From Candidatus Nitrosotalea okcheonensis (GTDB lineage Archaea > Thermoproteota > Nitrososphaeria > Nitrososphaerales > Nitrosopumilaceae): a DNA stretch of 64,000 bases. The stretch spans positions 79,073-143,072 of the forward strand of contig NZ_LT841358.1 of assembly GCF_900177045.1 (NCBI RefSeq), given 5' to 3'. This document shows, in pieces, positions 1 through 64,000 of the stretch. Both the position numbers and the translations under genes were made by a program. The first letter of the stretch is position 1. Each line of letters begins with the position of its first letter. The notes under the pieces are model-generated. The model was given only the letters and a program-made list of their open reading frames with translations, made no database searches and was not told the DNA's origin.

Positions 1-447
1 AAAGTTTCTGTATATCATGGATGCTGACTCTATTACATTTCTTGGAAGTGATAGGACATGACACGTTTCTCCTATTTTTGCCAAGATGTTTGCAAGTCTT
101 CGCTCTTCTGGTGATGCAACCCTTATCCTGGTCTGCCATTTTCTTAGGTTGTACATCTGATTTGCCATATCGCTTGATATTGTCCTTCCACTGAAGTCTT
201 TTGATCCCATTGCAATCTCTGTTCTGATTCCCAAGTCATGTTGTGCATAACTTGTTTGTCCTGATGCTCTTGTCATCTTCATTTTTTCTTCAGGATTTGT
301 TGCTCTTGATTCAATTCCGTAATCTGGCATCTGTTCCATTGCGACCAATCCGCAGCCTGAACAAATCTTCTCGCCACTATGGGTGTCGTCAATCAAATTG
401 GAACGACACTCCGGGCAATGTGTTTGTAATTCTGTTATTGTGGTCAT
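1..447 (-). CDS. tfb: Transcription initiation factor IIB (TFB), 5' part
   Basis: This gene runs off the left edge, so only the first ~149 codons are present. TFB bridges TBP-bound promoter DNA and archaeal RNA polymerase. The N-terminal zinc ribbon is clear (C11, C14, C29, C32). It is followed by the B-reader/linker stretch with the AYGIES/DYGIES-like segment and by the start of the first cyclin-fold repeat (residues ~100 on, with MANQMYNLRKWQ). The ATG overlaps the stop of the upstream gar1 gene by 4 bp (ATGA), so the two are translationally coupled. The Gar1-TFB pairing is common in archaea. Family assignment is secure; the C-terminal half cannot be judged. Confidence 0.95.
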   Translation of the reverse strand, partial: MTTITELQTHCPECRSNLIDDTHSGEKICSGCGLVAMEQMPDYGIESRATNPEEKMKMTRASGQTSYAQHDLGIRTEIAMGSKDFSGRTISSDMANQMYNLRKWQTRIRVASPEERRLANILAKIGETCHVLSLPRNVIESASMIYRNF

Positions 448-713
448 CTTCTTCTACCTTTGAATCGTTTTGGTCTCATCACAGGAGTTTCTTCGACGAT
501 GAAAACTTTTTTTCCGATTTGTTTTTTTATGTTATTGGTAAGCGGAACTGCCGACGCGTATGGTGCATCAACAGGACCTATCATTTCTGATACTTTGGCG
601 ACTTTGACTCCCGAATTGTCTACGACTACCTGGTTGTCTCTTAGTTGTTTTGTGAGTCTGATGATGACTCTGCCGCTACTCGCTAGATGCAATACTTCGC
701 CTACCTCCTGCAA
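444..713 (-). CDS. gar1: H/ACA RNP protein Gar1
   Basis: This 89-aa protein has the small beta-barrel Gar1/Naf1 fold pattern: an N-terminal GEVLHLASSGRVIIRL segment, the VVVDNSGVKVAKVSEMIGPVD core, and a basic tail ending KRFKGRRR. Gar1 is a subunit of the H/ACA pseudouridylation RNP with Cbf5, Nop10 and L7Ae. The length fits archaeal Gar1. The stop overlaps the tfb start by 4 bp, and srp19 lies 74 bp upstream on the same strand, so it is part of an information-processing operon. Start ATG at 713 gives the normal N terminus. Confidence 0.93.
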   Translation of the reverse strand: MQEVGEVLHLASSGRVIIRLTKQLRDNQVVVDNSGVKVAKVSEMIGPVDAPYASAVPLTNNIKKQIGKKVFIVEETPVMRPKRFKGRRR

Positions 714-787
714 TTACATTCTCAACAAAATACTGTTATCAATATGGTTCTGTCAACATTACTTTAGCTGCAAGCTATAATGGGTAT

Positions 788-1087
788 TTACTTGGACTGT
801 TTGGCTCTTTTTGAAACTAGTTTTTCAGAAATCGCAGAAATCATTTTGGATTTTGGCTTGGTCTTTGCAAGTGTTATGTAGCCAGACCTTACATACGGCC
901 GTCTTGGAAACCTTACCTGATCATTTGTCTCGGTTGGTTCCAATCCTGAAGCCTTGGCAGCTACAATCAACTCACTTAACGATGGGTCAAAAATGCTCTT
1001 TTCACGAGAAACTTTTCTACCCATTTTCTTTGTAATGGTCTTATTGAAATAGTCGAGCCAGATTACGACATGTTCGTAATCCTTCAT
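788..1087 (-). CDS. srp19: Signal recognition particle 19 kDa protein
   Basis: This 99-aa protein matches SRP19, which binds helices 6 and 8 of 7S RNA and prepares it for SRP54. Visible family signatures are the start YEHVVIWLDYFN, the GRKVSREKSIFDPSLSELIVAA stretch read in two parts, and the basic FPRRPYVRSGYI segment. The partner gene srp54 is also in this window (6560-7885). It sits only 4 bp downstream of the S8e gene and is probably cotranscribed with it and with gar1-tfb. Confidence 0.95.
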   Translation of the reverse strand: MKDYEHVVIWLDYFNKTITKKMGRKVSREKSIFDPSLSELIVAAKASGLEPTETNDQVRFPRRPYVRSGYITLAKTKPKSKMISAISEKLVSKRAKQSK

Positions 1088-1091
1088 CTTA

Positions 1092-1472
1092 TCACTTTAT
1101 CAAGATTGCATTTACTACGCCGTCTTGACCAGGTCTTGAAATTACCCTGCATTGACCTGCCTCTGTTTCTAAAATTGCACCTTTTGAAATTACTCCACGT
1201 CTCTCATAATCTTTATTTGATGGATTTTTTAACACCTTGAGAATCTTTAGTTTTTTAACTTTGGAGCCTGGGACTGTCAAGTTGACCACATTTGTTGTCT
1301 TTAAGGATGTTTTTTGATTCCCTCCTCTGGTCTTACGAGTTATGGTCACTTGTTCTCCTGGCACTGCCTCTACAGAATATCTGTCTATCTCGTATTTTCG
1401 TCTTGATCTGAGAGGATATCTTCTACCACCTGTAATCTTACTTGTTGCAAGATTTTCCACAGATTTCTTCAT
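1092..1472 (-). CDS. rps8e: 30S ribosomal protein S8e
   Basis: This 126-aa protein is the archaeal/eukaryotic small-subunit protein S8e. It shows the family features: a basic N terminus with TGGRRYPLRSRRKYEIDR, the KTRGGNQK motif, and the C-terminal EAGQCRVISRPGQDGVVNA segment. The gene is followed at 4 bp spacing by srp19. A clean ATG at 1472 and a 64-bp gap to scpB suggest that it is the first gene of the S8e-srp19-gar1-tfb unit or is read through from scpAB. Confidence 0.96.
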   Translation of the reverse strand: MKKSVENLATSKITGGRRYPLRSRRKYEIDRYSVEAVPGEQVTITRKTRGGNQKTSLKTTNVVNLTVPGSKVKKLKILKVLKNPSNKDYERRGVISKGAILETEAGQCRVISRPGQDGVVNAILIK

Positions 1473-1536
1473 GTTGACTCGATAAAGTATCTCTAATTTA
1501 TACCATTTACAGCTTGGGTTGCTATTTTTGGACTGG

Positions 1537-2124
1537 TTATTGACTTGTCTGGGTCAATGGTTCCGTGGATGCTTCGGGTGTTTGCTGTTGTATGGCTTGA
1601 CTAGAGCTTCTTACTTTTGTAAAGAGTTTCTGCTTGAGAATATCCTTGTCTCCCTGTATGCCGAAATACTTTTGGAACTTTTCTGTAGTGTTGTATATCT
1701 TTAACCTGCCAACATTTTGATGTTCGATATAGTCTAATTGCTGTAATAATTTTAGATGCATGTACACTCCTGATCCTCTTACTTCCACTAGTCTCTTTGA
1801 AGAAACAGGTTGCATGTATGCAATATATGATAATGTCTTGAGAGTGGCTGTGGGCAAAAGTGGTTTTGAGGCATATTTTCTAATTACTGTGTTAAACTCT
1901 GGCTTTAGCTGAAATACATATGACCCGTCTGGCAAACTTGCAACCTCGATTGCCTTGAATACCGTTTTTGTTTTTTTGACAAGATTTGTCATTAGGGCCA
2001 AAGTCTTGGTCCTAGATTCTGTTCCTGATGCCTTGATTAATTCTTCTATGGTCAATGGTCTTCCTGCTGAATATAATGCTGCCTCTAATCTTGCCATTAC
2101 ATCATCGTCTTCTATCTTGCCCAT
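1537..2124 (-). CDS. scpB: Segregation and condensation protein ScpB
   Basis: This 195-aa protein has the two winged-helix domains of ScpB: residues ~5-75 (LEAALYSAGRPLTIEELIKA) and ~85-150, including ATLKTLSYIAYMQPVSSKRL and the VRGSGVYMHLKLL segment. The C-terminal 40 residues are Gln/Ser/Thr-rich and probably disordered. ScpB dimers bind the ScpA kleisin of SMC condensin. The scpA gene lies 68 bp upstream on the same strand, so the two form a unit. The SMC gene itself is not in the window. Confidence 0.92.
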   Translation of the reverse strand: MGKIEDDDVMARLEAALYSAGRPLTIEELIKASGTESRTKTLALMTNLVKKTKTVFKAIEVASLPDGSYVFQLKPEFNTVIRKYASKPLLPTATLKTLSYIAYMQPVSSKRLVEVRGSGVYMHLKLLQQLDYIEHQNVGRLKIYNTTEKFQKYFGIQGDKDILKQKLFTKVRSSSQAIQQQTPEASTEPLTQTSQ

Positions 2125-2192
2125 TTACAACATGGTAGGTTGGAGCATACTTAAATGAAATTCCTACTTAGTGTTGATCTGATTGTAAATTT

Positions 2193-2852
2193 CTATTTTA
2201 TCAGCGATACTATGATGTCATCTTCTGTCTGTTCAAGATCGACTCTCATGTCTCGTGCCAAAAATAAAATGGCAAAGAAACATCTGATTACATCAATGAG
2301 CTCAAGTTCTGATACTATGTTATTAAAGGAACCAAAGCCTGTAGTCCTTATCTTGTTAATTATTAGCTCTTCATACTGACCTATTATTTTCTCAAGAGAG
2401 ATGAAATAATCGTCAAAATTGGGGGCCTGAACTGGTTCAAATTCTAGTTGTCTTCTGCTTGAACGTGGGTTTGCTATTGTGCCAATAAGGTTTTCAAGAA
2501 CTGATAACAGTTCATCTAATGTTACTGGATATGTGGATTCGTGCCTGTATGGCATGTCTATTACTTCTATGTCAACATTTTCTCTCTGAGTAAGGGGTTT
2601 TTTCTCCATAGCTGCCTTTTGCAGTGCAAAGATGCTCTCAACTTTCATTCTATGTATCATTGCAGAAGACAATGCCGCAATTCCGGCAACTCGAAGATCT
2701 TTTTTATCTGTCTGGCTGAGAATTTTAATCAAAATCTCTAGAATGCGTACTACGTCGATACTCCACACGTCTTTCTTAGAGACATCTAGTGGGCTAAACA
2801 GTATATTTACAGGGGGTTGTGAAATGCCTACACCGGGATTTTCCTTACTCAC
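2193..2852 (-). CDS. scpA: Segregation and condensation protein ScpA (kleisin)
   Basis: This 219-aa kleisin bridges SMC heads and recruits ScpB. The N terminus (PPVNILFSPLDVSKKDVW) resembles the SMC-neck-binding region. The middle is charged and Pro-rich. The C-terminal ~70 residues form the winged helix that binds the SMC head cap. It is somewhat shorter than bacterial ScpA (about 250 aa), as expected for archaeal forms. It is the first gene of the scpA-scpB pair and is divergent from the TPR-REC gene across a 112-bp promoter region. Confidence 0.88.
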   Translation of the reverse strand: MSKENPGVGISQPPVNILFSPLDVSKKDVWSIDVVRILEILIKILSQTDKKDLRVAGIAALSSAMIHRMKVESIFALQKAAMEKKPLTQRENVDIEVIDMPYRHESTYPVTLDELLSVLENLIGTIANPRSSRRQLEFEPVQAPNFDDYFISLEKIIGQYEELIINKIRTTGFGSFNNIVSELELIDVIRCFFAILFLARDMRVDLEQTEDDIIVSLIK

Positions 2853-2964
2853 TCTGTTATTCTTCCATTTTTGTTTATAATATGTGTATTATCTACTCTT
2901 TTCCTAGTTCAAGTCAAGAGTTTTCCTCTTTACACAAATCACATATTATACTCAATCTTGTATA

Positions 2965-3717
2965 GTGATGATAATGGAAGAAGATCTAGAGAGATTTGAT
3001 CTGGCCTGTACATATCTAAAAAACGATCAAAATATCACAGCTCACAATATGTTCATGGATCTTGCCCACGAGGAAATGAAAAACAACAACTACAGGGCGG
3101 GACTGTATCTCATACTCGCATCTGAATGTAAATCAAGACAAGGAAAGGAAAGAAAAGACGAGCTTAACGAAGCAGCCGAGTTCTATTTGAAACTGGCAAA
3201 AAATGATAAAAATAATTCAAACTATGCATACCAGTGTGCAGCTAGATGTTTTCTTAGAATAGGTCGTTATGATGATGCCAGAAAGGCATTTGAAGATGCT
3301 CAGAAATATGCTAATAAACTAGTTGAAGAGAAAAGGCCAATTATATTAGTTGATGACAGTCCTGCAATTCTGTTAAGACTAACAAGTTTTCTGCGGCAAT
3401 TGGGATACTCTGACATACAAACAGTCGATGATGGCAAGTCTGCACTTGCTCTCATAACAAAACTTGTCAAATCCAAACAAAATCCGATTGTATTGCTTGA
3501 CATGGACTTGCCGGACGTAAAAGGAGACGTGATAGCAAAAACTCTTCTTGAATCAAAACCTGACATGTCTATCATACTGATAACTGCTGATGAAAAATCA
3601 ACACCGCGTGTTAGGAAAACTATTGGTTTTGGCTCCACCGCATTTGTCCAAAAACCATTTTCGATAAATGAATTGAAAAATGCATTGGATACAACCAAGT
3701 TGTCTGAAATCACGTAA
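2965..3717 (+). CDS. TPR-like/response-regulator receiver fusion protein
   Basis: The N-terminal ~120 residues form helical TPR-like repeats (helix pairs around YLILASECKSRQG and YQCAARCFLRIGRYDDARKA). The C-terminal ~125 residues are a CheY-like receiver. Key receiver residues are D130/D131 (VDDSP), phospho-acceptor D179 (LLDMDLP), T207 and K230 (VQKPF). No DNA-binding output domain is present, so it probably signals by protein contact through the TPR part. GTG 2965, ATG 2968 and ATG 2974 are all in frame, and the TATA-like atattata just upstream suits a leaderless start. The last 8 bp overlap the convergent Lrp gene. The kinase partner is unknown. Confidence 0.85.
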   Translation: MMIMEEDLERFDLACTYLKNDQNITAHNMFMDLAHEEMKNNNYRAGLYLILASECKSRQGKERKDELNEAAEFYLKLAKNDKNNSNYAYQCAARCFLRIGRYDDARKAFEDAQKYANKLVEEKRPIILVDDSPAILLRLTSFLRQLGYSDIQTVDDGKSALALITKLVKSKQNPIVLLDMDLPDVKGDVIAKTLLESKPDMSIILITADEKSTPRVRKTIGFGSTAFVQKPFSINELKNALDTTKLSEIT

Positions 3718-4216
3718 GCAACAACATGGACATGTTGAGAAGATTTACATCCTTTATCTGAATTCCGCCCATCTTGTAATCTATTATTTGATCAGAGAAC
3801 TTTTCTACTATTCTTGCAGATGGATTTTTTTCAGTTCCTTCTATTCGTAATACTGTGATCATGTTCCAATCTCCATCTACGGTGGCAATAAAAAGATAAT
3901 TTGGTAAAGTCTTGATGTAGTTTTTTATCGCCTCGGTTGTATTTTCCATGGATCTTGTTATTTTGAGTTTGAGAAACAACGCCTCGAACTGATCATTTGA
4001 GGAGATTCCACTCAATACTGCCTTGTAACCTTTTATGATTCCATTTTTCTCTAACCTTTCAATTCTTTTTCGAATAGTCCTATCTGATACATCCACTCCT
4101 GAATTTCTCAGCTCGATTGCAATTTCTTTTGAGGGTGTCCTTGCATTTTTGTTAAGAATGTTAATTATTTTTTGATCAACCTCATCCAGTGTAGACCAAT
4201 TTTTATTATCTGACAT
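3710..4216 (-). CDS. Lrp/AsnC family transcriptional regulator
   Basis: This 168-aa protein has an N-terminal helix-turn-helix (residues ~10-60, QKIINILNKNARTPSKEIA then VSDRTIRKRIERLEKNGII) and a C-terminal RAM/ligand-binding domain (~75-160) of ferredoxin-like fold. Lrp proteins form octamers that sense amino acids, but the effector cannot be read from sequence. The gene is monocistronic, lies just downstream of tRNA-Tyr on the same strand, and its 3' end overlaps the convergent TPR-REC gene by 8 bp. Confidence 0.92.
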   Translation of the reverse strand: MSDNKNWSTLDEVDQKIINILNKNARTPSKEIAIELRNSGVDVSDRTIRKRIERLEKNGIIKGYKAVLSGISSNDQFEALFLKLKITRSMENTTEAIKNYIKTLPNYLFIATVDGDWNMITVLRIEGTEKNPSARIVEKFSDQIIDYKMGGIQIKDVNLLNMSMLLLT

Positions 4217-4259
4217 GACTTGTATCTGGTAACTGACTTTTTGAAGTTTATGATGATGG

Positions 4260-4380
4260 TCCCACGCGCAGGATTTGAACCTGCGACAACCCGGTTTCTG
4301 TAAGCCTGATAGGCTGAATGACGGTTAGCCGCTGGCCAACCACTACAGCCGGAAGCTCTACCAGGCTGAGCTAGCGTGGG
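4260..4380 (-). tRNA. tRNA-Tyr (GTA) with a 47-nt intron
   Basis: Read on the minus strand, the acceptor CCCACGC (4380-4374) pairs with GCGTGGG. The D-arm GCTC/GAGC, the anticodon loop CTGTAG and the T-arm GCAGG-TTCAAAT-CCTGC are all canonical, and A73 lies at 4260. The C1-G72 pair is the archaeal tRNA-Tyr identity element. The anticodon GTA is at plus 4344-4346. The stem TCCGG/CCGGG is interrupted by an intron at the canonical 37/38 site (plus 4296-4342), so splicing by the archaeal endonuclease is required. CCA is not encoded. Confidence 0.95.
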
Positions 4381-4469
4381 ACTGTTTCTCACGCAGTTTT
4401 TTCGTATTAAATAACTATCGATAATTCAATTTTTTTAAAAAATTTTCGAGCCAAATGCTAAATTTTTGA

Positions 4470-5120
4470 TTGATCAAATTACATATAAACAGGAAAGAAA
4501 GTCTCGATACTGTGTCGGGGGCTACATCTGAAGGTGGATATGTATGCGTGCCATATTTACAAAACAATGATTTCACCACGCTAAGAAACAGTTTTCAGAA
4601 GTCTTCTTTTATCAATGACATGTATTTTGTAACAGCTACATTTTCTGAAGATGGTCGTGCATACTTTCCATCACATTCTAACACATATCTTCTTGCTAGA
4701 TTCAAGAATCGTTCCCAGGTAATGAGTGAAGTTGAAAAATGTAATCTCGCCACTCCAACATTTGTATTTACACAAAATGACGAATTGTTTGAGCGAATGA
4801 CTGGAGATAGTCTCAACCTAGTTTCAATATATTATCTTGAACATGGAGATACCATGTCTGATCTATCAGATCTTAGTTTCATTGTGGCAAAACGTAATAG
4901 AGTGAGAAGAGCAGAGCTTGGAAATCTTAAATTATCCACCAGTCAGATTCAAAAGTTCACTTTTCCATATGAGGGAAATCTCATAGTTCTTGAAGTTACA
5001 AGCGACAATAAACATCAAGCTGATCACAAGTATTGCGAGAAGACAAGAAAAGAAGTGCAAAGAAAAGGAATTGGAATGACTAGTCTTCTTAATCTGTCAG
5101 TAATTGAGAGACTGAAATAG
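4470..5120 (+). CDS. Conserved protein of unknown function
   Basis: This 216-aa soluble protein has a TTG start at 4470; no earlier ATG is in frame, and the next Met codons lie well inside. I do not recognise the family. It has no signal peptide, membrane segment or catalytic motif that I can name. The mixed alpha/beta pattern and a charged C-terminal third (EKTRKEVQRKGIG) are the only visible features. It is divergent from tRNA-Tyr and 85 bp upstream of aIF5A on the same strand. It is probably a lineage-specific cytoplasmic protein. Confidence 0.7.
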   Translation: MIKLHINRKESLDTVSGATSEGGYVCVPYLQNNDFTTLRNSFQKSSFINDMYFVTATFSEDGRAYFPSHSNTYLLARFKNRSQVMSEVEKCNLATPTFVFTQNDELFERMTGDSLNLVSIYYLEHGDTMSDLSDLSFIVAKRNRVRRAELGNLKLSTSQIQKFTFPYEGNLIVLEVTSDNKHQADHKYCEKTRKEVQRKGIGMTSLLNLSVIERLK

Positions 5121-5205
5121 ATCTCTTGGGAAATTCTTTTCAAGAGATCAAATTGCAAATCTAATAGTAGAAAAGTTATATACTCTGCTAAATTCTGTTT
5201 TGGTG

Positions 5206-5613
5206 ATGAGTAAGCCATCCGAGCTTGGTGCATTAAAAATTGGTTCCTACATATTACTTCCAGTAAGTGGTCCAAATGAGGAACCGTGTAAAATAGTTGA
5301 ATATGATACAAGTAAACCAGGAAAACATGGTGCCGCAAAAGCAAGAATTGTAGGAGTGGGAATATTTGACAAGAAAAAATACTCACATGTCTCACCTGTA
5401 AGCGCACAAGTTCAAGTTCCTCTCATTGATAAACGAGTGGGGTCTATAATTTCAAAAACTCCTACCAGTGTTCAAATCATGGATGCTGAGACATTTGAAG
5501 TCTTTGACGCACAACAAATTGAAGATGAAATCAAAGAAAAAGTTTTGCAAGGCGTAGATGTTGAATACTGGAAAGTCATGGATAGAACTATTATAGTAAG
5601 AATCAAAAGTTAA
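5206..5613 (+). CDS. eif5a: Translation factor aIF5A
   Basis: The protein has 135 aa from ATG 5206; GTG 5203 is an alternative. The N-terminal SH3-like domain holds the hypusination loop KPGKHGAAK, with K40 as the expected modified lysine. The C-terminal OB-fold covers residues ~70-135. aIF5A relieves ribosome stalling at polyproline and other poor substrates, which is relevant to the proline-rich protein at 35.7 kb. The usual loop reads TGKHG; here it is PGKHG. A TATA-like element (gttatatact) lies ~30 bp upstream. Confidence 0.95.
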   Translation: MSKPSELGALKIGSYILLPVSGPNEEPCKIVEYDTSKPGKHGAAKARIVGVGIFDKKKYSHVSPVSAQVQVPLIDKRVGSIISKTPTSVQIMDAETFEVFDAQQIEDEIKEKVLQGVDVEYWKVMDRTIIVRIKS

Positions 5614-5736
5614 TTCGGATGCTGATGATGACTAGAAAAGCCAACTGACCTTATGATGAAGATTATGAGTATTGAAGCATCCAGGCTTTTCACACAGTAG
5701 AATTAGTTATACGATACAGGCATATATGGTTGATAT

Positions 5737-5850
5737 ATGAAAGGAATGTGTCATGTTTGTCTGGCGTCTAATGTGGAGACAACGCTGAAGGATAATATCT
5801 CTCTGTGTAAAGACTGTCTAAAACATGTAAACGAACTGGAAAAAAATTAA
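5737..5850 (+). CDS. CXXC-CXXC zinc-binding microprotein
   Basis: This 37-aa ORF starts MKGMCHVC and contains a second pair, CKDC, 20 residues on, so four cysteines could hold one zinc. It ends 8 bp before the Dph6 gene and on the same strand, which suggests cotranscription. A TATA-like tatatgg lies ~10-15 bp upstream, so the start could be slightly different. It is too short for a family assignment. The even Cys spacing and good coding character make it likely real. Confidence 0.6.
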   Translation: MKGMCHVCLASNVETTLKDNISLCKDCLKHVNELEKN

Positions 5851-5858
5851 TTGATTAG

Positions 5859-6560
5859 ATGTGGCGTGAATTTGAATTGAAACTGGCATCTCTTTTTTCA
5901 GGCGGAAAGGACAGTACTTGTGCTATCTACAAGGCCGAGAGGGAGGGCCATGATGTTAAATGCCTTGTTTCCATATTTCCACCATCTGCAGAAAGCTATC
6001 TACTACATTATCCTAACATGGGATTTACATCATTGCAGGCTCAAGCAATGAGATTGCCGCAAATTGTGGCGCAAACTGATACAACTGATCCCGAAGTTGA
6101 ACTCAAGGAATTGCAAAATCTATTGGATAAGGCAAAAAAGGATTTTGGAATAGATGGAATTGTTCATGGTGGACTGTTTAGTGATTATCAACGAATACGT
6201 TTTGACAGAATTGGCAATAGTCTAGATCTAAAAATAATATCACCACTGTGGCATCTTGATCAAAAAAATTATCTGCAAGAATTGCTAGAATCTAAATTCA
6301 AATTCATTGTGACAAGTGTGACCTCTGCAGGACTCGATCAAACATGGTTGGGAAGAGAAATAATCAAAGATGATGTGGAACAACTTGTAAAATTATCTGC
6401 CAAATATGGCTTTAACTTGGCATTTGAGGGTGGTGAGGCTGAAACCTTTGTAATTGACTGCCCATTGTTCTACTCTCCAATCAAAATCGTGAAAGCAAAC
6501 AAGATCTGGGATGGCTATAGAGGAAGATTTGAAATAACCGAGGCCGTTTTAGACAAGTAA
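5859..6560 (+). CDS. dph6: Diphthine-ammonia ligase Dph6-like ATP pyrophosphatase
   Basis: This 233-aa member of the ATP-PP-loop family has the SGGKDST motif at residues 14-20. Dph6 performs the last step of diphthamide formation on EF2, amidating diphthine with ammonia. The family core is visible: the GMDGIVHGG-like segment (FGIDGIVHGGLFSDYQ), WLGREI, and FEGGEAETFVIDCP. ATG 5859 is used here. TTG 5877 would give the commoner N terminus MKLASLFSGGKDS and is a good alternative. It overlaps the SRP54 start by 1 bp. Confidence 0.88.
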   Translation: MWREFELKLASLFSGGKDSTCAIYKAEREGHDVKCLVSIFPPSAESYLLHYPNMGFTSLQAQAMRLPQIVAQTDTTDPEVELKELQNLLDKAKKDFGIDGIVHGGLFSDYQRIRFDRIGNSLDLKIISPLWHLDQKNYLQELLESKFKFIVTSVTSAGLDQTWLGREIIKDDVEQLVKLSAKYGFNLAFEGGEAETFVIDCPLFYSPIKIVKANKIWDGYRGRFEITEAVLDK

Positions 6561-7885
6561 TGCTAGATGGCTTAAAGACTGGTCTTAGAGCTGCACTAAA
6601 GAAAATAGTAAACTCTTCTGCAGTTGATGAAGGTCTAATTAGGGAACTCTCAAAAGACATCCAAAGGGCACTGTTACAATCAGATGTAAATGTAAAACTT
6701 GTCTTTCAAATAACAAAAAATCTTGAGGAGAGATCTATTAAGGAGACTCCTCCGCCAGGGCTTTCCAGAAAAGATCATATTGTAAAGATTCTGTATGAAG
6801 AGCTTTCAAAACTGCTTGGTACTGAAGAACAATATGTATTCCAACCTGGTAGGGTAAACAAGGTTCTAATGCTTGGAATTCAGGGTAGTGGAAAGACCAC
6901 TGTAACTTCAAAGCTTGCAAAACTTTTGACTAGACAAGGGTATAGAGTTGCAGTTGTTGGTGCTGATACGTATAGACCTGGTGCACTTACACAACTTAAA
7001 ACAATGTGTGAGAAAACAAATGTAGAGGTGTATGGTGAGGAAGGAAACAAGGACTCACCTGAAATAGTAAAGAACGGCCTAAAGCATTTTGAGGGACAAA
7101 ATTTTGATATTATTCTAATAGATACAGCAGGAAGACACAAGGAAGAAAAAGATCTTCTTGAGGAAATGACCAGAATTGGTGCTGTAGCAAATCCTGATCT
7201 TGCATTGCTGATAATTGATGGTACCATTGGACAACAGTGTTATGGTCAAGCAGAGGCATTTCACAAGACCGTTCCGGTAGGAGGCATCATAATAACAAAA
7301 CTGGATAGCAGCGCAAAAGGTGGAGGCGCCCTTGCAGCTGCGGCTGCTACTGGAGCACAAATAATGTACATCGGAACAGGTGAAAGAATTGACGATCTTG
7401 AAAAATTTTCTCCTACTAGATTTGTAGGACGAATGCTTGGCATGGGTGATATTCAAGCATTACTTGACATGGCAAAAAGACTAGAGACCGAAGGCAATGA
7501 AGATCGACTAAAGAGAATTTCACACGGCAAAATGAATATGGAAGATTTCTATTTTCAAATTGAGGAAGCAACAAAGGCCGGAGGATTGCGTAACATCTTG
7601 GAAAACATGCCTGGTTTTTCTGGAATGGTAAAAGAAGATCAAGTTGAACAGCAAGAACAGCGCATGGAAAAATGGCGCTACATAATCCAGTCTATGACAA
7701 AGGATGAAAAATCTGATCCTGATTTGATAAATGCATCGAGAGTGAAAAGAATAGCAAGAGGTTCTGGATGGCCAGAACACGAAGTAAAAGAACTACTAAA
7801 GGCGTACAAAAATTCAAAAACCATGATGAAAGCTTCCAAAGGGCGTCAGATGCAAGGCATGCTCAGAAAGATGGGATTGGGCTAG
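6560..7885 (+). CDS. srp54: Signal recognition particle protein SRP54
   Basis: This 441-aa SRP GTPase has an N domain (1-~85), a G domain with P-loop GIQGSGKT (106-113), the DTAGRH switch and the TKLDSSAKGG specificity/closing loop, followed by a Met-rich M domain from ~300 that binds signal sequences and 7S RNA. The GxGD motif GMGDIQALL opens the M domain. The length is normal. The TAATG junction couples it to dph6. It works with SRP19, encoded at 788-1087. The C terminus (KGRQMQGMLRKMGLG) is typical. Confidence 0.97.
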   Translation: MLDGLKTGLRAALKKIVNSSAVDEGLIRELSKDIQRALLQSDVNVKLVFQITKNLEERSIKETPPPGLSRKDHIVKILYEELSKLLGTEEQYVFQPGRVNKVLMLGIQGSGKTTVTSKLAKLLTRQGYRVAVVGADTYRPGALTQLKTMCEKTNVEVYGEEGNKDSPEIVKNGLKHFEGQNFDIILIDTAGRHKEEKDLLEEMTRIGAVANPDLALLIIDGTIGQQCYGQAEAFHKTVPVGGIIITKLDSSAKGGGALAAAAATGAQIMYIGTGERIDDLEKFSPTRFVGRMLGMGDIQALLDMAKRLETEGNEDRLKRISHGKMNMEDFYFQIEEATKAGGLRNILENMPGFSGMVKEDQVEQQEQRMEKWRYIIQSMTKDEKSDPDLINASRVKRIARGSGWPEHEVKELLKAYKNSKTMMKASKGRQMQGMLRKMGLG

Positions 7886-7936
7886 TAATTTCTTGAGATG
7901 CGTCTAAATATCTTGGATTGTATATTCTAAAACATC

Positions 7937-8614
7937 TTGTTGAACACCTATCAGTGTTATCAGGCGCTGGGTCTCCAGGATGGAGTCTCAATCAGGGATG
8001 TAAAATCAGCCTATAGAAAGTTAGCATTGCAATATCACCCAGATAAGAATTCTTCAGATCAAGAAAGCATAAAATTCAAGGTAATAACTGAAGCATATCA
8101 AACACTTCGTGCAGAATACAAGAACAGTATGGCAAAGTCTTCTGCAAAATACGCTGATAAAGATTTGAAGAAAAAATCTGGTTTCAATTCTGGAAAAAAT
8201 TCGTGGGGTGCAAAAAAATCCGATAGGCCACCAAATGAAGATTGGACTAGGTATACCGGATATGCTGAAAGTGAATATCAGAATTTCTGGACACGATATG
8301 AAAAAACTTTCTGGGATTATTATGAAAAAGTAAGATCTGAGACAAAAACTGGAACTGAGCCAATACAGGTTGAAAATGACATCGCCGTTTCTGTAAATGT
8401 TGATCCTGGCAAATGTATAGCATGTTGTAGCTGTGAAACAATTGCACCATCAGTATTTAGGGTGGAGAAAAATGTAAAGGTAAATCCAAAATCTAAGGTA
8501 ATTAATGAATGCGGAGCAAATTCTGAGAAAATTCTAGATGCTGCACAAACATGTCCAACAAAGGCCATCAGTGTTTCAGAAAAAGAATCTTCCAGAAGGT
8601 TATATCCTTGGTAG
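7937..8614 (+). CDS. J-domain-ferredoxin fusion (DnaJ-Fer)
   Basis: This 225-aa protein has a J domain at residues ~4-65 with the HPD triad at 34-36 (YHPDKN). A low-complexity linker with aromatic residues (NFWTRYEKTFWDYYEK) leads to a C-terminal ferredoxin domain whose [4Fe-4S] ligands would be C160, C163, C166 and C206 (CIACCSC and CPTKA). A further Cys at 164 sits inside the motif. DnaJ-Fer proteins are known from plant/algal chloroplasts and Thaumarchaeota, and a transfer between these lineages has been proposed. The likely role is redox- or Fe-S-responsive recruitment of DnaK. Start codons TTG 7937 and TTG 7940 are both possible. Confidence 0.9.
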   Translation: MLNTYQCYQALGLQDGVSIRDVKSAYRKLALQYHPDKNSSDQESIKFKVITEAYQTLRAEYKNSMAKSSAKYADKDLKKKSGFNSGKNSWGAKKSDRPPNEDWTRYTGYAESEYQNFWTRYEKTFWDYYEKVRSETKTGTEPIQVENDIAVSVNVDPGKCIACCSCETIAPSVFRVEKNVKVNPKSKVINECGANSEKILDAAQTCPTKAISVSEKESSRRLYPW

Positions 8615-8663
8615 CTTGGCATAATTAAGATTAAAACACCTTATTTGCTTACTTGATGCACTG

Positions 8664-9827
8664 TTGAAAAAAACCAAGATGGATGTGGTAATTGAAGAGA
8701 CTAGGCAAATCTTGCGAGAATATAGTCTCTGCGACTATTGTCTTGGAAGAATGTTTGCAAGTAAATTACGGTTAGTCTCACACAAAAATCTTGGAAAAAA
8801 AATCAGAAAAATAACAAAACAAAATAAACCAAAATCATGTTATCTCTGCAAGAATTTAATGCCAGAGCTTGGCACATTCTTAAACAAAATTCTTGACATG
8901 TCAAAGGAATACGAGTTTTCTACATTTCTCATAGGCGCAATTCTAAAGCCTTCTATTTTAGACAGGGATGACATTGTACGCTCCAAGTTTAAACTTCGCG
9001 GTATTGCCGGAATTAAAAGTGATGTCACAAGAGAGATGGGAAAACAATTTGGCAAAAAAACTAGGAGTAGAGTTGATTATCAAAATCCTGACATTGTAAT
9101 TACAATTGATTTTAAAAAAGACCAATGTGATATAAAACCAAAAGCATTGTTTCTGCAGGGAAGATATACAAAAGAAGCAAGAGGAATTCCACAAAAACAA
9201 GTGTCTTGCAACAGGTGTGATGGAAAGGGGTGTTTTGCTTGTGACTTTCATGGAATATCAGAATTTAATAGTGTTGAAGGCCATATTGCCAAGTTTCTGT
9301 TTGAAAAATTTGGTGCACAACAAGCCAAAATAACTTGGATAGGAAGTGAAGATCAATCCAGTCTTGTTCTCGGAAATGGGAGGCCGTTTTTTGTCAAGGT
9401 GATAAACCCGCACAAAAGAAGAGTCACAATACCAAAAAAGGTAAATCTCGGAAATATCTCTGTTCTCAATTTACATGTTGTTTCAAAGATTCCTACTGAA
9501 CAAATAAAATTCAAGACAGAGGTCATGCTAGAGATAACAACTGAAAAAGATCTGACACTGGAGGCATTGAATGTGTTGAAATGTCTAAAAGACATGCCTA
9601 TTGCAATAAGCGAAAATCTACCATGGCAGAATCAAAAAAGAATCTACGATGTTAAAATAAAAAAAATGGATACAAAATCATTTACAGTCATGATGACATT
9701 GGATGGCGGAATTCCTCTAAAGAGGCTTGTAACTGGAAACAATGTGGAACCAAACATAAGCATGCTACTTGAAAATGGGTGCAAGTGCATAACATTTGAT
9801 TTTCATAAAATAGTGTCTAGTGACTGA
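8664..9827 (+). CDS. pus10: tRNA pseudouridine synthase Pus10
   Basis: This 387-aa protein makes pseudouridine 54/55 in the tRNA T-loop in archaea. The N-terminal zinc-binding part has CDYC (C23, C26) and CYLC, followed by a THUMP-like domain. The catalytic domain shows WIGSED, where the Asp is the expected nucleophile, then LGNGRPFFVKV, and the late motif LVTGNNVEPNISMLL. The catalytic-loop context differs from the more common GxEDxDVRM form, so activity is likely but not certain. TTG 8664 and ATG 8679 are alternative starts. Confidence 0.9.
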   Translation: MKKTKMDVVIEETRQILREYSLCDYCLGRMFASKLRLVSHKNLGKKIRKITKQNKPKSCYLCKNLMPELGTFLNKILDMSKEYEFSTFLIGAILKPSILDRDDIVRSKFKLRGIAGIKSDVTREMGKQFGKKTRSRVDYQNPDIVITIDFKKDQCDIKPKALFLQGRYTKEARGIPQKQVSCNRCDGKGCFACDFHGISEFNSVEGHIAKFLFEKFGAQQAKITWIGSEDQSSLVLGNGRPFFVKVINPHKRRVTIPKKVNLGNISVLNLHVVSKIPTEQIKFKTEVMLEITTEKDLTLEALNVLKCLKDMPIAISENLPWQNQKRIYDVKIKKMDTKSFTVMMTLDGGIPLKRLVTGNNVEPNISMLLENGCKCITFDFHKIVSSD

Positions 9828-9940
9828 ATTTTTAGAGTAATTGTGACAATTCTGATCGAATCTCTTGATTACTACAGAACTATTTGAAATCTATCTTTTT
9901 ATGTCAAACTTTTATTATCGTCAAATTCAATCTTGTTGGA

Positions 9941-10648
9941 TTGGATCCTTTACTTAGGGTGCACGATGCCCATAAAAATGGATTAATTCCTGACCAGGTC
10001 CATGCTTTAATAATAAAAAGATTCAGAGTAGCTTTGTCTGGAATCCAAAGAATAGAAAAAGCATCAGGAATCAATTTTCCGCTTGCATATGTGGAACCAT
10101 CTGCAGTTGTATCTCACCCCTCTGTAGGCTCTTTTGATTATGGAATATTATTTGCAAGAACAATCCCTGTTGTTTCTAACGATAAATTGAACATCATAAT
10201 ACAAATTACAGCACCACTTGTTGCATATGGTCTAAAGGGCACAATCCATGCTATTCTGGCACATGAATTTTTACACTATTTGGAACTAATGAGAAAAATA
10301 TCCAAGATGGACATTGTTTCAGATGAGCTAAGCGGTAATCTTTTTGAAAGCAGCTATTCGGATTCTACCAGGCTCTCTGAACCAAAAGCAGTCTTTGATG
10401 ACAAAACCTTGCTGCTACACATCACTAAAAAATTTCCAGAGGGATTTAGGGACTATAAACTAGAAGATAAGGTGATGAAACTCTGGATAGAAAAGAATCT
10501 TCCTACCACAAACATAACAATGGACACCAACATTGCCAAGATCCCGGCATCTGTGATTGCAAACACTACGATTGATCCAATCTTTTTACACAAATTAGAT
10601 CAAATAGAACAAAAAACTTTTCGTCTTCAAAAGAAGAAACTATACTAA
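9941..10648 (+). CDS. Putative zinc metalloprotease-like protein (HEFLH motif)
   Basis: The protein has about 235 aa with the zinc-protease motif HEFLHYLE in its middle, preceded by the hydrophobic-aliphatic helix IHAILA typical of gluzincin/minigluzincin folds. A third zinc ligand is not obvious. The frame is open from TTG 9884, but the first 19 codons are AT-rich and contain a TATA-like tttattat at 9911-9918, which is 27 bp before TTG 9941. I therefore prefer the later, leaderless start. It has no signal peptide. It is convergent with S27ae with no gap. Function is unknown. Confidence 0.6.
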   Translation: MDPLLRVHDAHKNGLIPDQVHALIIKRFRVALSGIQRIEKASGINFPLAYVEPSAVVSHPSVGSFDYGILFARTIPVVSNDKLNIIIQITAPLVAYGLKGTIHAILAHEFLHYLELMRKISKMDIVSDELSGNLFESSYSDSTRLSEPKAVFDDKTLLLHITKKFPEGFRDYKLEDKVMKLWIEKNLPTTNITMDTNIAKIPASVIANTTIDPIFLHKLDQIEQKTFRLQKKKLY

Positions 10649-10822
10649 TTACTGGTTAAATTCAGTCAAGCCACATTTGCCACAACTTCGTCTGTCTTTA
10701 TGGTTTGACATGAATACGCCCTTGCCACACCTTGAACATTCTTTCTTTGTTCTCTCTGCTTTGTCACCAGAAACTTTGTAATACTTGTACACTGATGGGC
10801 TGGAACCTTTCTTACCTGCCAT
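10649..10822 (-). CDS. rps27ae: 30S ribosomal protein S27ae
   Basis: This 57-aa protein carries a C4 zinc finger (CSRCG ... CGKCG). The start MAGKKGSSPSVYKYYK and the core ECSRCGKGVFMSNHKDR are diagnostic of archaeal S27ae. The ATG shares its A with the TAA stop of the S24e gene (TAATG at 10822), so the pair is translationally coupled, the conserved archaeal S24e-S27ae arrangement. Confidence 0.96.
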   Translation of the reverse strand: MAGKKGSSPSVYKYYKVSGDKAERTKKECSRCGKGVFMSNHKDRRSCGKCGLTEFNQ

Positions 10823-11172
10823 TACTTGCTCTCTTCCTTTACTTCAGCTTGGTCTGAAGGAGCCTCTCCTTCTGCTTTTGCAGCTGCACCTTTTGCTTTT
10901 TCAATTCTTGCAAAGACTGCGGCCTTTAGATGCTCCTTGGCAAGTTTTTCATCCTCGTACACATAGAAACTTCCAGATATCACTGGTCTTCCAGTTTCAT
11001 TTTTCAATAATATTGGTACTACAATCTTTCCTTCTAGGTTGAATTTTTTTGAAATCATGTCTACTGCCTCTAGTTTTTTGAGTCTACCAGAAAGGCCTTT
11101 GAAATTACATGTAATCTCTCTTCTTGACAGTAAGGGATTCTTTACATCTCGTGTAACTTCAATCATTGACAT
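10822..11172 (-). CDS. rps24e: 30S ribosomal protein S24e
   Basis: The protein has 116 aa from ATG 11172 (MSMIEVTRD); TTG 11181 and ATG 11166 are the alternatives. The S24e core is clear: KNPLLSRREITCNF, the basic helix, and SGSFYVYEDEKLAKEHL. The C terminus is an Ala/Glu-rich charged tail of ~25 residues (AAAKAEGEAPSDQAEVKEE), longer than in many archaea. It is the first gene of the S24e-S27ae pair. Confidence 0.95.
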   Translation of the reverse strand: MSMIEVTRDVKNPLLSRREITCNFKGLSGRLKKLEAVDMISKKFNLEGKIVVPILLKNETGRPVISGSFYVYEDEKLAKEHLKAAVFARIEKAKGAAAKAEGEAPSDQAEVKEESK

Positions 11173-11254
11173 GTATTCCAAGTCCTTTTAATAGTTCATA
11201 TAAATCTTAACCACTTCTAGATAACAATTTAAGAAATCAATATGTAAAAAATTC

Positions 11255-11815
11255 GTGGACAGGTTTATGGTTCACCTGAAAAACTCGGGTTATGTTCCAG
11301 CTGATGCTAAATCACTACTTGCAAAAGCTGATCAGTTAACTTCGGAAATGAATATAATTGTAAGAGATATGAGGGTTTCAACCAAATATCTAGAGTTTGA
11401 TGTGTCTGTACAAAAAGAAGAGTTGGATTTGGTTGTGGAAAAATTCAAGACAATAGGTTCCCTTTATGATGCTAAACCTGTTGTAGAGGAAAAAATTGAA
11501 AAAGAAGATGCCATAAGAATAGCAAGACAGTATTTTAATGATGAGCGATACTGGGAATGTCATGAAGTTCTTGAAGGTGTCTGGAAAAACACACATGAGG
11601 GAGAAAAAGATCTTGTTCAAGGAATAATTCTTGTTGCAGCTGCACTAGTTCACTATGAGAAATATGAAAATGACATATGTCTGTCAATCATGAACAGAGC
11701 CATGGAAAAATTTTCTAATGTCTCTGGAACATATCATGGTATCAATGTAGACAAGTTTCAGGAAACCGTGGCAATGATGATATCTTCAAAGTCTATGGGA
11801 CCATTTATGATTTGA
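11255..11815 (+). CDS. DUF309-domain protein
   Basis: This 186-aa protein has a C-terminal DUF309 helical domain (residues ~85-160) with the signature FNDERYWECHEVLEGVW and the partner helix LVQGIILVAAALVHYEK. The conserved Glu/His pair in WECHEVLE suggests a metal or substrate site, but the family has no established activity. The N-terminal ~80 residues are lineage-specific. GTG 11255 is used; ATG 11267 also fits. The last 11 bp overlap the convergent ApgM gene. Confidence 0.82.
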   Translation: MDRFMVHLKNSGYVPADAKSLLAKADQLTSEMNIIVRDMRVSTKYLEFDVSVQKEELDLVVEKFKTIGSLYDAKPVVEEKIEKEDAIRIARQYFNDERYWECHEVLEGVWKNTHEGEKDLVQGIILVAAALVHYEKYENDICLSIMNRAMEKFSNVSGTYHGINVDKFQETVAMMISSKSMGPFMI

Positions 11816-13085
11816 TCATCTTTACTGCGGTCTTGATGACATCTGCTCCCGTGAGCAGGCCTATTTTACCTTTCTTTGCCTGATCTTCTGTAAACCTTGT
11901 AGTTCCATCCTTTTTGATAAAATCACCTGAGACCAAAACTGGAACTGGATCATCACTGTGACTTTTGTTTATACATGGTGTGGAATGATCTCCTGATATC
12001 ACGACTGCAACTTTTGATGTGTCAATATTGGCAAGTAATGTCCCAAAAAATCGGCGGTCTATCTCTTCTATATTCTGCATCTTGCCGACTGCATCTCCAT
12101 CGTGACCGAATTCATCTGGTCCCTTGATGTGTACATAGATTGCATTCTGTGTCTCCATTGCCTTGGCTGCAACACGCGCTTTTTCTTCATAATCCGTGAG
12201 GCCGCCAGCACTAAATGACTTCATCTTCAATACATTTGCAATTCCAATTTCTACTGGCATGTCAACTATGCAAGAAAACTGCATTTGGTGTAGTTCATTT
12301 ATTGGAATCACATTTGGAAACTCATTTCCTGCATCGCGTAATAATATGGAATTTAGCATTTTCTTTCCATGATCTCTTCTGTTCTTATTCACAATACTGT
12401 CTTTCATGATTTGAAGAGACTTGTCTGTAAACTCATTTACAAATGATGCCGAAAGCTTGGCACCATCAGATTCGTTTAATGGCAATGATTTTTCTATCTT
12501 CATATAGTCACCTACTGCTTTAGCAACCCCCATGCCACCTATTCTTGCATAAGCCGGATCCGTGTTACTTATCTCAGGTGTGAGAAACATGCCATCACAT
12601 CTTATTCTTACAATTACTCTATGTCCAACTGTTGGAGCCACTACAACTGATGCTTTTGGATTTGAAAACTTGATCTTTGTTTCTATTTCGTGAGCAACTG
12701 CAACAGCATCTTCTTTCTCAATATTTCTTCCCGCTCTTCTATCTGTAATTATTCTCTCATCATTTACAGTGGCAAAGTTTCCCCGCAGCGCAAGGTCACC
12801 ACTTTTAAAATCAATGCCTATCCCAATCGCCTCGATAACTCCCCTTCCAACATACTGTGTGTTCTCAAATCTATATCCTAACATATTGAAAACTGCAATG
12901 TCTGATTGGGGAGCTATGCCTTTGCCAACTGAAATAACTTCTCCTATAGCTCCATTTCTTGCAAGTTTGTCAAGATTGGGAGTTTTTGCATAACCTAGTG
13001 GTGTGAAACCCTTAAGATCTGGATGCGGCAAATCTCCTATGCCGTCAAGAAGAACATATATCATGTGTATATCCGAATTGTCCAT
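11805..13085 (-). CDS. apgM: 2,3-bisphosphoglycerate-independent phosphoglycerate mutase, archaeal type
   Basis: This 426-aa alkaline-phosphatase-superfamily enzyme interconverts 3- and 2-phosphoglycerate. The N-terminal metal site is YVLLDGIGDLP, the phospho-Ser nucleophile lies in GKGIAPQSDIAVF, and the C-terminal metal ligands lie in HIKGPDEFGHDGD and VISGDHSTPC. The inserted phosphotransfer domain carries TDRRAGRN. Length and motif order match aPGAM. It is also related to phosphonopyruvate decarboxylase-like proteins, but the full metal set favours the mutase. It is apparently monocistronic. Confidence 0.93.
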   Translation of the reverse strand: MDNSDIHMIYVLLDGIGDLPHPDLKGFTPLGYAKTPNLDKLARNGAIGEVISVGKGIAPQSDIAVFNMLGYRFENTQYVGRGVIEAIGIGIDFKSGDLALRGNFATVNDERIITDRRAGRNIEKEDAVAVAHEIETKIKFSNPKASVVVAPTVGHRVIVRIRCDGMFLTPEISNTDPAYARIGGMGVAKAVGDYMKIEKSLPLNESDGAKLSASFVNEFTDKSLQIMKDSIVNKNRRDHGKKMLNSILLRDAGNEFPNVIPINELHQMQFSCIVDMPVEIGIANVLKMKSFSAGGLTDYEEKARVAAKAMETQNAIYVHIKGPDEFGHDGDAVGKMQNIEEIDRRFFGTLLANIDTSKVAVVISGDHSTPCINKSHSDDPVPVLVSGDFIKKDGTTRFTEDQAKKGKIGLLTGADVIKTAVKMIKS

Positions 13086-13222
13086 TTTCGTCTACACGAC
13101 TGAGTTTTTTGATATCACACATAAACCTTGATTTTTCAAGCGATCTAAATTTTAAAATTATTTAATTGTGCAAAGACAATTAATTTTTCTAAGATGATGC
13201 TATGGTATTGGATGATAAAAAA

Positions 13223-13657
13223 CTAGGAAGACGTTATGATTGACACTTTGATCTTGAAATTAAGTTTTTTTCCTGCAAGAGGATGATTCAAGTCTACTGA
13301 TATAATTTCTTCTTGCACTTCGGTTATTGTGGCAGGTACTTTTTCTCCTGTGGGAAGTCCTGCCTCAAACAATAGTCCCGGAACAAGTTTGACATCTTGA
13401 GGAAATACTTCTCTTGGTATCTTCTGAATCAAGGTTGGGTCATGTTCTCCATATGCATCGGCAGGATCAATACTGAATTGCTTTTCCTCACCTTCTTTCA
13501 TTCCAAGTGTTGCATCATCGAATCCCTTTATCACTTGGTCACTGCCCACCTCAAACTCTAGAGGATTTTCATGTTCTGTAGAACTATCAAAGACCGTTCC
13601 ATCCTCCAAGGTGCCAATATACTCTATTCTGACCTTATCGCCCGTCTTTATAGTCAA
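13223..13657 (-). CDS. FKBP-type peptidyl-prolyl isomerase (SlyD-like)
   Basis: This 144-aa cytoplasmic isomerase has a split FKBP domain (KVRIEYIGTLEDGTVFDSS ... VIKGFDDATLGMKEGEEK) with the insert-in-flap chaperone domain between residues ~85 and ~125, as in archaeal short FKBPs and SlyD. No membrane segment or His-rich tail is present. It uses a TTG start at 13657. It has its own promoter region and lies 137 bp downstream of apgM on the same strand. Confidence 0.93.
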   Translation of the reverse strand: MTIKTGDKVRIEYIGTLEDGTVFDSSTEHENPLEFEVGSDQVIKGFDDATLGMKEGEEKQFSIDPADAYGEHDPTLIQKIPREVFPQDVKLVPGLLFEAGLPTGEKVPATITEVQEEIISVDLNHPLAGKKLNFKIKVSIITSS

Positions 13658-13768
13658 GACTGGAACATCCTTTCTTGTATGTAAAAACTTGCTATTTGAT
13701 GCCTTGAAAATTTCATATTTTTCTCAGAAATGTATACTAGAAAAATCCTTTGGTATTTTTTGATAACT

Positions 13769-14323
13769 CTATTCTTGAGGTGGAAATTGTTTTGCAATCT
13801 CTTCTGCAAATCTCTCATAATCTTCTCTTTTCTTGCCTATTTCCATGAGTTTTGCATCTTCCACATCTTGAAGGCTCTTGCTTACTTGTTCTACATCATT
13901 TCTAAGGGCCATCTCTGCCATTTCAAATAGTCTGTTATTTTCTTTCCATATGTGTTGTACTACATGATTGATGTATTCTTGCATGTCTACTATCAACTGG
14001 GCAGCATCACCGTTTTTCAGGTATGTCTTTGAAGATATTTCCATTCTGGCTGCTATCTTTCGTGTAACCTCGTGCTCCATTAGCATGACTGCAATTGGTC
14101 CTGAATTTCGCGGCATTCCCTTCTTTTCAAGTTTTGGAAAGAGGGAATTTTCTTCTTTTCCATGATGACAAACATCAGTGAAATTCAATGAGAAGTCAAT
14201 TACTTGATTCAGAATTGGCTCTGGTATGGTCTTTCCAGACTTGAGTAATGGTATGGTTGACCACATTGACTTTAGCACTTTTTCAATCAAGGCATGATCT
14301 CGTTTTAATGATTCTGTTGACAT
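13769..14323 (-). CDS. Hemerythrin HHE domain protein
   Basis: This 184-aa four-helix-bundle protein has the non-haem di-iron ligand pattern of HHE domains: RDHALIEK near residue 10, CHHGKEENSLFP at ~53-65, MEHEVTRK at ~85 and HIWKENNRLFEMAE at ~120. Such proteins bind oxygen or iron, or sense redox state. A C-terminal helical tail of ~40 residues follows the domain. No transmembrane segment is present. It is divergent from the GalT-like gene. Confidence 0.88.
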   Translation of the reverse strand: MSTESLKRDHALIEKVLKSMWSTIPLLKSGKTIPEPILNQVIDFSLNFTDVCHHGKEENSLFPKLEKKGMPRNSGPIAVMLMEHEVTRKIAARMEISSKTYLKNGDAAQLIVDMQEYINHVVQHIWKENNRLFEMAEMALRNDVEQVSKSLQDVEDAKLMEIGKKREDYERFAEEIAKQFPPQE

Positions 14324-14406
14324 GAGACAACTTCATCGGCCTGATCTTCCAATTTAAGTTTTAATTTTTATCAAAATGACATCATGGGGCGATACGTGTT
14401 AAAATG

Positions 14407-14422
14407 ATACCACATGTGGTAT
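14407..14422. promoter_or_regulatory. Perfect 16-bp palindrome upstream of the GalT-like gene
   Basis: ATACCACATGTGGTAT is a perfect inverted repeat between the divergent hemerythrin and GalT-like genes. It lies 53 bp before the GalT start and just upstream of its TATA-like ttttaaat (14443). This suits a dimeric regulator, possibly controlling both genes. No cognate regulator is adjacent. Confidence 0.5.
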
Positions 14423-14451
14423 ATTTCCGATCTTTGCAAAGGTTTTAAATT

Positions 14452-14470
14452 GCTAGATCCAAAATCTAGC
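14452..14470. promoter_or_regulatory. Inverted repeat at the GalT transcription start
   Basis: GCTAGAT-CCAAA-ATCTAGC is a perfect 7-bp inverted repeat ending 4 bp before ATG 14475 and ~10-25 bp after the TATA-like element, so it covers the expected transcription start. It could be an operator or a 5' hairpin. Confidence 0.4.
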
Positions 14471-14474
14471 AGGT

Positions 14475-15491
14475 ATGGGGGATTTAAGGAAGGATTATTC
14501 TATTGATCGCTTTGTGATCACATCTCCTGATCCACAACCTATAGTTGATTCAAAAAAATGTCCATATTGCCCAGGAAATGAATCCATGACTAACCCGTCT
14601 ACACTTTCTCTTGTGGCAAAAGATGGAATGTTGCAGAGGCTGCAGGATACAGAAGATAACTATGTTCAGAATTGGTCAGTTAGAGTATTTGAAAGTAAAA
14701 ATCCTATTGTCACCACCACATCAGAAAATTCCTATAGCGATAGACCGCTTTACAGCGAACCAGCTTATGGATATCATTATGTTGTAGTTGCTTCGGAAAA
14801 ACACAAAGATTCTCTGGCAAGTATATCGACTGAACAATGGTCCAACGTGCTTGTGGTAATCCAAGATAGACTTAGGTGGTTATACACACAGCGTGGAGTG
14901 ACATATGTTTCAATCTATGTAGACCATGGAAAAGAAGCAGGCGGCTCTACAACTCATGCACATCTGAATATTGTAACATTTTCAACTATACCGCCTGTTA
15001 TAGAACTAGAGGCAGAGGCTGCACACAAAATACTAAATGAAAAAGGAATATGCCCAATGTGCCAAACTGTTGGTACTGAAACTGGTGGACCAAGACAAAT
15101 ACTCCAGACTGAAGGCTTTCTTGCTTTTTGTCCATGGGCCCCATCTCATCCATATGAATTTTGGATTTATCCAAAAAAACACATAACAAGTTTTTCCAAG
15201 ATAACTCAAAAAGAGATAAACGATCTGTCTCTAATTTTGCGCGCTACCTTGGGTGGGCTTGGAAATACAATGAAAAACCTGTCATACAATATGGTATTTC
15301 ATCTTTCACCGGAAAAGAAGAACAACAGGCAGATTCATTGGCACATTGAAGTTTATCCACAAGCTGATCCTTGGTCTGGACTTGAGAGGGGATATGGCGT
15401 GTTTCTCAATAAGGTGACTCCTGAAAAAGCTGCAGAAGAGCTTGGTTCAGCGTGCAGAAAAGAGCTTGCAAATCTTGTTGGAATAGTTTAG
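14475..15491 (+). CDS. GalT-like hexose-1-phosphate uridylyl/nucleotidyltransferase
   Basis: This 338-aa HIT-superfamily protein resembles GalT, which transfers UMP between sugar phosphates. The N-terminal zinc pair CPYCPG and the second pair CPMC match the zinc-structured half domains. The first HIT-like site reads THAHLNIV, and the second has IHWHIEVYP, the HxH pair that would carry the nucleotidyl-His intermediate. The usual HPHGQ is replaced, so the substrate may not be galactose. ATG 14475 follows a 5' inverted repeat. A small membrane protein lies 44 bp downstream. Confidence 0.82.
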   Translation: MGDLRKDYSIDRFVITSPDPQPIVDSKKCPYCPGNESMTNPSTLSLVAKDGMLQRLQDTEDNYVQNWSVRVFESKNPIVTTTSENSYSDRPLYSEPAYGYHYVVVASEKHKDSLASISTEQWSNVLVVIQDRLRWLYTQRGVTYVSIYVDHGKEAGGSTTHAHLNIVTFSTIPPVIELEAEAAHKILNEKGICPMCQTVGTETGGPRQILQTEGFLAFCPWAPSHPYEFWIYPKKHITSFSKITQKEINDLSLILRATLGGLGNTMKNLSYNMVFHLSPEKKNNRQIHWHIEVYPQADPWSGLERGYGVFLNKVTPEKAAEELGSACRKELANLVGIV

Positions 15492-15535
15492 GGCCAATCA
15501 TTTGGTTTATTTATTGAACTGCTAAATGAGTTGTT

Positions 15536-15964
15536 GTGGCAGTTGAAAAATGGATAGCAATTGCAAGTCTTGGCTTGTTTGTGATGTTTGTAGCTCAAAT
15601 GATATCAATTAGTGTCTATCTTGTACATCCAGCTTATGACATTGACCCATCCTCTGAAATGAAGGAATTCATTTCTATCAGTATAGCTCCAGCACTTGTT
15701 CTTGCAGGATCATCTTTTATGCTTGCACGAAAATATGGTTCAAGACTGGTTGGCTCTTTGATCATAGCTGGTGGAGTAGTTACTATTGTTGGAATGTCTT
15801 ATGTTAGTACCCTGATACCAAAAATCATACCGGCATATATTGTACCGGAATTAACTCTCTCCCCTATAATATTTACAATATCTTCTATTCCAGTGATTGT
15901 CATAGGTGCATTGTTGTTCAGATTGAAACCTGTGCCTAAGAGAGATTACTTTTTTGATAGATGA
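15536..15964 (+). CDS. Small four-helix membrane protein
   Basis: This 142-aa protein has hydrophobic segments at about residues 6-28, 48-65, 70-90 and 105-127, with short loops and a basic C terminus (RLKPVPKRDYFFDR). GTG 15536 is the start. I do not recognise the family. Its last 19 bp overlap the convergent GNAT gene. It is probably cotranscribed with the GalT-like gene 44 bp upstream. Confidence 0.7.
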   Translation: MAVEKWIAIASLGLFVMFVAQMISISVYLVHPAYDIDPSSEMKEFISISIAPALVLAGSSFMLARKYGSRLVGSLIIAGGVVTIVGMSYVSTLIPKIIPAYIVPELTLSPIIFTISSIPVIVIGALLFRLKPVPKRDYFFDR

Positions 15965-16392
15965 TCAAACCGCATTGAATTTGAGTGTCTCTTAAATCCA
16001 ATCTTTTCATAAAATGGAATCAACTCGTCTGTACAATCAAGAATTGTTTTATAACATCCTTGTTTTTGAGCATATTTTAAAAGTGCGACAACTATTTGAT
16101 TGCCAACCCCTTTTCCCTGAAATTCTTTTCTCACGGCCACGTCTTCAATGTGGCCCACCTTGCCTCCACCATGAATGAACTTTTGCTCGATCAAAATACT
16201 TGCAGAACCTATTATCTCCGAATTGTCTACTGCAACATATATGACCTGATGTGAATTTTTTGCAATCTTGTCAAAAATTGCATTGGCTTTATTTGGCTTT
16301 ATTTGGCTTGATTTTCTAAGAGAATCAAGAGAAAGTAAAAATCCATTGAAGATATCTTTTTTTTGTAATTTGCGTATCTTGATGGATGACAT
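15946..16392 (-). CDS. GNAT acetyltransferase, GNA1-like
   Basis: This 148-aa acetyltransferase closely follows glucosamine-6-phosphate N-acetyltransferase in layout: GKVGHIEDVAVRKEFQGKGVG (acetyl-CoA loop, read in two parts), then GCYKTILDCTDELIPFYEKIGF. It is last in a unit with a sugar nucleotidyltransferase 10 bp upstream, so a UDP-GlcNAc-type route (N-acetylation, then nucleotidylation) is a reasonable inference. Substrate specificity is not proved by sequence. Confidence 0.82.
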   Translation of the reverse strand: MSSIKIRKLQKKDIFNGFLLSLDSLRKSSQIKPNKANAIFDKIAKNSHQVIYVAVDNSEIIGSASILIEQKFIHGGGKVGHIEDVAVRKEFQGKGVGNQIVVALLKYAQKQGCYKTILDCTDELIPFYEKIGFKRHSNSMRFDHLSKK

Positions 16393-16402
16393 GATTTCTA
16401 GT

Positions 16403-17104
16403 CTAAATCCGACCTAGCCGTGTAATGTATTGCTGATAAGCCCTTCTGTATGAAGCCTTGTCTCCAATGTCCAGAAAACCGCTCTTTATGAGGTACCCGT
16501 TTACCTTGTTTTTCTTGGCTATTGCACTACGTATCACATCATCCATGCCATATGGCTTGTTTGGAGGTATGAACTTGAATATGCCAGGTTCCATTACATA
16601 GCAACCAATATTGATATTTCCTTTAACCTCTGGTTTCTCACGCCATGCATTCACCCTGTTGGCCTTGTCCATTTCTATGAATCCGTATTGTAATTTGGTC
16701 TTGTATTCAGACAACCCCATGGTAACAAATGATTTCTTCCTGCGGTGATTTTCTATCATGCCCTTCAAATTGAAATCAAATATGGAATCACCATACAGGC
16801 AAACAAAACTATCATCAATGAACTCCTCCGCAGTCTTTAGTTGACCTGCTGTGGCAAGGGGTCTGTTTGCAACTGCATATTCTATTTTTACGCCAAACCT
16901 GCTACCGTCTTCAAAATAATCCTCGATTGTTTTTCTTAGGTAACTAACACACAGAACAAACGAATCCACTCCTCCTTGCTTGACCCATTCTATAAGGTGC
17001 TCTAAAAGAGGCTTTTCTCCAAGTGGAAGCATTGCTTTTGGAAGAAATATGGTATATGGTTGAAGCCTTGTACCAAGACCTCCAGCTAAAATGACTGCTT
17101 TCAT
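16403..17104 (-). CDS. Sugar-phosphate nucleotidyltransferase
   Basis: This 233-aa nucleotidyltransferase is reckoned from ATG 17104 (MKAVILAGGLGTRLQPYT), the standard N terminus; an upstream in-frame start at 17113 adds three residues. The signature GGLGTRLQP, the PKAMLPLGEKPLLEHLI segment, the YGDSIFDFN metal site and FLDIGDKASYRRA are all present. It lacks the C-terminal beta-helix acyl/acetyltransferase domain, and the separate GNAT gene next door may complement it. Mannose, glucose or GlcNAc phosphate are all possible substrates. Confidence 0.88.
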   Translation of the reverse strand: MKAVILAGGLGTRLQPYTIFLPKAMLPLGEKPLLEHLIEWVKQGGVDSFVLCVSYLRKTIEDYFEDGSRFGVKIEYAVANRPLATAGQLKTAEEFIDDSFVCLYGDSIFDFNLKGMIENHRRKKSFVTMGLSEYKTKLQYGFIEMDKANRVNAWREKPEVKGNINIGCYVMEPGIFKFIPPNKPYGMDDVIRSAIAKKNKVNGYLIKSGFLDIGDKASYRRAYQQYITRLGRI

Positions 17105-17129
17105 GTAAAGCATTCTGGATTTCTGGTAT

Positions 17130-18455
17130 TTATGTTGAAGGATGAAAAGACTTTGTTATCTTCAAAGTTTTTCTCAGAACATCTTCCGGGTTTTTTCCAA
17201 AAATTATGATCATTGCTTCTTTTCCAAAATCGCCAGTGTGAAATACAATATCTGGTGGTGTGTTTCTAGTCTTTATTGCTGCCTTGGTGCCCCATGATAT
17301 GGTGCTACCTTCCTTAACCTTGGCTCTTGCTGGTTCTGTATCCCTGTCATACGATGAAACTTGGAACCCTTTTGAAACTGCATTCTTTATTGTTTTTTTG
17401 TCATACTTTAGGTTCAGTGCAGATCTAATGGCCGGAAACTTTCTTGCCATTTCTAATACTGCAGATGCAACATGTTTAGAGCCTTCATATTTGAGGTGAC
17501 CGGCAACAGTTACATGTTTCCCGGTTCTAACAATTCTTCCTTCCAGTCCCAGTATATCATTTAGAGACTGAGGACTTGGTACTGAATATACAAAATTTGT
17601 CTGGCATTCTGGAATGTGTTCATATATGAAATCAATTGAACAAAATTTTGATATTGCGTTTGATAACTGGTTCTCAATATCATCACCTTTTGCATGTTTG
17701 GTTATTGCAAGCCCTCTCCCAATCTGTGTGGCCTTTTTCATTGATTCTATCGTGAAAAGACGTGCTGCATCTATTGCTTCTGGTAATTTTTTTCCTCTTG
17801 CGATGTTTACACATAGGGATGCTGAAAAAGTACATCCGCCCCCATGATTTTCAAATTTTAGTCTATCATGAGAAAAAATGTAAAATTTTTCGTCATCTAG
17901 AAGAACATCTACAACCTTGGATCCTAAAGAAAAGTGTCCTCCTTTTATTATCACATTTTTTGCCCCTATTTTCTGAATCTTCTTTGCAGCATTTTTCATA
18001 TCATTTAATGACTTGATCTTCAGACCTGTAATCTTTTCAGCCTCTGGAATATTTGGAGTGATTGCATATGAGAGAGGAATGAGCAATTTTTTGAAATCTG
18101 AAAAAGCGTTTTCTGTTTGAAGATCTCCGCCTGTCGTGGATTTGAATATGGGATCAAGAATTATTGGAATTTTAATTTTTTCAAGTTCTGAGTGTATTGC
18201 TCTGACTGTCTGTTTGTCATAAACCATTCCTATCTTTATTGCATCTACTCTAAAGTCTTCCAGAATTGATCTTATCTGGCTTTTTACAAGAAATGGTGCA
18301 ACCGGTTCCACGTTGAAAAATTTTCTTGTGTTTTGACTTGTGACTGCAGTAATCACACTTGTACCATATGCCCCAAAAGCACTAAATGTCTTCATATCTC
18401 CCTGGATGCCTGCGCCTGAGGAAGGATCAGAGCCTGCAATGGACAAAATGTTCAT
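17130..18455 (-). CDS. thiDN: ThiD-ThiN fusion: HMP-P kinase / thiamine-phosphate synthase
   Basis: The protein has 441 aa. Residues 1-~250 are ThiD (SIAGSDPSSGAGIQGD substrate motif, GGGCTFSASLC ATP/anion hole), which phosphorylates HMP and HMP-P. Residues ~270-441 are ThiN (NFVYSVPSPQSL, VASAVLEMARKFP, DIVFHTGDFGKEAMI), the archaeal replacement for ThiE. The fusion is well known in archaea. It is divergent from thiC across 55 bp, so the two can share control. No TPP riboswitch fits in that gap. Confidence 0.95.
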   Translation of the reverse strand: MNILSIAGSDPSSGAGIQGDMKTFSAFGAYGTSVITAVTSQNTRKFFNVEPVAPFLVKSQIRSILEDFRVDAIKIGMVYDKQTVRAIHSELEKIKIPIILDPIFKSTTGGDLQTENAFSDFKKLLIPLSYAITPNIPEAEKITGLKIKSLNDMKNAAKKIQKIGAKNVIIKGGHFSLGSKVVDVLLDDEKFYIFSHDRLKFENHGGGCTFSASLCVNIARGKKLPEAIDAARLFTIESMKKATQIGRGLAITKHAKGDDIENQLSNAISKFCSIDFIYEHIPECQTNFVYSVPSPQSLNDILGLEGRIVRTGKHVTVAGHLKYEGSKHVASAVLEMARKFPAIRSALNLKYDKKTIKNAVSKGFQVSSYDRDTEPARAKVKEGSTISWGTKAAIKTRNTPPDIVFHTGDFGKEAMIIIFGKNPEDVLRKTLKITKSFHPST

Positions 18456-18510
18456 GATCTTAGGTTTAGAAACTCACGTTTAAATCCAATTACTAGCTAA
18501 AAATAGTAAA

Positions 18511-19839
18511 TTGAGTACTCAGATGAATGCCGCTAGAAGGGGTGTTGCTACAGATGAAATGAAAGCGGTTGCACGCGATGAATCTGTAACACTAGACTGG
18601 CTTATACCAAAAATTGCAAATGGTTCTATTATTATACCTCATAACAATTTTCGCTCACAAAAGATCAGAGTGGTTGGAATAGGAAAAGGAATGAAGACCA
18701 AGGTAAATGTAAACATTGGAAATTCTACCCTGAATCAGAATCTTGAAGAGGAAGTCAAGAAAGCCGAAATTGCAATAAAATATCACGCTGATACTATAAT
18801 GGATCTAAGTGACGGAGGAGATGTTGGATTGTTTAGAAGGAGACTGTTGGAAGCTGCACCAATAGCATTTGGAACAGTGCCTGTTTATGAAGCGTACAAT
18901 TATGGAGTTGAAAAACACAAGAATCCTCTTGATATCACAGAAGATGATTTTCTTAATGCATTTGAGCGTAATGTAAAAGATGGAGTTGACTATACTACAA
19001 TTCATTCTGGAATAACAAAGGATATAGCAAAACGCATTCTTGCAGTAAAAAGACATGCTGGAATAGTAAGCAAGGGAGGCACTATCACAGCTGCATGGAT
19101 GCTAAAGTATGATAAGGAAAATCCATACTATGAACACTTTGACTATCTTATTGAGATTGCAAGAAAATATGATGTTACTTTTAGTTTGGGAGATGCACTA
19201 AGGCCAGGTTCTATCCTTGACTCTCACGATGAACTCCAAGTTCAGGAAATGATCAACATAGCGCGACTCACTAAAATTGCACATGAGAAAGATGTTCAAG
19301 TGATGGTTGAGGGACCTGGACATGTTCCGCTCAACGAAGTTGCAGCAAATGTACGATTAGCCAAGTCTCTAATAGGAGAAGTTCCATATTATGTACTGGG
19401 ACCTCTTGTGACAGACGTTGCGTCTGGACACGATCACATAGCAAGTGCCATTGGTGCAGCAATCTCTGCAAGTGAAGGCGTAGATCTATTGTGTTATCTT
19501 ACTCCTGCAGAGCACCTTGCATTGCCTACTGCAGAGGAGGTCAAGGCGGGGCTTGTTGCATATAGGATTGCAGCACATGCCGGAGACTTGGTCAAGCTAC
19601 GGGACAAAGCAATCAAGTGGGACATGGAAATGACAGAGGCAAGAAGAACTCTGAATTGGGAAAAACAAATTGCATTATCAATTGATCCTGAAGAAGCATC
19701 TCGCATTCATGCACGAAGTGGGCAGCTAAAAGGAAATACAGTTCCATGTACTATGTGTGGCGGTGCATGTGTTTACATCATGCTTCCACAACAACGGTTT
19801 ACAACAACTGAAGTAGAAAAGTTACAGCAAACTAGCTAA
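18511..19839 (+). CDS. thiC: Phosphomethylpyrimidine synthase ThiC
   Basis: The protein has 442 aa. ThiC converts AIR to HMP-P by radical SAM chemistry. The C-terminal cluster motif is CTMCGGAC, i.e. CX2CX3C, as in archaeal forms rather than the bacterial CX2CX4C. Other signatures are MDLSDGGDVG, EGPGHVPLNEV and GPLVTDVASGHDHI. TTG 18511 lies at leaderless distance from a TATA-like tttaaat at 18479. ATG 18523 is the alternative start. The 3' end overlaps the convergent Nudix gene by 18 bp. Confidence 0.95.
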   Translation: MSTQMNAARRGVATDEMKAVARDESVTLDWLIPKIANGSIIIPHNNFRSQKIRVVGIGKGMKTKVNVNIGNSTLNQNLEEEVKKAEIAIKYHADTIMDLSDGGDVGLFRRRLLEAAPIAFGTVPVYEAYNYGVEKHKNPLDITEDDFLNAFERNVKDGVDYTTIHSGITKDIAKRILAVKRHAGIVSKGGTITAAWMLKYDKENPYYEHFDYLIEIARKYDVTFSLGDALRPGSILDSHDELQVQEMINIARLTKIAHEKDVQVMVEGPGHVPLNEVAANVRLAKSLIGEVPYYVLGPLVTDVASGHDHIASAIGAAISASEGVDLLCYLTPAEHLALPTAEEVKAGLVAYRIAAHAGDLVKLRDKAIKWDMEMTEARRTLNWEKQIALSIDPEEASRIHARSGQLKGNTVPCTMCGGACVYIMLPQQRFTTTEVEKLQQTS

Positions 19840-20226
19840 TACTTTATCAAGACTTGGTACTGTTTGAAATTTTGCCAGATCTGAAGGTGCTACCCATTGA
19901 TATTCAGAGTTTTCCCAATTCAATTTTATCTTGTGTTCCTTTACAGAAAACAAAAATGGGAAAATCAACCACTCATGATTCTCGTATTGGGGAGAATCTG
20001 TTCTCATTTGAGATGCCGCACGAATGAGAGTAATTTGGTTTTCAGTAATGCCTGTCTCTTCATGTATCTCTTTTTTTGCTCTGTACAGAGGATCTTCGTG
20101 GCCTTCTATGATGCCGCTTATGCCTGCCCAGAGATCTTTCATTGTTCTTACCTTGTTACTTCGCTTTAAAATCAAATACTGTTCGTTCTGTGTCAAAAAG
20201 GATGTCACTATTTTTGTAGATTTCAA
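19822..20226 (-). CDS. NUDIX hydrolase
   Basis: This 134-aa protein has a Nudix box running from G38 to ETGI. It reads GX5EX7KEIHEETGI, so the usual Arg of REUXEE is Lys. A nucleoside diphosphate derivative is the likely substrate, but which one is unknown. TTG 20226 abuts the TyrA stop directly, making this the terminal gene of the long aromatic-amino-acid cluster, possibly only by read-through. Confidence 0.88.
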   Translation of the reverse strand: MKSTKIVTSFLTQNEQYLILKRSNKVRTMKDLWAGISGIIEGHEDPLYRAKKEIHEETGITENQITLIRAASQMRTDSPQYENHEWLIFPFLFSVKEHKIKLNWENSEYQWVAPSDLAKFQTVPSLDKVLASLL

Positions 20227-21081
20227 TTATTTTTCTACAGCGCTTACCATTGTAACAAGTTTTTTGTATGCTTCGTCAAGATCAACATTCTTTGCTAGTC
20301 TCTCCTTTGCACTTGAGATGTACTTTATCATTTCTTCAGTCTTGTTCTCTTGAATTAAAATAAGCATTCTGCCAATATCCTTCCAAAACTCTTCTGCATA
20401 CCTTCGAATTTCAGGATTTGAGATTATTGTTTCAATGAGTTCTTGAGGTTCTGTCATGATTCCTGTTGTGAGAAGTTTTTGGGCTTTGAAAGTAGTTCCG
20501 GCCATTTTTTCAACTAGGGTGAAATTCTCTTCCTTTGCAAATATGTTAGCAAGTGCCAAATTCACTAGATGTGGCATTCCAAGTACAATTGCTATTTTTT
20601 TATCATGCTCTGTAGCATCTATCTGGACAAAATTTGCTTCTTCAAACAATGACTTTGTAACAGCCATTTCTTTTTTCGCATCACGAATTGGAATTGATAT
20701 TATGTTTTGACCCTTTAGCTTTTTAGTTCCCGGACCAAACATGGGGTGGATGCATATTGGATTTACCTTGTCTGGTATCTTGGAGAGGGCTGCTGCAGTT
20801 TTTGTTTTAAGAGAAGAGATGTCTATTAAATACGAGTCGCGTTTCATCTCTTTTGCAATTAGTCTTATTGTTTCAGGTGTACGTTTTACCGGGATGCATA
20901 AAATAACATAATCTGCCGTTAGAATGGCTCCTACAAGAGACTGCGCCTTTGTAACTGACTTGTTCAAAATTTCTTTCTCAGAGTCATATCCTATTATGTC
21001 ATAATCTTTCTCAAGAAAATACTTTGAGAACCACTTTCCCATCTGGCCCTCTGCACCGATTATGGCAATCTTTTTTTTCAT
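20227..21081 (-). CDS. tyrA: Prephenate dehydrogenase
   Basis: This 284-aa protein has a Rossmann start IAIIGAEGQMGKWFSKYF and the prephenate-dehydrogenase catalytic elements CIHPMFGPG (active-site His) and GMPHLVNLALANIF. It oxidises prephenate to 4-hydroxyphenylpyruvate for tyrosine synthesis. It shares one base with the upstream chorismate mutase-aminotransferase gene (overlapping TAATG-type junction), so the three steps chorismate to prephenate to hydroxyphenylpyruvate to tyrosine are encoded by two adjacent genes. Confidence 0.94.
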   Translation of the reverse strand: MKKKIAIIGAEGQMGKWFSKYFLEKDYDIIGYDSEKEILNKSVTKAQSLVGAILTADYVILCIPVKRTPETIRLIAKEMKRDSYLIDISSLKTKTAAALSKIPDKVNPICIHPMFGPGTKKLKGQNIISIPIRDAKKEMAVTKSLFEEANFVQIDATEHDKKIAIVLGMPHLVNLALANIFAKEENFTLVEKMAGTTFKAQKLLTTGIMTEPQELIETIISNPEIRRYAEEFWKDIGRMLILIQENKTEEMIKYISSAKERLAKNVDLDEAYKKLVTMVSAVEK

Positions 21082-22448
21082 TATCTTGTTTTCAACCCTT
21101 CCTCTATTATTTGCATTCCCTGATTAAGTGTATCTTCTGGCTGACAGGCTGATATTCTGACAAATCCTTGATAATTCCCAAATCCTTCTCCTGGAGCTAT
21201 TGCCACCCCCCTATCTAAAAGCCTGTTTGTAAAATCTATTGAATCAAAGTTCTCTTGTATTACCTTGGCAAACAAGTACATTGCCCCGTCTGGCTCTACA
21301 AAGTCTAACTTCATAGTTTTCGCTTTTTTTAGTATAATTTCTAACCTGTTTTTAATAGTTCTAGTATTGTTGGTTATATCTGCCTCTAATGCCTTCATGG
21401 CTACATATTGAATGGGTTCTGAAACATTTGTCAATGCAAGGGCCTGAAGTTTTGACATCTTGTCTATTATCTCTGGACTGGATATGGCATAGCCAATTCT
21501 AAAGCCCGTCATGGCATGTGATTTTGAAAATGATTGTGTTACTATTGATTTATTGTATCCATAAGTAAGGATACTTTTCCATGGTTTGTTTGCATATGAT
21601 GAATAAATCTCGTCGCTTAACACATACAAGTTATTTTTCATTACCAATTCCATTATCTGGTCCTGTAAATTTATAGGAAGGATCTTACCGGTAGGATTGT
21701 TTGGATAATTGAGAACTAGCATTCTGGTATTTTCATTTATGGTATTTTTGATGTCCTCTATCTTTGGCTCCCACTTGCTTTCAAGTGTTGTATGTATTGT
21801 CCTTACCTTGACTCCTGAATTGAGAGCATTGTCTCTATATGCAGGCCATGCTGGCTCTATTATCATGATTTCATTTCCTGGGTTTAGTAGACTAGAGATT
21901 GCAAGAAATACCGAGAAACGTGCTCCTGGAGATACAAGAATATTCTGAGCTGATGTTGCGGTACCAAATTTTTTTACGATATGTTTTGCAAGTGCGTCCC
22001 TAAAATCTGACATTCCTCTAGAATCTCCATATTTGGTATATCCTTTGGAGTAGACTTCGGATAGTGCGGTGTGTACAATTTCTGGCGGGAGAAAATCAGG
22101 TTCCCCCACTTCCATGTGTATTATTTTTTTCCCCTCGCTTTCCAATTTCTTTGCTTTTAAAAATACTGCCATGTGGGTTGGTTTGTCTACGGACTGGATC
22201 TTGACAGACTCGTTTAATAGGAAATTTAACATCATCATTGCAGTTTTTTCGTCAAGTCCTATCTCTCTGCATAATGCGAGCACTCTTGTACGTAACTGGT
22301 TTTCTCTCTCCTCGTTTGTAACTCCGATGCCGAGATTATTTTTTAAATTCCCAATTTCTTTTGCTACATCATTTCTTTCCTTGAGTAATCTGATAACATC
22401 AAACGTAATCCTGTCTATTTTGTCGCGTAATTTGTTGATGTCTGACAT
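21081..22448 (-). CDS. Chorismate mutase-aromatic aminotransferase fusion
   Basis: The protein has 455 aa. Residues 1-~90 are an AroQ-type helical chorismate mutase (LRDKIDRITFDVIRLLKERNDVAKEI). Residues ~95-455 are a fold-type I aminotransferase with the NYPNNPTGK motif and the PLP-lysine segment QSFSKSHAMTGFRIGY. The enzyme couples chorismate rearrangement to transamination in tyrosine/phenylalanine synthesis. It sits 3 bp after aroC and overlaps tyrA by 1 bp. The fusion order mutase-aminotransferase is unusual outside archaea. Confidence 0.93.
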   Translation of the reverse strand: MSDINKLRDKIDRITFDVIRLLKERNDVAKEIGNLKNNLGIGVTNEERENQLRTRVLALCREIGLDEKTAMMMLNFLLNESVKIQSVDKPTHMAVFLKAKKLESEGKKIIHMEVGEPDFLPPEIVHTALSEVYSKGYTKYGDSRGMSDFRDALAKHIVKKFGTATSAQNILVSPGARFSVFLAISSLLNPGNEIMIIEPAWPAYRDNALNSGVKVRTIHTTLESKWEPKIEDIKNTINENTRMLVLNYPNNPTGKILPINLQDQIMELVMKNNLYVLSDEIYSSYANKPWKSILTYGYNKSIVTQSFSKSHAMTGFRIGYAISSPEIIDKMSKLQALALTNVSEPIQYVAMKALEADITNNTRTIKNRLEIILKKAKTMKLDFVEPDGAMYLFAKVIQENFDSIDFTNRLLDRGVAIAPGEGFGNYQGFVRISACQPEDTLNQGMQIIEEGLKTR

Positions 22449-22451
22449 TTT

Positions 22452-23549
22452 CTATCTTATGACTGGCGGAATAAAACCTGCTCTGATTGCGTGGTCTGCA
22501 AGCACAACTGATACTAGCGAATCCACTACCGGAGGTGCACGAGGAACTACGCATGGATCATGTCTTCCCTGAACTACCAAGGAAACAGATTTCTTTGTAT
22601 GAAGATCGATAGTTTGCTGTTTTTTTGCTATTGATGATGCTGGTTTGAATGCCACTCGCAAGACAATTGGCATGCCTGTTGATATGCCTCCTAGTATGCC
22701 TCCGGCATTGTTGGTTTTAGTTTGAATTTTTCCATTTTTAATTAAAAATTCATCATTGTTCTCTGAGCCGTGCAGTGTTGAACCGTGAAAACCAGAACCA
22801 AATTCCACGCCTTTTACGGCCGGAATTGAAAAAAGAGCCTTACTCAGATCTGATTCTAGTGAGCCAAAAATTGGTTCACCAAGTCCTACTGGCAAGTTTA
22901 CTGTTAATGATTCGACGATGCCTCCTATAGAATCTCCTCTTCGTCTTGCAGCAAGAATTGTTTCGCGCATCTTGGATGCAATTTTTGGATCAGGACATCT
23001 TACTTCATTGCTATATACAGAATTTTTCATCTTCATTGTTGCATGCTCCTTCATTTTTACACTTCCTACCTGGCAAGTATATGAAAAAGTTTCAATTCCC
23101 AAAGTCTTTGAAAGCAATTTTCTTGCTATTGCCCCTGCCATTACGAATGTGGCTGTCAGTCTTCCTGAAAATCTACCGCCTCCTCGAATATCATTGAATC
23201 CGTTATACTTTACAAATGCTGGATAGTCAGAATGCCCAGGTCTTGGTTTTAAAGTAAGATTGTCATAATCTTTTGAATGTTGATCCTTGTTCCAGATTAT
23301 CATTGTAATTGGTGCTCCAGTTGTATGTCCTTTGTATGTGCCTGAAAGAATTTCTACCTTGTCATCCTCTTTTCTCTGGGTGGTGATAATGGATTGACCA
23401 GGTTTGCGTAAGTCTAACATGGTTTGAATGTCTCTTTCTCCAATTTCTAATCCTGCTGGACAACCATCTACTGTTGCACCTATGCATTTACCATGACTTT
23501 CGCCAAAACTTGTAAAAACAAAACGTTGTCCTATACTGCTTGAAGACAT
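22452..23549 (-). CDS. aroC: Chorismate synthase
   Basis: This 365-aa enzyme uses reduced flavin to convert EPSP to chorismate. Signatures are TSFGESHGKCIGATVDG at the N terminus, RPGHSDYPAFVKY, the RGGGRFSGRLTA segment and the conserved RRRGDSIGGIVE. The length is normal. It is followed by the chorismate mutase fusion after 3 bp and preceded by aroA at 73 bp, all on the minus strand. Confidence 0.97.
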   Translation of the reverse strand: MSSSSIGQRFVFTSFGESHGKCIGATVDGCPAGLEIGERDIQTMLDLRKPGQSIITTQRKEDDKVEILSGTYKGHTTGAPITMIIWNKDQHSKDYDNLTLKPRPGHSDYPAFVKYNGFNDIRGGGRFSGRLTATFVMAGAIARKLLSKTLGIETFSYTCQVGSVKMKEHATMKMKNSVYSNEVRCPDPKIASKMRETILAARRRGDSIGGIVESLTVNLPVGLGEPIFGSLESDLSKALFSIPAVKGVEFGSGFHGSTLHGSENNDEFLIKNGKIQTKTNNAGGILGGISTGMPIVLRVAFKPASSIAKKQQTIDLHTKKSVSLVVQGRHDPCVVPRAPPVVDSLVSVVLADHAIRAGFIPPVIR

Positions 23550-23622
23550 GATGAAATTCTCTTTTACGTGCTTATAATCCTTCTAGGAATTACTGTCTTT
23601 TGGGATGGAACGATTTGAAAAT

Positions 23623-24885
23623 TCAAATTGTAAGATTTGCACCAATCTTTCTCATGTCCTCTACAAATGTTGGATATGAGACGTCAACAGAATCAGGATC
23701 AGTTATAGTGCAATTTCCAACAAACATGCCTGCTATGGAAAAAGCCATGAAGAGCCTATGATCATCTAAAGATTCTAGCTCCGCACTCTTTAGGGCTTTT
23801 GGAGAATCTAAAATCAATCCATCCTCTTTCTCTGTGACAATAATTCCAATCTTTGCAAGCTCTTTTGCCAAAATTGCTATCCTGTCTGTTTCTTTGAATC
23901 TTGCATGTTTTACATTGTAAATCTCAATCGGTTTTGATGTTTTTAGAGCAAGGATTGCCATTGGTGGGAGCAGGTCTGGATTGTTTGAAAGGTCAAACCT
24001 TCCTCCATTGAGAAGTTTTGGAGAAACTAGAGTTATTTTTTCTCCCAAGTTTATCTTGACTCCTAGTCTTTCCAAATATGATAATATCTCACGATCTCCC
24101 TGTGGCAGATCTCCCAAAGATGCATTGATTGACATGTCTTCTCCTAATAGTACTGCCGCAGAAAGCAAGAGAGCCATGCTTGAGAAATCTGAAGGAACTA
24201 CAAAGTCTGCTGGCGTATATTTTTGGCTTGGTATGTTGTATTTTTTATATGGTGATATGGTATTGACTGTAACACCAAATTTTTTCATTGTGGCAATGGT
24301 GGAATCAAGATATGGCTTTGATACAAGTTCCCCGTCTATTTCCAACGTGATACCATTTTTCATTCTTGTACCTGAGATCAAGAGCGCAGAAATAAACTGG
24401 CTTGAGATTGAACCTGATATGTGAGTGTTTCCTCCTTCTGATCTGCCTTTTATGGTGACAGGAGGTTTACCGTCTGTTGACATGCACTCTACTCCAAGTT
24501 GTGTGAGGGCATCTAACAATGGCTGCATGGGTCTTTTTTGCAAGCTGGCGTCACCAGTAAGTGTAATGGTTTTATTCGAAAGAGATGCAATTGCTGTTGA
24601 AATTCTGATGGTGGTACCTGAATTTGATGCGTCGATTTGACTAGTTTGTGGAATTATTTCCCCAGTGCTCTCAACCGTTACGGTAGAACCATCGATTTCT
24701 ATTTTTGCTCCAAATGCTTTACATGCATTGACTGTTGCAAGAGTGTCCCTTGAGAGTAGGACATTTCTTAGGACACTTTTTCCATTGGCAAGTGCAGCAA
24801 GAAAAATAGCTCGATGGGAATAACTCTTGTTTGGAGGGCATGATATAGTTCCTGATAAAATGGATTTGTCAGCCTTACATTTCAT
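23623..24885 (-). CDS. aroA: EPSP synthase
   Basis: This 420-aa protein transfers enolpyruvate from PEP to shikimate 3-phosphate. The N-terminal substrate loop CPPNKSYSHRAIFLAALA, the SNSGTT-like DASNSGTTIRIS, and the C-terminal RFKETDRIAILAKEL and DDHRLFMAFSIAG motifs are intact. Its start overlaps the end of the shikimate kinase gene by 11 bp, so the two are coupled. Confidence 0.97.
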   Translation of the reverse strand: MKCKADKSILSGTISCPPNKSYSHRAIFLAALANGKSVLRNVLLSRDTLATVNACKAFGAKIEIDGSTVTVESTGEIIPQTSQIDASNSGTTIRISTAIASLSNKTITLTGDASLQKRPMQPLLDALTQLGVECMSTDGKPPVTIKGRSEGGNTHISGSISSQFISALLISGTRMKNGITLEIDGELVSKPYLDSTIATMKKFGVTVNTISPYKKYNIPSQKYTPADFVVPSDFSSMALLLSAAVLLGEDMSINASLGDLPQGDREILSYLERLGVKINLGEKITLVSPKLLNGGRFDLSNNPDLLPPMAILALKTSKPIEIYNVKHARFKETDRIAILAKELAKIGIIVTEKEDGLILDSPKALKSAELESLDDHRLFMAFSIAGMFVGNCTITDPDSVDVSYPTFVEDMRKIGANLTI

Positions 24886-25729
24886 AAACTTCAGCCTTTT
24901 TGTTATTTACTTGTGAGACAATAATGCTTCCTTCTTGGGATGAAAACACTCTCTTTATGCTCTGCACCTTGTCATTTTTTACCACTGCTGCTATTGAGGG
25001 TCCATTACCAGACACTGATGCCCCAAGAGCACCGCTGTCTAACAAGTCAGTTAGAATATTTGGTTCAGATCCTAGAATTGCTGATGTTGCAAGGCCATTG
25101 AGTATCATGGCATTCCAATAATCTGATTTGTTGGCAAGATCCCATGCCTGTGAAAAAACACCGCTTAGAATATTTAGCTTTTTCACATTGCCTCGTCTTC
25201 TAGACTTGGGAATGAAAATTATTGCAGTCAGATCTTCTGGTGCCTTTTCTGATTTTATGATCTTCATGTTAGAGTTGTCTGTTACCATAAACCCTCCAAA
25301 GTAGCATGCACATGCATCGTCAAAGGCACCTGTTATGCTTACCTTGGATTTGATAGATGCATGTACTCCGTCCCTTAGGATGTCAAGATCTCCGGCTTTG
25401 GGTCTGAATATCTTTGCGCATGCAAGTGATATGACCGATGAAATTGCACTTGAACTCTTCAGTCCATACCCTGAAGGAATTTCTGATTTGACAAAAATTG
25501 TTATCTTGTTTTTTTCAAGTTCTGCTTTTGGAACTGATGTTTCAACAACATTTCGTATTAGACGTGAACTAAGGTTGGATTCCTTGTTCTCAAATATTAT
25601 TCCCTTTCCAGGCTGGGTTTCTACAATTGCTTCTATGCCTAGTGATATGCCAAGTGTTGCGCCTTTGCCTGTGGCAATGGCATTTACAATTGAAACTGCA
25701 CCATGCATACTTGCTTTTACTTTGCTCAT
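24875..25729 (-). CDS. aroK: Archaeal shikimate kinase (GHMP family)
   Basis: This 284-aa protein belongs to the GHMP kinase superfamily, the archaeal non-orthologous replacement of bacterial AroK. The ATP loop PSGYGLKSSSAISSV and the late glycine loop LGASVSGNGPSIAAVV are visible. Context confirms the role: it lies 2 bp after aroE and overlaps aroA by 11 bp. It phosphorylates shikimate at the 3-OH. Confidence 0.94.
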   Translation of the reverse strand: MSKVKASMHGAVSIVNAIATGKGATLGISLGIEAIVETQPGKGIIFENKESNLSSRLIRNVVETSVPKAELEKNKITIFVKSEIPSGYGLKSSSAISSVISLACAKIFRPKAGDLDILRDGVHASIKSKVSITGAFDDACACYFGGFMVTDNSNMKIIKSEKAPEDLTAIIFIPKSRRRGNVKKLNILSGVFSQAWDLANKSDYWNAMILNGLATSAILGSEPNILTDLLDSGALGASVSGNGPSIAAVVKNDKVQSIKRVFSSQEGSIIVSQVNNKKAEVYEM

Positions 25730-25731
25730 CT

Positions 25732-26553
25732 CTAGAATCTCCCAAGTAGGGTTAATTTCATGGCTTGGTATGGAGCAGGTTTACCAGTCCAAATTTCAAA
25801 TGACTTCATTGCCTGAGCAAGAAGCATTTCCCACCCATATATGATGGTCGCACCTTGATTCTTTGACTGATCAATCAAAGGAGTTTCTACTGGTAAATAT
25901 ACAATATCGTACACTATGGACTCTTTGCCAATGTTTCTAGTAGAAATGGGACAGCCGATTCCCTTCAGCCCAACTGACGTGGCATTTACTATAAACCTGT
26001 ATCTGTTGACTACTTCTCCTGCTGACTGGAGATCAAGATAGTCTGATTCAAGTCCTATGTCTTGAGCAAATTTGACCAATTCTTCTGCCCTTTCACGAGT
26101 CCTGTTTGCAATGGTTATTCTACGAGCTTTTTCTTTGCCAAACCCGGCTATGATTGCTCTTGCAGCTCCCCCTGCACCGATTAACAAAACATCAGAACCT
26201 TTTGAATCAATGTTTCTTTTTTTTATCGGATCTAGAAACCCATCAACATCTGTATTGTAACCCTTTAAACAGTCATTTTCATTGACCACTGTATTTGTGG
26301 CACCTACCACTTTGCATTCATTGTCTACATCATCAAGAAATTTCATCATGTCAACTTTGTGGGGAATTGTAACATTGAATCCTGCTATGTTGATTTTTTT
26401 CAGTGCTTCTACGCCATATTCTAGCTCTCCTTTTGGAATTCTATATGCAATGTATGTGCAATCAAGACCTAGAAATAAAAAAGCTGCATTATGGAGCGCA
26501 GGTGAAAATGAGTGATCTATGGGGTCTCCTATGACCGCATATGTTTTGGTCAT
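25732..26553 (-). CDS. aroE: Shikimate dehydrogenase
   Basis: This 273-aa NADP-dependent enzyme reduces 3-dehydroshikimate. The shikimate-binding N terminus GDPIDHSFSPALHNAAF, the catalytic Lys in NVTIPHKVDMM, the conserved YNTDVDGF and the nucleotide loop LIGAGGAARAI are intact. It is followed by aroK after 2 bp. A 66-bp gap and a small zinc-ribbon membrane gene separate it from the upstream members of the cluster. Confidence 0.96.
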   Translation of the reverse strand: MTKTYAVIGDPIDHSFSPALHNAAFLFLGLDCTYIAYRIPKGELEYGVEALKKINIAGFNVTIPHKVDMMKFLDDVDNECKVVGATNTVVNENDCLKGYNTDVDGFLDPIKKRNIDSKGSDVLLIGAGGAARAIIAGFGKEKARRITIANRTRERAEELVKFAQDIGLESDYLDLQSAGEVVNRYRFIVNATSVGLKGIGCPISTRNIGKESIVYDIVYLPVETPLIDQSKNQGATIIYGWEMLLAQAMKSFEIWTGKPAPYQAMKLTLLGRF

Positions 26554-26619
26554 TGTTTTCTACCTGATTAATCGTGATTTAAGCGATTAGAAATATGTAA
26601 TATTTGTATTTGAAATATC

Positions 26620-26901
26620 TTAAATTCCGTACTTGTCGCTTTGAGAATATATTTTCTTGAGTCTTGAACCGCATTTTGGACATGCTGAATCTTGATGTAA
26701 TGTAGCACAATCTAGACAAACAAAATTGCCTTTGGATGTTCTAGTCGATCTGTATTGGTATACTATGATGAACACTATTGCCGCTATCCACACAAGTATC
26801 AGAAATAATACCAGTCTGAACATTGCAAGAAGTATTGTCACTATTGTAGCTAAAATGACTACATTTCGAGGCATATTGTTCTGGGACGATTTTGGGTTCA
26901 C
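26620..26901 (-). CDS. Membrane-anchored zinc-ribbon protein
   Basis: This 93-aa protein has a hydrophobic hairpin at residues ~13-48 (VVILATIVTILLAMF and LVLFLILVWIAAIVFIIVY) followed by a cytosolic C4 zinc ribbon (CLDC ... CPKCGS). The family is unknown. It lies between aroD and aroE on the same strand as the pathway genes, with no evident role in aromatic synthesis. The Zn ribbon could bind nucleic acid or protein at the membrane. Confidence 0.72.
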   Translation of the reverse strand: MNPKSSQNNMPRNVVILATIVTILLAMFRLVLFLILVWIAAIVFIIVYQYRSTRTSKGNFVCLDCATLHQDSACPKCGSRLKKIYSQSDKYGI

Positions 26902-26987
26902 TGGTGTCTTTTCGTGTTTCTTTTATAATAAGGGTATCATTGATGTTTTGTGCCTCATAGATCAATTAATTAATGTAAATTGTATTT

Positions 26988-27236
26988 GTGAAAATATTGG
27001 AAGACAAGGATGATTTTGCCAGTTTGCTTGATGACTGTATAAAAGTACTTGATGACAACATTGATGTATTAAACGACATAGAATATTCTCTAGAGTCTGA
27101 AAAAGAAGATGCCGTCATCACAGATTTGACCAAAAATGATCTTGTGAATATGGCTCATGAGGTGGCAGATTCGTCTAGAATAAAAAAAGCCGAGTCATGT
27201 TTTATTAAAAGATTTTTTGAACAAAAGTCTGATTAA
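26988..27236 (+). CDS. Small acidic protein of unknown function
   Basis: This 82-aa protein starts at GTG 26988. The first 50 residues are strongly acidic and helical (DDCIKVLDDNIDVLNDIEY), and the C terminus is basic (IKKAESCFIKRFFEQK). It runs opposite to the surrounding aro genes and is divergent from the zinc-ribbon gene. There is no recognisable domain. Coding character looks genuine; function is unknown. Confidence 0.6.
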   Translation: MKILEDKDDFASLLDDCIKVLDDNIDVLNDIEYSLESEKEDAVITDLTKNDLVNMAHEVADSSRIKKAESCFIKRFFEQKSD

Positions 27237-27250
27237 TGTCTTCAAAATAT

Positions 27251-27943
27251 CTAATTGTAAGTTTTGCTTTTATCTTCCAGAGATAAAATACTCTTCATTT
27301 CTTTTAGACTAAATTGGCCTGGGGCAACTGGTTTGCCCATGGAGACGTAGGTATATGGACTACCAAGTTTTGTACACAAAATTCTTGACATCCTACCATA
27401 GTCTCCCATTGCAAAAGAAATCAGATTGAGATTTCGTGTATGCGACTTGTAAAGAGACAGAATGCATATTGTGTCTGCAATTGTTTTTGCGGTTGTTACA
27501 ATCTTGACATTGTTTGAAAATTTGGACATTTTTTTGAGCAATGATTTTAGAGTGTGTTCATTTGGAGTTTTTGTAAAATCATGCCATGACACCAAAATTC
27601 TAGTTTTTGTACTCTTGATGTATCTTGCCAGTCCCTTGTTTTTCTTTAATGTGTTGTATTCTACATCTAGAAGATATGGATCAAACTCTGAAATCAGTTT
27701 TAATATTGACATTCTTTCTTTTTCACTGCCTGAAAATTTTCCACCCTCTGAGACTGGACGCAATGTGCATATGCACCTCTTGAGGTGTTTTTTTACTAGA
27801 AATAAACAAAAAGGAACTTGATTTGGTTTTAAAAAATCTAACCGGATCTCTGCATAGTCTGACTTGGCAAGAGCCTGTTTTAACTGGCTAGATACTTTTG
27901 TAGGGCTGGATGCTGCAATTGTTACGCAGACCTTGGTTGCCAT
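27251..27943 (-). CDS. aroD: 3-dehydroquinate dehydratase, type I
   Basis: This 230-aa Schiff-base enzyme dehydrates 3-dehydroquinate. Type I features are EIRLDFLKP near the N terminus, CTLRPVSEGGKFSG, the YLLDVEYN strand, VSWHDFTKTP (catalytic His) and KIVTTAKTIAD with the Schiff-base lysine. It is slightly short but complete. It lies 13 bp from the small secreted protein gene upstream on the same strand. Confidence 0.94.
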   Translation of the reverse strand: MATKVCVTIAASSPTKVSSQLKQALAKSDYAEIRLDFLKPNQVPFCLFLVKKHLKRCICTLRPVSEGGKFSGSEKERMSILKLISEFDPYLLDVEYNTLKKNKGLARYIKSTKTRILVSWHDFTKTPNEHTLKSLLKKMSKFSNNVKIVTTAKTIADTICILSLYKSHTRNLNLISFAMGDYGRMSRILCTKLGSPYTYVSMGKPVAPGQFSLKEMKSILSLEDKSKTYN

Positions 27944-27956
27944 GAGTTTTGGGCAC

Positions 27957-28268
27957 TTACTTGGTTGAGTTCTTTGGCATGTTCATGGTTGGTTGACCAC
28001 AATACATCCATCCTTTCAATTCACTACATTTGCTAGGATCGTGTTGTGCATCAAGAAGCATCTGTTGCATCTTAGCCCAACTATCTGATGAGCATAAGGT
28101 TACGCCACAAATGTTTTGTCCTCCTGGAATTCTGTCTGTTTTCTGGGAGTATTTTGCATACACTGTACTTGGTGTCAGTGCACTTGCAGCAGGTACAGCT
28201 GCCGCAAAAACCATTATGGTTGTTAATGCTAATGCGACCAAACCGATCTTAATTTGTTGGTTGGACAT
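27957..28268 (-). CDS. Small secreted protein with signal peptide
   Basis: This 103-aa protein has a clear N-terminal signal (IKIGLVALALTTIMVFAAAVPAASA). The mature part of ~70 residues contains four cysteines (CGVTLC, KCSEL, YCGQP) that could form two disulfides outside the cell. The family is unknown. It lies directly upstream of aroD (13 bp), probably a chance operon neighbour. Confidence 0.7.
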   Translation of the reverse strand: MSNQQIKIGLVALALTTIMVFAAAVPAASALTPSTVYAKYSQKTDRIPGGQNICGVTLCSSDSWAKMQQMLLDAQHDPSKCSELKGWMYCGQPTMNMPKNSTK

Positions 28269-28494
28269 TAATTTCGTTTACATTCTACTAGTATATTTAC
28301 ATTAGCATCCATTTGTCTGAAGTAAAATAACGTGGTTTCAATATTTCATCTGCCCAATTATATCGCTCTCTTTTCACTGGTATGGTATTGAAATTATTCA
28401 CTCTTGAGACATGATCATATTGGATGCATGTAGTTTGATGGAAACCTGATAATGGAAGAAACTTTTATGAAACGACCACTTCTAGAGGGTATCT

Positions 28495-28791
28495 ATGAGT
28501 TCAGATACATCACACGAAACAAAAGACGTTGTCTTCATCGGAAAAAAGCCTATTATGGCATATGTAACATCTGCGCTCATACAGCTGGCTAATAACCCCA
28601 AGGTCTCAATAAAGGCAAGAGGGCTTAGCATAGGCAGAGCCGTGGATGTTGCACAAATAATTGCACGAAGGACTGACAACTCTGGGTATTCTATAGGACA
28701 AATCAGTATAGGATCCGAACATCTTCAATCATTAGATGGCAGATCAAGAAACGTGTCAACTATAGAAATAGAAGTAAAGAAAAACGCATGA
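28495..28791 (+). CDS. albA: DNA/RNA-binding protein Alba
   Basis: This 98-aa protein has the Alba fold from residue ~10. The KK pair in VFIGKKPIMAYV is the acetylation/DNA-contact site, followed by IKARGLSIGRAVDVAQI and the loop arm RRTDNSGYSIGQI. Alba coats chromosomal DNA and RNA in archaea. A monocistronic gene with a 226-bp upstream region, it is embedded within the aro cluster on the opposite strand. Confidence 0.96.
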   Translation: MSSDTSHETKDVVFIGKKPIMAYVTSALIQLANNPKVSIKARGLSIGRAVDVAQIIARRTDNSGYSIGQISIGSEHLQSLDGRSRNVSTIEIEVKKNA

Positions 28792-28905
28792 TTGTCTAAA
28801 ACATGTCAAGTACATGTTTTAGGTGATTTTCTTTGATTTAATTTTATGCTAGAATAATTTTTTTATTTTTACAACCGTTAAATATCAAAATGATTGAGGA
28901 AAGTG

Positions 28906-29745
28906 ATGTGGAAACCAAACTCGATTGTTGTATGTGATTCAAAAGATCTCTCGCACTTGCCTGATGATACCATTGCATTAACGGTTACATCTCCACCTTA
29001 TCACAATGCTATCAATTATCAAGAACACCAAGATACTACAAAATGGTACCGTGGAACAGTTGAGATATCTATTGGGGATTGGCTTGAAGAGATGCGTACA
29101 ATCTTCTCTGAGGTGTATCGCGTAACTACGCCTGGTGGATTCTGTTGCGTTGTTATAGGAAACGAAATAGTTGAAGGCAAAAGCAAGCTTCCTTTACCTG
29201 CATTGCTCCTTGTAGAATTGACAAAAAAAGAGATAGGTTGGAGTTTCTTTGAAGAGATAATCTGGAATAAAGTTACGGGAGGAAAAAAAAGATTTAGAGT
29301 TACAGTTCAGCATCCGTATCCTACGTATTATTATCCAAACATAATGCATGAACAGATTATAATTTTCAGAAAGATGCCGTTTCACAACGTCAAGGACAAA
29401 AAAAGTAAACTAGTGCTTGATGATCTGATGAAAAAGGAGGTTGCAAACTCTGTTTGGCACATTGCCCCAATGCCTCCAAGCTACAGGAAATTTCATCCTG
29501 CAGCATTTCCTGAAGAAATACCGTATCGCCTGATTCAGCTCTATAGCAATGTTGGTGATGTTGTTCTTGATCCGTTTGTTGGGAGCGGCCAAACTACAAA
29601 AATGGCAAGATTTCTTCACAGGAAATACTATGGAGTTGACAAGTCATCAAAATATGTCAAAATTGCACAGAAGAGAACCTTGGAACCCCCATCACTTCGT
29701 AAGATGCAACTTGTTCCTAACTGGAAAAAACCAATATCACTATAG
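28906..29745 (+). CDS. Site-specific DNA methyltransferase (amino-methyltransferase, N4-C/N6-A type)
   Basis: The protein has ~279 aa from ATG 28906; TTG 28894 is an alternative. Motif IV TSPPY lies near the N terminus and motif I DPFVGSGQT near the C terminus, the beta-type circular order. The SPPY form suggests N4-cytosine methylation, though N6-adenine cannot be excluded. The target-recognition region between them is short. There is no endonuclease gene beside it, so it is an orphan methyltransferase that may mark the chromosome rather than form a restriction system. Confidence 0.88.
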   Translation: MWKPNSIVVCDSKDLSHLPDDTIALTVTSPPYHNAINYQEHQDTTKWYRGTVEISIGDWLEEMRTIFSEVYRVTTPGGFCCVVIGNEIVEGKSKLPLPALLLVELTKKEIGWSFFEEIIWNKVTGGKKRFRVTVQHPYPTYYYPNIMHEQIIIFRKMPFHNVKDKKSKLVLDDLMKKEVANSVWHIAPMPPSYRKFHPAAFPEEIPYRLIQLYSNVGDVVLDPFVGSGQTTKMARFLHRKYYGVDKSSKYVKIAQKRTLEPPSLRKMQLVPNWKKPISL

Positions 29746-29804
29746 CTCCTGCTCTAGTCCAACTGTATAGGAAAGGTTATCTATTAAGAATAAAGATTCT
29801 TCAT

Positions 29805-30008
29805 ATGGTTACTTCTAACAGCAAGTCATATTTTCGAGTTGTTGAGCAAAGTCATAGAAAATATGTTACTGCATTGAAACATGCAAGATCCAGACAATCC
29901 ATGATGAATTTGTACTGGAGGCATAAAAGAGAACATGAATGTCTTTTGAAAAAACATCTCAAAGATGAGATGGCTGAAATAATCCAGCTAAAAAAGAAAT
30001 TCGAATAA
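29805..30008 (+). CDS. Small basic helical protein
   Basis: This 67-aa protein is strongly basic and helical (VEQSHRKYVTALKHARSRQSM and HLKDEMAEIIQLKKKFE). It is 59 bp downstream of the DNA methyltransferase on the same strand. No motif is recognised. Nucleic-acid binding or a coiled-coil contact is possible, but neither is shown. Confidence 0.55.
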   Translation: MVTSNSKSYFRVVEQSHRKYVTALKHARSRQSMMNLYWRHKREHECLLKKHLKDEMAEIIQLKKKFE

Positions 30009-30083
30009 ACATATCTTTTTTATTTTTAAAAAAGTTTTGTTAGTGTATGTCTTGATACAAACTCAATCTATAGTGAAATGATG

Positions 30084-30245
30084 TCAGTCAAGCGATTTGA
30101 GCCATATGGTTGCCACACTCTTGTCCAAACCTTTTCCGCTTGTAGAAATTTTTGACTTGTTTTCCAGATGCGCTTGCGTGTTGATGTGAGATTCTACCTC
30201 ATTTTCATTTATCTCCATGACACATATGTTGCAAAGAAGACTCAT
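30084..30245 (-). CDS. C2H2-type zinc-finger microprotein
   Basis: This 53-aa ORF is found by direct translation. It opens MSLLCNIC and continues to HINTQAHLENK, giving CX2C and HX5H ligands 12 residues apart, like U1/matrin-type C2H2 fingers. The rest is a Lys/Ser-rich tail. The ATG is at 30245, 50 bp downstream of the DHQ synthase stop on the same strand. The exact zinc-finger spacing is strong evidence of coding. It resembles the finger proteins at 53223-53396 and the C terminus of 57006-57653. Confidence 0.65.
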   Translation of the reverse strand: MSLLCNICVMEINENEVESHINTQAHLENKSKISTSGKGLDKSVATIWLKSLD

Positions 30246-30294
30246 TAGATTATTTTGTTGTATTTGTATATAATAATTTTTTAGGATTTGGCCC

Positions 30295-31350
30295 TTATTT
30301 TTCTACAATGTACTCATCATCTACTTCCATACCGAAATGTCTACCAGTTGCTGGCTTGGAATATGCTAGCACAATATCTCCTTTCTTTAGGTGTGTGACT
30401 GAGACAAGATGACCATTTGGACGCACAAACCTGATGGTCTCTGCATTTTGTGCAATGATGCCGCCTACCTCATCTCCAATCTGTGCCTTTATCATCAACA
30501 TTGGTCTGCTTTCTATTTTGGAACGACCAACAGTAGCTCTTCTTGCCTTACCGTGTGAATTAATCACAAGAACTTCTGAACCTGTCTCTAGCTCAGACAA
30601 ATAGTTTGTTGTTCCATCTGGTGACAAAGTATAGCAATGCACTGCACCAGCATTTACTCTAAAAGGTCTTGGGGAAGTAAATGACGAGCCAACTGATTCA
30701 TTGTGCACAAGGAAAAGAAAATTGGATCTGCTTCCAATTAGCATTCCCTCACCCCGTCCTAGGATTGATGCAGTATCTACACAAACACGCTCTCCGTTTC
30801 CTACTTCTTTAATTTCCAAAATCTTGGCAGGTCTTAGCTCAAAATTCTTTGTTCCAAGATGCACCAATGTTTCTTTTACTTCATTTATGGAATCCGTTGA
30901 AAATATCACGCCGTCGACACCTATCTCCAATATTGAAAACATCTTGCGGGCCTCGTCAGGGGTGTTTGCTACTGCATATACAACTGTGTGAATCTTGTGC
31001 AACTTTGCTATTATGTTCTCAAGTGGAATTATCTTCCAATCGTTTACCTCTATTATGACAAAATCTAATCCTGTCTTTGCAAGATAGAGTATTTTTTCAA
31101 TGTCTGCGTTTGAAAGAACCTTGAATCTCATTCCTATTTTTTTACCCTTGATTTTTGTGATCTTGTCAACTATGACATAGTCTGAATTTGTTGATGTGTG
31201 TACAGTAGACACTTTTGATTTGATTCCTTTGAGATAAGAAGGGTCTAGGCTTACCATCTTGATCCCTTCTTTTTCTATCTCGGACAAGAATTTGCCAAGC
31301 TGGCCCCTTGAAACTTTTGGGGCTATGATTAATTCTCTATTTTTGCTCAA
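30295..31350 (-). CDS. aroB': 3-dehydroquinate synthase II
   Basis: This 351-aa archaeal enzyme oxidatively deaminates and cyclises 2-amino-3,7-dideoxy-heptulosonate to 3-dehydroquinate, replacing AroB. Family features are LAKTGLDFVIIEVNDWKIIPLENIIA (in parts), VDTASILGRGEGMLIGS, RPFRVNAGAVHCYTL and the C-terminal ATGRHFGMEVDDEYIVEK-type end. It overlaps the preceding ADH synthase gene by 14 bp, so the first two pathway steps are coupled. Confidence 0.95.
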   Translation of the reverse strand: MSKNRELIIAPKVSRGQLGKFLSEIEKEGIKMVSLDPSYLKGIKSKVSTVHTSTNSDYVIVDKITKIKGKKIGMRFKVLSNADIEKILYLAKTGLDFVIIEVNDWKIIPLENIIAKLHKIHTVVYAVANTPDEARKMFSILEIGVDGVIFSTDSINEVKETLVHLGTKNFELRPAKILEIKEVGNGERVCVDTASILGRGEGMLIGSRSNFLFLVHNESVGSSFTSPRPFRVNAGAVHCYTLSPDGTTNYLSELETGSEVLVINSHGKARRATVGRSKIESRPMLMIKAQIGDEVGGIIAQNAETIRFVRPNGHLVSVTHLKKGDIVLAYSKPATGRHFGMEVDDEYIVEK

Positions 31351-32125
31351 TATACTTCGCTGCTTCCTTTGCTGTTTCTTTTCTAAATATTATTGCAGAA
31401 AGAGCATGAGTCATCTTGCCTGGATCCTTGTGCTCAAAGATGTTTCGTCCATATGTCACTCCCTTTGCTCCTGCTTCCATTGCCTCTTCTGTCATCTGCA
31501 ATATGTCATTGTCAGTCTTTGCCTTTGGACCTCCAGCTATGACTACTGGTACTGGTGTACTCTTGACTATTTTCTTGAATGAATCGACATCTCCAGTGTA
31601 AAGTGTTTTTACAATATCTGCACCACATTCTGCTCCAATTCTTGCAACATGGCCTACTATCTCTGGGTCGTGTGGATTTTTAACATTCTCACCTCTTGGA
31701 TACATCATTGCCAAAAGCGGCATGCTCCATTTGTGACAGTCATCGGCAATTCTGCCAAGCTGTTCTATCATTTCCGGTTCTTCTTTTCCCCCAATGTTGA
31801 TGTGAAGAGAAACTCCGTCTGCACCAAGTCGTAACGCTTCTTCAACTGAGCCTGTCAACATCTTTCTATTTGGAGATACAGATAGGGAAGTGCTGCCTGA
31901 AAAGTGTACAATTAATCCAATTTTGGTTGGTCTTGGTAGATTTTTGAGAATTCCTTTGTTGATTATGACTGATGTAAGGCCGAAATGTTGACAATTGTAA
32001 ATCAAGGCATAAGGATCCTCGATTCCTTTGAGTGGACCGCTTGATATTCCATGGTCCATGGGAATGCAGAGCATCTTACCGTTTCGCAAAATACGATTCA
32101 TTCGAATCTGGTGGCCTGTTACCAT
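31337..32125 (-). CDS. 2-amino-3,7-dideoxy-D-threo-hept-6-ulosonate synthase
   Basis: The protein has ~262 aa from ATG 32125 (MVTGHQIRMNRIL); the frame is open further upstream, but those ~33 residues overlap the divergent promoter and look non-coding. It is a class I aldolase-like TIM barrel with CIPMDHGISSGPLKGI, HINIGGKEEPEMI, LAMMYPRGENV, the Schiff-base lysine in ADIVKTLYTGD, and PVVIAGGPKAK. It starts the archaeal DAHP-independent shikimate route and is the first gene of the cluster. Confidence 0.93.
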   Translation of the reverse strand: MVTGHQIRMNRILRNGKMLCIPMDHGISSGPLKGIEDPYALIYNCQHFGLTSVIINKGILKNLPRPTKIGLIVHFSGSTSLSVSPNRKMLTGSVEEALRLGADGVSLHINIGGKEEPEMIEQLGRIADDCHKWSMPLLAMMYPRGENVKNPHDPEIVGHVARIGAECGADIVKTLYTGDVDSFKKIVKSTPVPVVIAGGPKAKTDNDILQMTEEAMEAGAKGVTYGRNIFEHKDPGKMTHALSAIIFRKETAKEAAKYIEQK

Positions 32126-32275
32126 TGGTGTTAATCGCTGGTGTGCCCTACTTAAAAATAGCGGGGGTATGGACAAGAATTTACAAATTAGGCAATTAGG
32201 AAAAATTATTAAAAATACAATCATGGTTTTTCAGAAATTAATTTTTAATACATTCAAAACTTTTTCTGACTTGAG

Positions 32276-33454
32276 ATGAAAATGAGGCCTTTTATTCTCA
32301 AACGATTAAATACGCTAAAGAGAAAACACAGTCAATTGAGTCAACTGACAGAACAACTCCATCATTCTGAAATTGGTGACATTTTGGAAAATTCCCTTGT
32401 GGGTACAAGGCCTGGAATGGAAGAATGCAAGAGGCTGCTAGACTCTGATGATGTTCACCTGATGGGACTTGTTGCTGGACATCTGACAAGGAAAAAGTTT
32501 GGACGACGTTCTTCTTTTGTGAATAATATGATTCTAAATTATACGAATGTGTGTATCACCGATTGCAAGTTTTGCGCCTTTTACAGACCTCCTGGCCATG
32601 ATGAATCTTACACTGTAACACTTGACAAGATAGAATCTAGAGTTAAAGCGGCTTGGGAGATGTTTGGAATAACACAAGTAATGTTCCAAGGAGGACACAA
32701 TCCATCGCTTAAGATTGAATACTTTGAAGACGCCTTCAAATTGATAAGAAAAAAATTTCCAAAAATTGGAATCCATGGTCTGTCAGCTTCTGAAGTTGAC
32801 ATGATCTCAAAAGTTGAACACACCAGCACAAAAGAAGTCTTGTCAAGGCTCAAGGAAGCTGGCATGCAGTCAATTCCTGGTGCTGGGGCAGAAATCTTAG
32901 TTGATGAGGTAAAAAAAATTATCAGTCCAAAAAAGATATCAAGTGATACATGGCTTAGAATAATGGAAGAAGCACATGGCATTGGAATTCCTGCGTCTGC
33001 TACTATGATGTACGGTCATGTGGAAACAAGAAATGATGTTGCAGAACACTTTATGAAAATTGCAAAGCTTCAGGAAAAGACAAATGGATTCATGGCCTTT
33101 ATCCCATGGAGCTTTGAGCCAAACAATACTCTGATGCAAAAACAAGAGACTGTAAAATATCCAGCGGGGGGAACACAACTCTTGAAGATGATCGCAATAT
33201 CTAGAATAATGTACAATGATCTAATCTCTCATATACAATCATCATGGCTTACAAATGGGGTTGCCATGGCACAAATGGCCTTGCAGTATGGGGCAGACGA
33301 CTTTGGTGGCACACTTTTAGGAGAAGAAGTTGTCTCATGTACGGGAGCTCGTTCTACTGAGCTTACTGGGGCAAAAATAATCCAGGCAGTAAAACAAATT
33401 GGTTATGAAGTAGAAGAACGAGACAATTTCTATAATGTCGTAAGAACCTACTAG
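32276..33454 (+). CDS. mqnC: Cyclic dehypoxanthinyl futalosine synthase-like radical SAM enzyme
   Basis: This 392-aa radical SAM protein binds a [4Fe-4S] cluster through C93, C97 and C100 (CITDCKFCAFYRPPG). MqnC-type signatures follow: VMFQGGHNPSL, LSASEVDMIS, SIPGAGAEILVDEV, MMYGHVET, FIPWSFEPNNT and YGADDFGGTLLGEEVV. MqnC cyclises dehypoxanthine futalosine in menaquinone synthesis. CofH of F420 synthesis is the closest paralogue, but the AFYRPPG and FIPW motifs favour MqnC, and the UbiD neighbour supports it. It overlaps the UbiD gene tail to tail by 4 bp. Confidence 0.88.
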   Translation: MKMRPFILKRLNTLKRKHSQLSQLTEQLHHSEIGDILENSLVGTRPGMEECKRLLDSDDVHLMGLVAGHLTRKKFGRRSSFVNNMILNYTNVCITDCKFCAFYRPPGHDESYTVTLDKIESRVKAAWEMFGITQVMFQGGHNPSLKIEYFEDAFKLIRKKFPKIGIHGLSASEVDMISKVEHTSTKEVLSRLKEAGMQSIPGAGAEILVDEVKKIISPKKISSDTWLRIMEEAHGIGIPASATMMYGHVETRNDVAEHFMKIAKLQEKTNGFMAFIPWSFEPNNTLMQKQETVKYPAGGTQLLKMIAISRIMYNDLISHIQSSWLTNGVAMAQMALQYGADDFGGTLLGEEVVSCTGARSTELTGAKIIQAVKQIGYEVEERDNFYNVVRTY

Positions 33455-34893
33455 ATGCCGTAGCTAGACCATTTGGAATCAACTAGATTCTTTGTAGGCT
33501 GGTCCGATTTTACAAGTTCCTGAATCTCTCTTTGGAATCCTTCTTCCTTTGTTTTCTGTGTGGCATCAATTCCTAGTTTAGATCCCATGTTTACAAAAGG
33601 AGATGCAGGGTCAAGCGTGTCTGTCGGAGTATTATTGATTATTACTGTGTCTCTTGCAGCATCTGATCTTGTGGTAATGGCCCAGATTACGTCATTGAAA
33701 TCATGAACATTTACATCGTCATCTACTATTACAAAGAACTTGGTCAGTGCAAGCTGGCCCATCCCCCACAACCCCATCATTACTTTTTTGGCCTGTCCTG
33801 GATATCTCTTCTTGATTGAAATTATTGCCATACCTTGGAACCATCCTGAAGCCGGCATTGCAAAATCAACAACCTCTGGATGAAACATTTTGATAAGCGG
33901 CAAAAATGAGCGCTCTATTACTTTTCCAATATATGCATCTTCTAGGATTGGCTTGCCAACTATTGTTGTAAGGTAAATCGGTTTCTGTTTTCGCATGACT
34001 CCAGTTAGAGTAAATACAGGATACGGTTCTTGTGGTGTATAGTATCCAGTGTGGTCTCCAAATGGTCCTTCCATTCGTATGTCTGATGGATCCACATATC
34101 CCTCTAGTACAATCTCTGCATTGGCTGGAACCTCGAGGTCTACTGTTCTACATTTTACAGTCTTGATTCCGGTCTTTCTTGTAATTCCTGAAAAGAGATA
34201 TTTGTCAAGTCCCTCTGGTACTGGAGCTACTGCAGAAAACACTGTTGCAGGATCAGAGCCAATTATTATTGCAGCTTCTATTTTGTTTCCAGAATCTTTT
34301 TTGATATCATAATGATGTGCACCGCGCTTGTGTTTTTGCCAGTGCATAAATGCATGGGTGCTATCTATTATCTGCATCCTGTACACACCGAGATTTCTCA
34401 CTCCTGTCTCGGGGTGTTTTGTGGCAATCAGCCCAAATGTGATAAACCTGCCGGCATCTTTTGGCCATGTTTTAAGGATTGGAATATTGTCAAACGATGG
34501 TGTGTCCTCTATTACTTCGGTTACAGGACCGCTTTTTTGTAGCTTGGGTGCAATGTCTGTCATCTTTGAAAACTCTGGAAGTTTTCGCAGCTTGTCAAAA
34601 ATACCAGTTGGCATTTCCATTCTTGTCATGTCAACAATTCTCTGACCAATTTCAGTAAAGTCCCGCATTTCTAATCCAATTTCAAGTCGCTTGATGGAAC
34701 CAAATGCATTTGCAAGTATCGGCATGTCATAATTTTTTATGTTTTCAAAAAGTATTGCAGGTCCATTGGAATACATCACTCTGCTAAGAATTTCTGAAAC
34801 TTCGAGGTTGGAATCCACCTGGGTTTTTACCCTTTTGAGCTCTCCAGATTTTTCCAGTTTTTCAATAAATTCTGTAATGTCTTCAACAGGCAC
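33451..34893 (-). CDS. UbiD-family decarboxylase
   Basis: This 480-aa prenylated-FMN-dependent decarboxylase has the RMEGPFGDHTGYYTPQEPYP segment (in parts), with catalytic Glu/Asp around EGPFGDHTG, and FVIVDDDVNVHDFNDVIWA near the C terminus. The length is normal. The convergent MqnC gene suggests it decarboxylates the naphthoate intermediate of the futalosine pathway, but UbiD substrates vary widely and the UbiX partner is not in the window. Confidence 0.9.
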   Translation of the reverse strand: MPVEDITEFIEKLEKSGELKRVKTQVDSNLEVSEILSRVMYSNGPAILFENIKNYDMPILANAFGSIKRLEIGLEMRDFTEIGQRIVDMTRMEMPTGIFDKLRKLPEFSKMTDIAPKLQKSGPVTEVIEDTPSFDNIPILKTWPKDAGRFITFGLIATKHPETGVRNLGVYRMQIIDSTHAFMHWQKHKRGAHHYDIKKDSGNKIEAAIIIGSDPATVFSAVAPVPEGLDKYLFSGITRKTGIKTVKCRTVDLEVPANAEIVLEGYVDPSDIRMEGPFGDHTGYYTPQEPYPVFTLTGVMRKQKPIYLTTIVGKPILEDAYIGKVIERSFLPLIKMFHPEVVDFAMPASGWFQGMAIISIKKRYPGQAKKVMMGLWGMGQLALTKFFVIVDDDVNVHDFNDVIWAITTRSDAARDTVIINNTPTDTLDPASPFVNMGSKLGIDATQKTKEEGFQREIQELVKSDQPTKNLVDSKWSSYGI

Positions 34894-34983
34894 ATATTTA
34901 CTGGATTTGTATCCAGTATAAGCTTAACTGGATTCTGGATAGATCTTTTCAAAAATATCCGACAAGAGAACTTTAATTATACT

Positions 34984-35235
34984 GTGAAGCAAAATGCCAT
35001 CAAGTTGGGCGACGAAAAATGCGCAGTTTGTGGGGGCCAAGGAAAAATTGCTCTTCTTGACACACAGTGTTCTTTTTGTAATGGAACAGGGGAATATTCC
35101 AAGACTGCTGATAGCTATATGAAATCACATATTTGCCAATGCATATTTCTTGACAGGATTACATGTCCTCTATGTGGAAAGAGATGTCATCATGATACTC
35201 CAAACAAACCCAAAGTCTTGATTAGTCCTGTTTAG
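34984..35235 (+). CDS. DnaJ-type zinc-finger protein
   Basis: The protein has 83 aa from GTG 34984. It has CAVCGGQGK and CSFCNGTGE, two CXXCXGXG repeats as in the cysteine-rich domain of DnaJ, then CQC and CPLCGKRC. It may thus hold two zinc ions. No J domain is present. It is convergent with the next gene (4-bp overlap) and divergent from ubiD. Function is unknown; protein-fold or disulfide-related binding is a guess from the motif only. Confidence 0.72.
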   Translation: MKQNAIKLGDEKCAVCGGQGKIALLDTQCSFCNGTGEYSKTADSYMKSHICQCIFLDRITCPLCGKRCHHDTPNKPKVLISPV

Positions 35236-35609
35236 AAAATTGGCGGAAGCTCATTTTTCTTGTCATGTCCGCCAGAACCAAATCTGCAATAAAAACACTG
35301 GTCTGACTGCATGTACTTGAGTTGTTCAATCTTGATTGCACCTATTTTGAGTGCAATCTTTGTTAAAATTCTGTACTTTACAGGCATGGACGGAATTACC
35401 TCCTTAAGGTATACGTTATAGTGATCTGGGCAAAATTTTAGCGTTATATTGCTTGGCTCCTTTGCAGTCTGGCTTACAGTCTTTGCAACCCCTATCTGCT
35501 CTCTGATATATTCGTGCTTTGGGCATGGGCAATTTCTTCCTCCAGGATGCTTGTACGCAGGCGTATTTTTCCAGTCAAAGCCAGGATATTCCTTTTCAAA
35601 ATCGTCCAA
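35232..35609 (-). CDS. Conserved cysteine-containing protein of unknown function
   Basis: The protein has 125 aa from TTG 35609. It contains the pairs CPCPKHEY, FCPDHYN and QCFYCRFG, probably one or two metal sites, and a middle helical stretch (YRILTKIALKIGAIKIEQL). The acidic, aromatic N terminus (FEKEYPGFDWKN) has no signal sequence. I do not recognise the family. It overlaps the DnaJ-finger gene by 4 bp tail to tail. Confidence 0.65.
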   Translation of the reverse strand: MDDFEKEYPGFDWKNTPAYKHPGGRNCPCPKHEYIREQIGVAKTVSQTAKEPSNITLKFCPDHYNVYLKEVIPSMPVKYRILTKIALKIGAIKIEQLKYMQSDQCFYCRFGSGGHDKKNELPPIF

Positions 35610-35710
35610 TGCCTAAAAGACGTGCCTGCTTCTTATAAAACTTCTATGAAATTGGCCTATTCTGTGCTTGATCAAAATGTAAATAAACTGCCATATCTCA
35701 CAACTACTAC

Positions 35711-36826
35711 ATGTCTAAAGAATCTACGCCAAAAAAAACACGTTCTATTAAAAAAGTTACAGAGGGATCTAACACAGCCGAACTAGAGGCAAAGATAGCA
35801 CAGCTTGAAGCCAAGCTTGCTAATTTATCATCACAGGTCAAGTCTGCAGAACAAAAACCTGCGCAGACTTCATCAAAAACACAACAAAGACCGGCAGCAA
35901 CAGGTCCAACTCACGGTACACTTCCAGCAGGAATGAAACCAGCAGAAGCTCCAAAACCCGAACCAAAACCACAACAAAGACCGGCAGCAACAGGTCCAAC
36001 TCACGGTACACTTCCAGCAGGAATGAAACCAGCAGAAGCTCCAAAACCACAATCTGCACCAGAAACAACATCTAGCGTGCATGAACCATCTGCAGGAGAA
36101 GTAGCACCTGCATATGCAAAGATAAGCTCAACAGGTTATACTGGTAACAAGTATTTTGCAACAAGAAAGAGATTATCATATCACCCATCAGACAAGCAGT
36201 TTACCGGCAGTGTCTCAACAACTAGCACTGTAACTACAACTGCTCCACCACCGCCGGCTCCTGAGTCAAAACATGAATCACAGACAAGCACCTCACGTGG
36301 TACACTTCCAGCAGGAACCAAGCCCCAAGAGAAAAAGTCTTTGTGGAAAGCAAAGGGTTCTGATGTAGCAGAGACATATGTTGCAGAAGAAGAACCAAAA
36401 CCACAACAAAGACCGGCAGCAACAGGTCCAACTCACGGTACACTTCCAGCAGGAATGAAACCAGCAGAAGCTCCAAAACCCGAACCAAAACCACAACAAA
36501 GACCGGCAGCAACAGGTCCAACTCACGGTACACTTCCAGCAGGAATGAAACCAGCAGAAGCTCCAAAACCACAATCTGCACCAGAAACAACATCTAGCGT
36601 GCATGAACCATCTGCAGGAGAAGTAGCACCTGCATATGCAAAGATAAGCTCAACAGGTTATACTGGTAACAAGTATTTTGCAACAAGAAAGAGATTATCA
36701 TATCACCCATCAGACAAGCAGTTTACCGGCAGTGTCTCAACAACTAGCACTGCACCACCAGCTGCAGAACCTGCAAAACCAAAATCTACATTCCGCACAA
36801 CACTTCCAGCAGGATTTAAAGCCTAA
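35711..36826 (+). CDS. Pro/Ala/Thr-rich repeat protein with TLPAG motifs
   Basis: The protein has 371 aa. After a basic start and a coiled-coil (residues ~20-45, ELEAKIAQLEAKLANLSSQ), it consists of disordered repeats. The peptide TLPAGxK occurs six times (four GTLPAGMKPAE, one GTLPAGTKPQE, and the C-terminal TTLPAGFKA). A ~55-residue block with GYTGNKYFATRKRLSYHPSDKQ occurs twice. There is no signal peptide or membrane span. DNA 35881-36230 and 36403-36752 appear identical. The short repeated motif suggests multivalent binding to a partner, perhaps for filament or clustering. Function is unknown. Confidence 0.85.
   Translation: MSKESTPKKTRSIKKVTEGSNTAELEAKIAQLEAKLANLSSQVKSAEQKPAQTSSKTQQRPAATGPTHGTLPAGMKPAEAPKPEPKPQQRPAATGPTHGTLPAGMKPAEAPKPQSAPETTSSVHEPSAGEVAPAYAKISSTGYTGNKYFATRKRLSYHPSDKQFTGSVSTTSTVTTTAPPPPAPESKHESQTSTSRGTLPAGTKPQEKKSLWKAKGSDVAETYVAEEEPKPQQRPAATGPTHGTLPAGMKPAEAPKPEPKPQQRPAATGPTHGTLPAGMKPAEAPKPQSAPETTSSVHEPSAGEVAPAYAKISSTGYTGNKYFATRKRLSYHPSDKQFTGSVSTTSTAPPAAEPAKPKSTFRTTLPAGFKA
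35881..36752 (+). repeat. 350-bp direct duplication with nested 90-bp repeats
   Basis: Positions 35881-36230 and 36403-36752 (offset 522 bp) read identically by eye. Each copy begins with two 90-bp units (35881 and 35971; 36403 and 36493), both starting acaacaaagaccggcagcaa. The repeats lie wholly inside the repeat-protein gene and keep the frame. Absence of silent changes suggests recent duplication or ongoing gene conversion. Confidence 0.9.
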
Positions 36827-37281
36827 TTCTTAAAGGCATCTAGCACTTCTTGTGCATGTCCTGCAGGTTTTACTTTTTCAAAAACTTTTAGGATCTTGCC
36901 TTTTTCATCTACAAGAAAAGTTGTTCTGTTTACTCCCATGTATTCACGACCCATGAATTGCTTCTTGCCCCATACGCCAAACTTTTTTGCTACATCTTTT
37001 TCTGTATCTGCAAGTAAAATAAAAGGAACATTCATTTTCTCACCAAACTTTTTGTGAGACTCTTCATCATCTGGACTGATTCCGATTATCTCAATCCCAG
37101 ATGTCTTGAATTTTTTGTAATCTTGAGAAAATTCAGCAGCCTCTGTTGTGCATCCTGGCGTGAAATCTTTTGGATAAAAATAGACAACGTATTTTTTGCC
37201 CTTGAGATCTGACTTTTTCACTGTCTTGCCTTCTGCATCCTTTAGTGCAAAATCTGGAACTTGATCTCCTTCTGATAACAT
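36823..37281 (-). CDS. bcp: Peroxiredoxin, Bcp/PrxQ family
   Basis: This 152-aa thiol peroxidase reduces peroxides with thioredoxin. The peroxidatic Cys is C44 in FTPGCTTEA. The resolving Cys usually found five residues later is absent (AAEFS), so it should act as a 1-Cys enzyme or use another thiol. The start LSEGDQVPDFALKD and the GVWGKKQFMGREYMGVNRTTF segment are typical. It overlaps the repeat protein tail to tail by 4 bp. Confidence 0.94.
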   Translation of the reverse strand: MLSEGDQVPDFALKDAEGKTVKKSDLKGKKYVVYFYPKDFTPGCTTEAAEFSQDYKKFKTSGIEIIGISPDDEESHKKFGEKMNVPFILLADTEKDVAKKFGVWGKKQFMGREYMGVNRTTFLVDEKGKILKVFEKVKPAGHAQEVLDAFKN

Positions 37282-37393
37282 TTGAGATATGCTGTATACA
37301 ATCCCTACTTATTTTTTGTCTACGGGGTTCGACTTCTGAACAGAAGTGGGTTTCGAATGTTTTATATTGTATATTCAGAGGTCAGAGTGATTG

Positions 37394-38098
37394 ATGGTGA
37401 ATCTACGTGCCTGGCTTGCAGAGGCAATAGGGACATATGCCCTTGTCTTCTTTGGACCGTTATCCATCATACTTTCAGTTGCGTATTTTGGCTCGGTACT
37501 TACAATTCCATCACTTGTTGTAATAGCACTTGCACATGGTGCTGCCATTGGATTGATGGTTTACACATTTGGCCATGTTTCAGGTGGTCACATCAATCCT
37601 GCAGTTACAATATCAATGCTGGTGACTAGACGAATAAATATCAAGGATGGGATTGGTTATATTGTATCTCAATTAATTGGTGCAGTTGTTGCAGCTGCAA
37701 CGCTCAAGGTAATACTGCCTGACCTTGGTGAAAAGGTGCATTTTGGAACTCAGGGTGGACCTAGCGCGATTTTACACAATAGTGTGGCATCTGGATTTGC
37801 AATTGAAGCCATTCTTACATTCTTCTTGGTTACTGTGATCTTCATGACTGCTGTACACAAAAAGGCACCAGCCGGAATGTATGGTCTTGCAATAGGCGGA
37901 ATGATATTTCTGATACACTTGGTAGGTGTACCATTGACTGGAGCAAGTGTTAATCCTGCAAGAACCTTTGGACCTGCACTCATTTCTGGTTACTGGGATT
38001 ATCACTGGATGTACTGGGCAGCCCCAATAACAGGTGCGATAATTGCAGGACTGATAATGAACTATATCTTTGTAAAAAAGGCTGAAGAAATAGCATAG
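37394..38098 (+). CDS. MIP-family channel (aquaporin/glycerol facilitator)
   Basis: The protein has ~234 aa from ATG 37394, with six membrane helices and two NPA half-helices (GGHINPAVT and GASVNPARTF). The second NPA is followed by Arg, the selectivity-filter arginine. The substrate (water, ammonia, glycerol) cannot be decided from this sequence. A TATA-like ttttatattg lies upstream. It has its own transcript just before the tRNA-Arg integration site and is the last core gene before the accessory region. Confidence 0.93.
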   Translation: MVNLRAWLAEAIGTYALVFFGPLSIILSVAYFGSVLTIPSLVVIALAHGAAIGLMVYTFGHVSGGHINPAVTISMLVTRRINIKDGIGYIVSQLIGAVVAAATLKVILPDLGEKVHFGTQGGPSAILHNSVASGFAIEAILTFFLVTVIFMTAVHKKAPAGMYGLAIGGMIFLIHLVGVPLTGASVNPARTFGPALISGYWDYHWMYWAAPITGAIIAGLIMNYIFVKKAEEIA

Positions 38099-38154
38099 AT
38101 TTTTTCTCTGTTTTTGAAATGTATTATAACGGGTCTGTGTTGAATTTTATTTGT

Positions 38155-38229
38155 GGACCCGTAGCACAGCTTGGATAGTGCGGACGCTTGCGGAGCGTCA
38201 GGTCGTGGGTTCGAGTCCCCCCGGGCCCG
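38155..38229 (+). tRNA. tRNA-Arg (GCG), attachment site of an integrative element
   Basis: The acceptor is GGACCCG/CGGGCCC, the D-arm GCAC/GTGC, the anticodon stem GACGC/GCGTC with loop TTGCGGA (anticodon GCG), and the T-arm GTGGG-TTCGAGT-CCCCC. G73 lies at 38229. Two mismatches are present, A3-C70 and T50-C64, both explained if the 3' end was replaced by element sequence during integration. The adjacent integrase supports this. The mismatches are unusual and could weaken the tRNA. Confidence 0.85.
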
Positions 38230-38241
38230 TATTACATGTGA

Positions 38242-39645
38242 CTACGAGCCCCGGCTATTTTTGACCAAAATTTTGTCATTTGGCAGAGTTGCGACATACT
38301 GCCAGCCTTCCGTTATCATTTTTTCAAACTCTTCGACAGTTACGATTTTTTCTGTGCTGATGTTTTCTTCTTTTTTTGTAGTGACTTCAAGGTCTAGAAA
38401 TTCCTGACTCTTTCGAAATGCCTCTCGCATCTCATCAGTGAGCAGTTTTGAAAGTATGCTCTTGTTTGTTGTGTATTTTGCTTCAATTGATCCCTTGTGT
38501 CCCATGAAAAACACGCGAAAGTCATGAGCAATCTTTCCTCTTGATTCTGCAATCAAGAGTTGTGTGTCAAAGAATGCCCGCAACACATACGGTCTCCACA
38601 TGAATCTTGGTCTCATTGCTTTTCTTACTTGTTGGCAGATGACAGATGTTGTCATGAATTTTTTTCCTTGATGTTTTCCACGATACGTTATCAGTTTTGA
38701 CGACGGTGCAATCACTGGACTTTCAGCAGTTAATGTTTCGCCAGATGCCAGTCTTTCATTAAGATATGCAAGTACCTTTTCTGTACCTGATTCTGATATG
38801 AAGGTAAAGTAGGTGTGTCCTGCCTTTGAGAGTGTCTTTCGGACTATGACCTTGGGTGGCACCACCTGAAACCTTGCAATTCCAAGAACGATATCGAGTT
38901 CTGGCAGGTCTTTTATCATCAGCCCGTCTGACGCATCATGCTTTCCTAATACTTCGGGTCTGAGTCCTGCCTTTCCTATCAGTGCCATTATTGCACCAGT
39001 CCTTAGACTTGCCCTGTTGAACAACTCCTTGAGTTCAATGTCGTCTGGCACACGCTCGTTTGCAAGCGAAGGCGTCGAGTCTGCATTTGCGATTTTTATC
39101 TTTCGCTTGACCTCAATGTCAAAGTGATGTAGCCATGATTTTACTGAGGTTACAATTGCCTTGATGTATTGAGGTGCCTTGTGTTGTTTTTCCATTGTTG
39201 TAATGCTATCCTCTATCAGGTCTGCGACTGCACGCGAGTCCCTTTGTCCTAACTTGACTATCTCAAATGGAGTTGTCTTGTTGTTCTCGCAGAATAGGCT
39301 CAGTTTTCGTAGTCTTACATCCGCAGTCACAATACTGCTTCTTGCTAGGTTGTCATACCAGCGTCGTATGTCTTTGTTTGAAAGAAGGTTGTCTTTTTTT
39401 GTGATTTTGTTCTGTTTTGCAGTTATTGTTTGGTTTTGTTCATGTGTCAATTTTTTTCCCACATCAGACCGCACTGCTTTGCGGTCCTCATCAAGTCTAT
39501 CTGCTGCATTAGATAGTATTTGACTTTTTACAGTCGTCTTGGTTTTAAGAGATCTTGCCAATGGATCTGAAAAGATTTTGGAAAAGATAATCCTGTTACA
39601 CTTCTCCGAAGAGAAGAAAATGCCTGAAATGGAAATATTGTTCAT
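38242..39645 (-). CDS. int: Tyrosine recombinase (integrase)
   Basis: This 467-aa protein has an N-terminal SAM-like arm (~90-180) and a C-terminal catalytic domain. The catalytic set is R229 (KAGLRPEVLG), R356 in the RPYVLRAFF box (Tyr replaces the usual His of HxxR), H383 (MGHKGS) and nucleophile Y391 (EAKYTTN). The stop lies 12 bp from the tRNA-Arg 3' end and the gene points at it, the standard layout of a tRNA-integrated element. A ~50-residue charged C-terminal tail follows the catalytic Tyr. The gene appears intact. Confidence 0.92.
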   Translation of the reverse strand: MNNISISGIFFSSEKCNRIIFSKIFSDPLARSLKTKTTVKSQILSNAADRLDEDRKAVRSDVGKKLTHEQNQTITAKQNKITKKDNLLSNKDIRRWYDNLARSSIVTADVRLRKLSLFCENNKTTPFEIVKLGQRDSRAVADLIEDSITTMEKQHKAPQYIKAIVTSVKSWLHHFDIEVKRKIKIANADSTPSLANERVPDDIELKELFNRASLRTGAIMALIGKAGLRPEVLGKHDASDGLMIKDLPELDIVLGIARFQVVPPKVIVRKTLSKAGHTYFTFISESGTEKVLAYLNERLASGETLTAESPVIAPSSKLITYRGKHQGKKFMTTSVICQQVRKAMRPRFMWRPYVLRAFFDTQLLIAESRGKIAHDFRVFFMGHKGSIEAKYTTNKSILSKLLTDEMREAFRKSQEFLDLEVTTKKEENISTEKIVTVEEFEKMITEGWQYVATLPNDKILVKNSRGS

Positions 39646-39691
39646 TCATGAGAAAATAATTGTTAAAAATAACCTGTTTTCAATATAGTCA

Positions 39692-39868
39692 ATGGCTAGT
39701 ACATTCAGAATGGAGCCTTACGAGACAAGAAGTATAGCAAAGAAAATACTTGAAGGCATAAGCCAAGGCAAGACAATCAGTCAGATATCACACGAGCATC
39801 CAAAAATTGCAAGTACGACCATACGAAATAGTGTAAGAAGATTAGAGGAGGCTGGGTTTATTGAATAA
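39692..39868 (+). CDS. Small winged-helix/HTH DNA-binding protein
   Basis: This 58-aa protein starts MASTFRMEPYETRSIAKKI. It has a helix-turn-helix pattern (GKTISQISHEHPKIASTTIR, then NSVRRLEEAGFIE), where the last part is a wing-like recognition end typical of element-borne regulators. It is divergent from the integrase across 46 bp, so it may repress integrase expression. Its stop overlaps the next ORF by 8 bp. Confidence 0.7.
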   Translation: MASTFRMEPYETRSIAKKILEGISQGKTISQISHEHPKIASTTIRNSVRRLEEAGFIE

Positions 39869-40064
39869 GAGGATAACCAATGTAGGCAAAAAGGCGCTTG
39901 ATGCTCGCAAATATCTAGATGAAAAAGAACGAGTAAGCAAAGAAGAAATGATACAAAATTTTGGAGAAGATGTCTATACGAGAGGCAAAGATCTTTTGTG
40001 GACTTCGGTTAACAAAAATGGTAAAGAAACTCTAAAACGAGATCCTATCACTGAACACAAATAG
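39861..40064 (+). CDS. Small basic element-borne protein
   Basis: The protein has 67 aa from TTG 39861, overlapping the upstream HTH gene by 8 bp, so it is translationally coupled. It is Lys/Arg-rich with helical charged stretches (VGKKALDARKYLDEKERVSKEE). No domain is recognised. It is likely part of an element regulatory operon with 39692-39868. Confidence 0.55.
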   Translation: MNKRITNVGKKALDARKYLDEKERVSKEEMIQNFGEDVYTRGKDLLWTSVNKNGKETLKRDPITEHK

Positions 40065-40106
40065 AATTTAGTTTTTGTAACCTTTTTCAAAATTTATAAT
40101 TTGTAA

Positions 40107-40152
40107 GTTAACCTAGGTTACTCATGGTTAACAGAAGTTAACTGTGGTCAAC
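40107..40152. promoter_or_regulatory. Five 10-bp-phased GTTAAC direct repeats (iteron/operator)
   Basis: GTTAAC-like hexamers start at 40107, 40117, 40127, 40137 and 40147, exactly 10 bp apart (GTTAAC, GTTACT, GTTAAC, GTTAAC, GTCAAC). They lie on one face of the helix just upstream of a ribbon-helix-helix gene (40212). Such phased arrays are typical operators or partition/replication iterons of small elements bound cooperatively by RHH proteins. Confidence 0.7.
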
Positions 40153-40211
40153 AGCATTTCTCCTCATACAAGTGTAATTTACTTTTATTCGGTATTTACA
40201 AAGTTACTCTA

Positions 40212-40478
40212 ATGCGAACACTAGGAACCAAGGTTAACGATGACATGTATCAAAGATTTCTTGAGTTATCAGATGTTACGCAAGTAACAGTAAGTGAGAA
40301 CTTGAGAAATTTAATTGAAAAATCGTTAACCAAGAAATCTGATCATATGAAAGATCAAGGTGGAGAATCTAGTATAAACCATATTCTGAGTTGTCCAGAT
40401 TGTCAAATTGTCCTTGCGGATAAAGGATTCATCACAATGCCTATAGAAATGTACAATAAAATAAGACATTACATCTAA
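40212..40478 (+). CDS. Ribbon-helix-helix regulator with a C-terminal CXXC
   Basis: This 88-aa protein has an RHH/CopG/Arc-type N-terminal ~45 residues: a beta strand (MRTLGTKVND) followed by two helices (MYQRFLELSDVT and VSENLRNLIEKSL). The C-terminal half has CPDC and could bind metal. The 10-bp-phased repeats 60 bp upstream are a plausible autoregulatory or centromere-like binding site. It probably belongs to the element maintenance genes. Confidence 0.7.
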   Translation: MRTLGTKVNDDMYQRFLELSDVTQVTVSENLRNLIEKSLTKKSDHMKDQGGESSINHILSCPDCQIVLADKGFITMPIEMYNKIRHYI

Positions 40479-40481
40479 AGA

Positions 40482-40619
40482 TCAAACATCGGTGCTCTTT
40501 GCCACATACATTTTTCCGCCCTCCTCTATGAAAGTAACTGTATCTCCTTCCTTTAGTTTGTGTTTGTCTCTGACCTTCTTTGGGATGGTAATCTGAAACT
40601 TGTATGTGATTGTGCTCAT
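40482..40619 (-). CDS. AbrB/MazE-like SpoVT domain protein
   Basis: This 45-aa ORF is found by direct translation. MSTITYKFQITIPKKVRDKH and then KLKEGDTVTFIEEGGKMYV follow the swapped-hairpin AbrB (SpoVT) pattern of antitoxin and transition-state regulators. The ATG is at 40619. It is convergent with the RHH gene (3-bp gap). A partner toxin is not evident next to it, so it may act alone as a DNA-binding repressor. Confidence 0.72.
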   Translation of the reverse strand: MSTITYKFQITIPKKVRDKHKLKEGDTVTFIEEGGKMYVAKSTDV

Positions 40620-40693
40620 ACCCAGTATTTCTCGTTTTGATTACTTTGACATCCTTGTTATTCTTAATTGTATGAATGATAATGTTGATTAGC

Positions 40694-41008
40694 ATGTCCA
40701 AGGAAAGTAAGGAAGGTAAGGATAGAGAGGATAAATTTATGGCAAAAACTGTTGTAATAGTTGGCGGAGCTGCTATACTTTCGTTTGGTGTCTTTCTTTT
40801 ATTGATTCCAGTTTCATCCATAGGCACTGCTACGGATACTCATGAGGCATGTAATTCTGTTATTGGTACTTTAGGTAAGGTGTTTAGTTCAGAAATAAGC
40901 CAGAGATGCCAACAGGTGGAAGACATGGCATTTGGTAGCTATGCACTTATTGGTATAGGTACTTTGTTGGTAATAGTCGGAGCCATTTATAAAAAAATAA
41001 AATCATGA
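40694..41008 (+). CDS. Two-helix membrane protein
   Basis: The protein has ~104 aa from ATG 40694; the frame is open from 40676. A charged cytosolic start (MSKESKEGKDREDKF), helix ~20-42 (VVIVGGAAILSFGVFLLLIPV), an external loop with two Cys (EACNSV, QRCQQV) that could form a disulfide, and helix ~80-100 are visible. It has no recognised family and is lone within the element. Confidence 0.6.
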   Translation: MSKESKEGKDREDKFMAKTVVIVGGAAILSFGVFLLLIPVSSIGTATDTHEACNSVIGTLGKVFSSEISQRCQQVEDMAFGSYALIGIGTLLVIVGAIYKKIKS

Positions 41009-41251
41009 TGGAATTGATATTTCGTATCTTATTGATCGAGATGACGATTCAGAATTCATAGATGTAACAAAATAACGCTATTTTTGAAGGACAGATACTT
41101 GCAAGAAATGTACACTAGAATTTTATTCCAGAGAAGGCTTTTAACTTCATGTCTTGAGGAAACATCTAATCCAGTTCCTAAAGGGTTAATTATTTTTCCT
41201 GATCAACCGACGGATACTCGACAGAACAGATATTCCACAACACTTTAGAAC

Positions 41252-41482
41252 CTAATCGGAGCGTCTACCGTGCCAGATTCCTAAAGCAAGAATACCTAGT
41301 CCGATTCCTATGATTACAGCTTCAATTCCCCAATGTTCCAAAGTTTTCTTGCCCTCAGGAGAGGTGTATACATTCAGACCCAATTTCTTAACTGCATCTT
41401 CATATCCAAATGTGGTATGTACAAAGGCAAGAAATCCTACTACTACGACTAAAATGCCAATTACTTTGGCGACATTTGACAT
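41252..41482 (-). CDS. Small two-helix membrane protein
   Basis: This 76-aa protein has membrane helices at residues ~5-25 (VIGILVVVVGFLAFVH) and ~50-70 (GIEAVIIGIGLGILALGIW), separated by a soluble loop with a TSPEGKKTLEHWG segment, and a basic end (HGRRSD). It resembles the protein at 62154-62384 only in general layout. Function is unknown. Confidence 0.65.
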   Translation of the reverse strand: MSNVAKVIGILVVVVGFLAFVHTTFGYEDAVKKLGLNVYTSPEGKKTLEHWGIEAVIIGIGLGILALGIWHGRRSD

Positions 41483-41635
41483 TATTGGATTAATCTCCTA
41501 CCACTTCTTAAGTCAAATCCATGAGTGAAGCCTTTCAGGTCAAATTATTCAACAAATATGCCATTAATTGCACAGAACTTAAATGAATGATTTTCATGGA
41601 AATTCTTATAAAATTACAAGTATCAGTTTAATGTG

Positions 41636-41800
41636 ATGGTAATTCGTAAGAAGAGAGACGATACAAAAATCAGAAATGTATCGGATTTACCTGAAAATGT
41701 AAGACGAAAATACCGAAGCGACACTAATCTTGGCACGGTTTTAAGAGATTATGGTGTTACCACAAAGAGTCAACTAAAAAAGAAATTACGAGATAGATAA
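41636..41800 (+). CDS. Small basic protein of the element
   Basis: This 54-aa ORF is found by direct translation from ATG 41636. It is very basic (MVIRKKRDDTKIRNVSDLPE and QLKKKLRDR), with a possible helix-turn-helix in the C-terminal half (LGTVLRDYGVTTKSQLKK). It ends 3 bp before the convergent HEPN gene stop. It is probably DNA-binding; no family is assigned. Confidence 0.55.
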   Translation: MVIRKKRDDTKIRNVSDLPENVRRKYRSDTNLGTVLRDYGVTTKSQLKKKLRDR

Positions 41801-41803
41801 TTA

Positions 41804-42463
41804 CTATTTTATCTTGCCTAATTCTTTTGCCTTATCAGTAGTAATAGATAATGCATATGATAAAAATAACAGACTATTTGCATAATATGTCACAGATTTA
41901 TTATAGTCAAAATTAACATCTGACATTTCATGTATCAAACCATGACGTATTTTAAACAATTCATGAAAATCATCCCAATTAAAAAAATAATCTACGCCAT
42001 CTTTTTTCATACTGAACATTTTTGTATTTGCTCTTTCCTTAACCTGTGAAAAAAAAGAATCACAAATTAATTTTGAAAACACAAAATCTATTTCTTGAGG
42101 ATTTTGAAAATTTATTTCCTTGGATATGATACGTCCGACTGTTATTTTTTCATTTTTTTTGATTTCATCTAAATCAAGAATTGATATCTTGATTTCATCT
42201 TTTTCAAATATGCCTTTGGGTTCAAGATGATACCCATCAATGATTTTTCGTGTGAGGTCTTTACAAAAAGATTCTATAAGACTAACTAAACGAATGATCA
42301 AGTAATTTTTTAAGCCAGTGGTAGTTTTACTATTCAATTTTTTGGTTTTAAGAGTTTCAAGAATTTGCTCAAGCTCATAGAAAGATTCAGTGAATAAATC
42401 TTGTATTGATTTATCGGTAACTTGTATTATTTCATCAATTTGTAATCTTCCTTTATTTGCCAT
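41804..42463 (-). CDS. HEPN-like domain protein, candidate ribonuclease effector
   Basis: The protein has ~219 aa from ATG 42463; GTG 42475 is in frame. It is mostly helical. Near the C terminus it carries IRHGLIHEM, the RX4H catalytic motif of HEPN ribonucleases. Upstream helices (IRLVSLIESFCKDLTRKII) resemble RiboL-PSP/MAE_28990-type HEPN proteins of defence and abortive-infection systems. It lies 65 bp downstream of a membrane-anchored HNH nuclease gene on the same strand. Nuclease activity is inferred from the motif only. Confidence 0.68.
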   Translation of the reverse strand: MANKGRLQIDEIIQVTDKSIQDLFTESFYELEQILETLKTKKLNSKTTTGLKNYLIIRLVSLIESFCKDLTRKIIDGYHLEPKGIFEKDEIKISILDLDEIKKNEKITVGRIISKEINFQNPQEIDFVFSKLICDSFFSQVKERANTKMFSMKKDGVDYFFNWDDFHELFKIRHGLIHEMSDVNFDYNKSVTYYANSLLFLSYALSITTDKAKELGKIK

Positions 42464-42528
42464 GAGATGTATCACTAGAAGTAATAATTAAGATTGCTTT
42501 AAGCAAATTATTTGAATAAATTAAATAT

Positions 42529-43161
42529 TTAGTCTAATCCCATTTGGTTTTTTCTACTCTTGTAGGTATGACAATTAGGACATAACATTTGACAATTATA
42601 GGGACTATCATCAGATCTATTACCATTTTTATGATCTGCATCCCATGTTTTTGAAAATTCTCGACAAATTGCACATTTTCCACCTTGTCGCATCAAAGTT
42701 TGATGTTGTACTTCTTTAGAAAAATTTCTTCTTGGCACAGGTTCTCTAGATGTAGTGTATTCTCCAGTAGTTTGATGTGTGGTACCACCTCTTCTAAATA
42801 TTTTCACTAACACAAAAACCACAAACATCAATACAATTCCTACCCAGATGAATGGGATATTAGGTGGTGAATTACTAGACGACGGTGAATTGTTTTGTAC
42901 ATTAGGAGAGGGAGAATAACTTGGTTGCGAAGTTGCTGGCGGTATTACATTTGTCTTGGGAGCTGGTACTGCATTAATTTCTGGCGGAGAATTATTTGGA
43001 GAATAAGGTTGTGAGGTTGCTGGTGGAGATCCAGTCTGTTCGAAATTATGATAATTATTTAGTATTTTTTGGCTTTCTTGAGTTAGTGACCATGCTTCAG
43101 AATCAAATGTGACAGGTAGTAGTACAAATACTATTAATAAAATTATGAAGATTCGCAACAA
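42529..43161 (-). CDS. Membrane-anchored HNH endonuclease
   Basis: This 210-aa protein has an N-terminal signal/anchor (1-~22), a Pro/Ser/Asn-rich linker (45-100) that would lie outside, a second hydrophobic helix (103-121), and a cytosolic HNH domain with C163/C166, the D176-H177 pair and C194/C197 followed by H198. The two CXXC pairs hold the structural zinc, and the first H and the Asn/His region form the HNH site. An HNH nuclease tethered to the membrane is unusual and points to action on entering or membrane-associated DNA. It lies upstream of the HEPN-like gene. Confidence 0.78.
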   Translation of the reverse strand: MLRIFIILLIVFVLLPVTFDSEAWSLTQESQKILNNYHNFEQTGSPPATSQPYSPNNSPPEINAVPAPKTNVIPPATSQPSYSPSPNVQNNSPSSSNSPPNIPFIWVGIVLMFVVFVLVKIFRRGGTTHQTTGEYTTSREPVPRRNFSKEVQHQTLMRQGGKCAICREFSKTWDADHKNGNRSDDSPYNCQMLCPNCHTYKSRKNQMGLD

Positions 43162-43303
43162 TTCTAATGTTTGCTAAGTAATAGATTAACTTTGTAACGA
43201 GTCTTACAGGGTTCAAATCTTATAATACTCAAAAAATCTTAAGTTCAAATATGTCTCATAGGATCTGAAATTGTTTTTATAGATTGAATCTTAAGACTAG
43301 AGG

Positions 43304-44041
43304 TTGGAAAAAAGAATAGTTTTTGCTTCAATACTTGTAGCAGTAATAGCCGCAATATCTCTGAATTCAGCAATTGCAGATACTGCAATTCCTCAATGGA
43401 TAAAAAACACTGCAAAATATTGGGTTAATGGCGATGTAGGTGATGCAGATTTTCTAAACGCAATACAATATCTTGTGCAAAAAGGAATAATCCAAGTAAA
43501 TATTCCGGTAAAAGAAGTCTCTGCAACAAATGGAGCACCGAGTGATAATGATCGTGTCACATCATTTGTAGTTCGTTTTGTTAACATTGCCAATGCTCCA
43601 CGAGATCTTCCTACTATGATCACAATAAACACATTTCAAAGAATATATGAATTTGGTCAAACATCTTCAGGATATAGCAATGTCGGTACCCAAACAACTG
43701 TAAAAACAAATCCACAATTTCAACTATATGACCTACCAAGTAAAGACAAATCTCAATTTTATGAATTATTGAACAGCGCATTATCTACAGGACAAAATGT
43801 TCAGAATAACGCACAAACAACATTTGATGTCCTAATTGATTTGTATACTGGCGATGGAACCTTATTGCATACATTAGAATATGACAAATGTACAGTTGTG
43901 ACATTTTTTGTGAATACTAATGCTGACAAAAATGATTACAGGATGAGTCCAACCAGCCAAGATGCAGAAGATAGAGAAGCTACTAATTTTAACTGTCAAG
44001 GATATCATTTAGATTTACCAAACAAAACAACAAATCCATAG
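43304..44041 (+). CDS. Secreted protein with PQWIKNTAKYWV domain
   Basis: The protein has 245 aa from TTG 43304. The signal peptide is at residues ~1-25 (IVFASILVAVIAAISLNSAIA). Directly after it, AIPQWIKNTAKYWVNGDVGD and FLNAIQYLVQKGIIQV form a short helical module frequent in thaumarchaeal exported proteins. The remaining ~170 residues are beta-rich with two cysteines, and no enzyme motif is seen. It is the rightmost gene before the first copy of the 125-bp direct repeat. Confidence 0.75.
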   Translation: MEKRIVFASILVAVIAAISLNSAIADTAIPQWIKNTAKYWVNGDVGDADFLNAIQYLVQKGIIQVNIPVKEVSATNGAPSDNDRVTSFVVRFVNIANAPRDLPTMITINTFQRIYEFGQTSSGYSNVGTQTTVKTNPQFQLYDLPSKDKSQFYELLNSALSTGQNVQNNAQTTFDVLIDLYTGDGTLLHTLEYDKCTVVTFFVNTNADKNDYRMSPTSQDAEDREATNFNCQGYHLDLPNKTTNP

Positions 44042-44071
44042 ACCCAATTTCACAAAGTCATCTACTGTGTA

Positions 44072-44196
44072 AATAAAAAATTAAGGTAAGGAGTTTTGTA
44101 GCTACTCCAATTAGCTTACTGCACATTTTCTGTCAAATTTTACTTACAAAATATCCCGGACTCGTACTCACTGTCAGCAAGAGAACCCCGGGCCCG
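44072..44196 (+). repeat. 125-bp direct repeat, copy 1, ending in a tRNA-Arg-like core
   Basis: This copy matches 53429-53554 with about six substitutions and one indel. It holds a GGAGT/ACTCC hairpin and ends CCCCGGGCCCG (44186-44196), identical to the last 11 bases of the tRNA-Arg gene (38219-38229). I infer that it is the right end of an integrated element plus its attachment core. Confidence 0.75.
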
Positions 44197-44263
44197 AACT
44201 TATGACTGGAAAATTATCCTCGTATTTTAGCTGGTTTGTAATTAAACGGTAAACATATATCAT

Positions 44264-44279
44264 TTCGTATATATACGAA
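44264..44279. promoter_or_regulatory. Perfect palindrome TTCGTATATATACGAA downstream of the ATPase gene
   Basis: This 16-bp perfect palindrome lies just beyond the stop of the ATPase gene. The sequence TCGTATATATACxAxTTGGTATAT recurs in the same orientation upstream of the gene (45523 on), so the gene is flanked by near-copies. It could be an operator for the ATPase or a recombination remnant. Confidence 0.55.
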
Positions 44280-44297
44280 TTGGTATATCTAATTATT

Positions 44298-45500
44298 TCA
44301 CGTTTGTAATCTTAGGTATTCTAAAATTATCTTGTCTCTTATCTTGATTGCCCCCCCTGCCTGTGTTATCAGGTCAGCAGTCAGCAACGAGGGTATGTAT
44401 CTGGAAATTATATTCATGGGAATGCCAGTCTTTTTAGCTAATTCCGAGAACGAATGGCCATTATCACTATCAGATAAAGCACTCAAAATGGTTTTGAGTA
44501 TTGGGCCGCCTGTAGCAATTTTTAGGTCTTCTGATAATACATATTCGGTATATAGTCGCAACGTGCCAAGAGGATCTGTCAGTAAACGATTCAAAGTCTC
44601 TGCAACTTTTTCTCCCTTGTTCCACCCTTCAGCAATTGCCATTAAATAAAACGGCTGGCCTCCGACAAGTTGATATGCTGTCTTTGCAATGTTGTCGTTT
44701 TCTCCTAATTTTCTTGCCTTCAAATATTTGTTGAACAGTTTTATAGAATTAATTTCATTCATCTCGCTTATTACTTGCCTCTCAAAGTGTACAAAAAGTG
44801 GAGATTCCCCACTTCCAAGTATTGATTCCAGCATGTGTACTCTAGACCCACTTATTATGAAAGATACATTTTTGCCGCGTTCTTGGATGATGCTTCTAAA
44901 TAAACTGAATATATTTTTAAGACCTGGATATCTGTTAAGCTCTTCGAATTCTTGAAACTCATCTAGTATTACCACAAATTTCAGATTGCTGTGTTTTGCA
45001 AATGCTGTAGGCGTTTGAAAAACTGATAAAAAGAAAGTGCTATAATCTGCAACCTTGTCGCCAAATTCTATTTTTGGTGTAATTGTACCGTCAGATCTTA
45101 TATCGCTACCTATTGATTTGATTTTCATCGATGTTATGGCAGATGTAATTTTTGTAACTACTGAGGAAAGTTTACCTGCTTTGACTGTTATTTTTTCTAA
45201 AGCACCAAGTTTATCAGCATAGGAATCAAAAATTTCCTTTTCTAGTTTGTTGAGAAAAATCTTTGGATCTCCAATGTTCTTCTTGACATCAAAATACACA
45301 ACTACGAATCTCTTGTTCTTGGAAAGAATAGTTTTAACTTTTAGGAGAATGGATGTCTTTCCTATTCTTCTGTGTCCTATGGTTGCAATGTTGTAATTAA
45401 TTGATGTTGATCTCATTTTAGAAACTAGATACTTTACCTCGTCTTCCCTGTCCACTAGGTCTTCTGAAGGAGCAGGTTTGCCTACGTGAAATTTTGTCAT
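44298..45500 (-). CDS. Archaeal AAA ATPase with C-terminal winged helix
   Basis: The protein has ~400 aa from ATG 45500 (MTKFHVGKPAPSEDLVDRE), preferred because the palindromic promoter element ends only 12 bp upstream; the frame extends to 45536. It has Walker A GHRRIGKTS, Walker B FVVILDEFQEF, a sensor-like SFIISGSRVHML, and a C-terminal winged helix (FSELAKKTGIPMNIISRYI). It belongs to the archaeal STAND-like ATPase family (PF01637 type), which is common on mobile elements and near toxins. The target is unknown. Confidence 0.85.
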   Translation of the reverse strand: MTKFHVGKPAPSEDLVDREDEVKYLVSKMRSTSINYNIATIGHRRIGKTSILLKVKTILSKNKRFVVVYFDVKKNIGDPKIFLNKLEKEIFDSYADKLGALEKITVKAGKLSSVVTKITSAITSMKIKSIGSDIRSDGTITPKIEFGDKVADYSTFFLSVFQTPTAFAKHSNLKFVVILDEFQEFEELNRYPGLKNIFSLFRSIIQERGKNVSFIISGSRVHMLESILGSGESPLFVHFERQVISEMNEINSIKLFNKYLKARKLGENDNIAKTAYQLVGGQPFYLMAIAEGWNKGEKVAETLNRLLTDPLGTLRLYTEYVLSEDLKIATGGPILKTILSALSDSDNGHSFSELAKKTGIPMNIISRYIPSLLTADLITQAGGAIKIRDKIILEYLRLQT

Positions 45501-45511
45501 ATGTGTTGTAC

Positions 45512-45531
45512 TATATACGAACTCGTATATA
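45512..45531. promoter_or_regulatory. Palindromic operator upstream of the ATPase gene
   Basis: TATATACGA-AC-TCGTATATA has 9-bp arms and ends 12 bp from the ATPase start. It resembles the palindrome at 44264-44279. Position and symmetry suggest autoregulation by the winged helix of the ATPase or by another dimeric regulator. Confidence 0.55.
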
Positions 45532-45536
45532 TACAA

Positions 45537-45935
45537 TTTGGTATATGAAAACTTGCATTAATCTAGACAATAATGGTAGATCAGCAGGTAAATCAAGCCG
45601 CATACTTTCTGAAAATAATGTACTGATTTCATCTAAGGAACTAAACTGATTGAACAATTCTCCCAGTGGTCTTACTAGAACCGAATCAATACTGAGAAAC
45701 TAGAAGAATTCTACAACCAGTTTTTTAAGAAATGTACCCACAGTAGCATCCGATTCGATCCTCTCTTTACACATTAGCAATAATTTTTGGTGGTGAGACC
45801 TATGTCAATGGTCATACAAAATGCTCTTATGACATAAAAAGATGATTCACTTGTAGCTGCAAAACGATTAGCAAATCATTTTCAAGTGTACCGGATCATC
45901 TTTTTATAGAAGATTCTTCTATGTAAGTCAAAGAT
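45537..45935. other. Intergenic stretch with an imperfect inverted repeat
   Basis: No convincing gene is present. Positions 45837-45853 and 45883-45904 form an imperfect inverted repeat (AAAAGATGAT...CACTTG against CAAGTG...ATCATCTTTT). A shorter ATGTCA/TGACAT pair precedes it. This may be a decayed element end or a terminator for neither neighbour. Confidence 0.45.
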
Positions 45936-46685
45936 TTGCCCACTTTTGCAACAAATTTTGGATACAGGAAAGCCTCTGAAAATACACTTTCAGTCATGGA
46001 AACCAAAATGTCATATCGAGACGTACAACAAATTCCTGTCCTGTATGGGGATAAGATCATGGTAGTCTTCAAAGATTGTTACATAAGAAAAAAACAAGGC
46101 TCAATTTTTCACGGTAATGATAACCATGTCAACGTAACGATTTCATTTCAAATGAAGACCGGAACCCAGTCATCTAATTTCTCATTTCCAGCTACGAGAT
46201 TCTCTACAGGTGAAGTACCTATAAAAAATATAGTCATATTGCCACCAACCCCAATTCAGGACTACTTTTCATTGACTGTTAGTATGATATCAACATCAGA
46301 ATTGAAGGCTATGGCGCAAAAAATCTCTCCAATAATGTCTAATGTAAGTGATATTGTGAAAAATATTCCAGGTGGGGCAGGTCCTCCTGTTACAGCTGTT
46401 GGCATAGCGGGCGATATTATAAATATAATAGTAGCATTGAGTCCTGAAGAATCTCTCATAAATAATCAGCGCTCCTACATAGTTGACAAAGTCAATTATC
46501 CAGAAAATAACAACATGGACTATTTCATGCTAGGAACGATGGATGTATACGAGGATGATAATAACAATGCCCGTTGGAAGGATGGAAAGTATGTCATCAC
46601 AAATGAAGATGGCAAAGAAGAAGAAGCCACTAGAATAACACTTGAATTCATCCAATGTCCCAAATCGCCCAAAATCTCACCGTAG
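45936..46685 (+). CDS. Protein of unknown function
   Basis: The protein has 249 aa from TTG 45936. The first half is beta-rich (KIMVVFKDCYIRKKQGSIF, VNVTISFQMKTGTQS), the middle has a Gly/Pro and hydrophobic stretch (IPGGAGPPVTAVGIAGDIINI) that could be a membrane-active helix, and the C-terminal part is acidic (EDDNNNARWKDGKY). It has no signal peptide. The amphipathic central segment invites comparison with pore-forming effectors, but I cannot assign a family. Confidence 0.6.
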   Translation: MPTFATNFGYRKASENTLSVMETKMSYRDVQQIPVLYGDKIMVVFKDCYIRKKQGSIFHGNDNHVNVTISFQMKTGTQSSNFSFPATRFSTGEVPIKNIVILPPTPIQDYFSLTVSMISTSELKAMAQKISPIMSNVSDIVKNIPGGAGPPVTAVGIAGDIINIIVALSPEESLINNQRSYIVDKVNYPENNNMDYFMLGTMDVYEDDNNNARWKDGKYVITNEDGKEEEATRITLEFIQCPKSPKISP

Positions 46686-46857
46686 TTAGTTTTATACAAA
46701 TTCGAAGATACTTGAATCAAAAAGTGGTTAAATCTATAAAATACACAAACAAATTCTTTATACTTGTGACAACTGCTAGTTCAAAAATCATGACCCAACT
46801 TTTGAATCACTAAAAGTTCCTAGATAGATCAACTTTAATTAAAAGTGCACTGTATTG

Positions 46858-47214
46858 ATGCACAAGGCAAATCTGATGACTGAAGATGTTACATGGATTG
46901 ATTTTCAAATTGTAGGTAAAAGTACATACCAACGCAATGAACCCATTGTTTTTTCAGGTGAACTGATCTCAACCATGGACGCACCAGTACATATTTACAT
47001 TTACTACAAAGACTCGAATGGAGATTGGGAAGAACCGCCTTACACTCATAACATTCCAACTATTTTTGCATCTAAAGATGATCATACAAATAATCGTACA
47101 TTCAATTCATCAATTCAATTGAATAACTTTTATCCTATTGGAAATTACAAATTAGAAGCTATGTATTCTGAAACATCATGTTCCATAGAACCAGAATTTG
47201 AGATTATTGCTTGA
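46858..47214 (+). CDS. Small beta-sandwich-like protein of unknown function
   Basis: The protein has ~118 aa from ATG 46858. Strands such as WIDFQIVGKSTYQRNEPIVF, VHIYIYYKDSNGDW and NYKLEAMYSE give an immunoglobulin-like pattern of the kind used in exported adhesion or binding domains, yet there is no signal peptide. It lies between the 249-aa unknown and a winged-helix regulator, all on the plus strand. Confidence 0.55.
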   Translation: MHKANLMTEDVTWIDFQIVGKSTYQRNEPIVFSGELISTMDAPVHIYIYYKDSNGDWEEPPYTHNIPTIFASKDDHTNNRTFNSSIQLNNFYPIGNYKLEAMYSETSCSIEPEFEIIA

Positions 47215-47358
47215 AATAATCTAAAATCAATCTGTTTTAGAGTGGAGAACTAGACTAACTGCCTAGTTTCCCAGCGCGTCTTACTGAACAAACCTTCAAT
47301 GGATCAGATCTGTATTCATTTACTATAACATGGTGTCATTTCTGCGTACGCCTTAAAT

Positions 47359-47377
47359 ATAATGTACGGTACATTAT
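47359..47377. promoter_or_regulatory. 19-bp palindromic operator at a winged-helix gene
   Basis: ATAATGTAC-G-GTACATTAT has perfect 9-bp arms. It sits between a TATA-like ttaaatat (47353-47360) and ATG 47382, so a bound repressor would block transcription start. The gene it controls encodes a winged-helix protein, so autorepression is likely. Confidence 0.65.
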
Positions 47378-47381
47378 GCAA

Positions 47382-47672
47382 ATGGTTAACAATATGCATT
47401 TCAGCCAAAAAACACTAAAAACTAATCATATATTAAAGAGAGTAGATCTGAAACTCTTTCTTAGATTCCTGACTGCAATTTCTGAGACTACAATTGGGAT
47501 AACAAGCTTGCAGATGAAAACCGGTACAAACCACACTGTTTGTACTAAATATATTACACTCATGGAAAAATTTGAGCTTGCAAAATTAGATGTACACGAA
47601 AGCAGCAAACAGATACAAATTACAGAAAGAGGAAGACACGCTTTACTAATAATATCATCCTATTTTCAATAG
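47382..47672 (+). CDS. Winged-helix transcriptional regulator
   Basis: The protein has ~96 aa from ATG 47382 (leaderless distance from the TATA-like box); ATG 47376 lies inside the operator. A basic N terminus leads to a helix (LKLFLRFLTAISETTIGITSL), a recognition helix region (HTVCTKYITLMEKFELAKL) and a wing (SKQIQITERGRHALL), the pattern of PadR/MarR-like small regulators of archaeal plasmids and proviruses. Confidence 0.72.
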   Translation: MVNNMHFSQKTLKTNHILKRVDLKLFLRFLTAISETTIGITSLQMKTGTNHTVCTKYITLMEKFELAKLDVHESSKQIQITERGRHALLIISSYFQ

Positions 47673-47751
47673 TTTTGCCAAATTAACTTGTACCGGATAT
47701 ATAAAACGTGTACAAAATTAATTTTCTGACTGATAGAATATTGTTACGGTA

Positions 47752-47771
47752 CATATGATACGTATCATATG
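47752..47771. promoter_or_regulatory. Perfect 20-bp palindrome CATATGATACGTATCATATG
   Basis: This fully symmetric site lies in the spacer between the winged-helix gene and the next plus-strand gene, ~100 bp before its start. The adjacent bases ttacggtacatatg share the ACGGTACAT core with the operator at 47359, so the same regulator may bind both. Confidence 0.6.
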
Positions 47772-47852
47772 ATTCGTTCAAATGCTGAGCGGCTCTTATA
47801 TTTGATTTTCACTATTTACAGGTCATGAAAAACATAGGAGGTGAAAAATGAA

Positions 47853-48491
47853 ATGGGAAACCAAGCAAAAATGTACAAACAAAAACCTGATTCAACAGGC
47901 TTGTACGGTTTCAAAGCAACATGGGTAGGGCCACAGGGCATAAAACAAATCGCAGACAATATGCCTTCAGGTGCTGATAAATGGGCTAGCGCTGGCACCT
48001 TACTTGCCTTTTTGACAGGCGGTGGGTATATTGAAACAAGTATTACCTATGCATCAAGTATTAGCGGTCAGAGTGTTGGTTGGAAATTCTGGTGCGGCTT
48101 GAATGGCAGTGGGCCATATCAGTCACTAACAAATGATCCTACAAATAAATCAGTTGGACTCACGTTAAAAAAAGTAGGAACTACATGGCATGCAATATAT
48201 AACAACTTTACAGACAATGAAAATTACGATGTTGTTATACCAAATGCACCAAACCAGACTCTCAACACTAGTGATGTAACTTGGCTAATGCATGAAACAT
48301 CTACAAACACAGGTAGCTGTGTGACACCCTATAGCAGCTTCATAGATATTGATTTCAACAATGTCAAATATCTAGATTCTTCTGGCAATCCTACATCGCA
48401 GGTACCGACAGCGATGGGACAATTAATAGATACTAATATGTCCGGCTGTATAGCCATAGACGAAACACACGAGAAAATATATCACCTATAA
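47853..48491 (+). CDS. Beta-rich protein of unknown function, with a strong Shine-Dalgarno site
   Basis: The protein has 212 aa from ATG 47853. GGAGGTG at 47837-47843 lies 9 bp upstream, a textbook ribosome-binding site rare among the mostly leaderless genes here. The sequence is Thr/Asn/Gly/Trp-rich and beta-stranded (TGLYGFKATWVGPQGIKQI, SVGWKFWCGLNGSGPYQS), like jelly-roll binding or glutamic-peptidase-like folds, but no catalytic residues can be named. No signal peptide is seen. Two Cys pairs are possible. It is probably imported with the element. Confidence 0.62.
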   Translation: MGNQAKMYKQKPDSTGLYGFKATWVGPQGIKQIADNMPSGADKWASAGTLLAFLTGGGYIETSITYASSISGQSVGWKFWCGLNGSGPYQSLTNDPTNKSVGLTLKKVGTTWHAIYNNFTDNENYDVVIPNAPNQTLNTSDVTWLMHETSTNTGSCVTPYSSFIDIDFNNVKYLDSSGNPTSQVPTAMGQLIDTNMSGCIAIDETHEKIYHL

Positions 48492-48610
48492 GGGAAAAAT
48501 CAAACCCTCAATTTTCTTTTTTTATTATATTTTTCATGTTAGAATTTGTTTTAGTCTAAAACTGTTGTTTAAAGTTAATTAGTGTAAATTACTAGCAATC
48601 TCTAAAAACG

Positions 48611-49603
48611 ATGTCATGTTACTGTAACGTGATGAAAGACATTTTTACGATTTCTCTATTGACTATACTACTCACAGTAACTATGTCATATGTTTATGGA
48701 GAGTCTTCTGCTGCACCTGTGGTAATTACTAAGGTTGAACTTTGGAGTCCACCTACTTTTGCAGAGGGAGTAAATATGTGCGATGGCAGTAAAGCGCTTG
48801 AACCTTGGACATATCAATGGATTGAAATCAACAACACAAGAAACGAGCCTCTCACTCTGAATAATTTCAGTCTAAATATGACGGGAAGTAATCTATATCT
48901 TCACAATTATGTAATATCTCTTCCATCTCATGGATCTTGTCTATTTCAAACTGCTAATGAAGCATCAATTCGCGTAGGATTGGGAGGTTCACAAGGAAAT
49001 GGGCAGCCTAATGGTTATGATGGCTCATCTGTAATTATACAATACACTGTTCAATCAGACAAAGGAATATCAAAGTACAAAGATTCTACACCTAGATTAA
49101 GTGACACATATGGCGATACAAGAATCTGGCAACTGATTGATGGAAAATGGCTATTCAAAGAATTTTCCATACCTGATGTTGACAGGACAACATTGACAAA
49201 AACCACTGACGGTGGTTCAATAATGGTAAATCTTACTCTTGCTCAAGAAATACAACCACCTACAATGTCTAAATTCAAAATTAATTTTATGGACGGTGAA
49301 AAAAACCCACTACGCGATGTAAAATACGAAATAACATATGATGGAGCAAATCAAGTGGAGCAAGGTGATAATGGTTTTGCAACAAATGGAACTGCAATTA
49401 AATTTATGGAATTTACTGAACCCGGACCTTTGAAGATTACCATAAACATACTTGGCATAGATAATAAAACTCTTGACAAACCACAAAGTGTAGATTTTTC
49501 AACTGTAACGGTTCCAGAATTTCCTTTTGCAATACCTATACTTATGGTAAGTATAACATCATTGATTTTACTTTACAGGATCAAGTTCAAAACTAACATT
49601 TAG
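48611..49603 (+). CDS. Exported protein with PEF-type C-terminal sorting/anchor segment
   Basis: The protein has 330 aa. The signal peptide is at ~10-35 (IFTISLLTILLTVTMSYVYG). A lamin-tail-like beta domain follows (WIEINNTRNEPLTLNNFSL, LPSHGSCLFQT), then an Ig-like region. The C terminus is VPEFPFAIPILMVSITSLIL followed by LYRIKFK: a PEF motif, a hydrophobic helix and a basic end, the architecture of the archaeal PEFG-CTERM sorting signal. It is expected at the cell surface. Confidence 0.78.
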   Translation: MSCYCNVMKDIFTISLLTILLTVTMSYVYGESSAAPVVITKVELWSPPTFAEGVNMCDGSKALEPWTYQWIEINNTRNEPLTLNNFSLNMTGSNLYLHNYVISLPSHGSCLFQTANEASIRVGLGGSQGNGQPNGYDGSSVIIQYTVQSDKGISKYKDSTPRLSDTYGDTRIWQLIDGKWLFKEFSIPDVDRTTLTKTTDGGSIMVNLTLAQEIQPPTMSKFKINFMDGEKNPLRDVKYEITYDGANQVEQGDNGFATNGTAIKFMEFTEPGPLKITINILGIDNKTLDKPQSVDFSTVTVPEFPFAIPILMVSITSLILLYRIKFKTNI

Positions 49604-49786
49604 AAAATTAGTCTAAATGTTGTCAGGATAATTATGTTACACTTGCAACAGTGTTTTAGGTACGATGCACTCCACTAAATTTTTATATTTAACAGTCTTG
49701 TGATGGTTGAATTTTAAACCACAAAAAGTATACTCAAAATGTCTGTTAACTAGAATATTACAAGAAATAAAACAAGTGCAACTAGC

Positions 49787-50077
49787 ATGGATGATGGTAC
49801 AAGCTTTGGTGATGCTGTAAAGCTGACTGATGGAAAACAAGACTATTTCCAGAAACAAATGATATCATATGGCAATAACGTGTATGTTGCAATAGATACT
49901 GCATTTCCAGGCGATGATTTGTTTTTGGCTGCAAGCCATGATGGTGGCAATACATTTGAAAATCTAGTTAGCCTGAATCACAAAACTTCAATTCCAGAGT
50001 TTTCCTTTGTAGTTCCAATTTTATTAATTAGTATCATTTCAGTAATTGTATTTCACAGAATACATTTTAGAAAATGA
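49787..50077 (+). pseudogene. C-terminal remnant of a surface protein with a PEF sorting tail
   Basis: The open frame of 96 codons contains BNR/sialidase-like repeats (YGNNVYVAID, LFLAASHDGGNTFENL) and ends IPEFSFVVPILLISIISVIV plus a basic tail. It lacks a signal peptide and most of the repeats seen in such proteins, so it is probably the 3' end of a larger deleted gene. It overlaps the next gene start by 4 bp (ATGA), as in an operon. Confidence 0.6.
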
Positions 50078-50883
50078 AAACTTTACATCTTGGAATGATT
50101 GTTGTAGTGCTCCAATGCATATTTTGTTTTGTAATACCTTCTGCAAGCGCACTGTATAGTAACGGTACCCTAGATCTAGAAAAGATAAGCGATAGCACAG
50201 TAACACAACTAGAGTTTAACAACTCGGTAATCACATTTGAACAATATCTCAATAAAACAACATACAAGGTAGGAGAAACAATTTACGTTTATGGCCAGTT
50301 ACACAATAATGGGACTCGTAACGTGTATGTCAGTTATCCAGGACCTGCAACATCATCAGTGCTAAAGGATCAGAGTGGCAAACTTGTAGACTCGTTTGGG
50401 GGTGCTTATGTATTGGATGGAGGGCCTTATGGAAATGCTACATTATACCCAAACACTACAACAACTCTAAAAACATGGGATTTTCCAAGAAATGTTGTAG
50501 GGGGCTGGCCTTGGAGTCTGCAGATACGACCAGACGAGCTTGTTGCTGATAAACCTGGAATTTATTATGTAAAATCCATGGTTCATTTTAATTATGATAT
50601 ACACACAATTTCAGAGCACCGCAAGACAATCACTTTGTGGTCAAAACCTCTCCAGATTACTGTATTGCCAGAAAGATACATGCAAAATCAAACCGGCCCA
50701 AGTCAGGGAACAAACAAGACTGCATCTCTGCAGGAAACTTTGGCTGACAAGCAGGAATTTGTTCCTATTCCAAAATATCAAAATCCTGATGTAAGCAATG
50801 CGATTGTTCTGGCAGAGGTGGAGATTCCAATAGCTGCGGGGATCACTGTAGGCATATTCTTGTTTACCAAGAGACCAAAATGA
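50074..50883 (+). CDS. Exported membrane-anchored Ig-like protein
   Basis: The protein has 269 aa. The signal peptide is at 1-27 (HLGMIVVVLQCIFCFVIPSASA). The body is Ig-like (YKVGETIYVYGQLHNNGTRNV), followed by a linker and a C-terminal helix (IAAGITVGIFLFTKRPK). There are many Asn-x-Ser/Thr sites. It starts inside the stop of the surface-protein remnant (ATGA). Function is unknown; it is likely displayed on the outer face of the membrane. Confidence 0.75.
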   Translation: MKTLHLGMIVVVLQCIFCFVIPSASALYSNGTLDLEKISDSTVTQLEFNNSVITFEQYLNKTTYKVGETIYVYGQLHNNGTRNVYVSYPGPATSSVLKDQSGKLVDSFGGAYVLDGGPYGNATLYPNTTTTLKTWDFPRNVVGGWPWSLQIRPDELVADKPGIYYVKSMVHFNYDIHTISEHRKTITLWSKPLQITVLPERYMQNQTGPSQGTNKTASLQETLADKQEFVPIPKYQNPDVSNAIVLAEVEIPIAAGITVGIFLFTKRPK

Positions 50884-51155
50884 AAATTCTACGTAAAAGA
50901 ATATTATCATTTCTACATTTCTAGTCTTTCTGTATCTGTTTTTACAGTCTCTTTCCATACACTTGTTTCGATAGAAAAATTCTAGGAATTTCAGAAGGTA
51001 CTGCGGAATACAAGATAGGACAGCCTGTGAAATAAGAAAAATGAAAACTCCCATACGAAATCTTTCGTATTTGCACATCTGTTATCACCACATTGAACAG
51101 CTGCTGCCTCATGCTACTCTTGATTTGCGCTTTATCATAATATAATTTTCATTAA

Positions 51156-51332
51156 CTAATATGGCCTGAAACAGCGGAATACTCCCATTCACCTTCATAC
51201 GAGGTAGTTGGATATCCGCTCAAATCTTGGACCATTCTCTACAACACCCTTGATGTCACATATCATGACACCTTGGCAAGTTTTCATCGGCCCGCAGGCA
51301 AATCATCGGTAAGAATTATCTACGATAAGTGA
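51156..51332 (+). pseudogene. 3' remnant of a lost gene
   Basis: The frame opens after a stop and runs 58 codons without a start. It includes WPETAEYSHSPSYEVVGYPL and KSWTILYNTLDVTYHDTLA and ends at TGA 51330-51332. The GTG start of the following gene overlaps this stop by 4 bp (GTGA), the junction expected of a real upstream operon gene. I infer that this is the preserved 3' end of a truncated gene. Confidence 0.45.
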
Positions 51333-52813
51333 TAAGATTTCATATATTGTCTCTACATCTTTTCATAATTGCAATTCTTGGCTTTGTTTTCATTGGTAAT
51401 GCAATCTCATTTGCAGATAATACTACATCCTATTACAATCAAATGCCAAACCCTCCTATTACTTTTGTATCCAATCAACAAAATCTCATATCTGTTTCAC
51501 TAAAACAAGGCGAATCAATTCAACTACCAATACTTGTCAAGATGAATCAGGACTATACCATGGAATCAATTACTCAGATAATGCTTGTTGATGATCCTAG
51601 CGGTGTACAGGGATGGGTAGACCCCAACATGCTTTCAGATACTATAGACGTGACACATCTTGCAAACGGCACATTATATCTTTACGTAGATTCTACAACA
51701 ACGCCTGGAAATTATACCGTCAAAATTGTTGGGCGTGGTGCAATCAAGGAAGTATCAACAGGAAAAGACATTCAAATAATGAATCCATCAGAAGTGGACA
51801 AGCCAGAACCTGATCTTAAACAGGGAATTGATCAGCTTGGAGAATTTTGGAAAAGACAGGCAGCAGAAAGCGGCCTGCTTGGTACAATACATCTACAGAT
51901 AGTTCCAAATCCAAGCTCAATATCTTTACAGACTGGAGAACTAGATCAGAATTATGGGCAATTCTGCTCAAATGACACTGATCATGGAACAATGTGTTTA
52001 GGTTTTATAACAAATCAACAACTGCCTCTAAACCTTGTTTCAGACAGTAAAATCCAAGTCCAACTTGAGATGTCTTCACTTCCAAATGGGGGATGGGTTG
52101 AGGTTTATCCAAAAACACTTCAAGTGGGTCCAAGCGGCTCATCATCAAAACTTTTGATGGCAGGAGCAGAATGGCCTCCGGGAATAAACCCGTCTTACAC
52201 CAAAGCTTTGACAATCCGGGCATTGTCACAAAATGGTGACGTGTCAACTGTATATGTCCCTATAACGGTTGTACAAAATGTGACAGTCTTACATTCATCA
52301 GGACCTATACAATTTGAAAAAGAGGTTCCAATGAATAGTAATCAAAAGCAAAATGCGGTATACGGCGTGGTCTATGATCCAATTGATGACTCGAATCAGA
52401 TTCAATCAAGTCTTAAGATTCTTGGAGTGGTAAACGAAACAAAAATTGTTCCTCTTCCAAGCTGGCTTGAAGTTGAGATACCAAACTCTACTTTTACACT
52501 AAAAGCACGTGAGCCCTATTATCTCATGATAAATCCAATGACATCTTCTGCGCCTGAAGGAACATTTGTAGTAGCAATAGAAGAACATGTTGGAGAGCGC
52601 AGTTATGTGCAAAACATGACACTTCATGTATTCAATATGCATTACTCTGGGGCATCTGGCCAAAGTCTGTCTCTTGGACCCGCATTACCTTTGCCAGCGC
52701 TACAATCTGGTCCAGTGGAAGACTCTTGGATTCCGCTTGTAGGTTTTGGAGGAATTGTTGGTGGTGTAGCTACTGTTTTGTCGGTTTACATTGTGAGAAA
52801 AAATAAGAAATGA
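51329..52813 (+). CDS. Large exported membrane-anchored protein of unknown function
   Basis: The protein has 494 aa from GTG 51329. It has a signal peptide (LHLFIIAILGFVFIGNAISFA), a long Ig/beta-sandwich body with Asn-x-Thr sites, and a C-terminal membrane helix (WIPLVGFGGIVGGVATVLSVY) with a basic end KNKK. No catalytic motif is seen. It is last in the run of plus-strand secreted proteins at the right end of the element region, and probably a surface protein. Confidence 0.75.
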   Translation: MIRFHILSLHLFIIAILGFVFIGNAISFADNTTSYYNQMPNPPITFVSNQQNLISVSLKQGESIQLPILVKMNQDYTMESITQIMLVDDPSGVQGWVDPNMLSDTIDVTHLANGTLYLYVDSTTTPGNYTVKIVGRGAIKEVSTGKDIQIMNPSEVDKPEPDLKQGIDQLGEFWKRQAAESGLLGTIHLQIVPNPSSISLQTGELDQNYGQFCSNDTDHGTMCLGFITNQQLPLNLVSDSKIQVQLEMSSLPNGGWVEVYPKTLQVGPSGSSSKLLMAGAEWPPGINPSYTKALTIRALSQNGDVSTVYVPITVVQNVTVLHSSGPIQFEKEVPMNSNQKQNAVYGVVYDPIDDSNQIQSSLKILGVVNETKIVPLPSWLEVEIPNSTFTLKAREPYYLMINPMTSSAPEGTFVVAIEEHVGERSYVQNMTLHVFNMHYSGASGQSLSLGPALPLPALQSGPVEDSWIPLVGFGGIVGGVATVLSVYIVRKNKK

Positions 52814-52908
52814 AATCTCTAAATCTTTGAAAAAGAAAAAAATAAATCTTTGTCTTGCGTATATGATCTAGGAATTATAATCACGGACATTATTGTTTTA
52901 GATCCCAC

Positions 52909-52997
52909 CGGGCCCGCTACATCTATTTTCACGGGCCCTGTTTTTGCGGGACCCGCTACAACTGATCTCACGGTAACCCCCGGGCCAGCTTTATCTG
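52909..52997 (+). repeat. Three tandem tRNA-3'-end-like (attachment-like) repeats
   Basis: CCGGGCCCGCTACA (52909), GCGGGACCCGCTACA (52946) and CCCGGGCCAGCTTTATCTG (52979) are degenerate repeats 33-37 bp apart, each resembling the tRNA-Arg 3' end. The first is preceded by ATCCCAC, giving ATCCCACCGGGCCCG (52902-52916). This pairs better with the tRNA T-stem than the present 3' end does, as expected for a displaced original tRNA end (attR). Confidence 0.55.
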
Positions 52998-53085
52998 TTA
53001 AGCCTAGCCCTACTCATTTTTGATGACAATCTTGCCAAATGGAAAGATTGTTATCAAAAACAAGCAGGGCTTGAACTAACAGATA
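52992..53085. repeat. Inverted pair of a 42-bp repeat (long hairpin)
   Basis: Arms 52992-53033 and 53044-53085 are inverted copies of one 42-bp sequence separated by 10 bp. The inner 17 bp pair fully if one G-U is allowed. A third copy lies at 54133-54174 in the orientation of the first. The outer part of the second arm contains a T-arm-like GTTCAAGCCC on the minus strand. Confidence 0.65.
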
Positions 53086-53222
53086 GTCAAAGTCTTACAG
53101 GACTTGAACCTAAGACTCAAAATTATAACCACATTTTCGCTGGTCTGTAATCACATATTGCTATCATTACTGAAAACCTAGATCTTGTTTAATAGTAAGA
53201 AATGATAAAATAAAAAAGTAAT

Positions 53223-53396
53223 ATGGCTAGCGACATGAGAGGAATTTGTATCGTATGCGAATTTCAAGTTAGAGGAAATACATTAGAAGAATTAGATGAG
53301 AGTTTCAGATTACACTTTGAAAATAATGGCCATGATAGCTACTTCTTTATTGATAAAGAAGGCAAAAAAATAGAAAGAGATATTTCTAAATTATAA
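53223..53396 (+). CDS. C2H2-type zinc-finger microprotein
   Basis: The protein has 57 aa from ATG 53223. CIVC and LHFENNGH give CX2C plus HX5H ligands, followed by a hydrophobic-charged end (DSYFFIDKEGKKIERDISKL). It is the same finger type as 30084-30245. It lies between the 42-bp repeat cluster and the second 125-bp repeat, so it may be cargo of a very small element. Confidence 0.65.
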   Translation: MASDMRGICIVCEFQVRGNTLEELDESFRLHFENNGHDSYFFIDKEGKKIERDISKL

Positions 53397-53428
53397 TATC
53401 ATCTTTTAACTGGATCGTAATTGTTTAT

Positions 53429-53554
53429 AATAAAAAATTAAGGAAAGGAGTTTTGCAGCTACTCCAATTAGCTTACTGCACGTTTTCTGTCAAATTTTAC
53501 TCACAAAATGTCCCGGACTCGTACTGACTGTCAGCAAGAGAACCCTAGGGCCCG
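53429..53554 (+). repeat. 125-bp direct repeat, copy 2
   Basis: This is a near-identical direct copy of 44072-44196, ~9.36 kb to the right, ending CCTAGGGCCCG instead of CCCCGGGCCCG. It has the same GGAGT/ACTCC hairpin. I infer that it is the right end of a second integrated element next to a tRNA-derived core. Confidence 0.75.
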
Positions 53555-53638
53555 CACAAAGTTGTCGCACTTGTAGTACTAGTTCATCCAATTTAGATGA
53601 AAATGTGGAAGGTAATCTGTTGCGTGTGTGAATTGCCA

Positions 53639-54050
53639 TTAAGCCTTGCTTTGCAAAATCTTCAGCATCACGTCCACTGACACTATCTCGATTCCGTTGA
53701 ACTTTTTCAAATTTAACAGATCAGGGTCACCTGAAACTATGTAGTATGCCTTCCCGTCGTGCGCCGTGTTGATCATCGCATCGTCATCCGGGTCTCTTAC
53801 TGCCTTGATGTTTGATGTGACGTGAACGTTCTCTACAGTTTCAATCAATGCAGAAACAACACTGATAATGTCATCTCCTGTCATTTTGAATTTTGGTCTC
53901 TGGAGAACTTCAGACAGCTCGTCCAGAATCCAGCGCGATGATAAAATTTTGTACTGTCCATCAATCCCGGCCTGTAAAAGTTTCCTAGGTTTTTCCGTTA
54001 CTAATTGTCGTGCTTATCAGGACATTTGTGTCAAGGACGATCCTCAACAT
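53639..54050 (-). pseudogene. PIN-domain toxin-like gene broken by a +1 frameshift
   Basis: From ATG 54050 the product begins MLRIVLDTNVLISTTISNGK. The frame is lost in a run of five T (53990-53994), and shifting by one base restores PRKLLQAGIDGQYKILSS, WILDELSEVLQ and then MTGDDIISVV to the stop at 53639. Joined, it makes a ~136-aa PIN nuclease with the acidic residues D in VLDTN, E in DELSEV, D in DPDDD and D in SGDPDLL. No antitoxin gene is seen. It could be a pseudogene, phase variation or a sequencing error. Confidence 0.8.
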
Positions 54051-54132
54051 GAAGATGAAAAAACAATAACTGCTTGAAGTACTAGATCTAATGCCTGAAC
54101 CAATCAAACTGTCAAAACCGAACACGATACTT

Positions 54133-54174
54133 TATCTGTTAGTCCAAACTCTGCCTGTTTCTGATGACAATCTT
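54133..54174 (+). repeat. 42-bp repeat, third copy
   Basis: TATCTGTTAGTCC... to ...GACAATCTT matches arm 52992-53033 and the inverse of 53044-53085 over exactly 42 bp with scattered substitutions. It lies 47 bp before the end of the integrase remnant. Confidence 0.6.
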
Positions 54175-54220
54175 CCATTTGACAAAGTTCCAAGATATTG
54201 CCTGCCTACGTATCAATTTT

Positions 54221-54358
54221 TCAAACTAGTCTTATGTCATAACTTGCTGCTGTGTGATTTTCTTGTCTAGTTGTATGCCTGTAGTCAAAAAACTCTTGGC
54301 TTTTTCTAAATACCTCTCGTATTTCATACATCAGAATTTTTGATAGTTTGTATCTGCA
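54221..54358 (-). pseudogene. C-terminal remnant of a second integrase
   Basis: Translation of this 46-codon stretch gives RYKLSKILMYEIREVFRKSQ then EFFDYRHTTRQEN, clearly homologous to the end of the intact integrase (SILSKLLTDEMREAFRKSQ then EFLDLEVTTKKEEN). The catalytic domain is gone. It points the same way as the intact gene. It shows that another integrase-bearing element once occupied this place. Confidence 0.8.
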
Positions 54359-54482
54359 AGTTATCACAAACACGATTATTATTACTATTTTCGATTAAAA
54401 TCTCGTCTTTTGGTAACTTTGAGCCCGTTTGTTAATTCTGATCATACTAGACAATTAATGTCTCTGTAATGTAAAAATTACA

Positions 54483-55571
54483 ATGACGTTACAATCCAAG
54501 GAATCAGGCACAAAATCGTCAGATGAATGGATGGTGTCTGATGAACTCAAGGAGCTTGATGCTGCCGAAAGTGAACTTATGGAAAAAGAAAAACACCTGA
54601 CTTTACTTACAAACGAATCTTTTTCAAAAATGAAAGAAGTATCTAAAATTAACCGTGATCTGCAGAATAGAATCAAATCTTTACAAGAATTAAGTACGTC
54701 ATTGAACAGGAAAAATGATGAACTAAAAATAGCAAATCAGGAACTTGAAAGAAAAACCATCCATAACAACCAGGTAAGTTTGGAATTAAAAGAAAAATTA
54801 GAACATGTCACACAAAAAGAAAAAGAGTTGTCACTCCAGCGTGATTTTCTGGCAAAACGACTAGATGAGACAACACAGGATCTAGTCAAAGCAGAAAAAT
54901 TTGCTATAATAGGAGAGCTTTCAGCTAGACTAGCACACGATCTAAGAAATCCACTCTCGGTCATAAAAAATACCATGGATGTAATGTCAGCTAAACAGAA
55001 TATGAAAATAGAGGAACGATTACAACATATTGCAAGATTCAAGAGGGCGGTTCAGCGTATGTCGCATCAGATAGATGATGTACTAGACTTTGTGAAAAAA
55101 ACTGAGATGGTATTACACGATACATCATTGCGTTCAATAATGGACAATGCAATTAATGTTATACTAATTCCGCCTAACATCAAAATATTTCTACCGCCAA
55201 ATGATGTTTCTGTAACATGTGATTCTAGAAAATTAGAGGCTGTTTTCTCAAATATAATACTAAATGCAATTCAAGCTACAAACGATAATGGTGAGGTAAA
55301 AATACGAATAATCGATATTGGCTCTAATGTCAAAATTGAATTTGAAGATACTGGTAATGGAATACCTGCTACTGCAATACAAAAAATATTCGATCCGCTA
55401 TTTACAACCAAACAGACTGGGACAGGATTGGGTCTTTCAATATGTAAAAATATTGTAGAACAACATGGGGGTACAATTGCAGTAAAGTCTCCCCCTACAA
55501 TCTTTACAATAACACTCCCAAAGAATATGCTACAAAATAACCCGAAAAATTCTCAAACATTTGAGACATGA
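54483..55571 (+). CDS. Soluble sensor histidine kinase with coiled-coil input
   Basis: The protein has 362 aa. Residues ~20-135 are a long coiled coil (LKELDAAESELMEKEKHLTL) without membrane spans or PAS domain. The dimerisation/phosphoacceptor box is LSARLAHDLRNPLS with H152. The ATPase lobe has an N box (NIILNAIQAT), G1 (DTGNGI), an F box (FDPLFTTK) and G2 (GTGLGLSICKNIVEQHGG). It must sense an intracellular cue or be driven by a partner. The response regulator 126 bp downstream is the likely target. Confidence 0.92.
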   Translation: MTLQSKESGTKSSDEWMVSDELKELDAAESELMEKEKHLTLLTNESFSKMKEVSKINRDLQNRIKSLQELSTSLNRKNDELKIANQELERKTIHNNQVSLELKEKLEHVTQKEKELSLQRDFLAKRLDETTQDLVKAEKFAIIGELSARLAHDLRNPLSVIKNTMDVMSAKQNMKIEERLQHIARFKRAVQRMSHQIDDVLDFVKKTEMVLHDTSLRSIMDNAINVILIPPNIKIFLPPNDVSVTCDSRKLEAVFSNIILNAIQATNDNGEVKIRIIDIGSNVKIEFEDTGNGIPATAIQKIFDPLFTTKQTGTGLGLSICKNIVEQHGGTIAVKSPPTIFTITLPKNMLQNNPKNSQTFET

Positions 55572-55696
55572 GACAAGATGTATCTAAAATAATGTTGTAT
55601 TGACTCATCATATTGTTGACGAATCAAAAACTGTTGTATTGGCAGAGCATGAATTGTTTGTAGGTCCTGTACAAGCTACTGTTATTTTATAATTTG

Positions 55697-56110
55697 ATGG
55701 TAAATGACCTAATGGCACATGACAGTCAGATACCAGTGGGTGATAATCATGTGGGAATAAGAGCTATTGTAGTAGATGATGATGCAGATGTAAGAGAAAT
55801 ATTTATTGAATTATTACAAATGAACGATATCAAAATAGTTGCAAATGGCATCAATGGTAAAGAAGCAGTTGAATTGTACAAAATACATCATCCTGACTTT
55901 GTTTTCTTGGACTATCTGATGCCTGAATATGATGGTCTTTACGCTATAGAAAAAATAAGGGAGTTTGATCCTCATAGTAAAATAATTTTGGTATCTGGTT
56001 CGCATTTTGAAAGAAATGTATTGGGTGATACCGTGAAAGCAATTATTAAAAAACCAATTGAGATAAGCGAAATATTTAAAGCAATAAACAAAATAATTTT
56101 AGCTACATAA
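55697..56110 (+). CDS. Single-domain response regulator (CheY-like)
   Basis: The protein has ~137 aa from ATG 55697. After ~20 N-terminal residues, the receiver shows the acidic triad in AIVVDDDADVREIF, phospho-acceptor D73-equivalent in FVFLDYLMPEYDG, Ser in ILVSGSH and Lys in IIKKPIE. There is no output domain. It is downstream of and cotranscribed with the histidine kinase. Archaeal single-receiver proteins often act by protein contact. Confidence 0.92.
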   Translation: MVNDLMAHDSQIPVGDNHVGIRAIVVDDDADVREIFIELLQMNDIKIVANGINGKEAVELYKIHHPDFVFLDYLMPEYDGLYAIEKIREFDPHSKIILVSGSHFERNVLGDTVKAIIKKPIEISEIFKAINKIILAT

Positions 56111-57005
56111 GATCTAAGGGCTGAGATCTGATCAGATCCACCTTTTTTCTGGTATGCTCTACCTTGAATTACGATATTATGTCTTGAGATTGCATTGCAT
56201 CTCTAGTCCAAAAATTGGGTGAGTAAAACAAAAAAAAAAAGAGAATAAAACTTGTTTTATTCACTATGTCAAAGATTTAAAAAGAAAATAGAACAGAAAA
56301 AAAACTGCATTAAGTTTTGGCAAGATTACCTAATGCACCGTGGGCTAACTAGCCCACGGTCTTATATCATACATTCTCATCAATATAGCTGATTTATCAT
56401 AACACTAGCTTACTGATGAACCGTTCCTGTGCCTGTATATTCTATCTGCACCTTGGCAGTATTTTATTCTTAGAAAGATAGGGGATGGCTGAAACCTGAT
56501 ATGTACTCCATTGGCATGCCTATGAAAGTTTGCACTTGTTTGCAACCGAAACACTTTGTTTTATTAGTGGATTCTCAAACTTTTCATGGGCTCTGTAGGG
56601 GGAATGTCTCCTACCAAGATATGCTCTCTACAGTTCCAATATTCTGAATTTTTTAAAATGGTTATAGTTGATAAGATCCTGGCAACAACAAAAGGCAAAT
56701 GATTGAATTAATGTATTCTATGTTACACAGATTAAATCATCATAGATGACTGCAGAATATGTTTTCTGCACAATCATGACTGCATAAAAATATTTAAAAT
56801 TTGAGCAACAATATCAAGAAACATTGTTTCTAAATAGGAGTCGTTTTCAAGTTGTCTTATCACTTTAGTTGGATAAACTACACTCAATTACAGTTACTAT
56901 AGTTCAGATGGTATCAGTATGCAATAATACGCGCATTCGTAAGACGCAGGAAATACACGAGTTTCAGATTCTCTTGTGATTTCATCGAACTTTATTATCT
57001 AGCAA
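56111..57005. other. 895-bp gene-free stretch with two strong hairpins
   Basis: I see no coding frame worth reporting. Hairpin GAATAAAA-CTTG-TTTTATTC (56243-56262) follows a poly-A tract, and a GC-rich hairpin is at 56338-56361. The rest is AT-rich with many stops. It may hold non-coding RNA or decayed genes. Confidence 0.5.
56338..56361. other. GC-rich perfect hairpin
   Basis: ACCGTGGGCT-AACT-AGCCCACGGT is a perfect 10-bp stem with a 4-nt loop in an AT-rich gene-free region. It is too far (~230 bp) from the response-regulator stop to be a simple terminator. It is possibly part of an RNA or an element end. Confidence 0.5.
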
Positions 57006-57653
57006 GTGTTTATTCTAAACCGCATATTGAAAAAAGAAATAGACTCTAGTTCTTTTTACAAAGAAATACGTACTTTCATAGATTCAACTGATAAATCCCA
57101 TGGAATACACAGCGCAAAGGGATCAAACATGGAACGTATTGGTGCATGTGGAAGATATGGAATTTATTTATATGTGTTAAAAAAGATTGATGATGCTGGA
57201 ACCTTTTGGTTACCATATTGGGAGTATGATCTTTTTTCTGGAATAGAAAATGTTTTTCCAACTGGAACTCTGGATAAACCTGCATGCCAAGTATTTATTG
57301 TTGGAGTTCCACAATACAAACAAAAAGATGATGATATTGTATATTACACAACGCCATTATGGATTGAAAAACACATGGATAACTTTGATATTTTTGAGGA
57401 GAAAATCATCATTTCAAAAATGAATGAAATGGTAAATGCAAAACGGTGGGGTAATTTTTTAGAAACAATGAATAGTTTGCAAAACAAGTTGTTCAGTGAA
57501 AAAGAGACTGCGTATGAATATTTTCCATTTGACATGGGTAATCCAAAATATTTTCTAACTGGTGAAATAATTTGCAAACAATGTGAAGCGATCCTTCAAA
57601 ATAGCAGACATGCAAAAGAACACCACCACAAAACAGGTCACAAGATCCACTAA
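57006..57653 (+). CDS. Protein of unknown function with a C-terminal C2H2 finger
   Basis: The protein has 215 aa from GTG 57006. The first ~180 residues are a mixed alpha/beta domain (MERIGACGRYGIYLYVLKK, FWLPYWEYDLFSGIE) that I do not recognise. The C terminus ends in a zinc finger: CKQC followed by HHHKTGH, i.e. CX2C with HX5H, the same finger type as the two microproteins in this window. A two-part DNA/RNA-binding protein is plausible. Confidence 0.7.
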   Translation: MFILNRILKKEIDSSSFYKEIRTFIDSTDKSHGIHSAKGSNMERIGACGRYGIYLYVLKKIDDAGTFWLPYWEYDLFSGIENVFPTGTLDKPACQVFIVGVPQYKQKDDDIVYYTTPLWIEKHMDNFDIFEEKIIISKMNEMVNAKRWGNFLETMNSLQNKLFSEKETAYEYFPFDMGNPKYFLTGEIICKQCEAILQNSRHAKEHHHKTGHKIH

Positions 57654-57921
57654 TGTCAATCTAGGATCAGAATAATTTTAGGATGTGGTTGTATACTGCA
57701 TGAGACTAGAATAGTGCCACAAAGCAGCGTGTGCATTTTATGTTCTCTATGACTCTGTAGACCGGAATTTAATAGTAAATCCAAGTTTAGCAGTCTATGA
57801 AAATGCATAAAATCGATTAACAAGATACTGATTCCAAGTTAGTGATTTTGAGACGTGTAATTATCATTGTTGATAATCACCTTCTACCTTAAATGTATAA
57901 AAATAAATTCAAAAATTAATT

Positions 57922-58128
57922 TTGGAGCAAGAAAAAAGAAAACCCAAAAATGATTATGGTCATGATTGCCAAGAATGGGGTCTCCAAGATGATTCTGAAA
58001 AATTAGAATGGGAAGAGTACTATGAGAGTAGAACAAGAAAATGGGGAGAAGACAATGGAAGGAATGAGGAATTATTTTTGTCAAGATCAGAGAAAAATAT
58101 TGATGATGAGGTGGATGATGCAAATTGA
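57922..58128 (+). CDS. Possible small acidic protein
   Basis: The protein has 68 aa from TTG 57922. It is highly charged (EQEKRKPKNDYGHDCQEWG, WEEYYESRTRKWGEDNG) and ends acidic (NIDDEVDDAN). No domain is seen. Open frames also exist on the other strand here, so it may be spurious. The strong charge pattern and lack of rare codons make it worth listing. Confidence 0.35.
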   Translation: MEQEKRKPKNDYGHDCQEWGLQDDSEKLEWEEYYESRTRKWGEDNGRNEELFLSRSEKNIDDEVDDAN

Positions 58129-58360
58129 TCAAGAAATGCGAAGAGTGTAGAAAAAATCAGTCCGATCAAGGCACACACTTCTGAAAAATGTTTGCTTGAA
58201 AGCATAGAAAATAGCAAATCCTGTGTTCAAGATCTCTAAATACTTGTACGTGTCAACTAAAACTGTTCTGGTGCAGACCTTGGAATTTTATTAAACCTGT
58301 TTGAATATTGCATACCCTTGCAATGTAAGAAAATATTTACCGGATTGACAACCTGAATTA

Positions 58361-59050
58361 TCAAACTTGTCTGTAGTCTCGATCATGCTCTCCAGATCCG
58401 ATTTTGTATGTAATGTAACCATCATTAATTTCATAACTGTGATGAGATACGGGATATGCTCTGGCAAGACCTTTTTGATTTTTTATTAATTGGTTGTATG
58501 GGAAATATATCAAAGATAGTACATCAGAAGGATCATCATTTATTCCGTATGATAAATGTGATATCTCTGCCTCAAATCTAACTGGATATGGTGTGCTTCC
58601 CACTCTGTTGTGCCACTCAAGCCCTGTGAAGTGCTGTACTATTGAAAAATCAAAAGAATTATCATCTATTTGCAAAACGAAGGAATCAGTTTCACCTGTA
58701 GTGTTATCATTGAGGTGATATAGTACTCTATGTTTTGCTGGCTCCATAATGATTTGACGCAGATATGAATGATTTACTAATGGTTTGACTTTAAACTCGT
58801 ATCGGTTAACCCCTCCAAATATGGCATGAAACTTACCATCATCGTTAAATGAACAAATAAGATTTAGTTCTATTGGAATTTGTTGGCTGTTAAATGCCTC
58901 TAAAAGATAGAGCATCCATGATTTGTCTGGTATATGATTTCCTAAATCTGATACAATAGAAATTACATCAGAAATGGATGTGACTCGATTTGGAAAAAAT
59001 GTTTCATCATTGTTCTGCACATAGCAATATGATCCTGACCAAAAATGCAA
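58361..59050 (-). CDS. Protein of unknown function
   Basis: The protein has 229 aa from TTG 59050 (HFWSGSYCYVQNN). It is soluble and beta-rich with acidic patches (LNDNTTGETDSFVLQIDDNS) and an HxxH-rich end (YPVSHHSYEINDG). It has no signal peptide and no known motif. It is monocistronic and divergent from the universal-stress remnant. Good coding character; function is unknown. Confidence 0.6.
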   Translation of the reverse strand: MHFWSGSYCYVQNNDETFFPNRVTSISDVISIVSDLGNHIPDKSWMLYLLEAFNSQQIPIELNLICSFNDDGKFHAIFGGVNRYEFKVKPLVNHSYLRQIIMEPAKHRVLYHLNDNTTGETDSFVLQIDDNSFDFSIVQHFTGLEWHNRVGSTPYPVRFEAEISHLSYGINDDPSDVLSLIYFPYNQLIKNQKGLARAYPVSHHSYEINDGYITYKIGSGEHDRDYRQV

Positions 59051-59221
59051 GATTATCCAAGTTAAATGCGCAAATACTCATTATTGAATGCTGATGATGA
59101 AATAAAAAGAAAAATCTTTTGGAACTATTGTGTTCCAGAAGATTGTGGTGTGGTATTATTACCTAGAGCGTATCTGTTCCAGCCTTGTCCACCATATCCG
59201 AAACCGCCTTTCATGTGGTTG

Positions 59222-59338
59222 TGTCCCATCATGATGGGCAGCCAAGGATTAAGAGGCATTGAAAAAATCAAGGTTCTCGGTAGTGTTAGCAGGCATGTTC
59301 TAGAGAATTCATTTTGTCCAGTAATGGTAGTACACTAG
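59222..59338 (+). pseudogene. C-terminal remnant of a universal stress protein (UspA)
   Basis: The frame ends GSQGLRGIEKIKVLGSVSRH and then VLENSFCPVMVVH, the ATP-binding GX2GX9GS end and C terminus of UspA proteins. Upstream the same frame (from 59066) has no Usp similarity and lacks the N-terminal ~100 residues, so this is a truncated pseudogene. Confidence 0.7.
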
Positions 59339-59431
59339 AATCACGATTCTGTTATGATGTGTAACATCACAGCATGAATGTAAACACATTTTTTACTCAT
59401 AAAAAAATGCATACGTTCTAGCCATGCATAG

Positions 59432-60040
59432 TTATCGCTGTTGAGACTTTTTCATCATGGTGAATTTGACCCATACCAAGACTGTCGCAAATGCTGCTGC
59501 TGCTGCAATTATGATATATTGAAAAATAGGACCAAATTCTGTTGATACTGGAATATTGAAAATATATGTTACAACATTGTTGTTTTTGTCAATATTGTAC
59601 AAATCTACTCTTAATACATAATTTCCTGATTTTGTAAAGGTATAGCTGGTATTCCATGAACTTCCATCGTGATACTGCGGCAGAAACTCATGCATGAGCA
59701 CATCATTGTGATATACTCTTACTCCCATTGTAAAGTGGTTAACACCCATCTCTGCATAATTCAATTTATCACGATAATAACCTTGGTTGTAATTGTATAC
59801 TTTGAATTGGATGTGGACCGTTTGACCTATTGTGGGAGAAAATGTGTCTGTTGCGACAACCACTTCATAATTTCCTATTGCCTCAGAATCTGAATTTAGT
59901 GCATCGGGTTGCCAATTCATGGCTCCAAAAATACCTTCGCCCGACATACCTAGAATTGGTAACTTGGCACTTGCATCATGAGATGCAAAAATGATCAAAA
60001 TACAAAAACATACTGATAAAATTAATCGTATTTTTTTCAT
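59432..60040 (-). CDS. Exported membrane-anchored Ig-like protein A
   Basis: The protein has 202 aa. The signal peptide is at 1-26 (IRLILSVCFCILIIFASHDA). A beta-sandwich follows (YEVVVATDTFSPTIGQTVHI, SYTFTKSGNYVLRVDLYNI), then a C-terminal helix (FQYIIIAAAAAFATVLVWV) and a basic tail. The layout equals that of its divergent neighbour (60156-60731), 115 bp away, suggesting related proteins with shared control. The ligand is unknown; CopC/FixH-like exported domains have similar size. Confidence 0.75.
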   Translation of the reverse strand: MKKIRLILSVCFCILIIFASHDASAKLPILGMSGEGIFGAMNWQPDALNSDSEAIGNYEVVVATDTFSPTIGQTVHIQFKVYNYNQGYYRDKLNYAEMGVNHFTMGVRVYHNDVLMHEFLPQYHDGSSWNTSYTFTKSGNYVLRVDLYNIDKNNNVVTYIFNIPVSTEFGPIFQYIIIAAAAAFATVLVWVKFTMMKKSQQR

Positions 60041-60155
60041 TTGTTACATCAAACATGGATTCCTTAAAAATCATATACATGTTTTCCTTGATCCTACACG
60101 CACGCAAAAAATCATTATAATGCATTATAAGTCTAGATTATTCTAAAACTATTGA

Positions 60156-60731
60156 ATGAAAATAAATTCAAAATCTAGTTTTTTCAGAGTCATAAAAATG
60201 ATATTGCTTTGCAGTATTGTATTTGTTCCCAGTTTTCCATCATATGGGCATCTTTATGGACTTAACTATCAAGATTGGACAAACCAAAATGATAATATTC
60301 GCATGCAATTTGACATTGTTCCGCCTACTCCTACTACAGGTAGTGTTTCTACCATGATCTTTAGTGTTCAAGATCTAAAAACTGGTGAGCATATCAAGAT
60401 CTTTAATGAAACTATAACAATATTGAGTCCAGAAACCAGTCAAACTTCAAACGGTATAGTGCATAAATTTGAGACTAGGACAATACACGGAGGAGATTTT
60501 TCAGAGAACTATACCTTTCCAAGCGGTGGAACTTATTACATATGGTTACGAGTTGATGCTCCAACTGTTATAAACGCAGCAAAATTTACAGTTTTTGTTT
60601 CATCACCACAATTTCAATTTCTCAATATGGGGCTAATTCTATTGCCTGCAATGATTGTAGTTGTAATATTTGCATCCGTATTAATAGTCACGGCACATTA
60701 TGTTTATAAAAAAAATAAAAGAAATAGATAG
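60156..60731 (+). CDS. Exported membrane-anchored Ig-like protein B
   Basis: The protein has 191 aa. The signal peptide is at ~12-31 (VIKMILLCSIVFVPSFPSYG). A His/Tyr-containing start of the mature part (HLYGLNYQDWTN) and a beta-sandwich (YTFPSGGTYYIWLRVDAP) follow, then a C-terminal helix (LNMGLILLPAMIVVVIFASV) and basic end KKNKRNR. It is divergent from protein A, with the same domain plan. Function is unknown. Confidence 0.75.
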   Translation: MKINSKSSFFRVIKMILLCSIVFVPSFPSYGHLYGLNYQDWTNQNDNIRMQFDIVPPTPTTGSVSTMIFSVQDLKTGEHIKIFNETITILSPETSQTSNGIVHKFETRTIHGGDFSENYTFPSGGTYYIWLRVDAPTVINAAKFTVFVSSPQFQFLNMGLILLPAMIVVVIFASVLIVTAHYVYKKNKRNR

Positions 60732-61561
60732 GGACAATCACTTTCATATCATTGCTACTTCATAATTGTTTTTTTTGGTTTGATTGAACTATCTTTCCAC
60801 ATTTCATGATATCTTCACTTGCATTGCCTGCTTTTTTAGCCAAAAAATGAGAATCTCAAAGACTTGTGATCATGTAAAAAATATCAGATTCAAGTGCGGT
60901 TGTTCTGAGGGATTGATCCCTAGAACTTCCGCTTGTAGAGAATCTGCAATATTAATTGTATATGTGAATAGAAAAGACTATGTTTGTTTATTGTAAAATA
61001 ACTACTCTGAGAATGATGGAAAGTATGTTTGAATTAAACATACTGTTGGATATATCCATCTGATGTGAAAACATTGTAAGTAGAAACCGTGGAATGACAA
61101 AACCATGTAGAGAGGTGAATCTGCATCCACGGTCTCTATATGTCATCCACAGTAGAGTTCTCAAGCCAAGACTTGAATGATGAATCATAATGTGCGACTG
61201 TTATGAAATTTTGTATATGAATTCCTGTGGGAGTTGGTTTTCTAGTGATCAACCTCCTAGATTTTTTTTTAAGCGTCTCTCTATTCATTACTGATTTCCT
61301 TAGTAAAGAGAAAATCTTAGGTTCTCTACCAAGTCATGAGAAATTAGAATATTCCAACTTGAAAAGATTCGAATACTTGTCAAATTATGTTGGTTATATA
61401 ATTTCCACGAGTAGGTGTACCTTACAGAGCCCAATCATTGTTTTGGGAACAGATCCTCCAATCTTACATCGTGTCTAGTAAAATCCTGTATGGCCAGATT
61501 GCAGGTCTATTCTGTCTCTTTTTGAACATGAATCAAATACTGGTAAACCACACTTTTAACC
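60732..61561. other. 830-bp gene-poor stretch
   Basis: Short frames at 60784-60996 and 61227-61478 lack domain or composition support. The only structure I see is the long hairpin at 61089-61150. Confidence 0.45.
61089..61150. other. Long interrupted hairpin
   Basis: GTGGAATGA (61089-61097) pairs with TCATCCAC (61143-61150, one bulge), and CATGTAGAGA pairs with TCTCTATATG (one G-U), enclosing a ~20-nt loop. The compensated two-part stem suggests a structured RNA or a short decayed inverted-repeat element. Confidence 0.45.
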
Positions 61562-61795
61562 ATGGGTATCAGAACTGTTTCTGACTATGTGAAATTCTAC
61601 GTGGGCTTGAATATGCAAGATAGTATCAGCCTCTCAAGTTTTGCATATAATGAAAAACTGGTACTAAAAAATAAAATGGAAACTGGAAAATTAAAGAATA
61701 CACTTATCTTACAAAGTCTTAGTCTTCTGGAAGAATTACTGGGTGAAATACGCAATATTGGAGAACAGGCTGTTATAGAGAAATATACTAAATGA
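61562..61795 (+). CDS. Small helical protein of unknown function
   Basis: The protein has 77 aa from ATG 61562. The second half is a Leu-rich amphipathic helix (LILQSLSLLEELLGEIRNIG). No motif is recognised. The free-standing gene sits in a sparse region. Confidence 0.45.
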   Translation: MGIRTVSDYVKFYVGLNMQDSISLSSFAYNEKLVLKNKMETGKLKNTLILQSLSLLEELLGEIRNIGEQAVIEKYTK

Positions 61796-61928
61796 TTTCA
61801 CAAGTTTTGATACTGTTTTGACAATTGTAGGAAAAATTTTTGAGTCTTGTTGGCTGTAACTCGATGAAAACTGCATATACTAAAATTTTTTGATCTAATC
61901 TTATATCTTTGAATCACCATTATATCAT

Positions 61929-62060
61929 ATGGAACAAGAATTTTGTCATCTATGCAAAGAAGGTGGGAAACAATGTGTCAAGGTTGACACAAAACAGAAA
62001 GTATACATGGAAATGTATCATGTAACATGCTCAAAATGTGGAAGACAACTTGTGTCATAA
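61929..62060 (+). CDS. CXXC-CXXC zinc-ribbon microprotein
   Basis: The protein has 43 aa from ATG 61929. CHLC and CSKCG form a four-Cys zinc ribbon around a KQKVYMEMYHVT strand. The start is ~25 bp after a TATA-like atatcttt, so it fits a leaderless gene. It is too short for family assignment. Confidence 0.62.
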   Translation: MEQEFCHLCKEGGKQCVKVDTKQKVYMEMYHVTCSKCGRQLVS

Positions 62061-62153
62061 ATTATTTTTTTAATTTTTTAAAAAATGCATGTACAAGGCA
62101 ACAAAATTGCACAAGCGATGCTGGTATATTGCATTCTGTTCTTGGTTGTTGTT

Positions 62154-62384
62154 TTAGACTGATCTGAAGATTAGTGCTATGAATCCTATTAGCACGCCTG
62201 CCCATATCATACCTGCACTTTCCCAAAATGCTAGTTGATTGGAGCCTCCAGCGTATCCACCGCTTTGTGGATTGATCACAAATATCGTCACAAGGCAGCT
62301 TGCCAATAGCAGCGCTACTCCTATGGGAAGATACTCATCATGTCGTTTTCCTGCTCTCTTATACGAATCTGTCTGTGTAGACAT
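62154..62384 (-). CDS. Small two-helix membrane protein
   Basis: This 76-aa protein has a basic start (KRAGKRHDEYLP), helices ~20-38 (PIGVALLLASCLVTIFVI) and ~52-74 (AGMIWAGVLIGFIALIFRS), and a Gly-rich external loop (PQSGGYAGGSNQ). Function is unknown. It is common-looking in thaumarchaeal genomes but unnamed. Confidence 0.65.
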   Translation of the reverse strand: MSTQTDSYKRAGKRHDEYLPIGVALLLASCLVTIFVINPQSGGYAGGSNQLAFWESAGMIWAGVLIGFIALIFRSV

Positions 62385-62507
62385 GGGGTATAATACGTGA
62401 TTCTGGGATATACGGATATTGTTTCTAGGATGAATCGCTAGGCACTCAAATGTAACATTTATGAATAAAAACGTGTAACTAGAAGAGTTCAGAAGCTGAA
62501 ATCAAAT

Positions 62508-62792
62508 TTGTGGCCACCAAATACAAAATCAATAAAAATTCGAATCTTGGTTCTTGTAGCATTGTCTGTATCATTTATGCCAGTCTCATATTTTTGGTAT
62601 GGCACATTAGCCAGTCTTGATTGCAAGGAATCTACTCAAAACCACATCGTGGTTGATATAAACTACAAAAAGAATGAATGTGTGTCTAAAACTGGTTTAC
62701 ACTGGACTGTGTTCTATGGTCTTAATGCTGTGATATATGGTGTGCCACTGGTAACATTACTCATAAAACCAAAAAGAAACAGATCTCTCTGA
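62508..62792 (+). CDS. Small membrane protein with two helices
   Basis: The protein has 94 aa from TTG 62508. Its helices are ~10-32 (RILVLVALSVSFMPVSYFW) and ~66-85 (WTVFYGLNAVIYGVPLVTLL). The ~30-residue external loop has two cysteines (LDCKES, NECVSK) that may form a disulfide. No family is recognised. Confidence 0.6.
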   Translation: MWPPNTKSIKIRILVLVALSVSFMPVSYFWYGTLASLDCKESTQNHIVVDINYKKNECVSKTGLHWTVFYGLNAVIYGVPLVTLLIKPKRNRSL

Positions 62793-62946
62793 AATTCTTG
62801 AGAGGAGGCTTTCTGTGTAATGCTGAGAAGAAACAGGAGAAAACTATCACAAATATCCTTTCTCCAATTTCTTGATATCAAAAAACGAATCCATGTCTGA
62901 ACATTGATCACTTTTAACTCTGGGCAATTGAATTAAAAAAAAGCAA

Positions 62947-63032
62947 CTCTATGCTTATTTGTAAACAATAAACATAGAGGGAGCGATAATGTTGTTTAGC
63001 CGATTAAGTTGGGCTAGGGCCTGTAATCGCTC
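62947..63032 (+). ncRNA. Candidate structured RNA: two successive hairpins
   Basis: CTCTATG/CATAGAG (62947-62953, 62973-62979) with an inner TTATT/AATAA stem is followed at once by GAGCGAT/ATCGCTC (62981-62987, 63026-63032), enclosing TAGCC/GGCTA. This lies in a 450-bp gene-free gap. The strand and ends are uncertain. It could also be a terminator or element end. Confidence 0.4.
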
Positions 63033-63240
63033 GGGAGTAATCTCTGACACTTGATTTTCGTGTATGACGTAATCAGTTTTAAAGATTAAATCCAAATTAT
63101 TCTAGTGATTGATCAATTATAATTTAACAACTTTTGATGATGAATCTGGCGATATCTATGATACCTATAGTGTCTATGGTAAATAGATATTGCTAAATTA
63201 CTGATTTAATCTTAGATTGACTGTGAACAAGAAAGAAGCA

Positions 63241-63393
63241 ATGGATAAATCAATCCAACTCTGCCAGGAACGAATCAATCAGGTAGATGCAAAGCTTAAA
63301 GATCAAAGTCTTAGTAATCTACAAAGAACCATGTATGAATCTGAAAAGACTATTGCTACTGAAGAACTGGCAAAAATACAGGCTGCAAAATAG
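63241..63393 (+). CDS. Small coiled-coil protein
   Basis: The protein has 50 aa from ATG 63241; GTG 63223 adds six residues. It is almost wholly helical with heptads (SIQLCQERINQVDAKLKDQS, YESEKTIATEELAKIQAAK). It has good codon usage and one Cys. Function is unknown. Confidence 0.5.
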   Translation: MDKSIQLCQERINQVDAKLKDQSLSNLQRTMYESEKTIATEELAKIQAAK

Positions 63394-63587
63394 TCTAAAA
63401 CACAATTTCTTACATTCTGGATAGTATTGATTGTCATGCCTGAAGGTCATGGCAATGTTGGATTCCATCAAATGTCGTTATCATCACGTGGTTTACGGCA
63501 CACACAATCTCAATGAAAATAACCGATTAACCTAGTATGAGACAAAAACTAAAACGATCACCTTTTTATTTTATCAAGTGTATAACT

Positions 63588-63664
63588 GGGTGGGTAGCAA
63601 CCAACGGAATGAATCACTGACGCGCCTATGCCGGATCAGTGAAAAGGTAGTCTGAGGATTACCG
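63588..63664 (+). ncRNA. Candidate small structured RNA
   Basis: TCACTGA/TCAGTGA (63614-63620, 63636-63642) and GGTAGTC/GATTACC (63646-63652, 63657-63663, one G-U) form two 7-bp hairpins preceded by a TATA-like ttttattttat ~20 bp upstream. CTGA and RTGA-like boxes are present near the stems, so a C/D-type guide RNA is one option. No coding frame covers it. Confidence 0.4.
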
Positions 63665-63693
63665 GATAATTCCTATTGTATTGCTATCCAGTC

Positions 63694-63987
63694 TTACTCC
63701 ATTCTTTTGTAAATTGACTTGAAATCTTCTGCAATCAGATATGCGGTATTCTCAATATGTGTCATTTCAGTCATATTTGACTTGCCTCTTGCAATTTGTC
63801 TTATGAGCGTCATACATTTGTGAATCTGGTTGTGATCAAGAGAATTTTCACCAGACATTACATTAAAACAATCAACAAAATCCAGACAAAAATTCAAGAC
63901 TATTAATTCCCAGTTATTTGTGTTGATTGGATATCCTATACCTTGGGCAAATATGCGAAATTCATTACTTCTATCAATGAGGAGCAT
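63694..63987 (-). CDS. Small helical protein of unknown function
   Basis: The protein has 97 aa from ATG 63987. Helical segments include WELIVLNFCLDFVDCFNVMS and MTHIENTAYLIAEDFKSIYK. It has no signal, membrane helix or motif. The start lies near the window edge, but the frame is complete. Confidence 0.55.
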   Translation of the reverse strand: MLLIDRSNEFRIFAQGIGYPINTNNWELIVLNFCLDFVDCFNVMSGENSLDHNQIHKCMTLIRQIARGKSNMTEMTHIENTAYLIAEDFKSIYKRME

Positions 63988-64000
63988 TTTTAGGGCTTGA

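Follow-up and report, generated by a model that had tools for sequence, protein, structure and literature searches.

The window analysed here is a 64-kb stretch of the genome of Candidatus Nitrosotalea okcheonensis, which belongs to the same genus as Candidatus Nitrosotalea devanaterra (LN890280). It contains a gene for a 371-aa protein of a family that we refer to as TLPxG, flanked by a divergent gene for a Cys/His-rich protein and a convergent peroxiredoxin gene (Table 1). Self-comparison revealed a maximal exact direct repeat in the TLPxG gene, with two 351-bp copies at an offset of 522 bp and zero differences between them, confirming the identical duplication of 350 bp described in an initial annotation of this DNA. 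It is the only exact repeat of at least 30 bp in the window, and is far above chance. Each copy contains one pair of near-identical 90-bp tandem units. The six TLPAGxK motifs of the initial annotation were also recovered, with TLPAG at aa 70, 100, 198, 244, 274 and 364, all of which fit TLPAG[MTF]K. Scanning the 1.97-Mb single-contig genome with a TLPAG-x-K DNA pattern gave five matches, all within the 371-aa gene and none elsewhere, and a reversed control gave zero. The pattern being confined to this gene genome-wide, we rejected the idea that TLPAG serves generally as a tag for sorting or docking.

Table 1 Features of the TLPxG locus, in window coordinates.
Feature	Coordinates	Strand	Basis
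Divergent neighbour: 125-aa Cys/His-rich protein, syntenic marker	35232..35609	-	16/17 loci compared
Promoter-like element TGATCAAAAT(G/C)TAAATAAAC	35669..35688	+	22 nt before ATG; identical in 13 aligned upstream regions except one G/C position
TLPxG-family gene, two-module form, 371 aa, ATG start	35711..36826	+	ORF; homologues in 22/22 sampled genera
Basic N-terminal tail, aa 1-19	35711..35767	+	Sequence
Coiled-coil helix, aa 20-45	35768..35845	+	AlphaFold pLDDT about 90; heptad residues (nearly) invariant in family
90-bp tandem pair inside copy 1	35874..36048	+	Repeat analysis
Exact repeat copy 1, 351 bp	35880..36230	+	Sequence comparison in window
Five TLPAG motifs	starts 35918, 36008, 36302, 36440, 36530	+	Motif scan
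Conserved module 1, GEVAPAYAKISSTGYTGNKYFATRKRLSYHPSDKQFTG, aa 129-166	36095..36208	+	Family conservation
Unique linker between repeats, with TLPAGTK and EKKSLWKAKG	36231..36401	+	Not homogenised; common to other two-module species
90-bp tandem pair inside copy 2	36392..36570	+	Repeat analysis
Exact repeat copy 2, 351 bp	36402..36752	+	Sequence comparison in window
Conserved module 2, equal to module 1, aa 303-340	36617..36730	+	Sequence comparison
C-terminal TLPAG motif	36800..36814	+	Motif scan
Convergent neighbour: AhpC/TSA-type peroxiredoxin, syntenic marker	36823..37281	-	Pfam PF00578; 17/17 loci compared

The stop of the peroxiredoxin gene overlaps that of the TLPxG gene by 4 bp, and an aquaporin gene lies beyond it on the same side of the locus. 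This arrangement, with the Cys-rich protein on one side and the peroxiredoxin followed by the aquaporin on the other, was found in 16–17 of the 17 loci compared. From its sequence, the upstream element is probably a BRE/TATA box with a putative promoter role. The 125-aa neighbour carries CPCPKH, CPDH and CFYC motifs and is highly conserved in family f1, occurring also in genomes of family f12. Pfam and NCBIfam searches with this protein gave no match above threshold, and our guess is that it binds metal. A functional pairing with the TLPxG protein was rejected because f12 genomes devoid of the TLPxG family also encode the Cys-rich protein, and the link between the two is thus probably positional. 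In the f12 genomes (L118-L121), its divergent neighbour is a different coiled-coil protein of about 314–333 aa; a coiled-coil gene is found at the same spot in f12 and in the TLPxG-bearing family, and the two look unrelated in sequence. The stretch at 34984-35235 (+) encodes a small, roughly 83-aa protein bearing a DnaJ-like CxxCxGxG half-motif and conserved in the same place in 10 loci.

The 371-aa protein is rich in Pro (14%) and basic (pI 9.8, net charge +20), and is devoid of Cys. AlphaFold predicted the N-terminal coiled-coil helix with high confidence and nearly all of the remainder with pLDDT below 50, from shallow alignments of 11 rows. A single-module homologue (9 rows) gave a similar picture at lower confidence, with the N-terminal helix only, and a weak hairpin at aa 330–339 in the first run was absent from that of the homologue. 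With alignments this shallow, the low pLDDT is an indication rather than proof that the tail beyond the helix is disordered; the prediction agrees with the initial annotation, which described a coiled-coil head on a disordered, Pro-rich protein. The polyproline-like stretches described at the same time amount to one PPPP (aa 179–182), besides which there is one PP; this PPPP hints weakly that the protein could be a client of aIF5A. A hydropathy scan revealed no signal peptide-like or membrane-spanning stretch, the maximum 19-residue hydropathy being 0.22, compared with 2.31 for the neighbouring aquaporin. Whatever matches the searches of Pfam, NCBIfam and the PDB returned were below threshold or very short, and mostly reflected coiled-coil noise; membership of a known family in these databases was rejected on this basis.

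Homologues were detected in 31 of 37 genomes of the genus and in 191 of 219 genomes of the family Nitrosopumilaceae, covering all 22 sampled genera, at one syntenic locus. A class-wide search of 330 genomes gave a single match outside the family (E = 2e-4), and none that was convincing. G016, a high-completeness genome of the genus, has no TLPxG gene; as the Cys-rich neighbour is absent too, the assembly may not include this locus. We found no earlier report on the family in the literature searched, for which the N. maritimus locus tags used were position estimates and possibly wrong.

Across the family, the conserved core reads GYT..N.YFATR.R..HP..K.F, and the coiled-coil heptads are also conserved. 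Nitrosotalea genomes carry one TLPxG gene with either a single module, as in the 200-aa protein of N. devanaterra, or a pair of modules joined by a linker that has a WKAKG motif. Most of the Nitrosopumilus-type genomes examined carry two adjacent genes, a short one (mostly 205–250 aa) and a long one (mostly 285–331 aa). Between 1 and 10 LP[KA]G motifs were counted per full-length protein, and nearly all have one at the C-terminus or close to it; G[TS]LPKGF forms the C-terminal end in 50 of 50 paired genes, while L076 and L080 lack the terminal motif. One family member (L081:2677-3507 (+)) has an H1-like basic N-terminal tail, KRPAKAKRPAKAKRP. Repeat number, which the initial annotation suggested may vary between strains, does vary between species: the first module of the sister genome G028 has one 90-bp unit compared with two in the window species, and single-module genes exist. 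Two-module and one-module genes are interleaved on a module-number tree built from two short neighbour proteins, which has several weak nodes. This interleaving suggests repeated loss, collapse in draft assemblies, or both; the single-contig genome of N. devanaterra is a one-module case, as far as the assembly can be trusted.

Comparison of the window species with G028 revealed 11 sites at which the two copies within each species match each other but differ from the pair in the other species, a 3-bp indel likewise common to both copies within a species, and zero sites that group by position. The inter-module stretch has the same length in both species and contains the same linker. Of the eight two-module genomes (seven of Nitrosotalea, one of genus g18), six have only 0–1 synonymous differences between modules 1 and 2, compared with a median of 0.60 between species; in G006 and G011 the modules have diverged. 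The initial annotation had offered two explanations for the identical copies. Zero differences over 351 bp would be expected if the duplication were very recent in the strain or species, and too young to have diverged. However, the layout with the same linker is also found in the sister species, across Nitrosotalea and in a neighbouring genus, and the species-specific substitutions and indel are present in both copies, which makes a very recent origin scarcely credible. The other explanation, conversion, is clearly favoured.

An assembly artefact, in which the assembler had duplicated or smoothed a single copy, was an earlier concern. Identical repeats exceeding short-read length are hard to assemble, and draft contigs do end inside the TLPxG gene more often than expected. 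Against this, the linker is unique and the reading frame intact, the two-module layout recurs in several independent assemblies with species-specific differences, and identical adjacent paralogues are present in single-contig genomes; we regard an artefact as very improbable. Among 36 Nitrosotalea genomes, the gene contains 15 low-coordinate contig ends against an expectation of 3.3 (P = 2e-6), and in genomes of ≤100 contigs the figures are 9 and 0.87, expectations being calculated from rounded contig numbers. Drafts with contigs ending inside the gene include G003, G012, G013, G033 and G035. At this locus, the identical repeats interrupt short-read assemblies and may cause them to collapse. 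Metagenome-assembled genomes are therefore likely to contain the gene in fragments or to give a wrong count of it, and in many of them it is probably fragmented or collapsed.

The adjacent short and long paralogues gave a second view of the same pattern. In 22 of 24 genomes, the two genes have 200–610 bp in common without a single mismatch. These blocks, with a median of 500 bp over the 24 genomes, mostly start where the coil ends or further downstream, and in about half of the genomes extend to the common GTLPKG. Over a 75-codon core scored in 20 genomes, 16 have no synonymous difference between paralogues, compared with a median of 49% of synonymous sites between orthologues of different species. 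Genome-grouping sites numbered 9149 over the 190 genome pairs, and orthologue-grouping sites 27; 189 pairs have only the former, and the pair L067 and L117 (genus g17) accounts for all 27 of the latter. The adjacent paralogues of these two genomes have diverged, with 17–21 synonymous core differences, as if conversion in g17 had stopped before the two split. The N-terminus with the coil behaves differently from the core: its nearest relative is the orthologue of another species in 46 of 48 cases, whereas that of the core is the paralogue in its own genome in 38 of 42, the counts across genomes being not all independent since related genomes share history.

The core is under purifying selection (dN/dS about 0.22), and one could propose that selection on the protein and codon use would alone keep the copies alike in the absence of conversion. 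The conservation of the core protein would agree with this, but about half of the synonymous sites at which the copies in a genome are identical differ between species, and indels are common to both copies, leaving this proposal a negligible chance. The identity covers synonymous sites and indels and lies in sharp-ended blocks, a pattern that is best explained by gene conversion, to which unequal crossing-over could add. Within-genome copies are closer to each other than to their orthologues in at least five species, and synteny and unconverted flanks place the duplication before the species, the two features by which long-lasting recurrent concerted evolution has been recognised (PMC6053082). 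That the duplication is older than the species follows from the same neighbours, the grouping of N-termini by orthologue, and the common linker. This is long-lasting concerted evolution rather than recent duplication or assembly error. The two modules arose before the genus diversified, and would have been repeatedly overwritten by each other through gene conversion, becoming identical within a genome and different between species; in Nitrosopumilus-type genomes, the same overwriting would take place between the adjacent short and long paralogous genes. We place very high confidence in the anatomy, distribution, synteny and DNA-level homogenisation of the family as described above.

The overall explanation that we favour, a conversion-homogenised family with a cytoplasmic scaffold function, has in our estimate a probability of roughly 0.55. 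For the protein itself, we tentatively propose from its sequence a multivalent cytoplasmic scaffold oligomerised by the coiled coil. The coil would oligomerise the chains, the repeated motifs and modules would offer many identical binding sites to one putative partner, and conversion would keep these sites equal while the coils of paralogues stay distinct. In support of this are the confidently predicted helix followed by a low-confidence tail, the conserved heptads, the lack of a signal peptide or membrane stretch, the LP[KA]G motif, which recurs along the chain and stands at the C-terminus in nearly all full-length members, and the purifying selection on the core (dN/dS about 0.22). The coil is largely left out of conversion and the core is covered by it, a pattern that would fit paralogues that are kept unmixed yet bind the same thing. 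Against it, the diverged copies in G006, G011 and genus g17 show that uniformity is not always needed, and the existence of single-module forms shows that multivalence is not essential everywhere. A more specific version, in which a family-wide scaffold organises a condensate, an enzyme assembly or a filament, and the short and long coils form distinct oligomers whose conversion-equalised cores let two assemblies share one client, appears unlikely.

The main rival to the scaffold is a nucleic-acid-binding protein of the nucleoid or of RNA, in which the basic tail and the Arg/Tyr-rich module would bind DNA or RNA and the coil would bridge strands. The pI of 9.8 and net charge of +20, the PKKTRSIKK tail, and the H1-like KAKRPAKAKRP tail of the homologue L081 are all consistent with this, but some members are nearly neutral (the long paralogue of L065 has a net charge of +2 and pI of 8.3), and the Pfam and NCBIfam searches gave no nucleic-acid-binding domain. 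We consider nucleic-acid binding possible, at rather low odds. Pro-rich, Thr/Ser-rich linkers such as those of this protein resemble those of some surface proteins, and would suit a secreted or surface-associated Pro-rich protein; a maximum hydropathy of 0.22 against 2.31 for the aquaporin, with no signal peptide-like or membrane-spanning stretch, makes this quite improbable.

Returning to the putative scaffold, its closest parallels would be EPYC1 and CsoS2, which are multivalent disordered scaffold proteins. Like these, the TLPxG protein has repeated short motifs, apparently disordered linkers as spacers and no recognisable enzymatic domain; unlike theirs, its binding partner is hypothetical, and no sequence relation to them was found in Pfam, NCBIfam or PDB chains. 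We know of no Rubisco link in Nitrosopumilaceae. Few archaea in oceans and soils are as abundant as these ammonia oxidisers, yet a protein that nearly all of them carry has no match among Pfam or NCBIfam families or solved structures.

Long-lasting recurrent concerted evolution in prokaryotes has been surveyed for tuf, amoCAB, an archaeal histone and other genes; the seven archaeal genes listed are all euryarchaeal, and the TLPxG family is not among them (PMC6053082). As in the cases of that survey, TLPxG paralogues are closer within a genome than to their orthologues in many species, and synteny shows that the duplication is older. The TLPxG family thus seems to add an example of long-lasting concerted evolution from outside Euryarchaeota to those of the survey. 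Concerted evolution and domain-limited conversion were already known; what would be new, judged from the literature searched, is their occurrence in a non-euryarchaeal, apparently largely disordered protein and on two scales: among the modules of a single gene in Nitrosotalea and, elsewhere, among adjacent genes. In methanogens, mtrA-1 and mtrA-2 undergo concerted evolution with conversion limited to the shared domain (PMC4632066). Both systems consist of ancient archaeal duplicates in a conserved context, with a shared domain homogenised and the other part copy-specific. Whereas mtrA encodes a known enzyme subunit of Euryarchaeota, the TLPxG protein is an uncharacterised, mostly disordered protein by prediction, from Nitrosopumilaceae, and its homogenisation takes place within one gene as well as between neighbours.
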